Positions 1 to 64,000 of a DNA stretch of 64,000 nucleotides are shown here, piece after piece. Within the stretch, counting starts at the first letter, position 1. Each line of letters begins with the position of its first letter. Origin of the DNA: an uncultured Hyphomicrobiales bacterium (lineage in GTDB: Bacteria; Pseudomonadota; Alphaproteobacteria; Rhizobiales; Beijerinckiaceae); the NCBI GenBank assembly GCA_903902915.1, contig CAIUWR010000095.1:1-64000 (forward strand). Direction: 5' to 3'. A program made the position numbers and the translations under genes. The notes under the pieces are model-generated. The model ran no database searches, had not been told where the DNA came from, and saw nothing but the letters and a program-made list of their open reading frames with translations.

Positions 1-42
1 AGTCGATCTTGGCCTGATTGATCGGGCGACAAAGACGTTTCG

Positions 43-80
43 TGGCTTTGGTCCGCCTCGGCCGGGGCGGACCAAAGCCA
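43..80. other. Perfect 15-bp-stem hairpin
   Basis: Bases 43-57 and 66-80 are perfect reverse complements with an 8-base loop. Neither strand shows a T-run after the stem, so it is not a classical intrinsic terminator. It may close a transcript of a gene lying left of the window, or be a repeat end. No gene is visible from 1 to 496. Confidence 0.5.
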
Positions 81-160
81 GACAGATGGCGAAACCCATG
101 GCTGGAGTGTCACCCATGTAATCGGTCTGATCTGTCAAGGACACATCCGGTTGCACAGGT

Positions 161-465
161 GGGGGTCTATGCGACTTTGTGGTTAGCGCCTTTGCAACCG
201 CGCCACCAACCAGCATTCCCCGACCCCCACCCCGTCCGCTGGCGCGGCCGACCCTCCCCACCGGGGGGGGGGTTTACAGCTAACGATCTGAATTATAAGG
301 GAAAACGCCCGCCACTTCCCCTCCCCCTTGTGGGGAGGGGTGCGGGGTGGGGGTCTACGCGACTTTGTGGTTAGCGCCTTTGCATCAGCGCCAACGATCA
401 TCATCTCGCGCCCCCCACCCCGTCACGTGTCGCACGCCAACCCTCCCCACGAGGGGGAGGGTTAT
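161..465. repeat. Composite family A intergenic repeat
   Basis: This stretch has two near-identical direct copies of about 37 bases (161-197 and 349-385) around a GC-rich block with CCCCCACCCCGTCCGCT and runs that fold on themselves (CCCTCCCCAC / GGGGGAGGG). A third partial block lies at 410-465. The stretch 303-355 is nearly identical to 20124-20172, and 210-260 matches the reverse complement of the right end of 33450-33606. It is non-coding and marks a dispersed repeat family in this genome. Confidence 0.75.
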
Positions 466-496
466 TAAATGCTCGCAATTCAACGACTTGGCGTGC

Positions 497-976
497 TCAG
501 ACCTGCTCAAGCATCGCGGCGGCGCCCGAGGCTTCGGCGCCGGTGCCTTCTTCCAGATTCATGCTCTTCACCACGCCGTCCACGACGAGCATGGAGAAGC
601 GGCGCATGCGCATGCCAAGGCCGCGCTCGGTCAGGTCGAGGCCGAGGCCTGCGGCTTGCGCGAATTTTGCGCTGCCGTCGGCCAGAAACTCCACCTTGTC
701 GCCGCAGTTGGTGGCGTCGCGCCAGGCGCCCATCACGAAGGCGTCGTTGACGGCGGTGACGGCGATGGTGTCGACGCCCTTGGCCTTCAGCGCATCGTAA
801 TTGTCACGATAGCCGGGCAGGTGGTTGCGGTGGCAGGTGGGCGTGAACGCGCCGGGGAGGCCGAACAGCACAACCTTCTTGCCCTTGAAAATCTCGTCGG
901 AGGTCTTCGGCTTGGGACCATCGCTGGTCATCACCGTGAACGTCACCTCCGGAAAATGGTCGCCAACCTTGATCAT
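497..976 (-). CDS. Peroxiredoxin (Prx5/AhpE-like)
   Basis: A 159-residue cytosolic thiol peroxidase of the PRX5 subfamily. It should reduce hydrogen peroxide or organic peroxides using glutaredoxin/glutathione or thioredoxin. The peroxidatic motif PGAFTPTCHRNHLPGY is intact, with catalytic Cys48 and the PxxxT/SxxC arrangement. Length is normal for the family. The ATG at 976 has AGGGAG in front of it, so the longer frame from 1021 is not used. It lies 54 bp downstream of the DsbD-like gene on the same strand, suggesting a redox/stress transcription unit. Confidence 0.93.
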   Translation of the reverse strand: MIKVGDHFPEVTFTVMTSDGPKPKTSDEIFKGKKVVLFGLPGAFTPTCHRNHLPGYRDNYDALKAKGVDTIAVTAVNDAFVMGAWRDATNCGDKVEFLADGSAKFAQAAGLGLDLTERGLGMRMRRFSMLVVDGVVKSMNLEEGTGAEASGAAAMLEQV

Positions 977-1030
977 GAATGCTCTCCCTGCGCCTTGATG
1001 TCGTTGCATCATGAGATGCACGTTTTTGTT

Positions 1031-1891
1031 TTAGGGCTTCGCTCGCTGCGCGTCGAGGGTGGTTGTGGCCTCGAAGGCGCTGTCTCCCACAACCATCGTC
1101 AGAATGACCTCCACTGGCCCGGCGATGGCGTCGGCGGGCTTCTGGGCCAGGATCAGGTCGAAGCCTTCGGCCGAGCGTTTCGTGTCGAAGTACCAGTCTT
1201 GCGGACCTTCGACGAAAAGATCGTCGGGCGCTCCGCCTGAAAAGCGCAGACGCCACGCGTCAGGCGCCTCGGCCCGCGTCACGGCCACACGCGGCGCGGC
1301 GGGATCGCTGGCCGGGCGGGGCGTGCGCGCGACCCATGCCCGAAGCAGGGGCGCCTCCGCGCTCTCGGGCGCGCCGGGCGCCAGCTCCAGTTGCAGCGTC
1401 GCCTGTGCGGGAAGGCACAGTTTATCACAGGTCGCATAGTCGAGCTTGAGGGCGATGCCGACGGGTTTGGCCGGATCGACCGGCGTGACCACCAGCGGAA
1501 ACAGCACGTCATCCATATAGCCGAAGGCCTCAGCGCCCGCTTCCCTATAGCGGCGCGGCGCCGGAAAGAGCGGTTGCGCGCTGGCCAGATTGGTCGATCC
1601 TTCAAAGGAGAAAGTGGGCGGCACGCCTGCATCCCCCGGCTGCTTCCAATAGGTGAGGCTGCCGGGCGCCAGGCGGATTTCGACGCCTGCAAGGTAGCGA
1701 CCCTGCGTGAGCCCGCCTGCGGCCAGCAGCCGCGCCCTCGACTTTTCGCCCTGCGCCCGGTCGGAGCTCTGAGCCCGCGCGCCCTCACCTGCGGCCAGGG
1801 TGAGACAGACGCATAAAATCCAGTAAATCAAAGGGATGATCGCCTTGAGGCGGACCTGCGAGCTGGGGGGTGGGACGGTCGATCTGAACAT
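1031..1891 (-). CDS. Exported DsbD N-terminal-domain-like protein
   Basis: A 286-residue protein with a signal-peptide-like hydrophobic segment at about residues 15-38 ending in GARAQ. The rest resembles the periplasmic immunoglobulin-like alpha domain of the thiol:disulfide interchange protein DsbD. A CDKLC cysteine pair sits where the alpha domain carries its redox pair. It has neither the multi-TM beta domain nor the thioredoxin gamma domain of full DsbD. The GTACCTC run before the start gives a weak ribosome site, and the ATG at 1891 was chosen because the signal peptide begins there. It is divergent from yqgE and upstream of peroxiredoxin. Electron donor and partner are unknown. Confidence 0.75.
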
Positions 1892-1990
1892 GGAACGCTT
1901 GTACCTCGTCGCCTGTTGAGGCGCCAGAACCGTTCCCGTGAACGGGCTGGATGCAGCCGGTCCTTGGCGCCGCGGCGACGAAGGCATACC

Positions 1991-2614
1991 ATGGCCCACA
2001 TGAGTCTCGACAAGATCAGATCCAGTCGGAAACGGCGCGGCTTTCTCGAAGGTCATGTCCTCGTCGCCATGCCCGGCATGACGGACCAGCGCTTCGCCAG
2101 ATCCGTGATCTATCTATGCGCCCATTCAAAGGAAGGGGCCATGGGGATCGTGATCAATCAGCGGGCCAAGCGGGTCAAGTTTTCCGACCTTCTGGTCCAA
2201 CTGGAGGTGATCGACGAGCAGGAGGTCATTCGTCTGCCCAAACGCGCAGGCGGGCTTCAGGTTCTGAAGGGCGGCCCGGTGGAGACGCAGCGCGGCTTCG
2301 TCCTGCATTCCTCCGATTACCATGTCGAAGACACCACCATGCCCATCGACAAATCCATCTCGCTCACAGCGACTGTGGATATTCTGCGCGCCATCGCCCA
2401 TGACGCCGGTCCTTATCAGGCGGTGCTGGCGCTTGGCTATGCGGGCTGGTCGCCCGGCCAGCTCGAAAAAGAGATCCAGCAGAACGGCTGGCTCAGCTGC
2501 GAAGCTGACGCCGATCTCGTGTTTGGATCCGACCTTGAGGCCAAATATGGCCGCGCCATGCGCAAGATCGGCATAGATCCCGCCATGCTGGTGAGCGAGG
2601 CCGGACACGCCTGA
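1991..2614 (+). CDS. YqgE/AlgH family protein
   Basis: A 207-residue member of the UPF0301/DUF179 family. The family start is clear: [15 protein letters not shown], followed by [19 protein letters not shown] and, near the C-terminus, [15 protein letters not shown]. Biochemical role is unsettled in the family; AlgH is linked to alginate regulation in Pseudomonas. The ATG at 1991 has GAAGG 7 bases upstream; an in-frame ATG at 2000 is the alternative. It is transcribed divergently from the DsbD-like gene across a gap of about 100 bp. Confidence 0.93.
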
Positions 2615-2660
2615 AGCCGGAGCGCCAACGCGCTCAAGACTTCGCTTCAGATCGACGCTG

Positions 2661-5537
2661 TCAGGCCGCCACGTCCGTCGAGGCGCCCATCAATTTGCGG
2701 GCCTCGAGCGGGGTTATGCTCTGGCCGAAGACACTGCCTTGTCCGAAGGCGCAGCCGATCTGGAAAAGTTCGATCACGTCGCTCTCGCTCTCGGCGCCTT
2801 CCGCAATCACGTCCATGTCGTTGTCATGAGCCATGGTCACCAGAGAGCGCAGCATGCGCGGACGCGACCCCTTGACGGTTTGCTGCACGAAGGAGCGATC
2901 AATCTTGATCGTGTCGAAGGCGAAGCGCTGGAGATAGGACAGCGAGGAATAACCGGTGCCGAAATCCGCGAGCACGAGCCCTGCGCCCAACTCGCGCAGG
3001 CGCACCAGCATCTGGGCGGAATGTTCGGGATTTTCCAGCATCAGATATTCCGGAATTTCCAGCTTCAGCGAGCCGCGGCTGACGCCTGAGCGCGTCAGAA
3101 CGGATTTCACGTCGGCGATCAGGTCGTGGCGCAACAACTGGCGCGATGAAATGCGCACCGTCACATAAATCGGCGGATCGACATTGAGGGCCAGCTGCCA
3201 GGCGGCAAGCTCCCGCGCCGCCCGTTCCATGGCGAAAATGCCGAGATCCGCGATCAGCCCGGTCTCTTCCGCCAGGGGTACGAAGTCCGCTGGCGTCAGG
3301 CGTCCCAGACGCGGATGATTCCACCGCAGCTGGCTTTCGAAGCCCGCTATGGTGCGGTCTTCAAGGCGCACGATGGGCTGGAAGAAGACGCCGATCTCGT
3401 TGCGATCGAGCGCACGGCGCAGGTCAGCCTCGAGAGCCTGCCTGTCGGAGCGTTGCGCGGTCATGATCGGCTTGAAAACTTCGGTGCGGTTGCCGCCGTT
3501 GCGCTTGGCGAAGGCCAGCGCGATCTCGGCGTCCTTCAGCATATCCTCGGGCTTGGGATTCTGCTGGGGCTCGGTGAGGGCGACGCCAACCGAAACCGAG
3601 AGCACGATTTCCCGGTCATTGAAGGTGACCGGCATGGCCACGGTCTTGCGGACCCGGTCCGCAAGGCTTGAAATGGCGGCGGGGGTCGTTTCCGACAGGA
3701 TGATGATCGCGAACTGATCGCTTGCGATGCGCGCCAGCGTATCCTGCGGGTTGAGCATGCGCCCCAGCCGTCGCGCCGAGGTCAGAAGCACAGAATCGCC
3801 CGCCGCAAGACCCGCTGCGTCATTGACCTGCCGAAAGCGGTCAAGGTCGATGGCGATGACGCAGGGACGCTGCGTGTTCGTGGCGCGCGCGTTGCGCAGC
3901 GCGACGTCGAGCCGATCAAAGAACAGCTCCCTGTTGGGCAAGCCCGTCAGATTGTCATGCACGGCGTCGTGCATCATGCGTTCTTCGGAGATTTTGGTTT
4001 CCGTGATGTCGGCGAGCGTGCCCACGACACGGATGACCTCGCCGTCGGCGCCCACCACGGGGCGCGCCTTCAGCAAGAACCAGAGATAGTGGCCATCCCC
4101 TCCGCGCAGGCGGAATTCGAGATGGATGCGCCCGCGCCTTTGTTCCAGAACCGTGTCGAGGCAAGCGCTGTAGCGGTCGCGGTCGAAGGGATGCAGCACA
4201 TCGAACCAGTCCGAAGCGGGGCCGTCGAGGGTGCCTGGCTTCATGCCAAGCGCCTGTTCGGCCTCCTGGCTGATGTGGATATGGTCGGCTGTGACGTCCC
4301 AGTCGAAGACGATGTCGCCAGCGCCTGTCAGCGCCAGCGCCTTGCGTTCGACGTCCGAAACAGCGCCCTGGGCGAGGCCACCGGCGGCGAAGGCGTTCTG
4401 CATCACCGTGAAGCCGATCAGCATCACGATCAGCACGAGCCCTCCCACCAAGGCGGGCGACACAAGATCATTGGTCAGATAGCCGGTGACCGTGAAGGCT
4501 GCGGCGCAGACCCACATGAACAGCAAGAACCAGGTGGGGATCAGCATGACCGCGCGGTCGATGCCGTGCAGCGCCAGGTAGATCACCAGAATGAAGCCGA
4601 CGATGGCCACGGTGGCGAGCGAAATGCGCGCCACGCCCGCCGCCACGGGGGGATCATAGATGGCGATGCCCGCCAGAATGGTCAGCAGCGCCAGCCAGCC
4701 GATGACCACATGGGAGGCGCGCACATGCCAGCGGCTGAGGTTCAGATAGGCGAAAAGGAACACCGAGAGGGTGGCGGCCAGAAAGGTCTCGGCGCTGGCG
4801 CGCCATATCTGGTCGCTTGCGCCGCTGGAGCCCAGAATTTTTTGCCAGAAACCAAAGTCGATGCAGACATAGACCAGCACCGCCCAGGCCAGCGCGGCGG
4901 CGGCGGGGAAGATCACAGCCCCCTTCACCACGAAGACGATGGTGAGGAACAGGGCCAGAAGGCCAGCGATGCCGATGACGATGCCCTTGTAGAGGGTGAG
5001 GCTCGTCACCTTGTCCTTGTAGGCGTCCGGCTCCCAAAGGTAGAGCTGGGGCAGATTTGGCGTGCGCAGCTCCGCCACATAGGTGATCGTCGTGCCCGGA
5101 TCCAGCGTCAGGCGGAAGACGTCCGCATCGCCGCTGTCCTCCCGCTCGGGCGGAAAGCCCTGGCTGGCCGTGATGGCGGAGACGCGCGAGGCGCCAAGAT
5201 CGGGAGAGATGACGCCCGAGCCGACCAGCCGGAAATAGGGGGCGACGATCAATCGCTCGATCTGCTCTTCGGTGTCGTTCGTCAGAGCGAAGACGATCCA
5301 GGCTGGCTTGGTGCCGGCCTCGCGGGCGCTCACCTCGATGCGGCGGACAATGCCGTCGGAGCCGGGCGCGGTGGAAACCTGCAAACGGTCGCTTTGCGAA
5401 TCGTTGCGCTCGACCGCATTGGTCAGATCAATCGCTTGCGCGTCGAGCGGCACGCGCACGGATTCGACCGCCGTTGCGGGCAGCATGGAGCCGGTCAGCG
5501 TGGCGAGCGCGAGGATGAGGCGGAGGATGCGGCGCAC
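2661..5537 (-). CDS. Membrane PAS-GGDEF-EAL protein, degenerate motifs
   Basis: A 958-residue cyclic-di-GMP-type signalling protein. In order it has a signal peptide (1-23), a periplasmic sensory region (about 25-180), seven or eight membrane helices (about 180-390), a PAS fold (about 395-515), GGDEF (about 525-690) and EAL (about 705-950). The GGDEF signature reads ASDQF (605-609) and the EAL signature reads ESQ (734-736), although ADFGTGYSSL and VIAEGAES are intact. Cyclase activity is therefore doubtful and phosphodiesterase activity uncertain; it may be a c-di-GMP receptor or scaffold. The start codon is GTG at 5537, and a promoter-like sequence lies upstream at 5617-5643. Confidence 0.9.
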   Translation of the reverse strand: MRRILRLILALATLTGSMLPATAVESVRVPLDAQAIDLTNAVERNDSQSDRLQVSTAPGSDGIVRRIEVSAREAGTKPAWIVFALTNDTEEQIERLIVAPYFRLVGSGVISPDLGASRVSAITASQGFPPEREDSGDADVFRLTLDPGTTITYVAELRTPNLPQLYLWEPDAYKDKVTSLTLYKGIVIGIAGLLALFLTIVFVVKGAVIFPAAAALAWAVLVYVCIDFGFWQKILGSSGASDQIWRASAETFLAATLSVFLFAYLNLSRWHVRASHVVIGWLALLTILAGIAIYDPPVAAGVARISLATVAIVGFILVIYLALHGIDRAVMLIPTWFLLFMWVCAAAFTVTGYLTNDLVSPALVGGLVLIVMLIGFTVMQNAFAAGGLAQGAVSDVERKALALTGAGDIVFDWDVTADHIHISQEAEQALGMKPGTLDGPASDWFDVLHPFDRDRYSACLDTVLEQRRGRIHLEFRLRGGDGHYLWFLLKARPVVGADGEVIRVVGTLADITETKISEERMMHDAVHDNLTGLPNRELFFDRLDVALRNARATNTQRPCVIAIDLDRFRQVNDAAGLAAGDSVLLTSARRLGRMLNPQDTLARIASDQFAIIILSETTPAAISSLADRVRKTVAMPVTFNDREIVLSVSVGVALTEPQQNPKPEDMLKDAEIALAFAKRNGGNRTEVFKPIMTAQRSDRQALEADLRRALDRNEIGVFFQPIVRLEDRTIAGFESQLRWNHPRLGRLTPADFVPLAEETGLIADLGIFAMERAARELAAWQLALNVDPPIYVTVRISSRQLLRHDLIADVKSVLTRSGVSRGSLKLEIPEYLMLENPEHSAQMLVRLRELGAGLVLADFGTGYSSLSYLQRFAFDTIKIDRSFVQQTVKGSRPRMLRSLVTMAHDNDMDVIAEGAESESDVIELFQIGCAFGQGSVFGQSITPLEARKLMGASTDVAA

Positions 5538-5616
5538 GGGTACCTGAAAGTCAGCGGGGCTCCCCGATCCATGGGGAAAGTTTGACCTGAACCCCGACCA
5601 TGTCGGAAATGTGATT

Positions 5617-5643
5617 GGTATAGCCTGTCAGGGGCGCAGACAA
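5617..5643 (-). promoter_or_regulatory. Candidate housekeeping promoter for the EAL gene
   Basis: Read on the minus strand this is TTGTCTG, 12 bases, then GCTATACC. It matches the alphaproteobacterial housekeeping consensus TTGACGS-N10-14-GCTANAWC with few differences. It would give a leader of roughly 70 bases before the GTG at 5537. Confidence 0.4.
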
Positions 5644-5652
5644 GCGGCGGCC

Positions 5653-6255
5653 TTATCGTGGCTGGCTGGGGCGCACAGGATCATTCTCCAGCAATCCATA
5701 CAAAACATGATCTTGCCACACGCCGTTGATGCGCAAATAGGCCCTCACATAGCCCTCCCGCGTGAAGCCGACGCCCTCCAGAAGGCGCATGGAGGCGGTG
5801 TTGTGGGGCAGGCAGGCGGCCTCCAGCCGATGCAGGCGCAGGGTGTCGAAGGCGAAGCCGATCGCCGCCCGCACCGCCTTCGCCATGTGGCCCTTGCCCG
5901 CATGGGGCTTGCCCATCCAGTAGCCCAGGGTCGCGCATTGGGCGACGCCTCGACGGACTTGCCCCAGCGTCAGCCCTCCCATGAGCACATCGTCGCGCGC
6001 GCGGAAAATGAAGAAGGGATAGGCGTCATCCCGGCTGATCTCCTCCCCATGGCGGCGCAGCCTGCTGCGGAACGCGCCCCGGGTGAGGTCGTCGGCGGGC
6101 CAGGTCGGCTCCCAGGGCGTCAGGAAATCCCGGCTGAACTCGCGCACCCAGCGCCACTGGTCGAAATCGCGCATCTCGCCCGGACGAAGGTAGAATCCTT
6201 CACCCCGGATGAAGTTCGCATTGTCGGACGATGGACCAAGCCGGAAGAGAGCCAT
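5653..6255 (-). CDS. GNAT acetyltransferase, RimJ/RimL type
   Basis: A 200-residue acetyl-CoA-dependent N-acetyltransferase of the RimJ/RimL class, which modifies N-termini of ribosomal proteins or other amines. The acetyl-CoA loop is visible as GKPHAGKGHMAKA, followed by the typical RLEAACLPHNTASMRLLEG and GFTREGYVRAYLRINGVW. It lies 9 bp after the M16 peptidase gene and is the last gene of a thrC / peptidase / acetyltransferase unit. The actual acceptor is not predictable. Confidence 0.9.
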   Translation of the reverse strand: MALFRLGPSSDNANFIRGEGFYLRPGEMRDFDQWRWVREFSRDFLTPWEPTWPADDLTRGAFRSRLRRHGEEISRDDAYPFFIFRARDDVLMGGLTLGQVRRGVAQCATLGYWMGKPHAGKGHMAKAVRAAIGFAFDTLRLHRLEAACLPHNTASMRLLEGVGFTREGYVRAYLRINGVWQDHVLYGLLENDPVRPSQPR

Positions 6256-6264
6256 GGGATAACT

Positions 6265-7524
6265 CTAGAGATTCGCGAGCCTTTCGGCGACTCTGTCGGG
6301 ACTTGGGACTTTGCCCGCATCTCCGACCACGGCGACGGTGGGGGGCGTGCGCAGGGCGGCGAGGCCCGCGCCCCGCACGTCCTCCAGCGTCAGCGCGTCG
6401 ATTTGCGCGATCATTTCAGCGCGGCTGATCAGCCGCCCGAAGGCGAGGATCTGGCGGGCGATCTGGTCGGCGCGGGCGGCGGGCGATTCGAGGGCGGTCA
6501 GAAGCGAGACCTTGGCCTGCGCCTTGGCGCGCTGCATTTCCTCGTGTGTCAGGCTTTGCGCGGCGCCCACGATGCAGTCGAGCGACACCTTGACGAGTTC
6601 TGGCACGTCGCGATGGGAGGCCGCAGCATAGAAGCCGAACAGGCCGGTGTCCGCATAGCCCCAGTGGAACGAATAGATCGAATAGGCGAGGCCGCGCGCC
6701 TCGCGCACCTCCTGAAACAGCCGCGACGACATGCCCCCGCCCACCGCATTGGCGAAGACATGGGCGGCATAGGTCATGGGATCGTTGTAGGAGGCGCTTT
6801 CGAAGCCGATCACCACATGGGTCTGCTCCAGCTTGCGTTTCTTGCGCAACTCGCCGCCTCGATACTGGGCGGGCTCGTGGGTGCTGATCAGGCGCGGCAG
6901 GCCCTCGAACCGCGCCGCGCTCTCATCCACGATGCGCTGATGCTCCAGCGCCCCGGAAGCGGCGACCACGGCGTTCGGCGTTCCGTAGTGCTGGCCCAGA
7001 TAGGCGCGCAGCGCAGGCGCGTCGAAGCTCGCCACTCGCTCGGGCGTGCCCAGAATCGGGCGTCCGATGGGTTGATGCGGATAGGCGGCGTCGTTGAACA
7101 GGTCGAAAATCAGATCGTCGGGCGTATCGAAGGCCTCGCCGATCTCCTGGGCGATGACGCCCTTTTCACGTTCCAGCTCGGCCGGATCAAAGGCGCTGTC
7201 GGTGAGGATGTCGGCGAGGATGTCCAGCGCCATGCCGCTGTCCTGCGCCAGAAGGCGCGCCTGATAAGATGTATATTCCACGCTGGTCGCTGCGTTGAGG
7301 TCGCCGCCCGCGCTTTCGATCTCCTCGGCGATGGCGCGGGCGTTGCGCCGCGTCGTGCCCTTGAAGGCCATATGTTCGAGCAGGTGGGAGATGCCGTTTT
7401 CGTGCTCGCTCTCGTTGCGCGCGCCAGCCCCCAGCCAGACGCCCAGAGACACGGTCTCGACCTCGCGCATGGCGTGGGTGACGATGCGCAGCCCCGAGGG
7501 CAGCGTGGTGATTTCGACGCTCAT
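6265..7524 (-). CDS. M16 family zinc peptidase (processing-protease like)
   Basis: A 419-residue inverzincin peptidase related to the mitochondrial processing peptidase beta subunit. The inverted zinc motif HLLEH supplies His47, Glu50 and His51, and the downstream Glu127 in VIAQEI is the third ligand. Typical bacterial single-copy length. Its ATG overlaps the thrC stop codon (TGATG at 7522-7526), which implies translational coupling. It has no signal peptide, so it should act in the cytosol, probably on peptides. Confidence 0.93.
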   Translation of the reverse strand: MSVEITTLPSGLRIVTHAMREVETVSLGVWLGAGARNESEHENGISHLLEHMAFKGTTRRNARAIAEEIESAGGDLNAATSVEYTSYQARLLAQDSGMALDILADILTDSAFDPAELEREKGVIAQEIGEAFDTPDDLIFDLFNDAAYPHQPIGRPILGTPERVASFDAPALRAYLGQHYGTPNAVVAASGALEHQRIVDESAARFEGLPRLISTHEPAQYRGGELRKKRKLEQTHVVIGFESASYNDPMTYAAHVFANAVGGGMSSRLFQEVREARGLAYSIYSFHWGYADTGLFGFYAAASHRDVPELVKVSLDCIVGAAQSLTHEEMQRAKAQAKVSLLTALESPAARADQIARQILAFGRLISRAEMIAQIDALTLEDVRGAGLAALRTPPTVAVVGDAGKVPSPDRVAERLANL

Positions 7525-8936
7525 CAGGCCCCGTTTCCAGCCGCGCGGGCGCGCTGTCTGACAAACTGTTCGATGGCCGCCTGATCGTTCGGCAGCACGG
7601 TAAAGTGTTCCTTGCGCTCCATCAGCCCTTCCATATGGGCGGGAAGCGGCGCGCGCACGCCAGCGGCCGCATAGACCGCATCGCCGAATTTCGCCGGATG
7701 GGCCGTGCCCAGCGCCACCATGGGCACATGGGGCGCCTTGGCCAAAGCCTTGCGCGCGCCATGGACCGCCACGGCGGTATGGGGGTCGATGAGATAGCCC
7801 GCCTCTTTGTAGACGCGGGCGATCTCCTTGGCGGTTCCCGTCTCGCCCGTGCGCAGGGCGTCGAACTCGGACCGGATCCTCGCCAGCGGTTTTTCGCCGA
7901 TGGTGAAGCTGCCGCTTTGCGCCTGCGCCGCCATGAGGCCGCGAATGACCGCAGCGTCGCGTCCGCAGGCGTCGAACAGCAGGCGCTCGAAGTTGGAGGA
8001 GACCTGAATGTCCATGGAGGGCGAGGAGGTGGCGTGGACGCCCTTCACCTCATAGGCGCCGCTGTCCAGGGTGCGGGCCAGAATGTCGTTCTCGTTGGTG
8101 GCGATGACGAGCCGGTCGATGGGCAGGCCCATCTGTTTGGCGATATAGCCCGCCAGAATGTCGCCGAAATTGCCCGTGGGAACCGTATAGGACACCTTGC
8201 GATGCGGCCCGCCCAGCACGACGGCGCTGGTGAAATAATAGACCGTCTGCGCCACCACCCGCGCCCAGTTGATGGAATTGACGCCCGACAGGCGCAAACC
8301 ATCGCGGAAGCTGTGGTTGTTGAACAGGCCCTTCAGGATCGCCTGGCAATCGTCGAAGGTGCCTTCCAGCGCGATGGCGTGAATGTTCGGCGCCTCGACC
8401 GTGGTCATCTGGCGGCGCTGCACGTCGGACACGCGCCCATGCGGATACATGATGAACACATCGACCTGTTCGAGCCCGGAGAAGGCCTCGATGGCGGCGG
8501 CGCCCGTGTCGCCGGAGGTCGCGCCCACGATGGTGGCGCGCTCGCCCCGCGCTTTCAGCGCATGGTCCATCATGCGCCCGAGCAGCTGCATCGCCACATC
8601 CTTGAAGGCGAGCGTCGGCCCGTGGAACAGCTCCAGCACGAAAAGGTTGTCGGCGATCTGCACCAGCGGCGTCACCGCCGGATGGCGGAAGGTGGCGTAG
8701 GAGGCTTCCAGCATGGCCGTGAAATCGCCCGCCGCCAGGTCGTCGCCCATGAAGGGGCCGATGACCTGTTGCGCGACTTGCGCATAGGGGCGCCCGGCGA
8801 AGCCAGCGATGGTCGCGGCGTCGAGGGTTGGGTAGCTCTCCGGCACATAGAGCCCGCCGTCGCGGGCGAGCCCTGCGAGAAGGGCGTCGGTGAAGGAGAG
8901 GGTGGAAGCTTCGCCACGGGTCGAGTGATAGCGCAC
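7524..8936 (-). CDS. thrC: Threonine synthase
   Basis: A 470-residue PLP enzyme that converts O-phospho-L-homoserine to L-threonine in the cytosol, the last step of threonine synthesis. The N-terminus MRYHSTRG and the PLP loop HGPTLAFKDVAMQ (Schiff-base Lys112) are diagnostic, as is the phosphate-binding TSGDTGAAA. Length fits the long class-II form of proteobacteria and fungi. It is first in the operon with the peptidase and GNAT genes. The 156-bp gap to the divergent transporter should hold its promoter. Confidence 0.97.
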   Translation of the reverse strand: MRYHSTRGEASTLSFTDALLAGLARDGGLYVPESYPTLDAATIAGFAGRPYAQVAQQVIGPFMGDDLAAGDFTAMLEASYATFRHPAVTPLVQIADNLFVLELFHGPTLAFKDVAMQLLGRMMDHALKARGERATIVGATSGDTGAAAIEAFSGLEQVDVFIMYPHGRVSDVQRRQMTTVEAPNIHAIALEGTFDDCQAILKGLFNNHSFRDGLRLSGVNSINWARVVAQTVYYFTSAVVLGGPHRKVSYTVPTGNFGDILAGYIAKQMGLPIDRLVIATNENDILARTLDSGAYEVKGVHATSSPSMDIQVSSNFERLLFDACGRDAAVIRGLMAAQAQSGSFTIGEKPLARIRSEFDALRTGETGTAKEIARVYKEAGYLIDPHTAVAVHGARKALAKAPHVPMVALGTAHPAKFGDAVYAAAGVRAPLPAHMEGLMERKEHFTVLPNDQAAIEQFVRQRARAAGNGA

Positions 8937-9092
8937 GCTGGATCCTGCTGATGGAACGCAATGGCGCGGTCTAGCACGAAATGCGCCCGCGCACAGAGTC
9001 CGTGCGCGGTGCGGCCGCGAAGGCGCGCCCCCTGATGGCCAAAGCCACGATCATGGTTTATGTCATTTTGAACGTATAATCGTGGGGGCGTC

Positions 9093-10007
9093 ATGACGCA
9101 GAAATCAGCGAGGGCGTCCGCTCAGGGCAAGGCGCCAGCCGCGAGCCTGTGGTTGAGAGCCCTTCCCGCAGTCTTCGTCTTCCTCTGGTCGACGGGCTTC
9201 ATCGCGGGGAAATACGGCATGCCCCATGCGGGGCCCTTCACCTTTCTCAGCATCCGTTATGTCGTCGTCATCGTGCTGATGACCGGGCTCGCGCTGGTGA
9301 CCGGCGCTCCGTGGCCGAAGCGCAGCGAGATCCTGCCCATCGCGGTTTCCGGCCTGTTCGTCCATGCGGGCTATCTGGGCGGGGTCTTCGCGGCCTTGTC
9401 CTTTGGCGTCGAGGCCGGGGTGGCGGCGCTGGTGGCCGGGTTGCAGCCCGTGCTGACAGGGGCTCTCGCTGGCCCCCTGCTGGGCGAAACCGTGACGCGG
9501 CGCCAATGGCTGGGCCTGGGAATAGGACTGGCGGGCGTGGCTTTGGTGGTGCGAACGAAGCTTGGACTGGGACTTGGCACCCCCATTGGCATGGGCTTCT
9601 CGATCTTCGCCATGGCGTCGATCACCATCGGCACGCTGATGCAAAAGCGATATTGCGCTTTCATGGATCTGCGCAGCGGTTCGGTGGTCCAGTTCCTGGC
9701 CTCGGCTGTCGTCACCTTGCCCATCGCGATTTTCGCGGAAGGATTCCGGGTCCAGTGGACTGTGGATTTCCTGCTGGCGCTGGGCTGGCTCTGCCTGGTG
9801 CTGTCGATAGGCGCCATTTCGGCCATGTATGTGCTGATTCGCCGGGGCGCGGCGGCGGAGGTGGCGAGCCTGTTCTTCCTCGTTCCGCCAGCAACGGCGG
9901 TGATCGCCTGGGCGCTGTTCAACGAGACGCTGGATCCGCTCTCGCTGGGCGGCATGGCGCTGGTGGTGCTGGCTGTGGCGACGGTGACGTATAAGCCGGG
10001 GCGGTGA
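9093..10007 (+). CDS. DMT/EamA family transporter
   Basis: A 304-residue inner-membrane protein with about ten hydrophobic helices arranged as two EamA repeats, the drug/metabolite transporter architecture. The first repeat begins FLWSTGFIAGKYGMPHAGP, and the second ends in WALFNETLDPLSLGGMALV. Such proteins export amino acids, metabolites or drugs; the substrate cannot be inferred. It is divergent from thrC and convergent with the SURF1 gene, with palindromic repeats between. Confidence 0.9.
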   Translation: MTQKSARASAQGKAPAASLWLRALPAVFVFLWSTGFIAGKYGMPHAGPFTFLSIRYVVVIVLMTGLALVTGAPWPKRSEILPIAVSGLFVHAGYLGGVFAALSFGVEAGVAALVAGLQPVLTGALAGPLLGETVTRRQWLGLGIGLAGVALVVRTKLGLGLGTPIGMGFSIFAMASITIGTLMQKRYCAFMDLRSGSVVQFLASAVVTLPIAIFAEGFRVQWTVDFLLALGWLCLVLSIGAISAMYVLIRRGAAAEVASLFFLVPPATAVIAWALFNETLDPLSLGGMALVVLAVATVTYKPGR

Positions 10008-10030
10008 GGGGGGTTAGCACGAACTTGATC

Positions 10031-10160
10031 CCGGGAGGGGCGACGTCTCGTCGCCCACTTACTTCGGGAGGGGCGACGTCTCGTCGCCGCAGAGAAGCGC
10101 GTTGCTCTTTAGAAATTTCGCTGAAAGGGGACGACGGGACGTCGTCCCTCCCGGGGGCGC
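10031..10160. repeat. Family B palindromic repeats (three copies)
   Basis: Two direct copies of CGGGAGGGGCGACGTCTCGT plus CGCC(C) lie at 10031-10056 and 10065-10089. An inverted variant (GGACGACGGGACGTCGTCC) lies at about 10127-10155. Each core folds as an 8-bp stem with a 3-base loop. It sits between convergent genes and could help end both transcripts. Confidence 0.8.
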
Positions 10161-10216
10161 CCTTGATTGTTCGTCGCGCGTCCGTCGGGCGCGATGAAAC
10201 GCTGCTACTTCCGCCT

Positions 10217-10966
10217 CTACCCCCGCCTCCGCCTCCACATGAAATACGCAAACACCCCCAGTAGCGTCCCCGCCAGCCCGAACCAGGTGCCCGCGTAGGA
10301 CAGGTGGTTGTTGGGGATGTCGAAGACCGTCGCGCCGCCTGCGGGCTGGCCGGGGGCGGCTTCGTGGGCGTCTTCATCGAGCGAGAAGGGGGCGGGGTTG
10401 GGCAGGCCAAGCGCAGCGGCGATGGCGAGGGGGTCGCGGGTGTACCATTCGCCCTTGGCCGCAGTGTCGGCGGGCGTGAAGAGATTGCGCTCTTCGGGCG
10501 CGCGCAGCAGGCCGGTGAGGGTCACTTCCTGCCCGCGCTGCGGGTCGGGACGGCTGAAAGCCTCCTTGTTCGCCAGCGGGACGAAGCCCCGGTTCACCAG
10601 CAGGCTGGAGCCGTCGGCCAGCAGCAGGGGCGCCATGATCCAATAGCCCGGTTGTGAAGAACCCTCGCCCACCTTGCCCGAGCCCCGGAAGATCAGCGCC
10701 TCGCGCGTCGGGTCCAGCCGCCCGGTGACGCGCGTATGGGCGTAGTCATAGTCCAGCGGCTTCATATCCGTCCATGTCGAGGGGGCGGGCAGGGGGGCGG
10801 GCTGCGCATGGATGCGCGCCTCGATGCGCGCGATCAGCGCCTCCTTCCACTGCAACCGTTCGACCTGCCAGATCCCCAGTGACACGAGGATGGCGAAGAC
10901 GATCAGCGCGAACAGGCTCATGACGAGCTGCGAACTGCGATTGTGGGTGGCGGTCACGTCCGTCAT
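10217..10966 (-). CDS. SURF1 family cytochrome oxidase assembly protein
   Basis: A 249-residue inner-membrane protein needed for haem a insertion during assembly of aa3-type cytochrome c oxidase. It has the two-helix SURF1 layout: an N-terminal helix at about 16-36, a large periplasmic domain containing YAHTRVTGRLDP, and a C-terminal helix followed by RRRRG. It is the last gene of the oxidase operon, starting one base after the DUF983 stop codon. Confidence 0.94.
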   Translation of the reverse strand: MTDVTATHNRSSQLVMSLFALIVFAILVSLGIWQVERLQWKEALIARIEARIHAQPAPLPAPSTWTDMKPLDYDYAHTRVTGRLDPTREALIFRGSGKVGEGSSQPGYWIMAPLLLADGSSLLVNRGFVPLANKEAFSRPDPQRGQEVTLTGLLRAPEERNLFTPADTAAKGEWYTRDPLAIAAALGLPNPAPFSLDEDAHEAAPGQPAGGATVFDIPNNHLSYAGTWFGLAGTLLGVFAYFMWRRRRG

Positions 10967-10967
10967 C

Positions 10968-11342
10968 TTATTTCTCCAGCCGACCTTGGCCAGCCCTGTT
11001 GCGATATTGCAGCGCGACGAGCACGCCCTTCAGGGGGCGCAACATCCCAAGGCAGACCACAAGGGTGAGCGGCAGGAAGATCACCAGATGCAGCCACATG
11101 GGCGGCTCGTATTTCACCTCGACGACCAGCGCCGCGCCAACCACGACAAAGCCCGCCAGCAGCGTCACGATCACGGCTGGCCCATCCCCCGCATCGGCGA
11201 AGCTGTAATCGAGGCCGCAGGCCTCGCAGCGCGGGGCGAGGTCGAGGAAGCCTTTGAACATTCGTCCGCCGCCGCAGCGCGGGCAACGGCCAGCGACGCC
11301 GGTGACATAGGGCGAAGGCGGCGTATCATTGGCGTGGCGCAT
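10968..11342 (-). CDS. DUF983 membrane protein of the cox operon
   Basis: A 124-residue protein with an N-terminal zinc-ribbon-like pair (CPRCGGGRMF and CEACGLDY), two membrane helices (about 50-72 and 82-102), and a short charged tail. This is the DUF983 family found in alphaproteobacterial oxidase operons, presumed to help oxidase assembly. The ATG at 11342 has GGAGA 7 bases upstream, so an upstream ATG at 11372 is not needed. Confidence 0.88.
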   Translation of the reverse strand: MRHANDTPPSPYVTGVAGRCPRCGGGRMFKGFLDLAPRCEACGLDYSFADAGDGPAVIVTLLAGFVVVGAALVVEVKYEPPMWLHLVIFLPLTLVVCLGMLRPLKGVLVALQYRNRAGQGRLEK

Positions 11343-11406
11343 GGGATGTCTCCAAACGAAAAAGGGCGGCACGGAGCCGCCCTTTCGAAACGCATTGCGC
11401 GGCTGA

Positions 11407-12273
11407 TCAGTGGCCGTGGGCTATATGCGCGCCCACGGAGGCCCACACATAGATGCAGGAAAACAGGAACAGCCAGACCACGTCCACGAAGTGCCAGTAC
11501 CAGGCGGCGAATTCAAAGCCCAGATGATGGTTCGGCGTGAAGTGGCCCGCCATGGTGCGGAACAGGCAAACGGTCAGGAACAACGTGCCCACGAGCACGT
11601 GGAAGCCATGGAAGCCCGTCGCCATGAAGAAGGTCGCGCCGTAGATCGAACCCTTGAAGGCGAAAGGCGCGTGGCTGTACTCATAGACCTGCACGCAGGT
11701 GAACAGCGCGCCGAGCAGGATGGTGAGAAGCAGACCCTGCTTCACCCCCTTGCGGTCCCCATGCAGCATGGCGTGATGCGCCCAGGTGACCGTGGTGCCC
11801 GAGGTGAGCAACAGCAGCGTGTTGAGCAGCGGCAGATGCCAGGGATCGAGCACCTCGACGCCCTTGGGGGGCCAGACGCCGCCGGTGAAATCGACGCGCA
11901 CAGCCTGAATGGCTTCGTTGGTGAAAAGGCTGGCGTCGAAGAAGGCCCAGAACCAGGCCACGAAGAACATCACTTCCGAGGCGATGAACAGGATCATGCC
12001 ATAGCGATGGCTGATCTGCACCACGCGGGTATGATCGCCGGACTGCGCCTCATGGATCACGTCGCGCCACCAGGCGGCGATGGTGTAGAGCAGGCCAATC
12101 ATGCCCGCGCCGAAAACGAAGGAGCCCGCCTTCATCCCGCCGACGCTCATGCCCTTCATCCACATGATCAGGCCGACGGCCGTCATGAAAGCGAAGATCG
12201 AGCAGGTCAGCGGCCACGGGCTCGGGTTGACGAGATGGTAGTCGTGGTTCGGTTTCGCGTGGCCGTCCGACAT
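11407..12273 (-). CDS. ctaE: Cytochrome c oxidase subunit III
   Basis: A 288-residue seven-helix core subunit of the aa3 terminal oxidase. It has NPSPWPLTCS near the start, FFVAWFWAFFDASL, and the C-terminal HLGFEFAAWYWHFVDVVW typical of CoxC/CtaE. The N-terminus MSDGHAKPNHDYHLVNPSPW is the usual alphaproteobacterial one. It lies between ctaG and the DUF983 gene, 76 bp after ctaG. Confidence 0.97.
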   Translation of the reverse strand: MSDGHAKPNHDYHLVNPSPWPLTCSIFAFMTAVGLIMWMKGMSVGGMKAGSFVFGAGMIGLLYTIAAWWRDVIHEAQSGDHTRVVQISHRYGMILFIASEVMFFVAWFWAFFDASLFTNEAIQAVRVDFTGGVWPPKGVEVLDPWHLPLLNTLLLLTSGTTVTWAHHAMLHGDRKGVKQGLLLTILLGALFTCVQVYEYSHAPFAFKGSIYGATFFMATGFHGFHVLVGTLFLTVCLFRTMAGHFTPNHHLGFEFAAWYWHFVDVVWLFLFSCIYVWASVGAHIAHGH

Positions 12274-12349
12274 GTCTTGTCCTTTATCCCCTTCAGGCCG
12301 TCTCCGGCCGTTCGCCTCAGTCGCCGCCGCCGGTCAAGGCGGCGGTGGT

Positions 12350-12949
12350 TCACAGTTTAGGTTTGTCCGCTCCTGCGTCAGCCCGGGCTTCGGGCTGCTT
12401 TTTGGAAGCGAAGAATGTGTAGGAGAGCGTCACGCCCTCTACGCCCGCCATGACCTCGTCTTTTTCAAGCGCGGGGTCGAGATAGAAAACCACGGGCCAT
12501 TCAGCGGTTTCGCCTGGCCCCAGCCTCTGCTCGCTGAAGCAGAAGCAGGAAATCTTGTTGAAGTAGAGCCCCGCCTGGTCCGGCGTGACATTATAGGCCG
12601 CAGTCGCGGTCCATTCGCGCGTCGAATGATTGGCGACCTTGAAGAAGACGGTTTGCGTCTCGCCGGTGCGTACTTTGAGCATGGGGGTCTCGGGCTCGAA
12701 ACTCCAGGGAAGGCCGTGGGCGACATTGGCGTCGAACCGCACGCTCAGGCTGCGTTCGCCCCGTGTCGCAGCGCCTTGCGTCGCCACCTGTGTGGTGCCG
12801 CCATAGCCTGTGACCCGGCAAAACATCTGGTAGAGCGGCGCGGATGCGAAGGACAGGCCCGCCATGGCCGCCACGACGCCAACGACCGTCAGCGCCACAC
12901 GTGTGTGGCGACGTTGGGCGGCGTTTTTCCGGGGCGCGGGCGTGTTCAT
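12350..12949 (-). CDS. ctaG: Cytochrome c oxidase assembly protein CtaG/Cox11
   Basis: A 199-residue copper chaperone that delivers copper to the CuB site of subunit I. A single N-terminal membrane helix (about 18-38) is followed by a periplasmic domain. The copper ligands are in SCFCFSEQ, and LYQMFCRVTGYGGTT is the conserved N-terminal part. The ATG at 12949 overlaps the stop codon of the small upstream gene as TGATG; a GTG directly before it is possible. Confidence 0.95.
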   Translation of the reverse strand: MNTPAPRKNAAQRRHTRVALTVVGVVAAMAGLSFASAPLYQMFCRVTGYGGTTQVATQGAATRGERSLSVRFDANVAHGLPWSFEPETPMLKVRTGETQTVFFKVANHSTREWTATAAYNVTPDQAGLYFNKISCFCFSEQRLGPGETAEWPVVFYLDPALEKDEVMAGVEGVTLSYTFFASKKQPEARADAGADKPKL

Positions 12950-13113
12950 CACATGGACCCGATACGCATGCCGAGCTTCACGAGGGTGACGGCGTAGAAC
13001 AGGACCACCAGACCGCCGATGGTCAGGCAGAGCGCAAGGTTGCGCGCGCGGCGGCTGCGCGCTTGCTCCGGCGTCATCATCCGCACGGGCTCGTTTTCGG
13101 CAGGATTGGCCAT
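12949..13113 (-). CDS. CoxF-like 54-residue membrane protein
   Basis: A 54-residue protein with a short polar N-terminus (MANPAENEPVRMMTPEQARS), an RRARN basic patch, and one membrane helix (about 26-46). Position and shape match the small protein called CoxF in alphaproteobacterial cox operons, between ctaB and ctaG. Its stop codon overlaps the ctaG start (TGATG), so it is probably translated. The homology call rests on context and general shape; its function in oxidase assembly is not established. Confidence 0.8.
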   Translation of the reverse strand: MANPAENEPVRMMTPEQARSRRARNLALCLTIGGLVVLFYAVTLVKLGMRIGSM

Positions 13114-13124
13114 TGAATCCGTCC

Positions 13125-14069
13125 TCACCAGATCAGTCGCATGACGAAGGGGATCAACCGTTCGACCACGATCAGGCCGAACAGGGCGAAGAGATAAAGG
13201 ATCGACACGCCAAACAGCTTCATGGCGGCCTTGTCGCCATGTTCAGCGCTGCGAACCCGATAGACGTTGACCGCAAAGGCGATCATGGCGACGCCGCCGA
13301 TGATCGAGACGACCCCGTAGACCAATGAGGCGAAGCCCATGAGCCAGGGCGCCACGCCGATGGGCGCGAGCAGGATCGAATAGACGAGGATTTCGGTGCG
13401 CGTGCGGTCCGGCCCCTTGGCGTTGGGCATCATCGGCACGCCGACGCGGGCGTATTCGGCGGATTTCACCAGCGCGAGCGCCCAGAAGTGGGGCGGCGTC
13501 CAGATGAAGATGATGGCGAAGAGCACCCAGGGTTCAATGGCCATCGTGCCGGTGGCCGCCGCATAGGCCACGACCGGGGGCAAGGCGCCGGCGGCGCCGC
13601 CAATGACGATGTTCTGCGGCGTCCAGCGCTTCAGCCACATCGTGTAGATGACCGCGTAGAAAAAGATGGTGAAGGCGAGCAGGAAGGCCGCCAGCCAGTT
13701 CGCCACGATGCCCAGCGTCACGACGGAAAAGCCTGAAAGGGTGAGGCCGAAGGCCAGAGCCTCACCGGGGGTGATGCGGCCGGCGGGCACGGGGCGCGTT
13801 CTTGTGCGGGTCATGCGCGCGTCGATGTCGGCGTCATACCACATGTTGAGCGCGCCAGAGGCGCCCGCGCCGATGGAGATGGCCAAAAGGGCGGTGAACC
13901 CGAGCAGGGGATGGAGATGGCCCGGAGCGATCAGAAGGCCTGCAAGAGCCGTCAGCACGACGAGCGACATGACGCGGGGCTTCAGCAGCGCAAAAAAGTC
14001 GCGCGGCTCAGCGACCGAAATTCTGGCCGTTGCGCCGGGAACGTCTGCGTTTTCGCTGGCGTAGCTCAT
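13125..14069 (-). CDS. ctaB: Protoheme IX farnesyltransferase (haem o synthase)
   Basis: A 314-residue UbiA-superfamily membrane enzyme. It transfers a farnesyl group to the 2-vinyl of protohaem to make haem o, the precursor of haem a. The polyprenyl-diphosphate Mg motif [12 protein letters not shown] is intact, as is the downstream TRTRPVPAG, and about nine hydrophobic helices are visible. It lies between coxA and coxF in the oxidase operon. Confidence 0.97.
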
Positions 14070-14171
14070 GCTGTGTTCCGTCTGTGTGGGGCCTTCACGC
14101 TGGCGCGCGCTTGCTTTCGTCCGGCTCTCGAGCCCCCCGCAGGAACAGCGCGGACGCTGCTCGTGGAGAGG

Positions 14172-14198
14172 GCTCCGGCGGCGATGGGCCGCCGGAGC
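14172..14198. other. Hairpin between coxA and ctaB
   Basis: An 11-bp perfect stem (14172-14182 with 14188-14198) and a 5-base loop, 7 bases downstream of the coxA stop codon. T4 follows it on the plus strand only. For the minus-strand oxidase mRNA the A/T run comes before the stem, so it is more likely an RNA-processing or 3'-end-protecting hairpin for the coxB-coxA part than a full terminator. Confidence 0.55.
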
Positions 14199-14204
14199 TT
14201 TTGA

Positions 14205-16782
<2,578 letters not shown>

Positions 16783-17172
16783 CCTAAGTCGTCGCTCCTG
16801 CCGCGCCGGTGCGGCTTACATCGCGTTCGGCTGCTTCCGGGCGCCGCAGCCGGACCCCTGTTCAAAAAAAGGGCTCCTTACTGATGTTTCAAAACCACAA
16901 TCGCCTCCACAGCGCAACGTGCGCGCCGGTGGTCATCCATGCGGCATATGGGCGCGTAACTGCACATCATGCCGCAAGCGCAGGCCCGGGAGGCCGGAAC
17001 TGGGCTTTTTTGATCCAATGCGTAGAATGAGTTGAGCTGAGATTCACTATTGATTCGGGCGGGTGTCACATTGTGGGCGCCTTTTCGTGCGGTAGGGCTG
17101 ACGCCAGGCTATGCCTGCACCAATTTTTTCCCGGCGCCCCGTTTGGCGGCGCGCCGAAAGTCAGGAGACGTC
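16783..17172. other. Divergent intergenic region, coxB / ialB
   Basis: These 390 bp separate the divergently transcribed oxidase operon and the IalB-like gene, so they should hold both promoters. I could not identify a convincing promoter hexamer pair, operator or RNA gene here. Confidence 0.5.
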
Positions 17173-17715
17173 ATGCCGCAGGCGATTTGGACCCGCATCC
17201 CGTTCCGGGCGTTTTCGCTCGTCCTGGCTTTGGTCGGAGGGCTGGCGACCTTGTGCCTCTCCGCAAGTGTCGGCCCGGCCTTCGCTCAGGGCGCCCCCAA
17301 GGGCAAGTTCGGGGATTGGGACATGCGTTGCGAGACGCCTGCCGGGGCCAGCCGCGAGCAATGCGCCATCATTCAGTCGGTCGCCGCCGATGACAAGCCG
17401 AATGTCAGCCTGGTGGTGATCGTGCTCAAGACGTCTGACGGAAAGTCTCGTCTGTTGCGGGTGATCGCGCCGCTTGGCGTCTTGCTGCCCGCAGGTCTTG
17501 GGCTGAAAATCGACGATACGGATGTGGGCCGCGCCGGCTTTGTGCGCTGCTTGCCGTCTGGCTGCGTCGCTGAGGTCGTGATGGAAGACAAGCTCATCGA
17601 GCAGATGTCCGCGGGCCAATCGGCGACATTCATCATTTTCAACACGCCGGAAGAGGGAATCGGCATTCCGCTCGCTCTCGCTGGCTTCAAGGATGGCTTC
17701 GCCAAGCTTCCGTGA
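17173..17715 (+). CDS. Invasion-associated locus B (IalB) family protein
   Basis: A 180-residue exported protein. A signal peptide of about 39 residues ends in GPAFAQ. The mature part begins with the family hallmark KFGDWDMRCE and contains VSLVVIVLKTSDGKSRLLRV and GLGLKIDD. The cysteine-containing CLPSGCVAEV near the C-terminal half is typical. IalB proteins are periplasmic or envelope proteins of unknown biochemical role, widespread in alphaproteobacteria. The ATG at 17173 has AGGAGA just upstream, favouring it over the longer frame. Confidence 0.9.
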   Translation: MPQAIWTRIPFRAFSLVLALVGGLATLCLSASVGPAFAQGAPKGKFGDWDMRCETPAGASREQCAIIQSVAADDKPNVSLVVIVLKTSDGKSRLLRVIAPLGVLLPAGLGLKIDDTDVGRAGFVRCLPSGCVAEVVMEDKLIEQMSAGQSATFIIFNTPEEGIGIPLALAGFKDGFAKLP

Positions 17716-17792
17716 GCGACGGGCCTGCGGCTCTGGCGCCTGCGGCTCAGCTATTGTAAGAAAAGCCGCTCGGCGGGATCAAGGGTGTTGTC

Positions 17793-18431
17793 ATGCGTCA
17801 ATCAGGCTGGATGAACAGGGGCGCGACGCTCCTTCTCACAGGATGTTTCGCCCTGCCGCTGGCGGGTTGCGGGTCCACCCCCTCGGAGGGCGGCATGGGC
17901 TCGACGCTGGGCAACCTGATCGCTTTCAACTCCCCCGTCGCGCCGCCGGTTCGCGAGGTCAAGATCACCAACGAAGTGGATGTGGAGTGCCCGGAGGTTC
18001 TGGTGGCCGAGGGCCAGGCGGCCTTCCGCACCTATGCGGGCGCCGACAAGTCGAGCGCGGGCGTGCGGCATCAATATTCCTTCGGCGAAATGTCGCGCGA
18101 ATGCCGGGCTGTCGATGGTCATATCGATATTCGCGTGGGCGTTTCCGGCTATGTGCTGGCAGGCCCCATGGGCGGGCAGGGCGCCTTCCAGGTTCCGGTG
18201 CGCGTCTCCGTGCGGCGTGATTCGGATGGGCAGGCGGTCCAGTCCAAACTGTATAAAGTCGCGGCCACGATCGCTCCGGACCAGACGCAGGCCTCCTTCA
18301 GCATCGTGACCGATCCGCTCACCGTGCCGCTGCTGCGCGAGGACGCCAGCCAGGATTATTCGATTTTCGTCGGTTTTGACGGATCGCCCGAGAAGCCGCA
18401 GAAGGCGGCGCCCGCAAAGGGCAGGAAGTAG
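17793..18431 (+). CDS. Putative lipoprotein
   Basis: A 212-residue protein with a lipoprotein signal: hydrophobic stretch, then the lipobox LAGC (Cys26). The mature part has two cysteines, a VDVECPEVLV segment, and a C-terminal Ala/Lys-rich tail (PEKPQKAAPAKGRK). I do not recognise a named domain. It lies between ialB and gcvH on the same strand, with AAGGGTG before the ATG. An envelope role is inferred only from the lipobox. Confidence 0.75.
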   Translation: MRQSGWMNRGATLLLTGCFALPLAGCGSTPSEGGMGSTLGNLIAFNSPVAPPVREVKITNEVDVECPEVLVAEGQAAFRTYAGADKSSAGVRHQYSFGEMSRECRAVDGHIDIRVGVSGYVLAGPMGGQGAFQVPVRVSVRRDSDGQAVQSKLYKVAATIAPDQTQASFSIVTDPLTVPLLREDASQDYSIFVGFDGSPEKPQKAAPAKGRK

Positions 18432-18460
18432 GTCGTCGCGCCATCCTGGACGAGCGGGCC

Positions 18461-18838
18461 ATGTCGCAGACTTTCTATACGAAAGATCACGAATATATCC
18501 GCGTTGAGTCCGATGTCGGCGTGGTGGGCGTCAGCGCCTATGCGCAGAAGGCGCTGGGCGACATCGTCTTCGTGGCGTTGCCGCAACCGGGCGCGTCCTT
18601 CGCGCGCGGCGAAGAGACGGCCATGGTGGAGAGCGTGAAGGCCGCCGCCGATATATTCGCTCCCGTGTCTGGCGAGGTGCTGGCGGTCAACTGGGCGCTT
18701 GAGAAAGCGCCCGGCCTTGTGACCGAAGATCCTGAAGGCAGGGGCTGGCTTTTCCGCCTGAGGGTCAAGGACGCGCAGGAACTGTCCAGCCTGATGGACG
18801 CGGACGCCTATTGCGCCTGGCTTGCAACTCTGGATTGA
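18461..18838 (+). CDS. gcvH: Glycine cleavage system H protein
   Basis: A 125-residue lipoyl carrier protein. The motif AMVESVKAAADIFAPVSGEV is complete, with lipoyl-lysine at Lys60. In the glycine cleavage system it shuttles the aminomethyl group between P, T and L proteins. No gcvT or gcvP lies in the window, so this is a stand-alone copy; it could serve a distant system or lipoate transfer. It follows the lipoprotein gene by 29 bp. Ribosome site is weak. Confidence 0.93.
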   Translation: MSQTFYTKDHEYIRVESDVGVVGVSAYAQKALGDIVFVALPQPGASFARGEETAMVESVKAAADIFAPVSGEVLAVNWALEKAPGLVTEDPEGRGWLFRLRVKDAQELSSLMDADAYCAWLATLD

Positions 18839-18932
18839 CCGGACCTGCGGAGCGGAGGCGCTTCGGCCGTGGCCTTCGCATTCTTGTTCGTGGTACGAGG
18901 GATCCAGCCTTTCATCGCAGGATTACAAACGC

Positions 18933-20009
18933 ATGCGCCGTCTGATCGCCGCCAGTCTCCTCACCCTCAGCGTCGGCCTCGCGAGCTTCCATGCCGCCGC
19001 CGCGGATTTCACCGGCAAGACGATCACGCTCATGGTTCCCTTCCCGACCGGGGGCGGCGTCGATCTGTGGGCGAGGTTCAATGCGCCCCTGTTGGCGCGC
19101 CATCTGCCGGGCAAGCCCACCATCGTGGTCAGGAACAGCCCCGGCGGCGGCTCTACTTCGGGGGCCAATCTCTTCACCCAGATCGCCAAACCGGATGGGC
19201 TCATGCTGCTGGCGAGCTCCGCCTCAACCCAGTTTCCCTATCTTCTGGGCGATCCGCGCGTGAAATATGACTACAAGGACTGGCGCGTGGTGTTGGCTGG
19301 CCCCACGGGCGGGGCGGCCTATGTCAGCGCGAAATATGGCGCGAAGTCGGTGCGCGACATCGACAAGATCAAGAATGTCGAGCTGTTCTTCGCGAGCCCC
19401 GGCCCCACCGCGCTGGAGCTGGTGTCGCTGCTGGGCTTTCGCCAACTGGGCCTCAACGTGACCCACATCTTCGGCGTGGTGGGCCGGGCGGAAGGTTTGC
19501 TGGGCTTCGAGCGCGGCGAGTTCACCATCGATTCGCAAACCACCACCGCTTACTTGCGCCGCTCGGCCGGGCTCGTGCAGTCGGGCGACGCTACGCCGCT
19601 CTTCAGCTGGGGCGTGCTCGACAAGAATGGCCAGCTTGCGCGCGACCCGAACTTCCCCGATCTGCCGCATATTGGCGAGGCCTATGAGATCGTGCATGGC
19701 AAGAAGCCCGAGGGCATCGAATGGGACGCCTTCATGGCCTTTCTGATCTCGGGCTTCCCCGCGCAAAAGCTGCTGGTGCTGCCCAAGGGCACATCGGACG
19801 AGCTGGTCGAGACCTATCGCGCGGCGGTGCGCGAGATGCTTCAGGATCCCGAATATATCGCCAAGCGCGACGAGGTGATCGGGGAATATGAGCAGGTTAC
19901 CGACGCGCAGGCCGAGAAGCTCTACAAGGACGGCACCACGATCTCGCCCGAAGCGCGCACGTGGGTGCGGGATTTTCTAGCGAAGAATTATCAGGTGAAG
20001 TTCGAGTGA
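18933..20009 (+). CDS. Bug-type tripartite transporter solute-binding protein
   Basis: A 358-residue periplasmic binding protein of the Bug/TctC family (PF03401 type). A cleavable signal peptide ends in HAAAA, followed by the typical ITLMVPFPTGGGVDLWAR and IVVRNSPGGGSTSGAN. Bug proteins usually bind carboxylates, aromatic acids or amides. No TctA or TctB membrane gene lies nearby, so its transport partner is unknown. The ATG at 18933 begins the signal peptide and has AGGA 10 bases upstream. Family A repeats follow it. Confidence 0.92.
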   Translation: MRRLIAASLLTLSVGLASFHAAAADFTGKTITLMVPFPTGGGVDLWARFNAPLLARHLPGKPTIVVRNSPGGGSTSGANLFTQIAKPDGLMLLASSASTQFPYLLGDPRVKYDYKDWRVVLAGPTGGAAYVSAKYGAKSVRDIDKIKNVELFFASPGPTALELVSLLGFRQLGLNVTHIFGVVGRAEGLLGFERGEFTIDSQTTTAYLRRSAGLVQSGDATPLFSWGVLDKNGQLARDPNFPDLPHIGEAYEIVHGKKPEGIEWDAFMAFLISGFPAQKLLVLPKGTSDELVETYRAAVREMLQDPEYIAKRDEVIGEYEQVTDAQAEKLYKDGTTISPEARTWVRDFLAKNYQVKFE

Positions 20010-20021
20010 AGAAACGCCAGT

Positions 20022-20270
20022 GATCAGCATTCGCAGACCCCCACCCCGTCCGCTGGCGCGTCCGACCCTCCCCACAGGGGGGAGGGTATGCAGCGCCAAC
20101 GATCTGACTCATCGTACACAAACGCCCGCCGCTTCCCCTCCCCCCTGTGGGGAGGGGTACGGGGTGGGGGTCGCTCAATCTCGAACTTTAGCGCCGCTCC
20201 AATCCACCAACGGTCAGCATTCGCAGACCCCGTCCGCTGGGGCGGCCATGCAGCTAACGATTTAGATTTT
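20022..20270. repeat. Family A intergenic repeat, about 250 bp
   Basis: Begins with GATCAGCATTCGCAGACCCC and contains the block CCCCCACCCCGTCCGCTGGC, a GGGGGGAGGG palindrome, and a stretch near-identical to 303-355. A second truncated head, GTCAGCATTCGCAGACCCC, starts at 20213. It lies between a Bug gene and the FMN oxidase, which are convergent. No coding potential is visible. Confidence 0.8.
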
Positions 20271-20299
20271 TAGTTTGTGAAGCGATAAGTTCGCAGCAT

Positions 20300-21454
20300 C
20301 TACCCCCGCCACAGCACATCCCCATTGATCTCGCCAATCGTCGGGCAGCCCACATAAGACATGGTGCGGCGCAGTTCGTCCTTGAGGATGGCGATGGCCT
20401 TCGCGGCGCCCGCCTGTCCGCCCGCCGCCGCGCCATAGAGCGTGGCGCGGCCGGTGAGGGCGAAGTCGGCGCCGAGCGCCAGACATTTCACCAGATCGCT
20501 GCCGCGCCGCACGCCGGAATCCACGATCACGGCGGCGCGTTTGTCCACCGCCTTCACGATTCCCGGCAAGACATCCAGCGTGGAGGGCGCGCTGTCGAGG
20601 TTGCGGCCGCCGTGGTTCGACACCACGATTCCATCCGCCCCGCGCTCGATGGCCATGCAGGCGTCATCGGGGCGCATGATTCCCTTGATGATGAGCTTGC
20701 CCGGCCAGATGTCGCGCAAGCGGTTCACATCGTCCCAGCTGACGGCGTCGGCCCGCAGGGCTTTGGCCTGGCTGGCCGCGCCGGTCATCTTGTCGCGATA
20801 TTGCGGGGGATAATTTTCGTGGCGCGGCATGCCGCCAGTCAATAGATAGCGGGCCATGACGGTGAGCATCCATTCGGGATGCAGCGCCATGTCGATCATG
20901 CTTTTCAGATTGGCCTCATAGGGCGTGTTGAAGCCGTTGCGTTTGTTGTGCTCGCGATTGGCGCCAAGGCCGATGTCCACGGTCCAGATCAGCGCCTCGA
21001 AGCCTGCGGCATGGGCGCGCTTCACCAGCTCATAGGAGAGTTGTTTCTCACGCCACATGTAAAGCTGGAACCAGCGCCGCCCGCCGACCTCCGCTATTTT
21101 TTCCATGGCTGTGTTGGAGCCGGTGGCCAGCGTGAAGGGCACGCCTGCTGCGGCGGCCGCCCTGGCCAGCTCCAGCTCGCCCTCGTGCCAGGTCAGGCCC
21201 GCGATTCCGGTGGGTGCGACAGCCATGGGCAGGGAGGCGGGGGCGCCGAAGATGGACGCGCTCGTGTCGATCTTCGACACATCCACCAGAACCCTGTTCA
21301 GCAGTTTGGTCTCTTGCAGAAAGCGCCGGTTGTTGCCGAGCGCCACCATGTCCTCGGTGCCCAGATCCAGATATTGGAACACGCCCCGAGGCAGCCGCTT
21401 GCGCGCGACCTCGCGCAGGTCCGCAATATTGTAGCAATGATCGAGCCGCCCCAT
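20300..21454 (-). CDS. FMN-dependent alpha-hydroxy acid oxidase/dehydrogenase
   Basis: A 384-residue TIM-barrel flavoenzyme of the glycolate oxidase / L-lactate dehydrogenase / mandelate dehydrogenase family. It oxidises 2-hydroxy acids to 2-keto acids. The active-site segment SNHGGRNLDSAPSTLDVLP is intact, as are the FMN-phosphate region DSGVRRGSDLVKCLALGAD and FQLYMWREKQ with an active-site-type Tyr. The specific substrate is not predictable. The ATG at 21454 fits the family N-terminus. Confidence 0.93.
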   Translation of the reverse strand: MGRLDHCYNIADLREVARKRLPRGVFQYLDLGTEDMVALGNNRRFLQETKLLNRVLVDVSKIDTSASIFGAPASLPMAVAPTGIAGLTWHEGELELARAAAAAGVPFTLATGSNTAMEKIAEVGGRRWFQLYMWREKQLSYELVKRAHAAGFEALIWTVDIGLGANREHNKRNGFNTPYEANLKSMIDMALHPEWMLTVMARYLLTGGMPRHENYPPQYRDKMTGAASQAKALRADAVSWDDVNRLRDIWPGKLIIKGIMRPDDACMAIERGADGIVVSNHGGRNLDSAPSTLDVLPGIVKAVDKRAAVIVDSGVRRGSDLVKCLALGADFALTGRATLYGAAAGGQAGAAKAIAILKDELRRTMSYVGCPTIGEINGDVLWRG

Positions 21455-21624
21455 GTCCACCCCTGTGCTGTTTGTTGAGCAACGATAGGGCGGGGCGGGC
21501 GCAGGATCAAAGGAAAGCTTATATAGCAAATAAAAATTGTTGTATTTTTAATTTCACATTTAATATTGATGTTTTAGCCGGACCTCTGTAAATGTGCGGT
21601 CACAGCCTCCCCCGGAGCAGTCCC

Positions 21625-22638
21625 ATGGCCCGCCGTTTCCTCACCCTCACCGCCGCCGCGCTCGCCGCAATGGTCGCCGCCGTTCCCGCTTTCGCGCAGA
21701 CGCAGCTGCGCGTGGGCGTGATCCCCGTGCTCGGCGTGGCGCCGATTTTCGTGGTGGACAAGGAGGGCTGGGCCAAGGAGGCGGGCTTCGATTTCAAATT
21801 CACCACCTTCGAGTCGGGCCCTGCGATGATCCAGGCGCTGGCCTCGGGCACGCTCGACGTTTACGTGGCGGGCGTGGCGCCGCTGGGCGTGGCGCGCTCC
21901 AAGGGCATCGACATTCGCGTGGTGACCTCCAGGGCCATCGAGGAGATGACGGTCGCCGCCGGTCCCAAGCTCGCCCCCAGCTTCAAGGCCGGCGTCTCCC
22001 CCGCGCAGTCGCTGAAAGATTTCCACGCCGTCAACGGCAAGCCCGCCCGCTTCGCCACCCAGCCTCCGGGCTCCGTGCCCCACACCACGCTGGTTCATTG
22101 GCTGACGGAAGCGATCAAGGCCGACAAGGCCGATTACGAGATCGTGCCCATGGGCATCGACGCGACGCAGCAGGCGCTGCTCACCGGCGCCGTCGATGGC
22201 GCGACGATCCGCGAGCCCACGGACACCATCGTCCAGCAGCGCGATCCGCGCATCAAGCTTGTGGCTCTTGGCGGGGATATGTTCCCCAATCAGCCCGGCA
22301 CGGTGGTCGCCGTCTCCGGCGCCTTCCTCGCGAAAAATCGGGCGGGCGTGCAGAAGCTGGTGGATGCGCTGGTGAAGGCGGACGCGCTGATCAAGTCCGA
22401 CCCCAAACATGTCGCTCCCTTCGTGGAGGCGGCTCTGGGCAAGGGGCTCATCGACGCGGCGACCATTGAAAAGGCGCTCACGTCGCCCGCCTCCAAATTC
22501 AGCGCGGATCCGCGCGTGATCATGGAGGCGACCGCGAAGATGCAGACCTATCAGGTCTCCATTGGCACGCTGGACAAGGATGTGTCGCTCGACGGCCTCT
22601 TCGACGCCTCCTTCTACGAGAAGGCGACAGCAAGATGA
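21625..22638 (+). CDS. ABC solute-binding protein, NitT/TauT (SsuA-like)
   Basis: A 337-residue periplasmic binding protein of the NitT/TauT/SsuA group. A signal peptide ends in AFAQ, then TQLRVGVIPVLGVAPIFV and the typical SGTLDVYVAGVAPLGVARSK. Family substrates are sulfonates, nitrate, pyrimidines or other small organics. The ATG at 21625 begins the signal peptide. It is the first gene of a five-cistron-sized locus with a Bug protein, permease and ATPase. Confidence 0.92.
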   Translation: MARRFLTLTAAALAAMVAAVPAFAQTQLRVGVIPVLGVAPIFVVDKEGWAKEAGFDFKFTTFESGPAMIQALASGTLDVYVAGVAPLGVARSKGIDIRVVTSRAIEEMTVAAGPKLAPSFKAGVSPAQSLKDFHAVNGKPARFATQPPGSVPHTTLVHWLTEAIKADKADYEIVPMGIDATQQALLTGAVDGATIREPTDTIVQQRDPRIKLVALGGDMFPNQPGTVVAVSGAFLAKNRAGVQKLVDALVKADALIKSDPKHVAPFVEAALGKGLIDAATIEKALTSPASKFSADPRVIMEATAKMQTYQVSIGTLDKDVSLDGLFDASFYEKATAR

Positions 22639-22713
22639 CAGGCGCCTGCGCTGCATATTTGACAGGCGGGCCACCGCAGTGCAAAGGCGCGCGGTCGAGC
22701 CTGGAGATCAAGC

Positions 22714-23733
22714 ATGAAGCTCAATAAATTCGTGGCGCTGGCGGCAGCGGCCCTTGCGGTTTGCGGACTGTCCCGCACGGCCTTCGCGCAGTCTGTGGAA
22801 GATTTTTACAAGGGCAAGACCGTCACCATCATGATCGGTTACGGGGCGGGCGGCACGGACGATGTCTGGGCGCGCTTGCTGGCGAAATACATGGGCGAGC
22901 ATATCCCCGGAAAACCGGTCATCGTGGCCACCAATGTGCCGGGCGCGGGCAGCCTGTTGCTCGCCAATCAGATCTACAACACCCAGCCGAAAGACGGCAC
23001 GGTGATCGGCCTCATCAATCGCGGCGTCCCCTTCGAGCCATTGCTGGGCGGGATCGGCACGCGCTTCGATCCGATGAAGCTCAATTATATCGGCAGCCCC
23101 GACCGCGATACGCCCGCCTGCGCCATTCGCGTCGACGCCCCCGTGCAGAACATGCAGGAGCTGCTGACCAAGGAATATATCGTCGGCGCCACGGGCTCTG
23201 GGTCCGACAGCCAGCTTTATCCCGAGGTTCTGGCCAATATGCTCGGCGTGAAGATGAAGATCGTGCAGGGCTATCCCGGCTCGCGCGACATTCTGCTCGC
23301 CACCGAGCGCGGCGAGGTGCAGGGTGGCTGCGTGAGCTATGACACCATCGTGCGCGACGTCATGTTCCGCGACAAGCGCACGCGCATCCTGTTTCAGGCG
23401 GCGTTGAAGCCTGACGACCGCATGCCCGAAGTGCCGATGATCCATGATCTGGCCACTTCGGAGGAGCAAAAGCGGTCGCTCGAACTCTTCTTGCAGCGCA
23501 CCCTCGTCGGGCGGCCCTTCATCATGGCGCCGGGCGTGCCGGCGGAGCGGGTCGAGGCGATTCGCAACGCCTTCCTGTTGGCGCTGAAGGATCCGGGCCT
23601 TGCCGCGGATGCGCAGGTGGCGGGCGTCAATATCCATTACGTGTCGCCTGCGGAGCTGACGAAGATCATCTCCGATTCCTACGCTTCGCCGCCCGCCGTT
23701 GTGGCTGCGGTGAAAAAGGCCCTCGGGCGCTGA
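22714..23733 (+). CDS. Bug-type solute-binding protein inside an ABC operon
   Basis: A 339-residue Bug/TctC-family binding protein. A signal peptide ends at RTAFAQ, then VTIMIGYGAGGTDDVWARLL and VATNVPGAGSLLLANQIYN. It sits between an SsuA-like binding protein and the SsuC-like permease, 75 bp after the former and 11 bp before the latter. Bug proteins normally serve TctAB carriers, so its place in an ABC operon is unusual. It may bind the same or a related ligand. Confidence 0.92.
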   Translation: MKLNKFVALAAAALAVCGLSRTAFAQSVEDFYKGKTVTIMIGYGAGGTDDVWARLLAKYMGEHIPGKPVIVATNVPGAGSLLLANQIYNTQPKDGTVIGLINRGVPFEPLLGGIGTRFDPMKLNYIGSPDRDTPACAIRVDAPVQNMQELLTKEYIVGATGSGSDSQLYPEVLANMLGVKMKIVQGYPGSRDILLATERGEVQGGCVSYDTIVRDVMFRDKRTRILFQAALKPDDRMPEVPMIHDLATSEEQKRSLELFLQRTLVGRPFIMAPGVPAERVEAIRNAFLLALKDPGLAADAQVAGVNIHYVSPAELTKIISDSYASPPAVVAAVKKALGR

Positions 23734-23744
23734 AAGGACTCTGC

Positions 23745-24494
23745 TTGCGCCAGAAGCCGTTGCTCCTCTCGGCCCTCGGGCTTCTGGCGTTCGTCCTGGT
23801 TTGGGAGATTTTGCCCAAACTGAGCCTCGTCCCGCAGTCGCTTCTGCCTGCGCCCAGCGACCTGCCTGCGGCCTTCATGCGCGAGTTCCGCAGCGGCATG
23901 TGGCTGGAGATGGTGCAGCTGAGCCTCGATCACTATGTGATCGGCTTCGCCTGGGGCGCCGGCTTGGGCGTGATCTTCGGCGTCCTGACCGGCATGTATG
24001 CGAGCATGGAATGGACGCTGGCCTGGGTGGTGCGGCTGCTGCGTCCCATTCCCAATCTCGCCTGGGCGCCCTTCGCCATCATCTGGTTCGGCGTCGATCA
24101 GGCCGCCGCCGTGTTCATCATCTCCATCGGCGTGTTCTGGATCGTCTTTTTCGCCGCGCAGGGGGCGATCCGGGGCGTGGACCGGGAACTGATCGAACTG
24201 GCCGACGCCTTCGGCTTTCGAAGCGGGCCGGAGCGGCTCGCGAAAGTGCTGCTGCCCGCCGCCACGCCGGGCATTCTGGTGGGTCTGCGCACGGCGCTGG
24301 GGCAGGCCTGGATGGCGGTGGTGGCGGCGGAATTGTCGGGCGTCAGCGGGCTCGGCTCGCGCATGATGCAGGCCTCCAGTCTGCTCGCCACCGATATCGT
24401 CGTCGTCTACATGCTCACCATGGCCGTGCTCTACGGCTTCATGGATGCGGGCTTTGTCTTCGCGCAATCGAGGCTGATGCGATGGAAGCCGTGA
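23745..24494 (+). CDS. ABC transporter permease, SsuC/TauC type
   Basis: A 249-residue inner-membrane permease with about six helices. The EAA loop region for ATPase contact is seen as LIELADAFGFRSGPERLAK followed by LLPAATPGILVGLRTALG, which is typical. The start is a TTG at 23745 with GAAAGGA 6 bases upstream. Its last 13 bases overlap the ATPase gene, so the two are coupled. Confidence 0.93.
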   Translation: MRQKPLLLSALGLLAFVLVWEILPKLSLVPQSLLPAPSDLPAAFMREFRSGMWLEMVQLSLDHYVIGFAWGAGLGVIFGVLTGMYASMEWTLAWVVRLLRPIPNLAWAPFAIIWFGVDQAAAVFIISIGVFWIVFFAAQGAIRGVDRELIELADAFGFRSGPERLAKVLLPAATPGILVGLRTALGQAWMAVVAAELSGVSGLGSRMMQASSLLATDIVVVYMLTMAVLYGFMDAGFVFAQSRLMRWKP

Positions 24495-25273
24495 CGCCGC
24501 CCGATTCCGCCATTTCCATCAAGGGCCTCGGCCTCTCCTTCGAGCAGGACGGACAGCGCACCGACGTGTTGCGCGGCCTCGATCTCGATGTCGCGCGCGG
24601 GGAGTTCCTGGCCATCGTCGGTTCGTCGGGCGTCGGCAAATCGACCTTGCTGCGCGTGCTCATGACGCTGGCGCAGCCGACAACAGGCGAGGTGACGATC
24701 CGGCCCGACCCGCAAGCCCATACCGCGCTGGCGCTGGTGTTTCAGGACGCGCGCCTGCTGCCATGGCGGCGCGTGCTCGCGAATGTGGCCTTCGGGCTTG
24801 AGAAGACCCGCGCATCCCGCGCAGAGCGCCGAAAACAAGCTTTTGCAGCGCTCAAGCTTGTCGGGTTGGACAGGCTCGCCGACCGCTGGCCCTGGCAATT
24901 ATCCGGTGGCCAACGGCAGCGCGTGTCGCTCGCCCGGGCGCTGGCGGTGGATCCCTCCATCCTCCTCATGGACGAGCCCTTCAGCGCGCTCGACGTGGCG
25001 ACCCGCGAGAATCTGCAAGACGAGCTGATCCGCATCCGCCGCGAGACGGGGAAGACGATCATCTTCGTCACCCATGACATCGACGAAGCCGTCTATCTGG
25101 CCGACCGGGTGGTGGCGCTCGGCGGCAAGCCCGGCGAGCTGCGCGCGATTCGCGCCATTGAGGCGGCTCATCCGCGCAAGCGGGGCGCTCTGGCGCTGGC
25201 GGAAATCGCCCAGGCGATCAAGGCAGACATGACGGCTGAGGCGGTCGCGGCCCGCGATGATTGGGTGATTTGA
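24482..25273 (+). CDS. ABC transporter ATP-binding protein, SsuB/TauB type
   Basis: A 263-residue nucleotide-binding subunit. Walker A is GSSGVGKST, the Q-loop is VFQDARLLPW, the signature is LSGGQRQRVS, Walker B is ILLMDEPFSALD and the switch His is in FVTHD. It energises the neighbouring permease. It closes the operon; a GC hairpin lies downstream at 25315-25334. Confidence 0.95.
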   Translation: MEAVTPPDSAISIKGLGLSFEQDGQRTDVLRGLDLDVARGEFLAIVGSSGVGKSTLLRVLMTLAQPTTGEVTIRPDPQAHTALALVFQDARLLPWRRVLANVAFGLEKTRASRAERRKQAFAALKLVGLDRLADRWPWQLSGGQRQRVSLARALAVDPSILLMDEPFSALDVATRENLQDELIRIRRETGKTIIFVTHDIDEAVYLADRVVALGGKPGELRAIRAIEAAHPRKRGALALAEIAQAIKADMTAEAVAARDDWVI

Positions 25274-25314
25274 GGGCTGACGAATCCCCAGCCAGGGCTT
25301 ATCTACTAAAGGGG

Positions 25315-25334
25315 CGCCCCCCGAACCGGGGGCG
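25315..25334 (+). terminator. Possible terminator after the ABC operon
   Basis: CGCCCCC (25315-25321) pairs with GGGGGCG (25328-25334) across a CGAACC loop, 41 bp after the ATPase stop codon. The first T-run starts about 9 bases after the stem, so its intrinsic strength is doubtful. Confidence 0.4.
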
Positions 25335-25396
25335 TTGCGGCCTTTTACCGTCTTTTTATTATGTTTTTCAGTAGCTTAATAATCTTGAGCCTGTCC

Positions 25397-25425
25397 TTGA
25401 CACGAAAAGGCCACGCCAATATGGT
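25397..25425 (+). promoter_or_regulatory. Candidate promoter of the atp (F0) operon
   Basis: TTGACA at 25397-25402, a 17-base spacer, then TATGGT at 25420-25425. It lies about 150 bp before the atpI start in the 301-bp gap after the ABC operon, which holds no other feature apart from the hairpin at 25315. Confidence 0.5.
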
Positions 25426-25574
25426 CCGCCCGGCTCGCATAGGGCTTTTTCGTCTCCTGAATCCGTTCCGGTTTGCGCCGGGTCGGTCCTTCCCCGCTTT
25501 CGGGATTGTCTGGTTTGTGCGGACGTGTCGCCCTATAAGTCGGCCGTCCGAAGCCCCGCCTGCGGGAGAGAACC

Positions 25575-25907
25575 ATGACGAAGCCGAACGGCGATCAGGA
25601 AGATCGGGATCTGAAGGCGCGGCTCGAGGCCCTCTCGAACGCGCTGAAAGACAAGCGCAGCGACCCGCAAGGGGCTGCGCAGGGCGAAAGCGAAGCGAGC
25701 GTGACCCGGACGGGACAAGCGATGAGCCTCGGCTTTCGCGTCCTGGCCGAATTTGTGGCGGGCGTGATCGTCGGCGGCTTCATCGGCTGGCAGACGGACA
25801 TATGGCTCGGCACGACGCCTTTCGGCCTGATCGTCTTCCTCGCTCTGGGGACGGCGGCGGGCTTCTGGAACGTCTACAAGCTCGCCGCGACGACAACGCC
25901 GCGCTGA
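25575..25907 (+). CDS. atpI: ATP synthase protein I (AtpI)
   Basis: A 110-residue small membrane protein. The charged N-terminal half is followed by two helices (about 55-75 and 80-100), including FVAGVIVGGFIGWQTD. AtpI helps assemble the c-ring or import magnesium for the F0 sector. It is first in the F0 operon. The ATG at 25575 has GGGAGAGAACC upstream. Confidence 0.88.
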   Translation: MTKPNGDQEDRDLKARLEALSNALKDKRSDPQGAAQGESEASVTRTGQAMSLGFRVLAEFVAGVIVGGFIGWQTDIWLGTTPFGLIVFLALGTAAGFWNVYKLAATTTPR

Positions 25908-25917
25908 GCTGATCGAA

Positions 25918-25959
25918 ACGCCGCTCAGGCGGCAAGGTTGAGACGCCGCTCAGGCGGCA
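25918..25959 (+). repeat. Tandem hairpin repeat between atpI and atpB
   Basis: ACGCCGCTCAGGCGGCA occurs twice, at 25918-25934 and 25943-25959, with 25-bp spacing. Each copy folds as GCCGC-TCAG-GCGGC. It lies in the mRNA leader of atpB and may act in processing or translation. Confidence 0.65.
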
Positions 25960-26003
25960 CTGGTGCAACGGCGCGCATGGCGCGGACGCAAGGGGATCTG
26001 ACC

Positions 26004-26762
26004 GTGGCGGCTTCGGAACAGGCGAACGACCCGATCCATCAATTTATCGTGGTGCCGCTCTTTTCCGAGCATATCGGCGCCGCGTCCTTCACCAATGCGT
26101 CGCTCTTCATGGTGATCGTGGCGCTGGCCGTGACCTTCCTGATGGTGCTTGGCACCTCCGGCAAGGCGATCGTGCCCGGCCGTTTGCAGGCGGCCGCCGA
26201 GATATCCTATGAATTCGTGGCCTCCACCGTGCGCGGCACCATGGGCCAGGAGGGGATGCGCTTCTTCCCCCTCGTGTTCTCGCTCTTCATGTTCGTCGTC
26301 TTCTCGAACATCATCGGCCTCATTCCCTACACATTCACGGTGACGAGCCAGATTGTCGTGACTTTCGCTTTTGCGGCGCTCGTCATCGGCGCGGTCATCA
26401 TTTACGGCGTGATGCGCAACGGCTTGCACTTCCTGCATCTGTTCGTTCCGTCGGGCGTTCCCGCCCTGCTGCTGCCCTTCATCGTGCTGATCGAGATCAT
26501 CTCCTTCGTGTCGCGTCCCGTGTCCCTCTCGGTTCGTCTCTTCGCGAACATGCTGGCGGGCCACATCACCCTCAAGGTCTTCGGCGGCTTCGTCGTCATG
26601 ATGCTCGGCAGCGGCGCATTGGCTGTGGTTCTTTCGCCCCTGCCGCTCGTCGCCATCGTGCTCCTCACCGCGTTCGAGCTTCTCGTGGCGGTGTTGCAGG
26701 CCTACGTGTTCGCCATCCTCACTTGCGTTTACCTCAATGACGCAATCCACCCGGGCCACTGA
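26004..26762 (+). CDS. atpB: F0F1 ATP synthase subunit a
   Basis: A 252-residue membrane subunit forming the proton half-channels. [14 protein letters not shown] is the alphaproteobacterial N-terminus, and [14 protein letters not shown] carries the essential Arg of helix 4. The GTG at 26004 has AAGGGG at the right distance; an ATG at 25977 has no ribosome site and reads through a repeat, so I prefer the GTG. Length is normal for the family. Confidence 0.95.
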
Positions 26763-26818
26763 TAAATATTGAACAACAGACCGGTCGGCTCAAAAAAACC
26801 AACCCAAGGAGTTTTCAC

Positions 26819-27049
26819 ATGGATCCCACCGCAGCCAAGTACATCGGCGCCGGCATCGCCGCCATCGGAATGGGCGCCGCCGCCATCGGCGTGGGCACGA
26901 TTTTCGGCAGCTTCCTCTCGGGCGCCCTGCGCAACCCGTCGGCCGCTGACGGCCAGTTCGGCCGCGCGTTCATCGGCGCCGCGCTCGCGGAAGGTCTCGG
27001 CATCTTCGCGTTCCTCGTCGCGCTGATCCTGCTCTTCGTGGTTAAGTAA
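26819..27049 (+). CDS. atpE: F0F1 ATP synthase subunit c
   Basis: A 76-residue two-helix proteolipid that makes the rotor ring. Glu58 in [15 protein letters not shown] is the proton-carrying carboxylate. The polar loop is [16 protein letters not shown] precedes the ATG, a strong site as expected for a high-copy subunit. A stable hairpin follows the stop codon. Confidence 0.97.
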
Positions 27050-27060
27050 TCAACCACGTC

Positions 27061-27087
27061 GGCCCGCGCGCCTGTGGCGTGCGGGCC
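27061..27087 (+). other. Hairpin downstream of atpE
   Basis: Bases 27061-27070 pair with 27078-27087 (10 bp, one G-T wobble) 11 bases after the atpE stop codon. Such a stem can protect or segment the mRNA for over-production of subunit c. A T-run of 4 follows only at some distance (27092-27095), so most transcripts should continue to the b' gene. Confidence 0.6.
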
Positions 27088-27123
27088 TATCGTTTTCTCC
27101 GGCGCTTCTGACGGATTGATCTC

Positions 27124-27678
27124 ATGGCGACTGAACACGACAGCCACTCGGCCGGAACGGAAGTTCCCGGTGGCGCGGCCCACTCGGACGTGTTTCCTCC
27201 GTTCGACACCAACCATTTCAGCTCGCAGCTTCTTTGGCTGGCGCTCACCTTTGGCGCGCTCTATCTGCTGATGTCGCGCATCGCGCTGCCGCGCGTGGCG
27301 GCCATTCTGGAAAATCGCCAGGCCACGATCACCGGCGATCTCGACTATTCCATCGCCATGCAGAAGCAGGCCGAAGAGGCTGGCCTCGCCTGTGACGAGT
27401 TGGTGGCGAACGCCAGGATGCGGGCCCAGGCCCTCGCAGAAGAGACGCATCTGAGGCTCGCCGAAGAGGCTGTGGAGGCGCGCAAGGCGCTTGAGGCGGA
27501 TCTTAAGGATCGCCTCGGCTCCGCAGAACTCCGCATCGCCGAGGCGAAAGCGCGCGCCATGCACACAGTCGAGGAGATCGCGACCGAGGCCGCGACCGCC
27601 ATCGTCCAGCAGTTGAGCGGCAAGACGCCCGATGCCGCCAGCATCGCCAGCGCGCTCGCCGCCGCCAAGACAGCCTGA
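27124..27678 (+). CDS. atpG: F0F1 ATP synthase subunit b'
   Basis: A 184-residue stator subunit. It starts with a polar extension (about 1-35), then one membrane helix (about 36-56, LLWLALTFGALYLLMSRIAL), then a long Ala/Glu/Arg-rich coiled coil. Alphaproteobacteria have two different b subunits; this extended, divergent form is b'. It precedes atpF by 13 bp. Confidence 0.9.
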   Translation: MATEHDSHSAGTEVPGGAAHSDVFPPFDTNHFSSQLLWLALTFGALYLLMSRIALPRVAAILENRQATITGDLDYSIAMQKQAEEAGLACDELVANARMRAQALAEETHLRLAEEAVEARKALEADLKDRLGSAELRIAEAKARAMHTVEEIATEAATAIVQQLSGKTPDAASIASALAAAKTA

Positions 27679-27691
27679 GCGGAGACGAGCC

Positions 27692-28177
27692 ATGGAATTG
27701 AACGCTGAACTTTTCGTCGCCGTCGGCTTTGTGCTCTTCGTGATCCTGCTGGGATACCTGGGCGTCCACAAGACGATCTCCCTGGCGCTCGATGGCCGGA
27801 TCGCAAGCATCACCAACGAGCTTGAGGAAGCCCGGCGTCTGCGCGCCGAGGCCAAGGCCTTGCTGGCCTCCTACAAGGAAAAGCTTGATCACGCCGAGGC
27901 CCAGGCGGAAGCCATTGTGGCGCAGGCGCGTCTGGAATCGGAGCTTCTCGCCAAGGAAACCGCCCAGCGCATGGTCGATTTCGTCGAACGGCACCGCAAA
28001 CAGGCCGAGGCGCAGATCGCCATCGCCGAATCGCAGGCCACCTCCGAGGTCCGCGCCGCTGCGGCTGACGCCGCAGTGAAAGCGGCTGAAATCGTGCTGC
28101 GCGCCCAGACCAGCGGCGCTGGCGGCTCCGCCCTGATTGCGCAGAGCATCGACGATGTGAAGCGCTTGATGAACTGA
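27692..28177 (+). CDS. atpF: F0F1 ATP synthase subunit b
   Basis: A 161-residue peripheral-stalk subunit with an N-terminal helix (about 5-25, LFVAVGFVLFVILLGYLGVH), then a helical coiled-coil domain rich in Ala, Glu and Arg. The ATG at 27692 has GGAG upstream. It is the last gene of the F0 operon, followed by a strong terminator. The F1 genes are not in the window. Confidence 0.93.
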   Translation: MELNAELFVAVGFVLFVILLGYLGVHKTISLALDGRIASITNELEEARRLRAEAKALLASYKEKLDHAEAQAEAIVAQARLESELLAKETAQRMVDFVERHRKQAEAQIAIAESQATSEVRAAAADAAVKAAEIVLRAQTSGAGGSALIAQSIDDVKRLMN

Positions 28178-28204
28178 CCGGCTGCTGTTCGCTTTAAAAG
28201 CATC

Positions 28205-28235
28205 AAAGCCCCGAAGCGTCGCTTCGGGGCTTTTT
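28205..28235 (+). terminator. Rho-independent terminator of the F0 operon
   Basis: A perfect 13-bp stem (28205-28217 with 28221-28233), 3-base loop, and T5 at 28231-28235, located 28 bp after the atpF stop codon. Very strong. Confidence 0.95.
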
Positions 28236-28241
28236 GCTGCG

Positions 28242-28498
28242 CCGGGAGGGGCGACGTCCCGTCGCCCAGATCAGCACGCGAACCGGGAGGGGCGACGTCT
28301 CGTCGCCCTCACCCCCGGGAGGGACGACGGCCTCGTCGTCCCCATGACGAAGACGCGCGGTTGGCCGCCCATTCATGGGGAACCAGGGCGACGGGACGTC
28401 GCCCCGCCCGATGTGGACGACGGGACGTCGTCCCTCCCGGGTTCGGTACATCATGATCGGATGCCGCTCTAAGCGCGACGAGACGTCGCCCCTCCCGG
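28242..28498. repeat. Family B palindromic repeat cluster
   Basis: At least five copies of GGGAGGGGCGACGTCTCGTC-type palindromes in both orientations, starting at about 28243, 28283, 28315, 28386 and 28417, plus an inverted partial one ending near 28498. It fills the space between the atp terminator and the smc stop codon. No coding potential. Confidence 0.85.
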
Positions 28499-28505
28499 CT
28501 ACCCG

Positions 28506-31500
28506 CTACTCCGCCGCGATAAGCGTCTCGGCTTCGCCGAGGTCCACGCTCACCAGCTGCGACACGCCGCGCTCCGCCTGGGTGACGCCGAAGAGGCGGT
28601 CCATGCGCGCCATGGTGATGGGATTGTGGGTGATGGTGACGAAGCGCGTGTCGGTGCGCTTGCGCATCTCTTCCAACAGATCGCAGAAGCGCTCCACATT
28701 GGCGTCGTCGAGCGGCGCGTCCACTTCGTCGAGCACGCAGATCGGCGAGGGATTGGTGAGGAACACCGCGAAGATCAGCGACATGGCGGTCAGCGCCTGT
28801 TCGCCGCCGGACAAGAGCGTCATGGTCTGCGGCTTCTTGCCGGGCGGGCGGGCCAGGATTTCGAGGCCCGCTTCCAGCGGATCGTCCGATTCGACCAGTT
28901 GCAGCTCCGCCGCGCCGCCGCCGAACAGCGTCGTGAACAGCTCCTTGAAATGGCCATTGACCACATCGAAGGCGGCGAGCAGGCGTTCGCGGCCTTCCTT
29001 GTTCAGGCTTTGAATGGCGAGGCGCAATTTGCGGATCGCCTGGGTCAGGTCGTCGCGCTCGGTGGTGAGCTGGGTCTGCTTCTGCTCGACCTCGGAGAGT
29101 TCGTCGTCGGCGCGCAGATTCACCGCGCCGAGGCGTTCGCGGTCCTGCTTCAGGCTTTCGAGCTTGCGCTCCACCACGTCGAGCGCGGGGAGTTCGTCAG
29201 TGAGCGACACGCCCGCCAGTTCGCGCAGGCCTTGGGGCTCGCATTCCAGATCCGCGGCGATGGCGCGCACCATGGTCTCATGACGGGCGCGCAGGCCCTC
29301 GAGCCGCGCTTCGGTGCGGGCGCGCTCTTCGCGGGCGGCGCCCATGCCATCAAGGCAGGCGCGGGCCAGCTTGTCGGCTTCGGTCAGGCCCGTTTCGGCG
29401 GAGGCGCGACGGTCCGAGGCCTCCTTGCGGGCCTGATCGGCGGCTTCGATCTCGTTCATCAGCGCGCGGCGCTTTTGCAGGAACAGGTCGGGCGCCTCGG
29501 CCAGCGTCTCCTGCTCGTCGCGCGCTTCTTCGATGCGCGTCTGGAATTCGTCGATCTGGCGGGTGGCTCTGCCGCGCCGGTCGTCCCAGGACTGCCGCTC
29601 GGTGGCGATGGCCTGACGGCGCTGCTCGCGGATCTGGCTTTCGCGCACCATGCCCTGTACGGCGGCGCGAGCCTCTGCGGCTTCGGCGCGGGCCTGTGCG
29701 GCGTTGGCGCGGGCGCGGTCGAGTCGGCCGGTGAGCTGGGTGGTCGGGGCGAGTTCGGTCAGCGCCAGTTCGGCGCGCTCTTTCTTTCCCGCCGCCTCGT
29801 TGCGGCTTTGGGAGAGCCGCGCGGCGGCTTCCGACAGGGCGGAGAGGCGCGAGGCGACTTGCGCGCGGCGGCGCTCGAGGCCCACAGACCGCTCGCGCGC
29901 CTCCTCGACCGCGCGCAGACTCGCACGGGCGGCCTGACGGGCTTCGCCCTCGGCTGAGGCGGCTGCGCGCAGGACAGTCTGCCGACGCTCGGCCTCGACC
30001 TTCAGCACATCCGCGTCCGCGCGGGCGCGGGTGGCCTCGATGGTCAGTTCGCCAAGGCGGTTCTTTTCCACCAGCCGTTTGGCGGCGGGCGTCGGGGCCT
30101 CGGCGGCGGCGGTGAAGCCGTCCCAGCGCCACAGGTCGCCGTCTTTGGACACAAGCCTTTGGCCGGGCTTCAATAACCGCTGCAACTGGGCGCCATCGCC
30201 GCGCAGCACGATGCCGATCTGGGCGATGCGGCGCGCCAGCGCAGGGGGCGCAAGCACCAGATTGGCCAGCGACTGAACCCCCGGCGGCAGGGGCGCATCG
30301 CCTGAAGCGTCGCCGATCAAGGCCCAATGGGCCGGGGCGGAATCGTTCACCGAGGCGTCGAGATCGTCGCCAAGCGCCGCGCCCAGGGCCGCCTCATAGC
30401 CCTTCTCGACGGACATTTCCTCGACCACGGGGGGCCACAGTTCGCTCGCCGCGCTGGCGAGCAGGTTGCTGAGGGTGCGCACTTCCGTTTCGAGGCGCTG
30501 CGCCTTGCGCTCGGCCTCCGCCAAGGGGCCACGGCCATCCGTCTCGGCGGCGCGCGCGTCCGCATGGGCCTCTTCCGCCGCCAGCACTGTCTCTTCGGCG
30601 GTCTGGGCGGCGTCTTGCGCCATGGCCAGAGCCTCGGCCGCCTCCATCAATTCGTCGTCGCCGCCTGCGCTTTCCTTCAGGGCGGCCAGCTCGTTTTCGA
30701 CCGACGCCAGCTCCTGCTCGAAGCGGGCGAGCTGGCGGGCCTCTTCGCCCAGCGCCTGTTCGAGGGCGCCGCGACGGGCGTTGATGTCGGACAGGGCGGT
30801 CTGGGACTCCGCCAACTTGCGCTCGGCGTCGGCCAGCGCGCCTTCCGCGTCGGCCAGCTTCGCCTTGGCGTCGAAATCCATGTCGGCGGAGGATTCCGCC
30901 TGTTCGGCCAGATCTTCGGCCTCGCTGTCGAGCTTCGCCAGCACGCTGGCGGCGTCTTCGATGAGCGAGGTTTCGCGGGCGAGATCGCGGGTCAACTGGG
31001 CGATGCGGCGTTCGAGTTCCGCAGCCCGCTCGCCAGCGCGCTTCTCTTCGCCGTCGAGCTGCTCGCGCGCCATGATCAGGCGTTGCAACACCGCGCCCGC
31101 CTTGGCCTCCTCGTCGCGCAGGCCCGGCAATCCGTGAGCGGCGATGGCTTGCAGGCGCGCGGCCTCCGCCTGCTGGCGCGTGCGCTCGGCGACTTCCAGC
31201 GTATCGGCTTCCAGCTTGCGCTCGGCCTGGGCGAGGTCGGCGGTCAGCTCCTTGTGGCCGATGTAATAGACCAGCGCCTCCTGGCGGCGGATGTCGGCCG
31301 CCAGGCTCTTGTAGCGGCTGGCCTGCCGGGCCTGCCGCTTCAGGCTCTCGCTCTGGCTGTCGATCTGCTTGAGCACGTCTTCGAGGCGGTTCAGGTTTTC
31401 TTCGGCGGCCTTCAGGCGGAGTTCGGCCTCGTGACGGCGCGAATGCAGGCCCGCGATGCCAGCCGCCTCTTCCAGAATGCGGCGACGCTGCTGGGGCTTG

Positions 31501-31964
31501 GCCGAAATGATTTCGCCGATCTGCCCCTGCCGCACCATGGCGGGGGAGCGTGAGCCTGTGGAGGCGTCGGCGAACAGAAGCTGCACGTCGCGGGCGCGCA
31601 CTTCCTTGCCGTTGACGCGGTAGGTGGAGCCCGCCTCGCGCTCGATGCGGCGGGTGACTTCCAGCGTTTCGGCGTCGTTGAAGGCGGCGGGAGCGGTGCG
31701 GGCGGAATTGTCGAGCACAAGGCCGACTTCCGCCGTATTGCGCGCCGGGCGACCGCCCGAACCTGAAAAGATCACGTCGTCCATGCCGGACGCGCGCATG
31801 TTTTTATAGGAGTTTTCGCCCATGACCCAGCGCAGGGCTTCCACGAGATTCGACTTTCCGCAGCCATTAGGGCCGACGATTCCCGTCAGCCCGGCTTCGA
31901 AGATGAAGTCGGTCGGCTCGCAAAAGCTCTTGAAACCGACGATGCGCAGCCGGTCAAATTTCAT
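28506..31964 (-). CDS. smc: Chromosome segregation protein SMC
   Basis: A 1152-residue condensin ATPase that compacts and segregates the chromosome with ScpA and ScpB. Walker A is GPNGCGKSN near residue 33. Long coiled coils flank a hinge at about 510-640. The signature LSGGEQALTAMSL and Walker B ICVLDEVDAPLDDAN lie near the C-terminus. The family N-terminus MKFDRLRIVGFKSF fixes the start at 31964, inside a longer GTG frame from 31985. It follows the DsbA-like gene on the same strand. Confidence 0.97.
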   Translation of the reverse strand: MKFDRLRIVGFKSFCEPTDFIFEAGLTGIVGPNGCGKSNLVEALRWVMGENSYKNMRASGMDDVIFSGSGGRPARNTAEVGLVLDNSARTAPAAFNDAETLEVTRRIEREAGSTYRVNGKEVRARDVQLLFADASTGSRSPAMVRQGQIGEIISAKPQQRRRILEEAAGIAGLHSRRHEAELRLKAAEENLNRLEDVLKQIDSQSESLKRQARQASRYKSLAADIRRQEALVYYIGHKELTADLAQAERKLEADTLEVAERTRQQAEAARLQAIAAHGLPGLRDEEAKAGAVLQRLIMAREQLDGEEKRAGERAAELERRIAQLTRDLARETSLIEDAASVLAKLDSEAEDLAEQAESSADMDFDAKAKLADAEGALADAERKLAESQTALSDINARRGALEQALGEEARQLARFEQELASVENELAALKESAGGDDELMEAAEALAMAQDAAQTAEETVLAAEEAHADARAAETDGRGPLAEAERKAQRLETEVRTLSNLLASAASELWPPVVEEMSVEKGYEAALGAALGDDLDASVNDSAPAHWALIGDASGDAPLPPGVQSLANLVLAPPALARRIAQIGIVLRGDGAQLQRLLKPGQRLVSKDGDLWRWDGFTAAAEAPTPAAKRLVEKNRLGELTIEATRARADADVLKVEAERRQTVLRAAASAEGEARQAARASLRAVEEARERSVGLERRRAQVASRLSALSEAAARLSQSRNEAAGKKERAELALTELAPTTQLTGRLDRARANAAQARAEAAEARAAVQGMVRESQIREQRRQAIATERQSWDDRRGRATRQIDEFQTRIEEARDEQETLAEAPDLFLQKRRALMNEIEAADQARKEASDRRASAETGLTEADKLARACLDGMGAAREERARTEARLEGLRARHETMVRAIAADLECEPQGLRELAGVSLTDELPALDVVERKLESLKQDRERLGAVNLRADDELSEVEQKQTQLTTERDDLTQAIRKLRLAIQSLNKEGRERLLAAFDVVNGHFKELFTTLFGGGAAELQLVESDDPLEAGLEILARPPGKKPQTMTLLSGGEQALTAMSLIFAVFLTNPSPICVLDEVDAPLDDANVERFCDLLEEMRKRTDTRFVTITHNPITMARMDRLFGVTQAERGVSQLVSVDLGEAETLIAAE

Positions 31965-32117
31965 CAGCTCTGGTCCTGTACTCACACAACAGCTTACCGC
32001 CCCCCTTCAGGGAGGCCGCGCTCTTGCCGTCCAAGGCGTCACAAGACGGGCCGCCGTGCAAGCGCATGGGTGATTTTTCCTGTGTGAAACCCTTGTTTCA
32101 CACGGATTGGGCGGGGA

Positions 32118-32771
32118 TCAGCTCTTCAGCAGCGGCTCCAGCTGCTTGTCCATTTCCTCGGGCGAAAGGGCGCCGCTGACCTTCCTGCCATTGATGAAGA
32201 AGGTGGGGGTGGAGTCCACGCCGAACTGCTTGGAGGCCTTCTCGAAGACCTCGTTGATCTTCGTGTAGAGCGCCTTGTCTTGCAGGCAGGCGTCGAATTT
32301 CTCCTGGCTCATGCCGGTCTGCTTGACCAGCGCGGTGAGGCCCTGGAGGGGCTTGTCGGAAAAGGCCCAGTTCTTTTGCTGGGAGAACAGGAGGCCAATC
32401 ATGGCCTCGCGTTTCTCGCCTGCGCAGCGCGCCACCATGAAGCCCGCCACCGCCACGGGATCGAAGGGGAATTCGCGCAGCGAGAAGCGCACCTTGCCCG
32501 TGTCGATATATTTCGATTTCAGCGTCGGATAGGTCGCCTCGTGGAAATGCGCGCAATGGGTGCAGGTCATCGAGGCGTATTCGATGATGGTGATGGGCGC
32601 GTCCGCCGCGCCTTCCCAGACGTCGGGAAGCGCGCCTTCGGCCATCAGGTCGGCGACCGATACGGCGCCTGCGGCTTGCGCCAGCGCGGCGCCCGGCAAG
32701 AGCATGGCGCCTGCGGCGAGGCCGGCCGCTTCCAGGAACGCCCGGCGGGTCTTCAACGACTGCGAGATCAT
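32118..32771 (-). CDS. DsbA-family thiol-disulfide protein (Tat-type signal)
   Basis: A 217-residue exported thioredoxin-fold protein of the DsbA/DsbG-like group. It has a TRRAFLEAAG twin-arginine-like signal and a hydrophobic stretch to about residue 35. The redox motif is CTHC (Cys70, Cys73) in YASMTCTHCAHFHE. The conserved GVDSTPTFFINGRKVSG carries the cis-Pro. Likely oxidises or reduces envelope proteins. It lies between DUF721 and smc. Confidence 0.92.
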   Translation of the reverse strand: MISQSLKTRRAFLEAAGLAAGAMLLPGAALAQAAGAVSVADLMAEGALPDVWEGAADAPITIIEYASMTCTHCAHFHEATYPTLKSKYIDTGKVRFSLREFPFDPVAVAGFMVARCAGEKREAMIGLLFSQQKNWAFSDKPLQGLTALVKQTGMSQEKFDACLQDKALYTKINEVFEKASKQFGVDSTPTFFINGRKVSGALSPEEMDKQLEPLLKS

Positions 32772-32871
32772 GGGTTTTCCTTCACGGCTGGCTCGGGGGC
32801 GCAGTTGAGAATCTTGCGAGGGAATGTGGCAAAGACAGGGTTCGGGGGCAAGGGCGGTTGGCGCGGCGCCT

Positions 32872-33393
32872 TCACTTTACCATTGGTTTCGTCAGCACGC
32901 GCGCTCCCAGCCGCGTCAGCGCCTCGCGCAGCCCATCGTCCAGGATGCCTTCCGACAGTTTGCCCGCAGCCGCAACGGCCTCCAAGGGGGGCGGCGGGGT
33001 GCGGCGCGGACCTTTGGCGCGGCGGTCGATGGGGCCTTGCCGCATGGAGATCTTGCCCACGCAGCGCCAGCCCAGGCGCCCGTTGATCCGCTCGCACAAA
33101 ATGGCGGCCAGATGCTGCACCTCGATGGCGAAGGCGCCCTCCACCCGCAAAATGAGCGTGGCGGGCTCCGCTGGCGCGTCGGGGGAGCGTTTGACGCCGC
33201 GCGAGGGCCATTGCAGCTTGAGCGGCTGCGTGACGGCGGCGAGCCGCTCGCCGGCGATCTCGTCCCAGCTCAGAATGATGTCGCTCTCCCCGAAGCCTTG
33301 CTTGGCGAGCAGCGGATCGAGCGTATCGCCGATGAGATCGGCGAGGGGCCGGGCGAAGCGGCGGTGGGCGGGGCGTTTGGGTGTCGGGGCCAT
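32872..33393 (-). CDS. DUF721 protein (DciA-like)
   Basis: A 173-residue protein with LADLIGDTLDPLLAKQGF near the start and a LSWDEIAGERLAAVTQPLKL segment, the DUF721/DciA family core that can bind the replicative helicase DnaB. The C-terminal part is basic. It starts the DUF721 / DsbA / smc group, divergent from mutY across a family A repeat. Whether it is the true helicase operator in this organism is inference. Confidence 0.8.
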   Translation of the reverse strand: MAPTPKRPAHRRFARPLADLIGDTLDPLLAKQGFGESDIILSWDEIAGERLAAVTQPLKLQWPSRGVKRSPDAPAEPATLILRVEGAFAIEVQHLAAILCERINGRLGWRCVGKISMRQGPIDRRAKGPRRTPPPPLEAVAAAGKLSEGILDDGLREALTRLGARVLTKPMVK

Positions 33394-33449
33394 CGCGAAC
33401 GTCGTCGCCTTCTGGAGAGGGCGTCATCGCCCGCTTGACCGACGCTCCC

Positions 33450-33606
33450 GATCAGCATGCGTGGACCCCCACCCCGCACCCCTCCCCACAAGGGGGAGGG
33501 GATCGGCTGGCGTGTCGCCTCACAAAATGAGGCGCCGTCATACCCTCCCCCCTGTCGGGAGGGTCGGCCGCGAAGCGGACGGGGTGGGGGTCGGGGAATG
33601 CTGATC
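33450..33606. repeat. Family A element with 9-bp terminal inverted repeats
   Basis: A 157-bp element bounded by GATCAGCAT (33450-33458) and ATGCTGATC (33598-33606). Inside are GACCCCCACCCCGCACCC at the left, CACAAAATGAGGCGCC near the middle, and GCGGACGGGGTGGGGGTCGG at the right, so the whole block is a large imperfect palindrome. It lies in the divergent gap between DUF721 and mutY. Structure suggests a MITE-like element, but no target-site duplication is obvious. Confidence 0.75.
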
Positions 33607-33681
33607 GCAAGCGCCCTTTGAATCCATCTTAGCACGGCCCGCCCGCTTTCCCATGCGCGCTGCAACCGCTACACCCAAGCC

Positions 33682-34734
33682 ATGGCCCCCGATCCGCAAA
33701 CCCTCCTGCAATGGTATGACCGCCACCGGCGCGTGCTGCCCTGGCGCGCGCCGCCGGGGCGGCTCAGCGACCCCTATGCGGTCTGGCTCAGCGAGATCAT
33801 GCTGCAACAGACCACCGTTCCGGCGGTGAAGAGCTATTTCGAGAAATTTCTGACCCTCTGGCCCAGCGTCGCGGATCTTGCCGCCGCGCCGGTGGAGGAC
33901 GTCATGAAGGCCTGGGCGGGGCTGGGCTATTATTCGCGCGCCCGCAATCTGCACGCCTGCGCCCAATTGGTGGCGCGGGACCATGGCGGGCGGTTTCCCG
34001 AGACGGAGGAAGGGTTGCTGACGCTGCCGGGGATTGGCCCCTATACGGCGGCGGCCATCGCTTCCATCGCCTTCGGACGCCGGGCCGTGGTGGTCGATGG
34101 CAATGTGGAGCGGGTCGTCTCGCGCCTTTTCGCCATCGCCGCGCCCATGCCCAAGGCCAAGCCCCTGATCAAACAGGCGGCTGCGCAGATCTGGCCGCAA
34201 AGCCGCTCGGGCGATTTCGCGCAGGCGCTGATGGATCTGGGCTCCTCGCTCTGCTCCCCCCGGCGTCCCGCCTGTTCGCTCTGCCCCTTCCATGGCGCAT
34301 GCATGGCCGCCGAAGCGGGGCAGGCGGAGCTTTATCCGGTGAAAGCGCCCAAGGCCGAGCGGCCCTCGCGGGCGGGCGCGGCCTTTTTTCTGGAGCGGGC
34401 GGACGGCGCGGTTCTGGTGCGCACCCGCCCGCCCAAGGGCCTGCTTGGCGGCATGACGGAGATCCCCGGCTCGCCCTGGAGCGGGGATTTTGATCAAACG
34501 GAAGCGCTGGCCCATGCGCCCGCGCCCGCCAATTGGCGGCGGCTGCCGGGCGTGGTGGAGCATGTCTTCACCCATTTCGCGCTACGACTGACCGTGTTCC
34601 ACGGCGCTGCGCCTGCGAAGGCCAAGGCGCCGGAAGGGTTCCGCTGGGCGCTGAAGGGCGATCTTGATGGAGAGGCCTTGCCGAGCGTCATGCGCAAGGT
34701 GGTGGCCCATGCACGCGCAAAAGGAGAAGCCTGA
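33682..34734 (+). CDS. mutY: A/G-specific adenine glycosylase
   Basis: A 350-residue base-excision enzyme that removes adenine mispaired with 8-oxoguanine. It has AVWLSEIMLQQTTVPAV, the helix-hairpin-helix LPGIGPYTAAAI, and the catalytic segment VVDGNVERVVSRLF. The [4Fe-4S] ligands follow C-x6-C-x2-C-x5-C in CSPRRPACSLCPFHGAC. A NUDIX-like C-terminal domain (about 230-345) recognises 8-oxoG. The stop codon overlaps the next start as TGATG. Confidence 0.97.
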   Translation: MAPDPQTLLQWYDRHRRVLPWRAPPGRLSDPYAVWLSEIMLQQTTVPAVKSYFEKFLTLWPSVADLAAAPVEDVMKAWAGLGYYSRARNLHACAQLVARDHGGRFPETEEGLLTLPGIGPYTAAAIASIAFGRRAVVVDGNVERVVSRLFAIAAPMPKAKPLIKQAAAQIWPQSRSGDFAQALMDLGSSLCSPRRPACSLCPFHGACMAAEAGQAELYPVKAPKAERPSRAGAAFFLERADGAVLVRTRPPKGLLGGMTEIPGSPWSGDFDQTEALAHAPAPANWRRLPGVVEHVFTHFALRLTVFHGAAPAKAKAPEGFRWALKGDLDGEALPSVMRKVVAHARAKGEA

Positions 34735-34988
34735 TGGCGAAAAAAGAAACATCCTTCACTTTGGAGATCATGGACGACGAGCTGCAGGCGACCTTCGCCG
34801 GGCGCATGCTCACGCTGCCTACCTTCAAAGGCAAGGATGAGCAGGGCGATCCTGTGCTCGTGGTCGAAATCGACGCCGCCGACACATGGGACGACGGCTC
34901 CGATCTCGCGATGGAAGACCTTCTGAAATTGCTGGAACGTATTGAGCTGGAATGTGACGCGCGCGATATCCAGATTGAATTCGAGTGA
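34734..34988 (+). CDS. Small acidic protein coupled to mutY
   Basis: An 84-residue acidic protein (MAKKETSFTLEIMDDELQAT ... DIQIEFE) with a strongly negative C-terminal half. I do not recognise a family. The ATG at 34734 overlaps the mutY stop codon and AAGGAGAAGCC lies in front, so translation is well supported. No membrane segment. Its role could relate to mutY, but only position supports that. Confidence 0.75.
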   Translation: MAKKETSFTLEIMDDELQATFAGRMLTLPTFKGKDEQGDPVLVVEIDAADTWDDGSDLAMEDLLKLLERIELECDARDIQIEFE

Positions 34989-35034
34989 CGGCGCTGGAAT
35001 GATGGCGCAAATCATCAGCAAGGGAGCAGGCCAC

Positions 35035-35922
35035 ATGGATGCGACGCCCAAGCGGCAGTTCGACCGCGCCGCCGAAGATCTCGGCAATATCGTCAATCTC
35101 GGCCATGTGAACTTCCGCGTGCCAGATCAGGGTCTAGCGACGACGTTCTATATCAGCGGCCTTGGCCTCACCCGCGATCCCTTCATGATGACGGGCACGA
35201 ACAACATGTGGGTGAATGCGGGCGACAGCCAGTTTCACCTGCCCACCGGCCCCGCCACGGTCGCCGAAGGCGTCGTCACCGGACTGATCGTCCCCGATCT
35301 TGACGCGCTCGCCGAGCGGCTGGAACATGTGCGCGCCGATCTGCCCGGAACCCGCTTTGATTTTCGGCGCGGGGCCGACGTCATCGCGGTCACCTGTCCC
35401 TGGGGCAACCGCTTTCTCTGCCATCCGGCCAACGCGGAACGGCTTGGGCCTTACCGTTCATGGATCGCCTATGTGCGCTTCGAGATTGCGCAGGGCGCCG
35501 CTGAACCCATTGTGCGCTTTTATCGCGAGGCCATGGGCGCCCTGGCTCAAGTGGTCGCCAGCGAGACGGGCGCGGAGGCGCGCGTCTCCTGCGGTCACCA
35601 TCAGACCTTGATCTTCGCCGAATGCGAGACGCCTGCGCCGCCCAACCTCGATCATCACGTGCAGATCTACCTCGCCGATTTTTCCGGCCCCTACAAACGC
35701 TTGCAGGATCTGGGCCTGCGCGTGGACGAGACGAGCCAGTGGCAATATCGGTTCTTGTCCATCGCGGACATGGCCAGCCGCGCCGAGATCTTCCGCCTCG
35801 ATCACGAGGTGCGCAGCATGACGCATCCCATGTTCGGGCGGCGTCTGGTCAACCGCAATCCGGCGCAGGCCATCTCCAATTATCGCGCCGGGCAGGATGA
35901 GCTGAACTGGCGGATGGGCTGA
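35035..35922 (+). CDS. VOC (glyoxalase/dioxygenase-fold) family protein
   Basis: A 295-residue protein with two vicinal-oxygen-chelate modules. The first starts at about residue 20 (VNLGHVNFRVPDQ ... FYISGLGL); the second begins at about 140 (IAYVRFEIAQGAAEPIVRFY). His and Glu residues are present in the expected strands (LGHVNFRV; HHVQIYLADF), but metal binding is not certain. Reaction unknown; family members include extradiol dioxygenases and glyoxalases. The ATG at 35035 has AGGGAG 8 bases upstream. Confidence 0.85.
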   Translation: MDATPKRQFDRAAEDLGNIVNLGHVNFRVPDQGLATTFYISGLGLTRDPFMMTGTNNMWVNAGDSQFHLPTGPATVAEGVVTGLIVPDLDALAERLEHVRADLPGTRFDFRRGADVIAVTCPWGNRFLCHPANAERLGPYRSWIAYVRFEIAQGAAEPIVRFYREAMGALAQVVASETGAEARVSCGHHQTLIFAECETPAPPNLDHHVQIYLADFSGPYKRLQDLGLRVDETSQWQYRFLSIADMASRAEIFRLDHEVRSMTHPMFGRRLVNRNPAQAISNYRAGQDELNWRMG

Positions 35923-35937
35923 AGCGAAAGCGGAACG

Positions 35938-36062
35938 CCGGGAGGGGCGACGTCTCGTCGCCCACTTCGGGATAGGCGACGTCTCGTCGCCCGCGTGGTC
36001 TCGCGCAATTTTTCGCGGAGGCTGTGGGATGTGGGCGACGAGGACGTCGCGCCTCCCGGGGT
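35938..36062. repeat. Family B palindromic repeats
   Basis: Two direct copies of the GGCGACGTCTCGTCGCCC palindrome (35938-35963 and 35971-35992) and one inverted variant near 36032-36060 (GGGCGACGAGGACGTCGCGC, then CTCCCGGG). They fill the space between convergent VOC and ccrM genes. Confidence 0.8.
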
Positions 36063-36069
36063 TTTAGCC

Positions 36070-37374
<1,305 letters not shown>

Positions 37375-37381
37375 CTATCGT

Positions 37382-38047
37382 TTACTTTTGAAACAGATTT
37401 GGGGTTTCCCTTTGCGCTTCAGACGCTTGCGCCGCGCGCACCGGCGCGAAGCTCATGCGGTGGAACGGGCAGGGCCCATGGGTCTTCAGCGCGGCCAGGT
37501 GCGCGGGCGCGCCATATCCCATGTGATCCTTGAAGCCATAAAGCGGATGGGCCTCGTGCAAGCGCTCCATCAGCCGGTCGCGCGTGACTTTCGCGACGAT
37601 GGAGGCCGCCGAAATGGACAGGCTGATGGCGTCGCCCTTCACGATGGTCTGCGCCGGGCAGACCAGATCGCCGGGGCTGGCGTTTCCGTCAATGAGCGCA
37701 TGGGCGGGCGTGATCGCCAGCGCGGCCAAGGCCCGGCGCATGGCGAGGAAGGTCGCGTTGCGGATGTTGAGCCGGTCGATCTCCTCGACGCTGGCCAGAC
37801 CCACGCCGATGGCGAGGGCGCGCGCGCAAATCAGCTCGAACAATTCGGCGCGCGCCGCGCCGGAGAGTTTCTTCGAGTCATCGACGCCGCGCGGCAGTTT
37901 TTTGGGATCGAGGATCACGGCGGCGGCGCTGACCGGTCCGGCCAATGGTCCGCGACCGGCCTCATCGACGCCGGCGACCGGCCAGATTCCAGCTGCGAGG
38001 AGAGATCTTTCGTGCCGGAAATGCGGGCTGGCCATGGTCTGTCCCAT
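37382..38047 (-). CDS. rnhB: Ribonuclease HII
   Basis: A 221-residue endonuclease that cuts RNA in RNA-DNA hybrids and removes misincorporated ribonucleotides. The catalytic Asp-Glu pair is in [16 protein letters not shown], and further metal ligands are in ALIDGNASP and [17 protein letters not shown]. It lies upstream of ccrM on the same strand. Two ATGs (38047 and 38035) are possible. Confidence 0.96.
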
Positions 38048-38212
38048 ACGCCCCTTGGGCGGGGGCTCAAGGCTTGAATCTGCGCATCTGCGCTCAATCT
38101 TGTCAAAGCCCGGGACGTTCGGCCCGATACATAGAAAAAATTAGTTTTTTGATATCTACTTGATCCAGAGGCCGGATTTTGAGTCGGCGCCTTGGCGACA
38201 GGAACAAGCACC

Positions 38213-38770
38213 ATGGAAGAAGGCATGACCGAAACGATCGTGAACAACGCTCCGGCCCCCGCCGAAATCAACGCGCATGCGCATGCGCATGTCCCCGGCT
38301 CCCCCGCGCCCGCCAGCGACGCGGGCGAGGATCGGAACCCGGTCTTCGAAATGCTGGTGTCTGGCGACAACGACATCATCGGCCTCGTCGCTTATTCGAT
38401 CTACAAGCAGAACAAGCGCGATTGGCTGATCGCTTTCAGCCATGTCAAAGGGCGCGAGCCCACCGAAGACGAGCGCGCATCCTACATCATTGGCGAAAGC
38501 ACCCCGCGTCGCCTCGCGACGTTCCGCCACCTTGCGGAGGCTACCCTTGAAGGGCGCGGGCCTGACGTGCCTTTCGAACCTGGCCAGAAGCCCGGATCGG
38601 ATGGCGTCGCACGCAGCTATCCTATCGCCCAGCGGCCGCAGCATCTTTCACCTCTGGCGAAGGGCGCCGGCGGCAAGGGGGCGCTTAACAGCTTCCTGGC
38701 TCTTGGGGTCGTGTCGTTGGTGGCGATCTATCTGGCCGGTCGCTTCGGATTGCCGGGCGTGGTGCGGTAA
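38213..38770 (+). CDS. Hypothetical protein with one C-terminal membrane helix
   Basis: A 185-residue protein not recognised as a named family. Residues 21-26 are an Ala-His triplet repeat (AHAHAH) encoded by three exact GCGCAT hexamers at 38273-38290. Its middle part has VFEMLVSGDNDIIGLVAYSIYKQNK, and the C-terminal helix (about 155-178) is ALNSFLALGVVSLVAIYLAG. The ATG at 38213 has AGGAAC upstream; a TTG at 38192 is possible. Tail-anchored topology is inferred. Confidence 0.7.
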   Translation: MEEGMTETIVNNAPAPAEINAHAHAHVPGSPAPASDAGEDRNPVFEMLVSGDNDIIGLVAYSIYKQNKRDWLIAFSHVKGREPTEDERASYIIGESTPRRLATFRHLAEATLEGRGPDVPFEPGQKPGSDGVARSYPIAQRPQHLSPLAKGAGGKGALNSFLALGVVSLVAIYLAGRFGLPGVVR

Positions 38771-38776
38771 CAGGTT

Positions 38777-40012
38777 CTAGAACAGGCTCATCTGCCCGCC
38801 TGGCCGTACGGGCTGGATGAACAGATCGGTGCGCAGGCGCGCCCGGTTCTCGTTAAAGCCAAGTCGCTGGGCGGCGGCCTCGAAACGCCGCCCCGTGATC
38901 CCCGCATAGGCGCCTGTGCCGGTCATGCGTTTGCCGAAGGTCGAGTCATAGAGCTTGCCCTCGCGCATGGAGCGCATGAGGCTCATCACCCGGCGATATT
39001 TGTCGGGCGCGTTCTCCAGCAGCCATTCACCGAAAATGTCCTGCACCTCAAGCGGCAGGCGCAGCATCACATAGCCTGCGGATCTGGCGCCCGCCTCATG
39101 GGCGCGCTCCAGAATGGCCTCGATCTCGCTGTCGGTCACGCCCGGGATGATGGGCGCCACCATAACGCTCGTGGGAATTCCCGCCTCGCTCAACTGGCGG
39201 ATCGCCTCCAGCCGTCGATCAGGGGTGGAGGCGCGCGGCTCCATGCCTCGCGCCAAGCGCCGGTCAAGCGTGGTGATGGACAGCCCCACCCGGACCAGCC
39301 CCTTGGCCGCCATGGGGGCCAGAAGGTCGATGTCGCGGGTGCAGAGCGCCGACTTGGTTGTGATCCCGACGGGATGATTGGCCTTCGACAGAACCTCCAG
39401 CACATCGCGCATGATGCGGTGGCGCCGTTCAATGGGCTGATAGGGGTCGGTGTTCGTGCCGATGGCGATCACTTTGGGCGTGTAATTGGGCGCGGACAAC
39501 TCATGCTCAAGCATCGCCGCCGCGCCCTCCTTCACAAAAAGCCGCGTTTCGAAATCGAGGCCCGGCGACAGGCCCATATAGGCGTGGGTGGGGCGAGCGT
39601 AGCAATAAACGCAGCCATGTTCGCAGCCACGGTAGGGATTAATCGAGCGGTCGAAGGGAATGTCCGGCGAGTCATTGCGGGTGATGATCGTCTTGGGCCG
39701 CTCGAAGGTGACCTCGGTGCGCAGGGGCGTCAGCGCCTCCTCGGTCTCCAGAGCGCCCCAGCCATCATCCACGGCCTCTCGCGCCTTTGGCTCGTAACGA
39801 CCCGAACGATTGGAGGCGGCGCCGCGTCCTGCGCGACGCTCAGGCGGGATTTTGGGTCGCCGGGCTTCTCCGGGCCGGTCATCATGCGGCGGGTCTTCGG
39901 CGAAGCAGGGCGTGGCGTGGTCCTGATCATAGTCCGACCCCTCCGGCCACGGATTCGGCGCGCGCAAAATCATAGCCTTGGCTTTACCTTTATCGCTCGC
40001 TCTGCCAAGCAT
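38777..40012 (-). CDS. PA0069-family radical SAM protein
   Basis: A 411-residue radical-SAM enzyme. The cluster motif CxxxCxxC is in YRGCEHGCVYCYARPTHAY. The N-terminal part is variable and polar, and the C-terminal SPASM-like domain is absent. Subfamily PA0069 / Rv2578c is recognised by AYMGLSPGLDFETRLFVKE. Reaction unknown, sometimes linked to DNA repair by splB similarity. It is followed closely by the convergent 185-residue gene. Confidence 0.9.
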   Translation of the reverse strand: MLGRASDKGKAKAMILRAPNPWPEGSDYDQDHATPCFAEDPPHDDRPGEARRPKIPPERRAGRGAASNRSGRYEPKAREAVDDGWGALETEEALTPLRTEVTFERPKTIITRNDSPDIPFDRSINPYRGCEHGCVYCYARPTHAYMGLSPGLDFETRLFVKEGAAAMLEHELSAPNYTPKVIAIGTNTDPYQPIERRHRIMRDVLEVLSKANHPVGITTKSALCTRDIDLLAPMAAKGLVRVGLSITTLDRRLARGMEPRASTPDRRLEAIRQLSEAGIPTSVMVAPIIPGVTDSEIEAILERAHEAGARSAGYVMLRLPLEVQDIFGEWLLENAPDKYRRVMSLMRSMREGKLYDSTFGKRMTGTGAYAGITGRRFEAAAQRLGFNENRARLRTDLFIQPVRPGGQMSLF

Positions 40013-40154
40013 GTCGCCTGTTTCCTTGGTTGCGCTGGGTACGAAACGCGAACAAAGAACAGATACGGAACGTTAACCCGGCGGTCAATAGGGTTGTGGA
40101 TAACCCTGTGGAAATCTCCCGCTCCGGCGCCGACACATTTGCTATAGGTCTCCG

Positions 40155-40676
40155 ATGCTCTCCGCCGTCCTGCTCGCTACAGATCGTTCCATGCCGCAAT
40201 CGGCTTCCTCCGAGGCGGTGGTGCGCAGCCTTGCGGCCCTCGTCACGGCGGCCATCGAGGGGCTGGTGCGCGATGTGACGCTGGCCTGCTCCGGCGACAG
40301 CGCGGATCTGCGCAAGATCGCCGATCACGCGGGCTGCGAGATCGCGGAGGCCGCCGATCCGGCTTGCGTCATAGCGGCGGGGCTGGCCAGCGCGCGCGGC
40401 GACATGTTGCTGATTTTGCGGGCGGGCTATGCGCCGCAGGCGGGCTTCATCGAGGAAATCTCGGACGCCTTCGGCCGCGCCACGCGCCCAAACGCGCTGC
40501 GCTTCCGCGCTGTACCCACGGGGTTTCTCACGCGGCTGGCGCCGGGCTTTTCGCCCGTCGAGGGGCTTGTCGCCAAACGCGCGGCGCTCGACGCGGCCAG
40601 TCCCGATCTCGCCACGCTGGTGCGCCGCGCTGGCGCCGCGCCCACGGCCCGCGCGCGGCTGCGGCGGGTGGATTAG
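40155..40676 (+). CDS. Small GT-A glycosyltransferase-like protein
   Basis: A 173-residue protein with a nucleotide-diphospho-sugar transferase flavour: AVLLATD at the start and a DMLLILRAGYAPQAGFIEEI segment. It is shorter than full family 2 enzymes and lacks a clear DxD, so catalytic ability is doubtful. It lies head-to-tail toward moaB (convergent, 3-bp gap). The homology call is low confidence. Confidence 0.5.
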   Translation: MLSAVLLATDRSMPQSASSEAVVRSLAALVTAAIEGLVRDVTLACSGDSADLRKIADHAGCEIAEAADPACVIAAGLASARGDMLLILRAGYAPQAGFIEEISDAFGRATRPNALRFRAVPTGFLTRLAPGFSPVEGLVAKRAALDAASPDLATLVRRAGAAPTARARLRRVD

Positions 40677-40679
40677 GCC

Positions 40680-41234
40680 TCAGCCCTTCGCTTTGCCGCG
40701 CCGCAGGTGCTCGTCGAGCCTTGGCATGATCTCCACGAAATTGCAGGGCCGGTAGCGGTAATCCAGCTGCTGGGCCAGAATTCCGTCCCAAGCGTCCTTG
40801 CAGGCGCCGGGGGAGCCGGGCAGCACGAAGATATAGGTGGCGCCCGCCACCCCGCCCGTGGCGCGGGACTGGATGGTCGAGGTGCCGATCTTGTCGTAGC
40901 TGATCCTGTGGAAAACTGTGGAAAACCCGTCCATGCGTTTTTCCAGCAGCGGCTCCATGGCCTCCGGCGTCACGTCGCGCCCGGTGAAGCCGGTGCCGCC
41001 GGTGGAGATGATCACGTCCACATCCGGGTCGCCGATCCATGTCCGCACCTGCGTCTGAATCGCCTCCACATCGTCTGTGACGATGGCGCGGTCGGCCAAT
41101 GTGTGGCCGGCTTTGGTCAGCCGGTCCACAAGGGTCGAGCCCGATTTGTCGTCCGCGAACTGGCGGGTGTCCGACACCGTCAGCACGGCGATCTTCAGGG
41201 CTACGAAGGGGAGGCTCTCGTCGATTCCGGGCAT
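40680..41234 (-). CDS. moaB: Molybdenum cofactor biosynthesis protein B
   Basis: A 184-residue MoaB/MogA-like adenylyltransferase of molybdopterin. [33 protein letters not shown] and [14 protein letters not shown] are typical of MoaB. The ATG at 41234 is preceded by AAGGTAAAC. Its start lies 3 bp downstream of the metallopeptidase stop codon, so both share an mRNA. Confidence 0.92.
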
Positions 41235-41236
41235 GT

Positions 41237-42139
41237 TTACCTTGCGAATGTGTTGCAGGCGTCGACCTGGCCGGACTTCAAGCCCTTCTGAAACCATGCG
41301 ACGCGCTGGGCTGAGGAGCCATGGGTGAAACTGTCGGGCACTGCATAACCACGCGCAGCCTTTTGCAAGCGATCATCGCCGATGGCGCTGGCGGTGGCGA
41401 TGGCTTTCTCGACGTCGCCCTTTTCCAGAATTTGCCATTTTTGATCGGCGTTGGCCGCCCAGACGCCCGCCAGACAATCGGCCATCAGCTCGACGCCGAC
41501 GGAAAGGCTGTTGGACTGCGCCTGACTGGAGGCTTGCTGCTGGGCGCGCTGCACGCGCGGCAGGACGCCCAGGAGATCTTCGATGTGGTGGCCCATTTCG
41601 TGGGCGATCACATAGGCGTAGGCGAAATCGCCGCCGCCTCCGAGCTTGGCTTTCATGTCGTTGAAGAAGGAGGTGTCGAGATAGATCTTGCCGTCGGTGG
41701 GGCAATAGAAGGGCCCCATGGCCGCTTGCGCCGCCCCACAGGCTGAACGGGTGGCGCCGGAAAACAGCACGAGGGGCGCCGCCTTGAAGCGGATGTTTTT
41801 CTGGGCGGGGAGAATGTCGCTCCACACATCCTCGTTCTGCGCGAGCACGGCGGAGACGAAGCGGCCGGTCTGGTCAGCCGGCGCGCCATTCTGCGGCCTC
41901 GGCTGTGCTTGCTGGCGTTGCTCATATTGCGGCGCGCTGCGGCCCACCCCCGCCATTTCGGCGCCGCCGATCAGAATGCGCGGGTCGATGCCCAAAACAT
42001 AGCCAATGATGCCGAGGATGATCACCGCCCCGACGCCGAGGCCGCCGCCGCCGAAAGGCATCCCCGCGCTGGCCAGGCCCTCGCCATCGCCGCGACGGTC
42101 TTCGACATTCGCCGACTGGCGGAAATCTTCCCATCTCAT
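41237..42139 (-). CDS. YpfJ-like neutral zinc metallopeptidase
   Basis: A 300-residue metallopeptidase with one helix near residues 35-55 and a Pro/Gln-rich linker. The zinc motif is HEMGHHIEDLLG, with the downstream ELMADCLAGVWA conserved in the YpfJ family. Cellular role unknown; the N-terminal helix suggests membrane anchoring with the catalytic domain outside. It is upstream of moaB. Confidence 0.92.
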   Translation of the reverse strand: MRWEDFRQSANVEDRRGDGEGLASAGMPFGGGGLGVGAVIILGIIGYVLGIDPRILIGGAEMAGVGRSAPQYEQRQQAQPRPQNGAPADQTGRFVSAVLAQNEDVWSDILPAQKNIRFKAAPLVLFSGATRSACGAAQAAMGPFYCPTDGKIYLDTSFFNDMKAKLGGGGDFAYAYVIAHEMGHHIEDLLGVLPRVQRAQQQASSQAQSNSLSVGVELMADCLAGVWAANADQKWQILEKGDVEKAIATASAIGDDRLQKAARGYAVPDSFTHGSSAQRVAWFQKGLKSGQVDACNTFAR

Positions 42140-42202
42140 CGCAACCTCCTCCTGCCCGGATGGTATTTAGGCAAAGCCTGCGCGGAAGGGTAGGGCGGCC
42201 GT

Positions 42203-43072
42203 TCAGCTGATCTCGTTCAGAGCCTTGCGGATCTCGATCAGGTCGCGCCAGACCATCCGTTTGCTGCCGACGGCGCGCAGGGCATAGCTCGGGGCCAGGG
42301 TGGCGATGGCGCGGATGGCGCCGCATCCCTCTAGGTTCAGCTCCTGCCAGACGCCCCTGCCGCGCACCACGCCGCCCTTGAGGCCCATGAGCGTCTGGGC
42401 CGCGTCGTCCCCCAGGCACACCAGAATGGCGGGCCGGACCAGCGCGATCTGGCGCATCAGGAAGGGCAGGCAGACGGCGATTTCTTGCGGAAACAGCCTG
42501 CGAGCCGTTGGCGGACGCCATGGGACCAGGTTCGACAGATAGACGCTCTGGCGGTTCAGACCGATGGCTTTGAGCATGCGCTCCAGCAGGCGGCCCGGCG
42601 GCCCCATGAAGGGCAGGCCCTGCCGGTCGTCGTCATCGCCCGGGGCGTCGCCGATGAACATGATCCGCGATTTGGGATCGCCCTCCGCATAAACGAAATT
42701 GGTGGCGGAGCGCTTGAGGATGCAGCCCTCGAAGGCCATGAGTTCGGCGCGCAGCTCGTCCACGGTAGTGGCGCGCGCGGCGCTTTCGCGGGCGCCTTGC
42801 ACCGCCGCTTCCACGGAAAGGGCGGCTGCGGCGTCGATGCTGCGCCCGGAATTGGCGTTGGCGCTGAAGGTGACAGGCGCGCGGGCCTGCCGGGGCGCCT
42901 CCGGCTGGGCCGCGACCGCGACCGGGATGGAGACGGGTTTGGCGACCTCGAGGAAGCGATTCTGCGGCGTCTCCTCGATGGCGATATCGACGCCCATATC
43001 CACATACCACCGCAGGATCGCGGCGAGTTGGGCATGGTCGAGATCGGTCGAGGGGGCCTGAGCGAGGGACAT
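42203..43072 (-). CDS. Uracil-DNA glycosylase family protein
   Basis: A 289-residue protein of the family 4/5-like UDG group. The core is IMFIGDAPGDDDDRQGLPFM then GPPGRLLERML, with NLVPWRPP. The Cys in FEGCILK stands where the Fe-S form of the family has a ligand; other cysteines are at wider spacing. A long N-terminal extension (about 1-100) is Ala/Pro rich. It is divergent from the ETF-QO gene. Confidence 0.88.
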   Translation of the reverse strand: MSLAQAPSTDLDHAQLAAILRWYVDMGVDIAIEETPQNRFLEVAKPVSIPVAVAAQPEAPRQARAPVTFSANANSGRSIDAAAALSVEAAVQGARESAARATTVDELRAELMAFEGCILKRSATNFVYAEGDPKSRIMFIGDAPGDDDDRQGLPFMGPPGRLLERMLKAIGLNRQSVYLSNLVPWRPPTARRLFPQEIAVCLPFLMRQIALVRPAILVCLGDDAAQTLMGLKGGVVRGRGVWQELNLEGCGAIRAIATLAPSYALRAVGSKRMVWRDLIEIRKALNEIS

Positions 43073-43217
43073 GGCGCCAATGTAGCGCCTGCGGCGCAAA
43101 AGCGCGAGGGCGAGACCCTGGTTAGACCTATTGGTTGCTGTCGCAGGTCAGGCTAAGGAGTAACCTGTAGCTTTAGACCCTGCCGGGCCGCGCCCGGCGT
43201 CATTGGAGCATTCTGGA

Positions 43218-44897
43218 ATGGCTGGCGCCTCTGAGGATCTGCCCCCGCGCGAAAGCATGGATTTCGATGTGGTCATCGTGGGCGCTGGCCCCTCGGGCCT
43301 CGCCGCAGCCATTCGCCTGAAACAGGTGGCGCCCGATCTGAGCGTCGTCGTGGTGGAGAAGGGCTCGGAGGTGGGCGCCCATATTCTTTCGGGCGCGGTC
43401 ATCGACCCCATCGGCCTCGACCGGCTGCTGCCTGACTGGCGGGAAGACCCGGACCGTCCGCTCAAGACCGAGGTCAGAGAGGACCGCTTCTATCTGCTAG
43501 GCCCTGCTGGCGGCGTGCGCCTGCCCAACATGCTGATGCCCAGGCTCATGGACAACCACGGGAATTTCGTGGGCTCGCTGGGCAATGTCTGCCGCTGGCT
43601 GGCGGTGCGGGCCGAGGCTTTGGGGGTCGAGATCTATCCCGGCTTCGCCGCCGCCGAAGTCCTGCATGGCGAAAATGGCGAAGTGCTGGGCGTCGCCACC
43701 GGCGACATGGGCGTGGACCGTGAGGGCGCGCCCAGGGACGGCTTCACGCGCGGCATGGAGCTGCGCGGCAAATACACATTCTTCGCCGAGGGCGCGCGCG
43801 GCTCGCTCACCAAGGGGCTGATCGAGCGTTTCGCGCTGTCGGAAGGGCGCGACCCGCAGAAATATGGCGTCGGCCTCAAGGAGCTGTGGCAGCTTGATCC
43901 GGCCAGGCACCAGCCGGGCCTCGTGCAACACAGCTTCGGCTGGCCCCTTGATCAGCGCACGGGGGGCGGCTCCTTCCTCTACCATCTGGAAGATGGGCAG
44001 GCGGTGGTCGGCTTCGTGGTGCATCTCAACTACGAGAACCCCACGCTCTCGCCCTTCGACGAGTTCCAACGTTTCAAGACCCATCCCATGATCGCCCCGA
44101 CCTTCCAGGGCGCCAAGCGCCTGTCCTATGGCGCGCGCGCCATCACCGAGGGCGGCTGGCAATCCGTGCCCAAGCTCGCTTTCCCCGGCGGCGTGCTGCT
44201 GGGCTGCGCGGCGGGCTTCGTGAACGTGCCGCGCATCAAGGGCTCCCACAACGCCATCCTGTCGGGCATGCTGGCGGCGGAGGAAGCGGCGCAGGCCATC
44301 GCGCAGGGCCGCGCCAATGACGAGCTGACGCGCGTCGAGGATCTGTGGCGCGCGGGCGACATTGGCCGCGACCTCAAGGCGGTGCGCAATGTGAAGCCGC
44401 TCTGGTCGAAGCTTGGCACGATCGCGGGCGTCATGCTCGGCGGGCTCGACATGTGGACCAACGAGCTGTTCGGCTTTTCCGTATTCGGCACGCTGCACCA
44501 CGGCAAGCCCGACCACGCGACCCTGAAGCCGCTGTCGCAAGTGACGCCCATCGCCTATCCCAAGCCCGATGGCGTCTTGTCTTTCGACAAGCTCTCCTCG
44601 GTCTTCATCTCGAACACCAATCACGAGGAAAACCAGCCGGTGCATCTGCGCCTGAAGGATCCCGCCGTTCCCGTGCGCGACAACCTGCCCCTCTATGGCG
44701 AGCCCGCGCGGCTCTATTGCCCGGCGGGCGTCTATGAAGTGGTCTATGACGACGAGGCCGCGAAGAAAGATCCGCGCTTCGTCATCAACGCGCAGAACTG
44801 CGTCCACTGCAAAACCTGCGACATCAAGGATCCGGCGCAGAACATCACCTGGACGACGCCAGAGGGCGGCGGCGGGCCGAACTATCCGAATATGTGA
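43218..44897 (+). CDS. Electron transfer flavoprotein-ubiquinone oxidoreductase
   Basis: A 559-residue inner-membrane flavoprotein that passes electrons from ETF to ubiquinone, joining acyl-CoA and amine dehydrogenation to respiration. The FAD motif is VIVGAGPSGLAAAIRL. The C-terminal [4Fe-4S] motif is NCVHCKTCDIKDP, and the last residues GGGGPNYPNM are typical. Start chosen at ATG 43218 rather than the TTG at 43203. Confidence 0.97.
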   Translation: MAGASEDLPPRESMDFDVVIVGAGPSGLAAAIRLKQVAPDLSVVVVEKGSEVGAHILSGAVIDPIGLDRLLPDWREDPDRPLKTEVREDRFYLLGPAGGVRLPNMLMPRLMDNHGNFVGSLGNVCRWLAVRAEALGVEIYPGFAAAEVLHGENGEVLGVATGDMGVDREGAPRDGFTRGMELRGKYTFFAEGARGSLTKGLIERFALSEGRDPQKYGVGLKELWQLDPARHQPGLVQHSFGWPLDQRTGGGSFLYHLEDGQAVVGFVVHLNYENPTLSPFDEFQRFKTHPMIAPTFQGAKRLSYGARAITEGGWQSVPKLAFPGGVLLGCAAGFVNVPRIKGSHNAILSGMLAAEEAAQAIAQGRANDELTRVEDLWRAGDIGRDLKAVRNVKPLWSKLGTIAGVMLGGLDMWTNELFGFSVFGTLHHGKPDHATLKPLSQVTPIAYPKPDGVLSFDKLSSVFISNTNHEENQPVHLRLKDPAVPVRDNLPLYGEPARLYCPAGVYEVVYDDEAAKKDPRFVINAQNCVHCKTCDIKDPAQNITWTTPEGGGGPNYPNM

Positions 44898-44971
44898 GGA
44901 TGGCGCAGCCGCGCGGCGCCGATTATGATGACTCTCAAGATTCCGGCTATGCCGCCGGAGAGGGCGCCGCC

Positions 44972-46225
44972 ATGTCGATTCAGGATTCCGTGAAGCAGCC
45001 GTTCAATCTCGCCCGAAAGCTGCCGCCGGAGCTGATTATTCTTGTCGGCTGCATCATCGGCGTCCTGACCTTCGGGCCGCGCTCGGCTGTGGGCGTGTTC
45101 CAGTTGCCGATCCTCAAGGAATGGGGCTGGGGCAGCGACGTTTTCTCCTACGCCATGGCGGCGCAATATCTGTTGTGGGGCGTCGGCCAGCCCTTCGCGG
45201 GCGCGCTCGCAGACAAATACGGCTCCGCCCGGGTGCTGACGGGCGGCTGCATTCTCTACGGTACGGGCCTCATCCTGATGGCCTATTCCTCCACGCCGAC
45301 CACTTTTACGCTCACTGCGGGCGTCATCATGGGGCTCGGCCTCTCGGGCTGTTCCTTCAACATGGTCATTGGCGCGCTGATGAAGCTGGTGCCCGCGAAC
45401 ATGCGCACGCTGGCCTTCGGGCTCGGCACGGCGGCGGGTTCCTTCGGTCAGTTCCTGTTCTCGCCGCTGGCGGGCGGTCTGGTGAGCGGCCTTGGCTGGC
45501 AGGTGACGACCATCGCCTTTGGCGTCATGATGTTTTGCGTGATCCCGCTGACCCGCATGGTCGCCAGCGAGCCCCTCGACATGGGGCCGACGGCGGGCGG
45601 CCACCGCCAGCAGTCCTTTCGCGAGGCGCTGAGCGAAGCCTTCAGCCATCGCTCCTATAATCTGCTCGTCATCGGCTTCTTCACCTGCGGCTTCCAGCTC
45701 GCCTTCGTCACGGTGCATTTCCAGAAATACATCGTGGAGGCCGGCATTGCGCCGCAGGTCGGCTATTGGGCTTTCGCGCTGGTGGGCCTGTGCAACATCT
45801 TGGGCTCGATCTCGTCGGGCTATCTTTCGGGCCGCTTCCCCAAACGCTATGTGCTGTCGGGCATTTACCTGTCTCGCGCGCTGGTGACGGTGCTGTTCAT
45901 CGCGCTGCCAGCGACGCCTTTCACGACCTATCTTTTCGGCGCCCTGTCGGGCCTGCTCTGGCTCTCCACCGTACCGCCGACGTCCTCGCTGATCGGCGTC
46001 ATGTTCGGCACGCGCTATTTCTCCATGCTCTATGGCTTCGCCTTCTTTTCCCATCAGGTGGGCGGCTTCATCGCGCTCATGCTGGCGGGATGGCTGCGCG
46101 AGTCGACGGGCTCCTACCACGCCATGTGGATCCTCTCGATCGGCTTTGGCGTGTTCTCTGCGCTGATAAACCTGCCCATCGTGGAGACGCCCGTCATACG
46201 TAAGGAGGGGATGGCCCCGGCTTGA
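44972..46225 (+). CDS. MFS transporter, oxalate/formate antiporter-like
   Basis: A 417-residue, 12-helix major facilitator protein. It has FGPRSAVGVFQLPILKEWGW then GALADKYGSARVLTGG after helix 2, and the OFA-like PPTSSLIGVMFGTRYFSMLY. Likely substrate is an organic anion, but this is not certain. The ATG at 44972 has GGAGAGGG upstream. It lies 74 bp after ETF-QO. Confidence 0.9.
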   Translation: MSIQDSVKQPFNLARKLPPELIILVGCIIGVLTFGPRSAVGVFQLPILKEWGWGSDVFSYAMAAQYLLWGVGQPFAGALADKYGSARVLTGGCILYGTGLILMAYSSTPTTFTLTAGVIMGLGLSGCSFNMVIGALMKLVPANMRTLAFGLGTAAGSFGQFLFSPLAGGLVSGLGWQVTTIAFGVMMFCVIPLTRMVASEPLDMGPTAGGHRQQSFREALSEAFSHRSYNLLVIGFFTCGFQLAFVTVHFQKYIVEAGIAPQVGYWAFALVGLCNILGSISSGYLSGRFPKRYVLSGIYLSRALVTVLFIALPATPFTTYLFGALSGLLWLSTVPPTSSLIGVMFGTRYFSMLYGFAFFSHQVGGFIALMLAGWLRESTGSYHAMWILSIGFGVFSALINLPIVETPVIRKEGMAPA

Positions 46226-46276
46226 CGGGAGGCCCATCCGCCATGGCATGATCCGCTGATACAAGCGGGGATCGTC

Positions 46277-47263
46277 ATGGGAACCTTCAAGGCCATTCGC
46301 ATCGACAAATCGGAGGCGGGCTATCAGGCCGCCTTTGTGTATTTCGACGACGCCGATCTGATGGATGGCGACGTGACCGTGCGGGTCACCCATTCCACGG
46401 TCAATTACAAGGATGGCCTCGCCGTCACTGGCAAATCGCCGGTCGTGCGGCGCTTTCCCATGATCCCCGGCATTGATTTCGCGGGGATCGTGGAGGAGTC
46501 CAGCAATCCCGCCTGGAAGCCCGGCGACGAGGTCATCCTGAACGGCTGGGGCGTGGGCGAAACGCATCTGGGCGGTTATGCGCAGAAGGCGCGGGTCAAG
46601 GGCGACTGGCTGGTGCCGGTCCCCAAGGGCCTCACGCGCGCGCAGGCCATGGCCATCGGCACGGCGGGCTATACGGCCATGCTGAGCCTGCTGGCGCTGG
46701 AGCAGCATGGCCTCACCCCCGCCATGGGGCCGGCCATCGTCACCGGCGCGTCGGGCGGGGTGGGCTCCATCGCGGTGGCTTTGCTCGCCAAGGCGGGCTG
46801 GCGGGTCATCGCCTCCACCGGCCGCCCGCAGGAGGCCGACTGGCTGAAGGCGCTGGGCGCGGCTGAGGTCATCGACCGCAACGAATTGTCCGCCCCCGGC
46901 AGGCCGCTGGGCAAGGAGCGCTGGGCTGCGGGCGTTGATTCGGTCGGCTCCCACACGCTCGCCAATCTTCTGGCCCAGACCGGCTATGGCGGGGCGGTGG
47001 CGGCCTGCGGGCTGGCGCAGGGCATGGACCTTCCCGCCAGCGTCGCGCCCTTCATTCTGCGCGGCGTGTCGCTGCTGGGCGTCGACAGCGTCATGTGCCC
47101 CAAGCCCCGGCGCATGGCCGCCTGGGCGCGGCTGGCCAGCGATCTTGATGCCGACAAATTGGCCAGCCTGACCACGACTGCGCCCTTCGCGTCGGCGCTC
47201 GACAGCGCCCGCTCCATTCTGGAGGGCGCGATCCGGGGCCGGGTTGTGCTTGAGATTGGATGA
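46277..47263 (+). CDS. AcuI/YhdH-type NADPH oxidoreductase
   Basis: A 328-residue zinc-free medium-chain oxidoreductase. It matches the acrylyl-CoA reductase group, which makes propionyl-CoA from acryloyl-CoA with [25 protein letters not shown] and [12 protein letters not shown] are characteristic. The nucleotide motif is [19 protein letters not shown]. It follows the MFS gene by 51 bp. Confidence 0.92.
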
Positions 47264-47317
47264 GCGCAGGGAACTACGGCTCACCTTCCGGCGTTGAGAT
47301 GCCAAGGAGCCGCAGTC

Positions 47318-47512
47318 ATGAACACAGTCCCGAAGAAGCGCGACACTCGTGAATGGAAATGGGGAGACGGCGCCATTCGTCCGCAGCCCGACCCCTCGGA
47401 CCGGCGCGCGTTCGACGAGCGTCTGGGCGAGCCGAGCCGTCTTGAGCGCTTCGCCCGCATGCGCTCCGCACGGTTGCTCGAACCCTCCCGCCGCGCGCCG
47501 CGCTCCGCCTGA
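47318..47512 (+). CDS. Small hypothetical protein
   Basis: A 64-residue basic, Arg/Pro-rich protein (MNTVPKKRDTREWKWGDGAI at the start). No family recognised, no membrane segment. AAGGAG lies 8 bases before the ATG, supporting translation. It sits between the oxidoreductase and the GreA-like gene. Confidence 0.55.
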   Translation: MNTVPKKRDTREWKWGDGAIRPQPDPSDRRAFDERLGEPSRLERFARMRSARLLEPSRRAPRSA

Positions 47513-47550
47513 ACGCAAGGGCCGACCTTCGTCCCACCCGAGAGATCGCC

Positions 47551-48036
47551 ATGAGCATCGCTTTTCTGAAAGACCCCGAGGGCGAAGCCCTTGAGGACAT
47601 CCCCGAGCGCCCCATAAGCCCCCACCGCAATCTGGTGACGCCCGAGGGCCTCGCGCATATCGAAGCGGAAGTGGCGCGGCTGGAAGCGGCCTTCTCGGTC
47701 GCGCAGAAAGCAGCCGCGACGAAGGGCGATGAAGAGGATCGCCTGAATCTTCTGCGCGTCGGGCGCGACCTGCGCTACTGGATGGCGCGCCGTTCCAACG
47801 CCGAACTCGTGCCCCCGCTGAAGGATAGCGGCAAGGTGCATTTCGGCAGCACGGTCGTCATCGAGCGCGAGGATGGTCGGCGCCAGCGCTGGCGCATCGT
47901 GGGCGAAGACGAGGCTGATCCCTCCCACGAAACCATCTCCCATGTCTCGCCGCTGGCGCGCGCCCTCGTCAACAAGGTGGTCGGCGATGTGGTCGAGGTG
48001 AACCGCATGGATGTGGAGGTGGTGGAGATTCATTGA
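47551..48036 (+). CDS. GreA/GreB-family transcription factor-like protein
   Basis: A 161-residue protein. The N-terminal coiled-coil region (about 28-75, EAEVARLEAAFSVAQK) and the C-terminal FKBP-like domain (GKVHFGSTVVIEREDGRRQR, then ISHVSPLARALVNKVVGDVV) match the Gre fold that binds RNA polymerase. It is more divergent than true GreA, and the Asp-Glu tip is not obvious in the right place, so cleavage stimulation is uncertain. It may be a Gre-like regulator. Confidence 0.85.
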   Translation: MSIAFLKDPEGEALEDIPERPISPHRNLVTPEGLAHIEAEVARLEAAFSVAQKAAATKGDEEDRLNLLRVGRDLRYWMARRSNAELVPPLKDSGKVHFGSTVVIEREDGRRQRWRIVGEDEADPSHETISHVSPLARALVNKVVGDVVEVNRMDVEVVEIH

Positions 48037-48097
48037 AGCGCCATGGACGGCGCGCGCCCCCGCAGTTAGCATTGCATCCACAACGGGGGGCAACATC

Positions 48098-49066
48098 ATG
48101 GATCGTCGCAGCTTTTCAGCGGCTCTTGCAGCCAGCCTCGCCTTGCCCGGCATGACGCGCGCACAAGGCGCCTGGCCGCATGGCCGCAACATGCGCCTCA
48201 TCGTGCCCTTCGCCGCAGGCGGCGCCACCGACATCATCGCGCGCATCGTGGCCGACAAGCTCGGCCGGATGTGGGAGTGCAGCATTATCGTCGATAACAA
48301 GGGCGGCGCAGGCGGCAACATCGGCACGGAAGCGGCGGCTCGCGCCGAACCAAATGGCGAGACCTTCCTGCTCGTCTCCGTGGGCCTCGCCACCAATCCC
48401 TATCTTTATCCAAAGCTTGGCTATGATCCGGTGGCTGATTTCGCGCCGGTGTCGCTGGTGGCGATGGTTCCCAACATGCTTGTCGCGGGCAACCATCTGC
48501 CAGCGAACAGCGTGGCGGAGCTGATCGCTTACGGCAAGGCCAACCCGGGCAAGCTCACCTATGCTTCCTCCGGGGTGGGCACGTCGATTCATCTTTCAGG
48601 CGAATTGTTCAAGAAGCTCACCGGCGTCGAGATGACCCATGTGCCCTATCGCGGCAGCGCGCCCGCCATTCAGGACATCATGGGCGGGCGCGTCGACATC
48701 ATGTTCGACAATATCACCTCCTCGCTCGCGCAAGCGCGCGGCGGGGCGCTGAAAGGCCTCGCGATCACCACCGCGAAACGCTCGCATTTCGCGCCCGAAC
48801 TGCCGCCCATCGCCGATACGGTTCCGGGCTATGACGTGTCGTCGTGGTTCGCGCTTTTCGCCCCCGCGAAGACGCCGCAGGACATGGTGACGCGCATGGC
48901 GAGGGACACGAAACTCGCCTTGAGCGACCCGCTGGTCAAGTCGCGTCTCGATGCGCTGGCCGCCGAATCCGTCGGCTCCACGCCAGCCGAACTCGCCGCT
49001 TTTCTCGCGAAGGAAAGCGACACCTGGGGCAGGCTGATCAAGGATCAGGGCATCAGGGCGGAGTAA
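48098..49066 (+). CDS. Bug-type solute-binding protein
   Basis: A 322-residue Bug/TctC binding protein. The N-terminus MDRRSFSAALAASLALPG has a Tat-like RR. The typical motifs are MRLIVPFAAGGATDIIAR, VDNKGGAGGNIGTEAAARA and YASSGVGTSIHLSGELFKKL. It is the most canonical of the seven in the window. It starts the plus-strand catabolic operon, 113 bp before the CoA-transferase. No TctAB partner is present. Confidence 0.93.
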   Translation: MDRRSFSAALAASLALPGMTRAQGAWPHGRNMRLIVPFAAGGATDIIARIVADKLGRMWECSIIVDNKGGAGGNIGTEAAARAEPNGETFLLVSVGLATNPYLYPKLGYDPVADFAPVSLVAMVPNMLVAGNHLPANSVAELIAYGKANPGKLTYASSGVGTSIHLSGELFKKLTGVEMTHVPYRGSAPAIQDIMGGRVDIMFDNITSSLAQARGGALKGLAITTAKRSHFAPELPPIADTVPGYDVSSWFALFAPAKTPQDMVTRMARDTKLALSDPLVKSRLDALAAESVGSTPAELAAFLAKESDTWGRLIKDQGIRAE

Positions 49067-49179
49067 CCGTCGTATTTTCATCTGGAATAGCGTGAGCTCG
49101 CAGCCTAATATGCCGCCGAAGTCCGAGCCATTCGGACAATAGGATGCTTTGGCCCCTTGAGGCCGCTGCGGGAGGAACA

Positions 49180-50322
49180 ATGTCGGGAGCCCTTGAAGGG
49201 ATTCGTGTCGTCGAATTCGCCAATTACGTCTCCGGCCCCTATGCTGGCATGTTGCTGGGCGACATGGGCGCTGACATCATCAAGGTCGAGGAGCCCACCA
49301 AAGGCGATCCGTTCCGTGGCTGGGGCCGCGTCGAATATTCGCCCACTTTCGGCTCGGTCAACCGCAACAAGAAGAGCGTGACGGTCGATCTCAAGAGCGA
49401 GCAGGGCAAGGCCGATGCGCGCGCGCTGATCCTTTCCGCCGATGTGGTGATCGAGAATTTCCGCGTCGGCGCGATGGAGCGGCTGGGGCTGGGTTATGAT
49501 CAGTTCCGCGAGGCCCATCCCGGGCTCGTCTGGTGCTCCATCACCGGCTATGGCTCTGATGGACCCTACGCCACGCGTCCGGGCTATGACACGGTGGGGC
49601 AGGCGGCGAGCGGCTTGCTGAGCCTGCTGACCGACATCTCAGACCCCAAGCCCATGGGCATTTCGCTGTCGGACCATCTGGGCGGCATGAACGCCGCCAA
49701 TGGCATACTCGGCGCCATCATCGCGCGCGGACGCACCGGCAGGGGCCAGCGGGTCGATACGTCCCTGCTGGAGGCCACGCTGTCCTTTTGCGGCGAGAAT
49801 GCGGCGCGTTTCTTCGAGAATGGCAAGACGCCCGGCCGCGCCACGCGCACCCATCAGGCGCAGGTCTACGCCTTCACCGCCGCCGACGAAAAGGCCTTCG
49901 TCGTTCACCTCTCCTCGCCGACGAAATTCTGGCTGGCCTTGACGGAGGTCGTCGGCCATCCCGAATGGGTGGAGGACGCGCGCTTCAAGACGAAAGAGAC
50001 GCGGGGAAAGAACTACGACGCCTTGAACAAAAGCCTCGCCGACATTTTCCGCACCAACACGCGCGCTCATTGGCTCGGGCTTTTGCTGGACAAGGATGTG
50101 CCTTCGGCGCCGCTGAATACGCTGGACGATGTTTTCGCCGATCCGCAGGTGCGGCATTTGCAGATGCGGGTCGACGTGCCCCATCCCAAGCTTGGGACCG
50201 TCGGCTATGTGCGCAATGGCGTGCGCATGTCCGACACGCCCAATTCCGTGCGGTTCTGCTCGCCGGAGCTGGGCGAACACAATGATGAGATTCTTTTGCC
50301 GTTGCGGCGCAAGACTGATTGA
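49180..50322 (+). CDS. CaiB/BaiF-type CoA-transferase
   Basis: A 380-residue class III CoA-transferase. It moves CoA between carboxylic acids (the family includes formyl-, carnitine- and succinyl-CoA transferases). The N-terminus LEGIRVVEFANYVSGPYAG is typical; Asp165 in LSDHLGGMNAANGILG is the probable catalytic aspartate. The GGAGGAAC site fixes the ATG at 49180. Between two Bug proteins it suggests activation of an imported organic acid. Confidence 0.94.
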   Translation: MSGALEGIRVVEFANYVSGPYAGMLLGDMGADIIKVEEPTKGDPFRGWGRVEYSPTFGSVNRNKKSVTVDLKSEQGKADARALILSADVVIENFRVGAMERLGLGYDQFREAHPGLVWCSITGYGSDGPYATRPGYDTVGQAASGLLSLLTDISDPKPMGISLSDHLGGMNAANGILGAIIARGRTGRGQRVDTSLLEATLSFCGENAARFFENGKTPGRATRTHQAQVYAFTAADEKAFVVHLSSPTKFWLALTEVVGHPEWVEDARFKTKETRGKNYDALNKSLADIFRTNTRAHWLGLLLDKDVPSAPLNTLDDVFADPQVRHLQMRVDVPHPKLGTVGYVRNGVRMSDTPNSVRFCSPELGEHNDEILLPLRRKTD

Positions 50323-50337
50323 GGGGAGGGCCTTTTG

Positions 50338-51354
50338 ATGAAACGCTTCATCCTTTCCGCATTGCTCTGCGCCTTGCCCTTCGCCGCGCAGGCGCAATCG
50401 GCTGCGGAGTTTTTCAAGAACCGCAAGATGACGCTGATCACCTCCGCGTCGCCCGGCGGCGGCTATGATCAATATGCGCGGCTGCTGGCGCGGCACTTGC
50501 CGAAATATATTCCCGGCTCCCCCACCATGATCGTGCAGAATATGCCGGGCGCCGAAGGCATCAAGGCCGCCAATTATCTTTACGCCTCGGCCCCGCGCGA
50601 CGGTAGCGTGATCGGCGGCTTGCAGCGCAATACCGGCCTTGTGAAATTCTATTATCCCGACAATGCGGGCGTGCAGTTCGACGCGCGCAAATTCATCTGG
50701 CTGGGTTCGACCCAGCAGGAGATCGGTTTCTTTCTTCTGCGCAACGCCACAGGCGTCAAAGGCCTGGAGGGATTGCGCGAAAAAGAAGTGACGATCTCCT
50801 CCACCGCGCGCACCTCGCCAAGCTCCATTTACGGGCGCATCCTGAACGAACTGGCGGGCACGAAGATTCGCGCCATCGAGGGCTATGAGGGGTCGCAAGC
50901 CGCCTTGATGGCGGTGGAGCGTGGCGAGGTCGATGGACATATTTCCGGCGGCACGTCGGCGGCTTTCCGCGCGCGCTATCGTCCATGGGAGAAGGCTGGC
51001 GAGGTTTCCGTGGTCATGCAGCTGGGCATGGAGCGTGACAAGGAATACCCCGACGTGCCGACCGCGCTGGAAATTGCGCCCAACCCCACCGCGCGCTCCA
51101 TTCTCGAAATCGCTTTTGTGGAACAGGTCATGGGGCGCCCCTTCGTATTGCCGCCCGACGTGCCGAAGGACCGCGCCGACCTCCTGCGCCACGCGTTTGA
51201 CGAGGCGATGAAGGATCCCGCCTTGCTGGAAGACGCCGCCAGGATGAGCGCTGAGATCGATCCGGTTTCCGGCGCGCGCATCAATGAACTGCTGGACAAG
51301 GTCTATACGGCGCCCGCCGACCTGACCCAGCGCGTTCGCGACCTTGTGCAATAG
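50338..51354 (+). CDS. Bug-type solute-binding protein
   Basis: A 338-residue binding protein with signal peptide to AAQAQ. Its motifs LITSASPGGGYDQYARLLAR and IVQNMPGAEGIKAANYLY are near those of the minus-strand protein at 56707-57741, so the two are close paralogues. It is 15 bp after the CoA-transferase and 8 bp before the thiolase-fold gene. GGGGAGGG is the ribosome site. Confidence 0.93.
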   Translation: MKRFILSALLCALPFAAQAQSAAEFFKNRKMTLITSASPGGGYDQYARLLARHLPKYIPGSPTMIVQNMPGAEGIKAANYLYASAPRDGSVIGGLQRNTGLVKFYYPDNAGVQFDARKFIWLGSTQQEIGFFLLRNATGVKGLEGLREKEVTISSTARTSPSSIYGRILNELAGTKIRAIEGYEGSQAALMAVERGEVDGHISGGTSAAFRARYRPWEKAGEVSVVMQLGMERDKEYPDVPTALEIAPNPTARSILEIAFVEQVMGRPFVLPPDVPKDRADLLRHAFDEAMKDPALLEDAARMSAEIDPVSGARINELLDKVYTAPADLTQRVRDLVQ

Positions 51355-51362
51355 GGGCAGAT

Positions 51363-52568
51363 ATGAACGCATTCACACAAAGCCCGCAGATCGAGCCCTC
51401 GCGCGAATTGCGCGACACCTGCGCGATCGTAGGCACCGCCACGAGCCGCCTTGGCAAAGTGCCGGGCACGTCGAGCCTCGATCTCATGGTCGAGGCGATT
51501 CGCAATGCGCTGGATGACGCCGGGCTGAAGGCCAGCGACGTCGATGGCGTGTTGTGTCGCGGGCCTGACGACTCTTATTCGCACCACCAGCTTGTGGCGG
51601 AGCGGCTCGGCGTCAACGCGCGTTTTTCCACCACCCTGACCAATGGCGGCGCGAGCCAGATCATGTCGGTGGCGCTGGCGGTGATGGCCATTCGTTTTGG
51701 CATGGCCAATACGGTCGTCTGCGGCTTCGCGCGCGATACATGGTCGCGCACCCACGCGAACGAAGAGGTGCGCGTGCGCAACGAGACGCGGCCTGAATCC
51801 ATGCTGGCGCGCGAATTCGGCCCCGAATATGGCTATTACGGCGCCACCGCCGCCCATGCCTTCGGCGCCACGCGCCACATGCATCTTTACGGCACCACGC
51901 GCGACCATTTCGGCGAAATCGCGGTGGCCTTTCGCGAACATGCCCTGCGCAACCCGCAAGCGCAGATGAAGAAGCCGCTGACGATGGCGGATTACCACGC
52001 GGGCCGTCTCATCGTCGCGCCTTTCGGCATCTATGATTGCAGCCTGCGCTCGGATGCGGCGGGGGCGGTCATCGTGACGAGCGCGGCGCGCGCGAAAGAT
52101 TTGCGCCAGCCGCCCGTGCTGATCAAGGGCTTCGGCACGCATAACAATACGCGCGGTTGGTTCGCCGACGACAATATGGTGGTCACCGCCGCCAAACAGG
52201 CGGGCGAGGCCGCCTATCGCATGGCGGGCCTTGGGCCGCAGGATGTGGACACCGCGCAGATCTACGATTGTTTCACCTATATGGTGCTCACCCAGTTGGA
52301 GGATTACGGCTTCTGCAAGAAGGGCGAGGGCGGACCCTTCGTGGCCTCGGGCGCGCTGCGCCTTGGCGGCGCCCTGCCTTGCAACACCTCTGGCGGACAG
52401 CTCTCGGAAAGCCATTGCGAGGGCATGTTGCAGATCGTGGAAGGCGTGCGCCAGATGCGCCACACTTATCCGGATCATCGCCAGGTGAAGGATGCGGAGA
52501 TCGCACTGATCTCCGGCCATGGCGGCAATCAGGTCTGCCATTCCACTCTGATTCTGGGACGCGCGTGA
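51363..52568 (+). CDS. Thiolase-fold (SCP-x/Ltp-like) protein
   Basis: A 401-residue member of the lipid-transfer/SCP-x thiolase-like group. The family segments are IYDCFTYMVLTQLEDYGFC, KKGEGGPFVASGALRLGG, PCNTSGGQLSESHCEGML and SGHGGNQVCHSTLILGR. Where thiolases carry the nucleophilic Cys, this reads TNGGASQ, so ordinary thiolysis is unlikely. In Ltp-type aldolases such proteins work with a DUF35 partner as retro-aldolases. The stop codon overlaps the DUF35 start. Confidence 0.9.
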   Translation: MNAFTQSPQIEPSRELRDTCAIVGTATSRLGKVPGTSSLDLMVEAIRNALDDAGLKASDVDGVLCRGPDDSYSHHQLVAERLGVNARFSTTLTNGGASQIMSVALAVMAIRFGMANTVVCGFARDTWSRTHANEEVRVRNETRPESMLAREFGPEYGYYGATAAHAFGATRHMHLYGTTRDHFGEIAVAFREHALRNPQAQMKKPLTMADYHAGRLIVAPFGIYDCSLRSDAAGAVIVTSAARAKDLRQPPVLIKGFGTHNNTRGWFADDNMVVTAAKQAGEAAYRMAGLGPQDVDTAQIYDCFTYMVLTQLEDYGFCKKGEGGPFVASGALRLGGALPCNTSGGQLSESHCEGMLQIVEGVRQMRHTYPDHRQVKDAEIALISGHGGNQVCHSTLILGRA

Positions 52569-52984
52569 TGACCGAGACCCCCGCAAAACCAAAGCCCCGC
52601 CCCGCGCCGGAATCCTTGCCCTATTGGCAGGCGGCCAAAGAGCATCGCCTCGCCCTGCCCAAATGCGAGGACTGCGCGCAATTCTGGTTCCCGCCCTCGC
52701 GCACCTGCCCCCATTGCCTGTCCACGAACTTTTCGTTCCAGACCGTGTCGGGGCGCGGCAAGGTGTTCAGCTTCGTCACTTTCCACCGCGTTTATCGGCC
52801 CGCTTTTGCGGGGGATGTGCCTTATGTGGTGGCGCTGGTGGAGCTGGAGGAAGGCCCGCGTGTGCTGACCAACATATTGGGAATGTCTCACGAGGACGTG
52901 TGTTGCGAGATGCCGGTTGAAGTGGTCTTCGACGATTATGACGAGGATATATCCGTGCCGAAATTCCGGCCGCTGGCGGGTTAG
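52568..52984 (+). CDS. DUF35 OB-fold, zinc-ribbon protein
   Basis: A 138-residue protein. A zinc ribbon, CEDCAQFWFPPSRTCPHC, at about 35-55 is followed by an OB fold (GRGKVFSFVTFHRVYRP, then VPYVVALVELEEGPRVLTN). DUF35 proteins bind acyl-CoA and pair with thiolase-fold enzymes. The start overlaps the thiolase stop codon as TGATG, showing a coupled pair. The last bases overlap the convergent PdxA-like gene by 4 bp. Confidence 0.93.
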   Translation: MTETPAKPKPRPAPESLPYWQAAKEHRLALPKCEDCAQFWFPPSRTCPHCLSTNFSFQTVSGRGKVFSFVTFHRVYRPAFAGDVPYVVALVELEEGPRVLTNILGMSHEDVCCEMPVEVVFDDYDEDISVPKFRPLAG

Positions 52985-53949
52985 CCCGCCAGCAAGCGCA
53001 CCGTGCGGATGACCGCTTCCGGGTCGGCGATGCCCTGACCCGCGATGTCGAAGGCGCTGCCGTGTCCCACGCTGGAAAACAGCGCGTCCGAACCAATGGA
53101 CAAGGCCGAGGCGTGGCGGCCCGCCACCAGCTTCACGGGGATATGGCCCTGATCGTGGAACATCGCGACATAGGCGTCGCAGTCGCGGCTTCCCAGCATC
53201 ACATCGGCGCCCACGGGGCCGACGACGTCGATGCCCTGCGCGCGCAGCCGCGCCGCTGCGGGCGCATTGACGCGCTCGTCGTCGTCGCCAAACAGCCCGC
53301 CTTCGCCCGCATGGGGATTGATGCCGAAGAGGCCGATGCGCGGATGATGGACGCCCAGCGTCGTCAACGCCTTGACGCAGGCATGGACGGCGGCCTCCAC
53401 AAGCTCCGGCGTGATGCGGGCGAGCGCATCGGCGAGGCGCTCATGCAGGGTGACGTGCAGAATGCGCAAGCCCCCGCCCACCAGCATCATGAAGACCTGA
53501 TCTTCGGGCATGTTGGTGAGGCGCGCCACGAGGCCGGGATAGCCGTTGAAGGGAATGCCCGCGCGGTTCACGGCGGTCTCGTTATGCGGACAGCCCACGA
53601 CCGCATGGGCCTTGCCCGCGCGCGCCAGATCAATCGCCTCCGCCGCATAGGCCACCATGGCCGCGCCCGCCACCGCCTCGATCTGGCCGGGCTTGAACTG
53701 ATCGGGCGTCATGGCGTCCACAGGCAGATATTCAATGCAGCCTGCTCCCGGCGCAGCCTCCTGCGTCTCGCGCAGCGCTATGTCGGGAAACAGCCGCTGC
53801 GCGTAATGGTCGATGATGAACCGGTCGCCGACAAGGATCACGCGCGGGCCGCTCTCCATGAGCGCCACCGCCGCCTTCACGGCGATCTCCGGGCCGATGC
53901 CATGTGGATCGCCGATGGTGACGGCTATCGGCAGTTGTGCTTGCGTCAT
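52981..53949 (-). CDS. PdxA-family dehydrogenase, catabolic context
   Basis: A 322-residue NAD-dependent metal dehydrogenase of the 4-hydroxythreonine-4-phosphate family. Metal histidines are visible in VGCPHNETAVN, HVTLHERLADAL and MFHDQGHIPVKL. The N-terminus is IAVTIGDPHGIGPEI. PdxA normally makes pyridoxal phosphate. Here it ends a catabolic operon, as PdxA2-like enzymes do that decarboxylate hydroxy-diol acids. It is 5 bp after the racemase-like B gene. Confidence 0.9.
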   Translation of the reverse strand: MTQAQLPIAVTIGDPHGIGPEIAVKAAVALMESGPRVILVGDRFIIDHYAQRLFPDIALRETQEAAPGAGCIEYLPVDAMTPDQFKPGQIEAVAGAAMVAYAAEAIDLARAGKAHAVVGCPHNETAVNRAGIPFNGYPGLVARLTNMPEDQVFMMLVGGGLRILHVTLHERLADALARITPELVEAAVHACVKALTTLGVHHPRIGLFGINPHAGEGGLFGDDDERVNAPAAARLRAQGIDVVGPVGADVMLGSRDCDAYVAMFHDQGHIPVKLVAGRHASALSIGSDALFSSVGHGSAFDIAGQGIADPEAVIRTVRLLAG

Positions 53950-53954
53950 GCGCG

Positions 53955-54686
53955 TCAATCCACCGGCATCTGCGCAAGCAACTGGCCATAGCCGGTCACG
54001 CGCTGGCGGATGCAGAGCCTGCGCTGGATCTCCCAGGCGCGGGCGGGGATCGGATGAATCACCGGCACGCCGCAATCCTGCTCCAGCTCCTCGATCATCT
54101 CCATCACGCGCCAGCCCGAGCCCAGCAGATAGATCGCCTCCGCCTTGGGTTGGCGCAGGAAAGCCCGTTTCACATGGGCGTAGACTTCATAGGGAGAGAG
54201 CTGGCCAACGTCCTGAAAGGGCACGTCCAGCCCCTCCATGCCCAGCACGTCAAAACCCGCCTCGACGAAATATTTGGCGAAGACGTCGTTGATAGGCCCG
54301 TTGAAATAAGTGGCGCCGACGAAGCTCTTCACGCCCAGCGCCCGCATGGCGCGCACATGGTTGCTGCCGGAGGTGAAGACCGGGATGTTGTATTTATCTT
54401 CCCAGCGCGCGATCACCTCGCATTCGCCCTTGTAGCCCAGCAGCATGAAGGGCGGGGCGCCTTCGGGATGCAGCAGATCGACCTTGGCTTCGGCGAGGCG
54501 TTGCAGCATGGGCTCATAGGGGTCCACGGCGCGCTTGAATTCGTCCACCGTTCCCTTGCGAATGTCGAGAAACAAAGGCAACAGGCAAACGCCATCGGGC
54601 AGAATTCGGATCAGCTCTTCAAGGCCGCCCGGGCGCAGGGTCGGCTTGATGCAGCCCACCACGCCGCGCCAGCTTGTATAGGCCAT
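53955..54686 (-). CDS. Asp/Glu racemase-superfamily protein B (Cys-less)
   Basis: A 243-residue protein similar to maleate cis-trans isomerase / arylmalonate decarboxylase. It is paralogous to the gene at 55774-56508. Superfamily enzymes carry a nucleophilic Cys at two places. By eye these are LLHPEGAPPF (near 73-80) and LLGSGWR (188-193 region), and both lack Cys. It lies between a Bug protein and the PdxA-like gene. GGAGAG precedes the ATG. Reaction unknown. Confidence 0.8.
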   Translation of the reverse strand: MAYTSWRGVVGCIKPTLRPGGLEELIRILPDGVCLLPLFLDIRKGTVDEFKRAVDPYEPMLQRLAEAKVDLLHPEGAPPFMLLGYKGECEVIARWEDKYNIPVFTSGSNHVRAMRALGVKSFVGATYFNGPINDVFAKYFVEAGFDVLGMEGLDVPFQDVGQLSPYEVYAHVKRAFLRQPKAEAIYLLGSGWRVMEMIEELEQDCGVPVIHPIPARAWEIQRRLCIRQRVTGYGQLLAQMPVD

Positions 54687-54706
54687 TTCATCTCTCCATT
54701 CGGGAT

Positions 54707-55759
54707 CTATTCGGCGCCTTTGCGCACGATGTCGACATAGCGGCGAACCACGTCAGGCGGGGTCTTGCTCATCTTCTCGATGATGGCGCGCACGGCGGCG
54801 CCGTCGATGGGGCTCAGCTCGAAATTGGCGCGCGCTGCGTCTTCGAGAAAGTCCTTGTCGCGCGTCATGTCCATGAAAGCCTTTTGCAGCGCCGCCACGC
54901 GGTCGGCGGGCACATTCTGCGGGGCTAGAAAGGGCAGGGCGATGAAGAAGGACAGCTCGGCGAATTCCATCAACGCGAGATCGCCGGGGTCGGACAGCAG
55001 CTCGCGGCCCGTGGGAATGTCGGAAAGTTCGGGAAGGCGGTTCATGCGCCCCACCTGCAGCAGCGGCCGCACCTGTTTGCCGTTCCACAAGGCGGGCTGC
55101 CCGCCGCGCACTGAGCCAAGGCCGATCATCTGCCCATCCAGCTCGCCGCCCTGCATGGCGATGAACATGGGGGCGGCGCCCGGATAGCCGCGCACCAGTT
55201 TGACGTTCAGCTTCAGCACATCGCGCGCGAGGATCGCGAAGGTGAGGTTGGTGGAGCCGGGCATGTCGCCGCCCAGGCGCACGATCATTTCAGGCTTGCG
55301 CAGATCGGCGACGGTCTTTGCTGGATGGCTGTCGTTGACCACCATCAGATAAGCGTCGTTGGCGTAGGACGAGAGCGAGCCGATCCAGTTGAATTTCAGC
55401 GGATCGAAGCGCACGTTGGGATTGCCTTCATAGGCGAGTTGCGGCGTGCCGCGCTCCATGATGGCGATGGTCGTTCCATCCTGCTCGCGGCTGTTCACCA
55501 ACTGGTTCGCGAGCAACATGCCCCCCGCGCCGGGCATGTTGCGCACCACGACCATGGGCTGGCCTGGAATGAAGCGCCCCAGATGGCGCGCCACCAGCCG
55601 CGCGTTGAGGTCGAAATTGCCGCCCGGAGATGTCGGCACGACAATGCTGACCGTTTTGCCGGCGTAGAATTGCTCCGGCGTCTGCGCGGCGCAGGAGGCG
55701 ATGGAGGCGCCCGCAAGCGCGAGGGCGCCCAGCAGGCGCGCGAAACAGGATGACAGCAC
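54707..55759 (-). CDS. Bug-type solute-binding protein
   Basis: A 350-residue Bug protein with signal peptide to SCAAQ. Motifs: VSIVVPTSPGGNFDLNARLV and VVVRNMPGAGGMLLANQLVN. The start is taken as GTG at 55759 because GGAAGGAAAG is at the right distance; an ATG at 55774 that overlaps the upstream stop codon (TGATG) is equally possible and only adds 5 residues. It is flanked by the two racemase-like genes. Confidence 0.9.
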   Translation of the reverse strand: MLSSCFARLLGALALAGASIASCAAQTPEQFYAGKTVSIVVPTSPGGNFDLNARLVARHLGRFIPGQPMVVVRNMPGAGGMLLANQLVNSREQDGTTIAIMERGTPQLAYEGNPNVRFDPLKFNWIGSLSSYANDAYLMVVNDSHPAKTVADLRKPEMIVRLGGDMPGSTNLTFAILARDVLKLNVKLVRGYPGAAPMFIAMQGGELDGQMIGLGSVRGGQPALWNGKQVRPLLQVGRMNRLPELSDIPTGRELLSDPGDLALMEFAELSFFIALPFLAPQNVPADRVAALQKAFMDMTRDKDFLEDAARANFELSPIDGAAVRAIIEKMSKTPPDVVRRYVDIVRKGAE

Positions 55760-55773
55760 GGGCTTTCCTTCCA

Positions 55774-56508
55774 TCAGGGCAGGGGCGGCAGCGTCGCGAG
55801 CAATTGGCCATAGCCCTGTCGCGGTTCATTCACGTGCAGACGTTTCTGGAATTCCCAGACGCGGGCGGGCACGGGATGAATCACCGGCACGCCCAGATCG
55901 CGCTCCAAAAGGTCGATGATGTGCAGCGTGCGCCAGCCCGAGCCCAGCATGTAAATCGCGTCGGCGCCGCCGCTCTTCAGGAAATGATGTTTGATGAAGG
56001 CGTAGACCTGTTCGCCTGACAGTTCCTGCGCCTTGTTGAAGGGCGTCTCGATGCCCTCCATGCAGCGCACCTCGAAGCCAGCGTCGGTGAAATACTGCGC
56101 GAATGTGTTGTTGATCTCGCCGGGGAAGTAACTCACGCCCACGATGCTCTTCACCTTCAGCGCCCGCAGCGCGGTGATGTGGTTCTGGCCCGCGGTAAAG
56201 ATCGGCGTGTTATATTTCTTCTCCCACGCGGCGACGATTTCCGCCTCGCCTTGCAGGCCATGCACCATGAAGGGCGGGGCGCCATTGGGGTGGATGGCGT
56301 CGCAGCCCTGTTCGGCCAACAGGGCGATCTGCGTTTCATAGGCGCCCATGACTGTGGCGAATTCGGCGCGCGTGCCTTGGCGGATATTGGTGAACAGCGG
56401 TAGGACGCCGATGCCTTCTGGCAAGAGGCGAATGAACTCCTCCAACGCGCCGGGGCGCAAGGTTGGGTGGATGATGCCCGCGATGCCGCGCCAGGCTGAA
56501 AAGGCCAT
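55774..56508 (-). CDS. Asp/Glu racemase-superfamily protein A (Cys-less)
   Basis: A 244-residue paralogue of the gene at 53955-54686, similar over its whole length (for example the shared HPxGAPPF and LGSGWR segments). The expected catalytic Cys positions read AIHPNGAPPF (71-80) and MLGSGWR (187-193), with no Cys. Other cysteines (Cys69, Cys149) are nearby but not at the classical places. It is transcribed between two Bug proteins, overlapping or touching the next gene. Confidence 0.8.
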   Translation of the reverse strand: MAFSAWRGIAGIIHPTLRPGALEEFIRLLPEGIGVLPLFTNIRQGTRAEFATVMGAYETQIALLAEQGCDAIHPNGAPPFMVHGLQGEAEIVAAWEKKYNTPIFTAGQNHITALRALKVKSIVGVSYFPGEINNTFAQYFTDAGFEVRCMEGIETPFNKAQELSGEQVYAFIKHHFLKSGGADAIYMLGSGWRTLHIIDLLERDLGVPVIHPVPARVWEFQKRLHVNEPRQGYGQLLATLPPLP

Positions 56509-56706
56509 GTCAGTTGTCCTGTGGTGAATGGTGCGAGGGTTCGGCGCATGGAGGCGAGGCCTCTGAATCTGGCTTGCGAACTTGGGCTGTAAAACCCGGC
56601 GTCTGTTGATCCATGCCCGGACCGACCTCCCTTGATATGGCGTGTGCAGCGCACCTTTCCTTGAAGATGACGCCTGCGCGCGCGTTTGACAAGCAGCGCT
56701 CCAGAC

Positions 56707-57741
56707 TCAGTTGGCTTTCGCCTTCGCCAGATCGCGCAGTTTCTGAATTTGCGCTTGCGGCGAGTCATAGGCTTTCCGCAGCAAGGCCTGAATGGCGACC
56801 GCGTCCAGAAGGTAGATGGGCGCATTTTCATTTGCGGCTTCGGCCAGAAACGCAGGATCGCGCGCCGTCTCGATGAAGGCTTTTTCGAGAATCTCCACCT
56901 GCGCCGCCGGCGCTTTGGGGCCCAGCACATAGGGCGCGCCGATCTCCTGTTCGGTGAAGGCCAGTTCAAAGACGCCGCGTCCTTCGGGATCGCTGATCAG
57001 ATCAAGCGCCGTTGGCGCGTCGGGATAATCCATGTCGCGTTTCATGCCGAATTGCAGCAGCACCTTTGCGCTTCCCGCTTTGGTCCAGCTTGCGATCTTG
57101 TTTTTAAGGGGCGCCGTCGTGCCGCCCGCAAGATGGCCATCCACCTCGAAGCGTTCGACCGCCAGCATGCCCGCCGTCGAGCCGTCATAACCTTCGACAG
57201 GCTTCAGCTTCGAACCATAGAGCGCGTTGAGCATGCGCGCATACATGGAATTGGGGGAATTGGCGGCCTGCGAACTCAATGTGACCTCGCGCGACTTCAG
57301 ATCCTCCGCGCTTTGCAGGCCTGATTTCGTGTTGACCACCATGATGCCCGTATCGCGCTTCAGCGAGCCCAGCCAGTGGAAGTTGAAGGGGTCGAACAGC
57401 ATCGCCTGTTCATGATGCGCGTAAAGCTTCGACAGGCTCAAGGAACGCGACAAGGCGCCGATATAGGTTCCATCCTGGGGCGCCAGATTATAGATGTAAT
57501 TGGCGGCCTTGACGCCTTCCGCGCCGGGCATGTTCTGCACGACGACCGATGGCGCGCCTGGAATATGTTTGCCAAGATGACGCGCCAGCAAGCGCGCATA
57601 TTGGTCATAACCACCGCCTGCCGACGAAGCGCTGACGATGAAAATCGTCTTGCCGCGGAAATAGTCTTGCGCTGCGGCCCCATGCGCGCCGAGCAGCGTG
57701 GCCCCTAAAGCCAGCGCGCTGATCCAGCCCGGCAATCTCAT
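56707..57741 (-). CDS. Bug-type solute-binding protein
   Basis: A 344-residue Bug protein. A signal peptide ends in GAAAQ, followed by IFIVSASSAGGGYDQYARLL and VVVQNMPGAEGVKAANYIYN, close to the protein at 50338-51354. GGGGAGACGAC precedes the ATG. It is 66 bp after the cupin gene and 198 bp before the racemase-like A gene; nothing else is visible in that gap. Confidence 0.93.
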   Translation of the reverse strand: MRLPGWISALALGATLLGAHGAAAQDYFRGKTIFIVSASSAGGGYDQYARLLARHLGKHIPGAPSVVVQNMPGAEGVKAANYIYNLAPQDGTYIGALSRSLSLSKLYAHHEQAMLFDPFNFHWLGSLKRDTGIMVVNTKSGLQSAEDLKSREVTLSSQAANSPNSMYARMLNALYGSKLKPVEGYDGSTAGMLAVERFEVDGHLAGGTTAPLKNKIASWTKAGSAKVLLQFGMKRDMDYPDAPTALDLISDPEGRGVFELAFTEQEIGAPYVLGPKAPAAQVEILEKAFIETARDPAFLAEAANENAPIYLLDAVAIQALLRKAYDSPQAQIQKLRDLAKAKAN

Positions 57742-57807
57742 GTCGTCTCCCCGTATCTTTCGATGATCTTTTGCTGGAGCGGTTGGTTGTGTCCGCCCAT
57801 TCCTGCG

Positions 57808-59010
57808 TCAGTCCGTCGGCGGATCATAGAGCGTCTGCTCCATGCGCACGGGCACGCCCTGCGCCTTCATATAGTCCTCGAATTCCTTGCGCAGGAACGG
57901 GTCTTCCGCATGGTAGGGGATGGCGACGCCGCCCTTCTTGATGTCGATGGCCCATTTGTCTGTCATGGCCTCGCCGGGCAGGCCCGGTTTGCGCGCAGGA
58001 TGATTGTTGGGGCCGAACCATGCGGTGACGCGCAACGGGTCTTTCGACACGCCGAAATGCTGATGGTTCCAGTCGCCCGTCATGGGCGCCGCCGAGATCA
58101 TGCCGCCAGCCTCGTAGTCCTGCCGGAGCACCTTGTCGCCATGGCCGTCCTGCCAAGGCGTCGAGCCATAGATCGCGGGCCAGGTATAGGTATAGCCCTT
58201 GCCTTTGACGCAGATGAGCACGGCGCAGCTCTCATGCGCATGGGCCTTGGAGTAGCGGCCGGTCTCGTGCTGGCCGATCCACAAATGGAAGCGTTGGCCC
58301 GCCATCTCCGGCTCGATGCGCCGATAGCCTGGCGATCTACGGTTATCCAGCGGCATGTCGCAATTGATGATGTCGGGCATGAAATTGGTGCGGCGCATGG
58401 CCAGCCCGCGCACCGGGTCGGGCTCAAGATCGTCGCGGTTCTTGAAATAGTCGTCTTCGCCCGAATATCGGTCGGTGAAATTAAAGGGGCAATCGAAGAC
58501 GAAACGCGGGTTGTCGAAGAGGTTCATGATATTGGGCGCCGAGGTGCCGCAGATCATGATGGCGGGCGAATTGGTGGCGTTGACGAAGCGGTGATAGGCG
58601 TTCAGCGGTATCGAGAACAGCGAACCCTTCTGCCATTCGAAGGTCTGCTTCTTCGTCTGCCCGTCCTGCCAAACTTCCGTCGAGCCGCGCCCTTCGGCGA
58701 TATAGCACTGCTTCTCGTAAAGGTGATGCTCGATGTTCAGCGCGCCGCCCGGCGGGATCTCGACCACATAACAGCCCCACAGGCCCTCCGTGCCGTAGAG
58801 CTGGATATAGGAGCCCTTGCCGCCAAGCCGCTTCCATGGCGCCATGGGCAGATCTTGCGCGCGCTTGAGGCCGATGCCGCGAAAGCAGGGAATTCCCTCC
58901 GCCTCGATGAAGCGGTCATAGGGCATGGCGGGGCGCTTGAACTTGCCGAAGCCCGCATTTTCGCCCGCTTTGGGTTCGTGCCAATGTCTGGCGATTTCAT
59001 CGTGCGGCAT
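57808..59010 (-). CDS. Bicupin, gentisate-dioxygenase-like protein
   Basis: A 400-residue two-domain cupin. Cupin 1 (about 80-150) has the metal-type EHHLYEKQCYIAEGRGSTEV and PLNAYHRFVN. Cupin 2 (about 235-320) has KAHAHESCAVLICVKGKGYT and NHQHFGVSKD. Gentisate and salicylate dioxygenases have this layout, but the size and termini are unusual, so substrate is uncertain. GAGGGGGGAAC marks the start. It heads the minus-strand operon. A paralogue ends at the right edge of the window. Confidence 0.85.
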   Translation of the reverse strand: MPHDEIARHWHEPKAGENAGFGKFKRPAMPYDRFIEAEGIPCFRGIGLKRAQDLPMAPWKRLGGKGSYIQLYGTEGLWGCYVVEIPPGGALNIEHHLYEKQCYIAEGRGSTEVWQDGQTKKQTFEWQKGSLFSIPLNAYHRFVNATNSPAIMICGTSAPNIMNLFDNPRFVFDCPFNFTDRYSGEDDYFKNRDDLEPDPVRGLAMRRTNFMPDIINCDMPLDNRRSPGYRRIEPEMAGQRFHLWIGQHETGRYSKAHAHESCAVLICVKGKGYTYTWPAIYGSTPWQDGHGDKVLRQDYEAGGMISAAPMTGDWNHQHFGVSKDPLRVTAWFGPNNHPARKPGLPGEAMTDKWAIDIKKGGVAIPYHAEDPFLRKEFEDYMKAQGVPVRMEQTLYDPPTD

Positions 59011-59170
59011 GTTCCCCCCTCTGTTTCAGGAAATCTAGGCTGAGGCGGCGGCGCATGCAACCATGTTCGCCGTGCGGGGGCTGGATAGGATCGCGAGCTT
59101 GAGCGATAATGCGCCATCATGCAAAACAAGGGATCGCTGAAGCGAAGCGCGGCCCCGGGGGAGAGAGACA

Positions 59171-60160
59171 ATGCGCAAGATCATCCTGACGGCCATTCTG
59201 GGCGCCTCTCTGGCGACCGGCGCATCGGCCGTGGCGCAGACGCGCAGGCTGGAGGTCATCGTCTTCGCCGGCGCCAGCGCGCTGCCGATTTATATTGCGC
59301 AGGAGAAGGGTTTCTTCGCCAAGGAGGGCTTGAGCGTCAATGTCACCGCCACGCCCAGCTCCGGCTTCCAGATGACCAGCCTCATCAACGGAAAATTCGA
59401 CATAGCAGGCACGGCGGCCGACAATCTTGTCGCCTATCAGGAGGGGCAGGGGACCGCGGCGGTCGAGGGGCCGGTGGATCTGGTGATTGTGTCGGGCGGC
59501 TCGTCGACAGAGCTTGCGCTCATGGCGCAGCCTTCCATCAAGTCCATTGGCGCGTTGAAGGGCACGCAGTTTGCGCTGGATTCGCTCTCGACCGGCTATG
59601 CCTTCGTGCTGCGCAAGATGCTTGAGAAGAACGGCTTGCAGCCGACGGATTACGAATTCGTCGCCGTTGGCGGCACACGTGAGCGCCTTGAGTCGCTGAA
59701 AGATGGCAAAATGTCCGCCGCGCTCGTCAGCGAGCCCTTCACCACACAGGCCAAAAACGCAGGCTACACTTTTCTGGGTGAAGCGGTCTCGTCAGTTGGT
59801 CCTTATCTGGCCAGCGTCCAGATCGCCAATCGCGCCTGGGCGAAGCAAAATGAGGCCGCCATGGTGGGATATATCAGAGCGCTCGTGAACGCCGTCGACT
59901 GGCTCTATGACGCGGGAAATACGGATGAAGCCGTTCGGATCCTGGCGGCGAAGACGAACACGTCCGACGCTGTGGCTCGGCCGTCGACGCTGGGCGCCAC
60001 AAGGGGTCAGGCGGCTTTGGCGCCCAGGGGCGCGCTCGATGTGGCGGGCCTGAGCACGGTGCTTGCCGTGCGCGAGCAATTCGCCGAGCCGAAGAAGAAA
60101 ATGGGCCCGCCTGAAAAATACTATGACCTGAGCTACTACAACAAGGCGATCGCTAAGTAG
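59171..60160 (+). CDS. ABC solute-binding protein, NitT/TauT type
   Basis: A 329-residue periplasmic protein. A signal peptide ends at SAVAQ; the mature part is LEVIVFAGASALPIYIAQEK, FFAKEGLSVNVTATPS and INGKFDIAGTAADN, the NMT1/SsuA pattern. No permease or ATPase gene follows, so it is an orphan or uses the components at 23-25 kb or elsewhere. Divergent from the cupin, with a 160-bp shared control region. Confidence 0.9.
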   Translation: MRKIILTAILGASLATGASAVAQTRRLEVIVFAGASALPIYIAQEKGFFAKEGLSVNVTATPSSGFQMTSLINGKFDIAGTAADNLVAYQEGQGTAAVEGPVDLVIVSGGSSTELALMAQPSIKSIGALKGTQFALDSLSTGYAFVLRKMLEKNGLQPTDYEFVAVGGTRERLESLKDGKMSAALVSEPFTTQAKNAGYTFLGEAVSSVGPYLASVQIANRAWAKQNEAAMVGYIRALVNAVDWLYDAGNTDEAVRILAAKTNTSDAVARPSTLGATRGQAALAPRGALDVAGLSTVLAVREQFAEPKKKMGPPEKYYDLSYYNKAIAK

Positions 60161-60260
60161 GCGGTTCTGGCGGGGCTTGCCGTTGGCGGCGAAGTTCGAC
60201 AAGGTGACGAACGCACCGCGGAGACGGGGCGTCAGGGATGAACGCGACTGCGAGGGAAAG

Positions 60261-61247
60261 ATGGCTCTGGTTTCCAAATTTGTAGCGCTGTTGGGCGCCG
60301 CTGTTCTGGGCCTTATGGCGAACGTGGCGCAGGGGCAGGCGCAGGCGCAGACAGCTTGGCCGACGCGAGCTGTGAAGTTCATCGTTCCCTTCGCGCCGGG
60401 TGCTGGCGCCGACATTGGCGCGCGCCTCGCGGCGGATATGTTGTCGCGCAAATGGGGCCAGCCGGTGATTGTCGAGAATCGACCGGGCGGCGACAGCCTC
60501 ATCGCGATCCGCGCGGTGGTCGGCGACAACAATGATCACCAGTTTCTGTTTACGCCGACGGGAAATTTCACGCCGCATCCCTACCGCCACGAGAAGCTCG
60601 GCTATGTGCGCGAGCGCGACCTGCTGCCCGTGGCGCGTTTCTCCAACACCATTCTGGTGGTGGGCGCCTCCGAAATGCTCGGCGTGAAGACGCTGGGCGA
60701 GTTCGTGGACCTCGCGAAGAAGAAGCCGGGCGAAGTGAATGTCATGGTGGTGCCGGGAATCACTGAACTGGTGTGGGATTATTTCACCACCACGCTCAAT
60801 CTTCAGATCACCAAGGTGCCCTTCACCAATCTCACGGCGGGCGCAGCCGAAATGGTGACCAACCGCATTCAGGGCGCCATGACGGCGCTGGCCATTCAGC
60901 AGCCGGTGCTGCAAGGCAAGGGCGCGCGCGTGCTGGCCGTGACGAGCCGCAACCGCACCGAGATCCTGAAGGACGTGCCCACCGTGATCGAAGCGGGCGT
61001 GCCCTCGCTTGAGCTGGATGGTCTGGTCGGCGTTTTCGCAGCCCCCAGCCTCAGCCCCGAACTGCGCAAGCGCATCGGCGACGACATCGCCGCCGTGGCC
61101 CGCGACCCCGACATCGCCGCCAAGCTCGTGACCAGCGGACAGGTGCCGAATCCCGGCGGCGCAGAAGAATTCTCCGCCGACATCCTGCGCCAGGAACAGC
61201 AGGTGGACGCCATGGCGAAGGTGGTGGGGTTGAAGCGGATGGAGTGA
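60261..61247 (+). CDS. Bug-type solute-binding protein
   Basis: A 328-residue Bug protein. Signal peptide to QAQAQ, then VKFIVPFAPGAGADIGARLA and IVENRPGGDSLIAIRAV, and the family's VTSRNRTEILKDVPTVIEAG. The ATG at 60261 is preceded by GAGGGAAAG. It is 100 bp after the NitT-type protein, probably in one unit. No TctAB genes. Confidence 0.92.
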   Translation: MALVSKFVALLGAAVLGLMANVAQGQAQAQTAWPTRAVKFIVPFAPGAGADIGARLAADMLSRKWGQPVIVENRPGGDSLIAIRAVVGDNNDHQFLFTPTGNFTPHPYRHEKLGYVRERDLLPVARFSNTILVVGASEMLGVKTLGEFVDLAKKKPGEVNVMVVPGITELVWDYFTTTLNLQITKVPFTNLTAGAAEMVTNRIQGAMTALAIQQPVLQGKGARVLAVTSRNRTEILKDVPTVIEAGVPSLELDGLVGVFAAPSLSPELRKRIGDDIAAVARDPDIAAKLVTSGQVPNPGGAEEFSADILRQEQQVDAMAKVVGLKRME

Positions 61248-61338
61248 GGGGCGCGGCGACCTTCGGTCGGCCTGTCATGGGCCTGTCATTACCCGCCTTC
61301 ATGATTGCCATGTTAAAGCTTCATGGGGGATTGGTTCA

Positions 61339-61872
61339 ATGAAAGGCACATTTTTCAGGGTTCTGGCGTCGATCATCTTTCTGGTTTTCGGCGCCATCGC
61401 CGCTCAGGCGGCGACGCCCTTGCGCATCGCTTTTGTCGATACAGGCAATACGGGCCGCAGCATGACCTCGGCCGCGCTGGCGCAAAAATGGGTGGCGGAC
61501 AACAAGGCCAACGTCGCCATCATTTCCCGAGCATTGAACATGGACCCTTATTTCGTATCGCCAGAGCCTGACTTCGTAAAGTTGCTGTCCGCAAAAGGCC
61601 TCGATGTCTCGACGCACAGGGCTGCCCCCTTCGACAAGAGCGTCGTCACCTTCTCTGATTTCATCTTCGTGATGACGGCGTCCCATCGGGACCGCATTCT
61701 GGCGGATTATCCTGAAGCCAAGTCGAAGGTGTTTCTAATGGCGGAATTTGCCACAGGAACCCCCACCGAAGTGCTTGACGCCTACGGCCAGCCGCCGGAG
61801 TTCTATGTGAAGGTTTTCGCGCAGCTCAACGAGCTTGTGCCTCTGATCATGGACAAGCTGCCGAAGAAGTAG
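61339..61872 (+). CDS. Exported LMW phosphatase-fold protein, catalytic Cys replaced
   Basis: A 177-residue protein. A signal peptide (1-25, ending AAQAA) precedes a low-molecular-weight protein-tyrosine-phosphatase/arsenate reductase fold. The P-loop reads FVDTGNTGRS, against FVCTGNTCRS in active members: the nucleophile is Asp34 and the second Cys is Gly39. Arg40 and the general-acid region LDAYGQ remain. Probably a binding or pseudo-enzyme in the periplasm. A bidirectional terminator lies after it. Confidence 0.88.
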   Translation: MKGTFFRVLASIIFLVFGAIAAQAATPLRIAFVDTGNTGRSMTSAALAQKWVADNKANVAIISRALNMDPYFVSPEPDFVKLLSAKGLDVSTHRAAPFDKSVVTFSDFIFVMTASHRDRILADYPEAKSKVFLMAEFATGTPTEVLDAYGQPPEFYVKVFAQLNELVPLIMDKLPKK

Positions 61873-61942
61873 AAGGGCGCAGGCAAATCGCGTCCTGATC
61901 GAGGCTGTTTACGCAAAGAGCCCATGTCTGAAGATGAAAAAA

Positions 61943-61978
61943 GCGCGCGTTCCCAAACGAACGCGCGCCATGGTTTTT
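61943..61978. terminator. Bidirectional terminator
   Basis: A perfect 10-bp stem (61943-61952 with 61959-61968), 6-base loop. T5 follows on the plus strand (61974-61978) and A6 precedes it, giving T6 on the minus strand. It separates the convergent phosphatase-fold and WrbA genes. Confidence 0.9.
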
Positions 61979-62060
61979 ACATGGAAGGGACGCTTTTTCG
62001 CGTGACGGGACGTGACAAAAATTGAGACCGTTTTTATCTGCGCGAATAAATCGCCCCTCG

Positions 62061-62660
62061 TCACCCGAACATCTTGATTGCGGTCTTCGCGACCAATTCA
62101 CCCTGGAAATGCGCGCCCGCCAGATCAGTGGCGGATGGCTTGCGTGAGCCGTCGCCGCCCGCGATGGTCGTCGCGCCATAGGGCGCCCCGCCGACGATGT
62201 CGTCCATACGCGTCTGGCCCGTAAAGCTGTAGGGCAGTCCCACGATGATCATGCCGAAATGCAGAAGATTGGCGATCATGGAGAACAGGGTCGTCTCCTG
62301 TCCGCCATGCTGCGTGCCGGTGCTGGAGAACGCCGCGCCGATCTTGCCGTTCAAGGCGCCGCGCGCCCACAACCCGCCCGCCTGATCGAGAAAAGCTGCC
62401 ATCTGCGAGGACACCCGGCCAAAGCGCGTGCCCGTGCCCAGGATGATCGCGTCATACTGTTCAAGATCGGCGACGGCGGCGATGGGCGCAGCCTGATCGA
62501 GCTTGAAATGGGCTTTCTGCGCAATCTCCAGCGGAACGGTTTCCGGCACGCGCTTCACATCGACGTGAGCGCCCGCGCCGCGCGCGCCTGCCGCAATTGC
62601 GTCCGCCATTGCCTCAATATGTCCGTAAGCCGAATAATACAGAACCAGAACCTTGGCCAT
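62061..62660 (-). CDS. wrbA: NAD(P)H:quinone oxidoreductase, WrbA type
   Basis: A 199-residue flavodoxin-fold FMN enzyme for two-electron quinone reduction. [20 protein letters not shown] is the FMN-phosphate loop, and [19 protein letters not shown] and [19 protein letters not shown] are WrbA hallmarks. The start at 62660 has AAGGAA upstream; a longer frame adds an unlikely N-terminus. Confidence 0.96.
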
Positions 62661-62809
62661 CGTCCGTTCCTTTGGGTCTGTGTTCGGGCGACGCACTTGC
62701 GCCTGCGCTAACGGCTTATGATTGTAAGCCCCACATGGGTGAAATTCGCGGTCGGGAATGGGGTTCCTGCCGAGGATCGGGATCTGATCGAAGAAAAAGC
62801 GAAGGCGCG

Positions 62810-63112
62810 TCAGGCGAGCAGCGGCTCCCAATCCATGCCGCCATAGAAGGCGCGGAGGATGACGACGTCCTCGGCTGTGACAGTGAAGAGGATCGTCACG
62901 CGTCGTTCGAATCCAGTGACGCGCAGGCCGGGGGAGAGATCGTCGCGCCGATGGCCTCGCTCGGAAGCGAGGTCGAACTTCAGGCAGTGCGCCTGAAGCC
63001 GCCTCACATAAGCTGCCGCGACGCCCGGCCCTGCGAATTCTTCAATATTGGAATAGATACTGATGAAATCGTTGTAGGTCGGCTCGCTGAAAATGACGCG
63101 CCGTCGTTTCAT
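62810..63112 (-). CDS. ParE/RelE-superfamily toxin
   Basis: A 100-residue basic protein with the ParE fold: [37 protein letters not shown] and [20 protein letters not shown]. ParE toxins act on gyrase; RelE-like ones cut mRNA. Its ATG shares one base with the antitoxin stop codon (TAATG), so translation is coupled to the antitoxin. Confidence 0.88.
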
Positions 63113-63390
63113 TATTTCCCCTCCATGCGCTCCGCATGCAACTTCCACACGCCAGCGAAAGCCTCATCGGCTGTCAGTGTTTTGGTTTTGCCGCTTTTCC
63201 AATTCTCATAGGCGGTCGTCGCCTCTTCCTTCAGCCAGCGCTCCACTGCTGCGTCGCGCTCCTGCAAGGCGCGCAGGCCCGCGCGGATCACCTCGCTGCC
63301 GGAGGCGTAGGCGCCCGTCTCCACGAGCTTGTCGATGAAGCTGGCGTGTTCGGCGGGCAGGCTGAAGGTTCGCTTTTGCACGGTGGACAT
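63112..63390 (-). CDS. ParD-family antitoxin
   Basis: A 92-residue protein with an N-terminal ribbon-helix-helix DNA-binding part (TVQKRTFSLPAEHASFIDKL, then GSEVIRAGLRALQERDAA) and an acidic, flexible C-terminal part that would wrap the toxin. AAAGGAG lies 8 bases before the ATG. It probably represses its own operon at the operator-like repeats at 63416-63444. Confidence 0.9.
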   Translation of the reverse strand: MSTVQKRTFSLPAEHASFIDKLVETGAYASGSEVIRAGLRALQERDAAVERWLKEEATTAYENWKSGKTKTLTADEAFAGVWKLHAERMEGK

Positions 63391-63415
63391 GGGAGGAGCT
63401 CCTTTTGGGAGATGT

Positions 63416-63444
63416 TACCACATGGTATGATCAAGCCATACCAT
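63416..63444. promoter_or_regulatory. Operator-like inverted repeats for parDE
   Basis: TACCACATGGTA (63416-63427) is a 5-bp-arm palindrome. ATGGTATG (63422-63429) and CATACCAT (63437-63444) form a second inverted repeat with a 7-base gap. They lie 25-55 bp upstream of the parD ATG, as expected for RHH autoregulation. Confidence 0.65.
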
Positions 63445-63515
63445 CTCATGCATGTTGGGCCTGACAGATCAATCGGCTATGGTCCCGTCACAGTCCAAAA
63501 TCGAAGGCATGAGTC

Positions 63516-63734
63516 ATGAGCGACGACACACGCGACAGCAACGGCGCCATCCTGAAGGACGGCGATAGCGTGACCCTGATCAAGGATCTCAAGGTCAAGG
63601 GCACCTCGACCACGCTCAAGCGCGGCACGCTGGTGAAGAATATCCGCCTGACGGGCGATGTGGAAGAAATCGAGTGCAACGCCGACAAGGTGAAGGGCCT
63701 CGTGCTCAAGACGGCGTTTTTGAAGAAGGCGTGA
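63516..63734 (+). CDS. PhnA/YjdM-like C-terminal domain protein
   Basis: A 72-residue protein matching the beta-barrel domain of YjdM/PhnA: DSNGAILKDGDSVTLIKDLK, then VKGTSTTLKRGTLVKNIRL. The N-terminal zinc ribbon of full-length members is missing, as in short forms common in proteobacteria. Function is not established; the old link to phosphonates is weak. Divergent from parDE. Confidence 0.9.
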   Translation: MSDDTRDSNGAILKDGDSVTLIKDLKVKGTSTTLKRGTLVKNIRLTGDVEEIECNADKVKGLVLKTAFLKKA

Positions 63735-63751
63735 GGGGCCGCGCCGCTCCC

Positions 63752-63782
63752 CGAAGAGGCGACCGCGCGTCGCCCCTCCGGG
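63752..63782. repeat. Degenerate family B repeat
   Basis: GAGGCGACCGCGCGTCGCCC then CTCCGGG, a single degenerate copy between the PhnA-like gene and the convergent cupin gene. Confidence 0.55.
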
Positions 63783-63798
63783 ATTTGTCAGCCCTGCC

Positions 63799-64000
63799 TC
63801 AGAACACATCCCCCATGCCTTTGCCGTCCTCGACCGGGCCTTCGTAAAGTTCCGGCTCCATGCGCGTCTTCGCGCCTTCCTTGGCCAGGGTCTGCTCGAA
63901 TTCATTGCGCAGATAGGGGTCTTCTTCGTGATAGGGGATGGCGCTGCCGCCCTTTTTCAGGTCGATGGCGCCATAGTCCATCAGCGCCTCGCCTGGCACG
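63799..64000 (-). CDS. C-terminal end of a second bicupin (cut by window edge)
   Basis: The minus-strand frame ends with TGA at 63799 and is open past the right window edge. The visible 67 residues (GGSAIPYHEEDPYLRNEFE and flanks) match the last part of the bicupin at 57808-59010 (GGVAIPYHAEDPFLRKEFE). It is therefore a paralogue; only its C-terminal end is visible, the start and metal sites lie outside. Confidence 0.85.
   Translation of the reverse strand, partial: VPGEALMDYGAIDLKKGGSAIPYHEEDPYLRNEFEQTLAKEGAKTRMEPELYEGPVEDGKGMGDVF

Follow-up and report, generated by a model that had tools for sequence, protein, structure and literature searches.

The genes at positions 48098 to 59010 of the window (the whole stretch of DNA that was analyzed, 64,000 nucleotides) raise the question whether a compact cluster of receptor and enzyme genes encodes one pathway or several. 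The host is an uncultivated lake bacterium, and its lineage is referred to here as lake Beijerinckiaceae. A sequence-only reading had described two convergent operons with eleven genes, and all eleven were indeed found there, five on the plus strand and six on the minus strand. Its view of the island as catabolic, made up of solute receptors and enzymes, was also supported. The eleven genes and two genes that follow them are:

48098..49066, plus strand: Bug1, TctC-family solute receptor, orphan (PF03401, E 2.9e-66)
49180..50322, plus strand: CoA-transferase, family III (PF02515, E 1.9e-114)
50338..51354, plus strand: Bug2, divergent TctC-like receptor (PF03401, 28 bits, cut-off 27)
51363..52568, plus strand: SCP2-thiolase-fold protein, probably a Sal/Ltp2-like retro-aldolase (PDB 4u4e, E 1e-75)
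52568..52984, plus strand: DUF35/ChsH2-OB protein, rubredoxin-like zinc ribbon and OB fold (PF01796, PF12172)
52981..53949, minus strand: PdxA-family protein, TphB-like dihydrodiol dehydrogenase (PF04166, E 3.8e-71)
53955..54686, minus strand: AmdA1, AMDase/maleate-isomerase fold (PF17645, E 2e-19)
54707..55774, minus strand: Bug3, TctC-like receptor (PF03401, 34.8 bits)
55774..56508, minus strand: AmdA2, paralog of AmdA1, 55% identical (Pfam)
56707..57741, minus strand: Bug4, divergent TctC/TAXI-like receptor (TctC 22.7 bits, below the cut-off of 27)
57808..59010, minus strand: bicupin, first gene of the minus-strand operon (Cupin_2, 35.7 bits)
59171..60160, plus strand: NMT1/SsuA-type binding protein, divergent from the bicupin gene (PF13379/PF09084)
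60177..61247, plus strand: Bug5, TctC-family receptor after the NMT1-type gene (PF03401, 91.9 bits; start codon provisional)

Ten of the eleven genes reached the Pfam gathering score, the exception being Bug4. The operons run towards each other, and a 4-bp overlap (52981-52984) joins their final genes. The neighbourhood is more than a chance arrangement, because it recurs in close relatives with proteins that are 76-97% identical. The distribution of the genes was analyzed in a genus sample of 51 genomes and, for AmdA1 and the bicupin, in an order-wide sample of 397 genomes; the stretches L047, L048, L049 and L050 were taken as the same contigs as the G778, G620, G660 and G757 stretches, and not as further genomes. 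A description of this gene set was not found in the titles or abstract openings of the open-access literature searched.

The plus-strand operon

The thiolase-fold protein was annotated by the sequence-only reading together with its DUF35 partner, and both the fold and the partner were borne out. The protein looks like a retro-aldolase, however, and not like a thiolase. It matched 4u4e and Ltp2 (6ok1, E 7e-60) in the PDB. It carries the motif YDCF at residue 301, which fits the pattern YDxF/Y, and its Gly96 aligns with the Cys of the thiolases 7yvy and 6esq. The YDxF/Y motif is described with a catalytic Tyr, and Sal carries it as YDCY (PMC12329534). Because of this motif evidence a thiolase function was set aside, and the protein is probably a Sal/Ltp2-like retro-aldolase. 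The Sal/Ltp2 steroid side-chain aldolases share with it the SCP2-thiolase fold, the adjoining DUF35 gene, the similar motif and the Gly at the position of the thiolase nucleophile. They differ from it in operon context, since the window operon has a family III CoA-transferase and a Bug receptor, and a gene for a MaoC hydratase was not found among the 19 window proteins scanned with Pfam. In addition, Tyr344 of Ltp2 aligns with a His of the window protein.

The zinc ribbon of the DUF35 protein has the expected arrangement Cys-x2-Cys-x10-Cys-x2-Cys, and the protein is presumed to be the partner of the aldolase. Fold, motif and neighbouring gene are established for the window protein, and by analogy with Sal/Ltp2 it would form a complex with the DUF35 protein and catalyze the retro-aldol cleavage of a beta-hydroxyacyl-CoA. 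The preceding step, the conversion of a carboxylic acid to the CoA ester, would be catalyzed by the CoA-transferase, for which the best NCBIfam model was succinate--glutarate CoA-transferase with 272.5 bits versus a cut-off of 750. Bug2 was called between the CoA-transferase and the aldolase in 12 of the 15 operon copies read. These four genes are a separate, portable and self-contained operon, which was also found alone where a genome has no minus-strand operon.

PdxA and its probable Rieske and cupin partners on contig C24

Among solved structures TphB (4aty) was closest to the PdxA protein, over its full length and with an E value of 9.7e-99. The sequence-only reading had placed a PdxA-like gene in an aromatic-acid setting, and this was supported by its likeness to the terephthalate cis-dihydrodiol dehydrogenase TphB and by the gene order in the genus. 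The window protein contains the stretch CPHNETA, in agreement with the CPHxETA of TphB. The order RieskeA-RieskeB-PdxA, facing a gene for a gentisate-dioxygenase-like cupin, was found in 11 genus genomes; PdxA there directly follows the Rieske genes, just as tphB follows tphA2A3 in the tph operon (PMC8556258). Unlike TphB, the window PdxA is accompanied by a bicupin, receptors and AMDase-fold proteins, and Rieske alpha-beta genes were not found near it in the window. In 7 other genomes RieskeB is directly followed by an amidohydrolase gene, and PdxA is absent. The same absence of PdxA was observed on contig C24 of the host's own genome, which carries Rieske alpha-beta genes and a gentisate-dioxygenase-like cupin gene.

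In the host genome no PdxA other than the one in the window was matched at E<=1e-70, and 28 of the 51 genus genomes have one PdxA match each. Since the Rieske and cupin genes lie on C24 and the only PdxA of this kind lies in the window, PdxA probably serves the C24 Rieske pathway in trans. An AndAcAd-like Rieske oxygenase encoded on C24 would make a cis-dihydrodiol, PdxA would oxidize it, probably with loss of CO2, to a dihydroxy-aromatic acid, and this would be cleaved by the gentisate-dioxygenase-like cupin. The Rieske dihydrodiol is the most likely substrate of PdxA, judging from orthology and from the linked and unlinked contexts of the gene.

The presence and absence of the genes agreed with this proposal. 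The gentisate-dioxygenase-like cupin was present in 29 of the 51 genomes, and Rieske alpha in 32 at the E-value threshold, of which the 25 with at least 70% identity were used for counting. The distributions (both, PdxA only, partner only, neither) were 27/1/2/21 for PdxA and the cupin and 24/4/1/22 for PdxA and Rieske, with Fisher p values of 5e-11 and 2e-9, respectively. These values are inflated, because the correlation is one of clades. On an SMC tree, for which 47 of the 51 genomes had an SMC match (two with less than half of the columns), only about three changes underlie it: 3 each were counted for PdxA and for the cupin, 6 for Rieske and 8 for the aldolase. The 2-3 independent pairs for PdxA, Rieske and cupin prove nothing, and the correlation was dropped as a proof that the three work together. 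Therefore, the weight was moved to operon structure.

Several observations argue against a role of PdxA in trans. G519 retains the Rieske and cupin genes with no PdxA match, G757 (83% complete) has PdxA and neither of the two partners, and G778, G700 and G749 have PdxA and the cupin with no Rieske match of at least 70% identity. In addition, neither a FAA hydrolase nor an amidohydrolase matched in the host's own C24 stretch, and PdxA could now be serving only the local bicupin. In a PdxA tree of 27 of the 28 PdxA genomes (G700 was left out), the window-type, the unlinked and the Rieske-linked proteins formed one supported group of 23, within which the tree leaves the order of the three undecided; four distant proteins lacking the CPHxET motif were placed on a long branch. 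Most simply, PdxA left the Rieske operon, but it may also have been inserted into this operon in the sister clade.

AMDase-fold proteins and the bicupin

The pair AmdA1 and AmdA2 had been called racemase-like. A structural model of AmdA1 (pLDDT 90) matched maleate isomerase with Z 29.6 and arylmalonate decarboxylase (AMDase) with Z 29.0, and the fold matches overall had Z 27-30 over 224-236 residues. The Pfam family PF17645 was above its cut-off, whereas the NCBIfam equivalog for arylmalonate decarboxylase was matched with 56.7 and 62.3 bits and its cut-off of 225 was not reached. Maleate isomerase has two catalytic Cys. These are without a conserved counterpart in AmdA, and the residue aligned with the catalytic Cys188 of AMDase is Gly189. 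In an alignment of 33 sequences no Cys was conserved, as Cys occurred in at most 12 rows of any column. A true racemase function was set aside for this reason. We propose that the AmdA proteins are cofactor-free isomerases or decarboxylases that would not rely on Cys as the known families do.

AMDase genes are described as often adjoining genes of tripartite tricarboxylate transporters (PMC4996985). Among the best 80 of 123 AmdA matches, which represent 77 distinct loci, at least 19 had a Bug3-like gene on the same strand at a distance of no more than 1 kb; such neighbour counts are lower bounds, because of this selection and because 17 of the 77 loci are shorter than 10 kb. AmdA2-Bug3-AmdA1 may be viewed as a further portable module with its own receptor. 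AmdA and the bicupin are common in the genus, and AmdA was also found in environmental genomes elsewhere; in Deltaproteobacteria and Binatia, its relatives lie shortly after UbiD decarboxylase genes. In the order-wide search at E<=1e-20, AmdA1 was detected in 1 of the 397 genomes (the host's own) and the bicupin in 7, the own genome included.

The bicupin family has expanded in the genus and is present in 50 of the 51 genus genomes at E<=1e-80, with up to six copies. The first annotation was a ring-cleaving cupin, and the bicupin fold is compatible with ring cleavage, but also with other activities. With VIA-align the best structural match was salicylate 1,2-dioxygenase (Z 20.7, rmsd 3.9, 267 residues aligned), and gentisate/salicylate 1,2-dioxygenases were the top matches with Z 19.7-20.7. 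Oxalate decarboxylase was hardly lower (Z 19.6), and a Mn-cupin, oxalate decarboxylases and seed storage proteins headed the plain Foldseek ranking; an assignment as gentisate dioxygenase was not adopted. At the sequence level the bicupin lies outside the gentisate/salicylate dioxygenase family: it had no NCBIfam match at E<=0.01, and among PDB sequences the best match was oxalate decarboxylase (E 0.022), with no gentisate or salicylate dioxygenase at E<=0.1. In ten bicupin sequences H96, E99 and H316 were invariant, and H257 and H259 were conserved at 90% or more. Gentisate/salicylate 1,2-dioxygenases have a three-His iron site in the N-terminal cupin; the conserved HxH...H of the window protein lies in the second cupin domain. 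In this subclade the bicupin shares an operon with PdxA, and its fold suggests that it is probably a second ring-cleaving or another non-haem metal dioxygenase that would act on the same or a related intermediate.

In G478, G753 and G695, three of the seven stretches read outside of the window's subclade, the gene immediately upstream of the bicupin ortholog (85-86% identity) encodes a homolog of the 2-pyrone-4,6-dicarboxylate hydrolase LigI (4d8l, E 9e-69 for the copy in G478). This homolog was not found in the other four stretches (two of them under 7 kb) nor in the window.

Distribution of the modules and alternative explanations

We lean, with moderate confidence, towards the view that several catabolic modules, each travelling independently, make up the island as a mosaic, with PdxA serving the C24 pathway, and that it is not one pathway. 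The sequence-only reading had combined all eleven genes into a single route, not yet described, for a (hetero)aromatic acid, in which the bicupin would open the ring, the AmdA proteins would isomerize or decarboxylate, PdxA would dehydrogenate, and CoA-transferase and aldolase would bring about C-C cleavage. In its favour, the operons overlap tail to tail, and both are found together in G000, G620, G778 (without the CoA-transferase) and probably G757 (on two contigs). The two operons are separated in these relatives by a gene for a FAA hydrolase or a molybdenum hydroxylase, and the distance from the aldolase operon to a Rieske-PdxA cluster is about 8 kb in G613 and G739. In G620 and G757, however, conservation extends to other flanking genes, and the adjacency may thus be plain synteny. 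Within the genus, only the closest relatives were seen to have both operons as neighbours. The aldolase was found in 37 of the 51 genomes (E<=1e-80) and window-type PdxA (at least 80% identity) in 6, with 5 genomes having both; whether a genome has PdxA bears no relation to whether it has the aldolase (21/7/16/7, Fisher p 0.76). In eleven genomes the aldolase operon was read apart from any window-type PdxA, and G675 has the bicupin and PdxA with no AMDase-fold genes between them and no aldolase match. A lack of co-occurrence in other genomes had been named beforehand as an argument against the single route, and it was found to a large extent, with G620, G778 and probably G757 as exceptions. 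The profiles in the genus and the separate aldolase operons led us to reject one pathway as the leading view, and we regard it as unlikely. Because one relative has the bicupin and PdxA alone, the minus-strand operon is also a mosaic.

It is somewhat less doubtful, though still improbable, that the minus-strand operon encodes a complete local pathway by itself, in which PdxA would work only with the bicupin and the AmdA proteins, on an acid for which a Rieske oxygenase would not be needed. The bicupin is present in all six genomes with window-type PdxA (in G660 on split contigs), both genes are on the same strand of one stretch in G000, G620, G757, G778 and G675, and a FAA hydrolase gene adjoins PdxA in G620, G757 and G660. 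Against this explanation stand the single copy of PdxA in the genome, the persistence of relatives of its usual Rieske and cupin partners on C24, and G675, where the AMDase-fold genes are absent. We assign the lowest probability to a loose assembly of genes for scavenging in a receptor-rich genome, with no shared flux and adjacency by drift: the 69 TctC-family matches in the genome, the multiple copies of the nearly ubiquitous bicupin and the frequent insertions between modules would fit, but the spacing in much of the minus-strand operon is tight and its six-gene order is retained in G000, G620, G757 and G778. As a tentative possibility, the mosaic may contain part of an undescribed two-locus aromatic-acid pathway, in which the Rieske oxygenase and the gentisate-dioxygenase-like cupin would be encoded on one contig and an unlinked TphB-type enzyme on another, where it would have been recruited beside a new family of ring-cleaving bicupins and a Cys-free class of AMDase-fold proteins.

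Several pieces are open to experiment, i.e., a single-copy pathway gene apart from its usual operon, an AMDase-fold family without the catalytic cysteine, and a bicupin family in nearly every genome of the genus. If the enzymes are real, they would show how lake bacteria break down dissolved aromatic acids. The locus also advises caution, since adjacency in receptor-rich genomes should not be read as one pathway.

Of the TctC-type receptors, Bug1, Bug2, Bug3 and Bug5 scored above the cut-off and Bug4 below it. The membrane subunits TctA and TctB were not found among the 19 window proteins scanned with Pfam, and the Bug and NMT1-type receptors probably feed permeases encoded elsewhere. The conserved block extends past position 59010 to the NMT1-type protein and Bug5 (59171-61247), and this extension is kept in G620, G757 and G660, where the former is found at the same place with 85-89% identity and the latter is 82-88% identical.

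Gene layout and distribution of the two operons

All eleven genes that the sequence-only reading had described at 48098-59010 were present, at the positions it gave. The island and its neighbouring genes are organized as follows.

Features of the island and its right flank
Plus strand: operon of Bug1, family III CoA-transferase, Bug2, thiolase-fold protein (here called aldolase) and DUF35 protein
Minus strand: operon, in order of transcription, of bicupin, Bug4, AmdA2, Bug3, AmdA1 and PdxA
59171-61247: genes for an NMT1-type binding protein and for Bug5, which diverge from the bicupin operon and are kept with it in genomes G620, G757 and G660

Bug1 to Bug5 are TctC-type or TctC-like solute receptors, and AmdA1 and AmdA2 share the AMDase/maleate isomerase fold. 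According to the coordinates, AmdA2 and Bug3 overlap by 1 base, Bug3 and AmdA1 are spaced by 20 bases, AmdA1 and PdxA by 5 bases, Bug4 and AmdA2 by 198 bases, and the ends of the two operons overlap by 4 bp. Because the NMT1 and Bug5 genes stayed beside the bicupin operon in the three relatives, the conserved block is larger than 48098-59010. The own genome (G000) comprises 3.68 Mb in 102 contigs, with the window on contig C95. Across these 3.7 Mb, the TctC receptor family accounted for 69 matches and the UbiD family for 8. Among the matches listed, the nearest named relatives were metagenome bins labelled Beijerinckiaceae or Rhizobiales, the sample codes of which we take to stand for lakes and ponds.

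The eleven genes had been proposed to form one undescribed route for a (hetero)aromatic acid, and a search for the same arrangement in 51 genomes of the genus for the most part did not bear this out. The two operons were side by side also in G620, where genes for an FAA hydrolase and a Bug receptor are interposed. They were neighbours in G778, separated by Bug, molybdenum hydroxylase and NMT1 genes, and no CoA-transferase was found beside the aldolase operon in the stretch read. In G757 they are probably side by side across two contigs; its PdxA pieces on two contigs had 80 versus 86% identity, and thus it is possibly a composite bin. In G660 the locus was split over contigs. As flanking genes were also conserved (flavodoxin-like in G620 and G757, additionally GreA, ADH and MFS in G757), the adjacency is partly ordinary synteny.

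The aldolase was detected in 37 of the 51 genomes (E ≤ 1e-80) and PdxA in 28 (E ≤ 1e-70), with a single match in each. PdxA proteins at least 80% identical were confined to six genomes (G000, G675, G778, G620, G757, G660), five of which contained the aldolase, the match in G660 being partial. In G675 the bicupin immediately precedes PdxA, and an aldolase match was absent from the whole genome. The operon of CoA-transferase, Bug2, aldolase and DUF35, or most of it, was located elsewhere in G613, G739, G418, G452, G724, G774, G546, G690 and G680, and CoA-transferase and Bug2 adjoined the aldolase match in G478 and G596. Against a separation counts that two sister genomes, G613 and G739, have their aldolase operon about 8 kb from a Rieske-PdxA cluster. 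The presence of PdxA and of the aldolase was unrelated (both 21, PdxA alone 7, aldolase alone 16, neither 7; Fisher p 0.76). A single route is not the best reading, while the observation of the island itself stands. The most likely reading is a mosaic built from three pieces: an aldolase operon, an AmdA-Bug module, and a bicupin-PdxA unit, the PdxA of which would work in trans for a Rieske pathway. Its genes are a variant of already known kinds of catabolic genes.

PdxA and its probable Rieske and cupin partners

The solved protein nearest to PdxA was terephthalate cis-dihydrodiol dehydrogenase (4aty, E 1e-98), with which it has a CPHxETA stretch in common. In eleven genomes (G613, G739, G680, G705, G546, G584, G690, G605, G640, G571, G534) a PdxA with 58-63% identity immediately followed Rieske alpha and beta genes, and cupin and FAA hydrolase genes were nearby on the opposite strand. 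The best NCBIfam models for the G613 Rieske subunits were AndAc and AndAd, under the cut-off, and the best solved match of the G613 cupin was a putative gentisate dioxygenase (2d40, E 3e-47). Remoter PdxA proteins (54-56%) without the CPHxET motif, found in G645, G500, G650 and G749, adjoined a gentisate-dioxygenase-like cupin or were one Bug gene off.

In seven further genomes (G519, G769, G596, G753, G626, G695, G675) Rieske beta led directly into an amidohydrolase gene, the same gene that comes after PdxA in G613, G739, G680, G705 and G546, so that the PdxA slot was empty. Six of the seven had a PdxA elsewhere in the genome, and G519 had none at E ≤ 1e-70. The G519 genome is 98% complete, and its Rieske/gentisate-dioxygenase-like locus (L282) was kept without PdxA. 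The own genome contains Rieske alpha (75-76%), Rieske beta (61%) and cupin (72%) genes on another contig (C24, about 26.7-30.8 kb); the 20 kb read there gave no match to PdxA, to the FAA hydrolase or to the amidohydrolase, and the window copy was the only PdxA of the genome (E ≤ 1e-70).

In the PdxA tree 23 proteins made up one supported set, divided into three groups (6 window-type, 6 unlinked and 11 linked), and an SMC marker tree, in which G753 had no row, repeated the same three genome groups. An ortholog that changed its place would be a simpler explanation than replacement by a foreign gene. Both trees are unrooted and do not fix the order of the three groups; PdxA may have moved out of the Rieske operon, or into it in the sister clade. 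PdxA co-occurred with the cupin (both 27, exceptions 1 and 2, neither 21; Fisher 5e-11) and with Rieske genes (both 24, exceptions 4 and 1, neither 22; Fisher 2e-9). The tree had 3 changes each for PdxA and cupin; these genes mark clades, and the small p-values do not count as independent evidence. The link between PdxA and the Rieske genes is based on operon structure and the single retained copy.

Probable aldolase pair, AmdA module and bicupin

The best solved matches of the aldolase were 4u4e and Ltp2 (6ok1). It has a YDCF motif, and the thiolase cysteine of 7yvy and 6esq aligned with its Gly96. In Sal, catalysis relies on the corresponding Tyr and Cys, which act as a pair, and Gly replaces the thiolase nucleophile (PMC12329534). 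Together with the C4 zinc ribbon of the neighbouring DUF35 protein, this makes an aldolase pair more likely than a thiolase.

AmdA1 and AmdA2 are 55% identical. With the AlphaFold2 model of AmdA1 (pLDDT 90), VIA-align ranked maleate isomerases highest (Z 29.6, rmsd 2.0, 234 residues), followed by AMDase (Z 29.0, rmsd 2.0, 232 residues). An alignment of 33 AmdA sequences contained no conserved Cys (at most 12 rows in any column), and thus, judged from the alignment, AmdA proteins do not share the Cys-based mechanism of maleate isomerases and AMDase; H73, E88, W192 and R216 were invariant. At E ≤ 1e-20 AmdA1 was found in 1 of 397 genomes of the order, the own genome, and 41 of 397 genomes of the family contained relatives, of which 38 belong to the window's genus. 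When the GTDB species genomes were scanned with both AmdA proteins, at least 77 loci were obtained. Among the 77 listed, 19 had a Bug3-like receptor gene on the same strand no more than 1 kb away, 7 had a bicupin within 10 kb, 4 had PdxA, 2 had the aldolase, and none had Rieske alpha. These counts show that AmdA, with or without receptor, is a module that can travel on its own. Of the seven bicupin-bearing loci listed, L078, L079, L083 and L109 (28-56% identity) do not belong to the window's subclade, which weakly hints that the two families belong together.

Of the 77 loci, 16 had a UbiD decarboxylase gene within 10 kb, and in 7 this gene was on the same strand and no more than 1.5 kb away. 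In L086, L100, L107, L108 and L109 (Deltaproteobacteria-type or Binatia bins) it preceded the AMDase-fold gene by at most 0.3 kb, and in L080 and L097 it was at most 1.5 kb away. This close upstream position suggests that UbiD and AmdA are a functional pair.

The bicupin matched no NCBIfam model at E ≤ 0.01 and no PDB sequence below E 0.02. Its model (pLDDT 82, built from only 10 sequences) aligned best with salicylate/gentisate dioxygenases (Z 19.7-20.7), and oxalate decarboxylase was only slightly lower (Z 19.6); the second domain holds a conserved HxH...H. Of the 397 genomes searched in the order, 7 contained it at E ≤ 1e-20, including the own genome, and the family (E ≤ 1e-80) was present in 50 of the 51 genus genomes, with up to 6 copies each; orthologs at least 81% identical occurred in 13 genomes. 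A homolog of the LigI-like 2-pyrone-4,6-dicarboxylate hydrolase was upstream of the bicupin in three of the seven stretches read outside the subclade (G478, G753, G695) and was not found in the remaining four. This position would be compatible with a bicupin that acts on an intermediate of aromatic ring cleavage. Another bicupin, with 76% identity, lies across the right end of the window (63829-63999; C95:63832-65028, L025), and contig C40 of the own genome has two more (61% and 35-37%) with a EutA-family gene between them. Tandem pairs of bicupin genes with divergent sequences, 27-31% identical to that of the window, were present in L047, L180, L192 and L041, and Bug receptor genes flank the pairs in L047 and L180.
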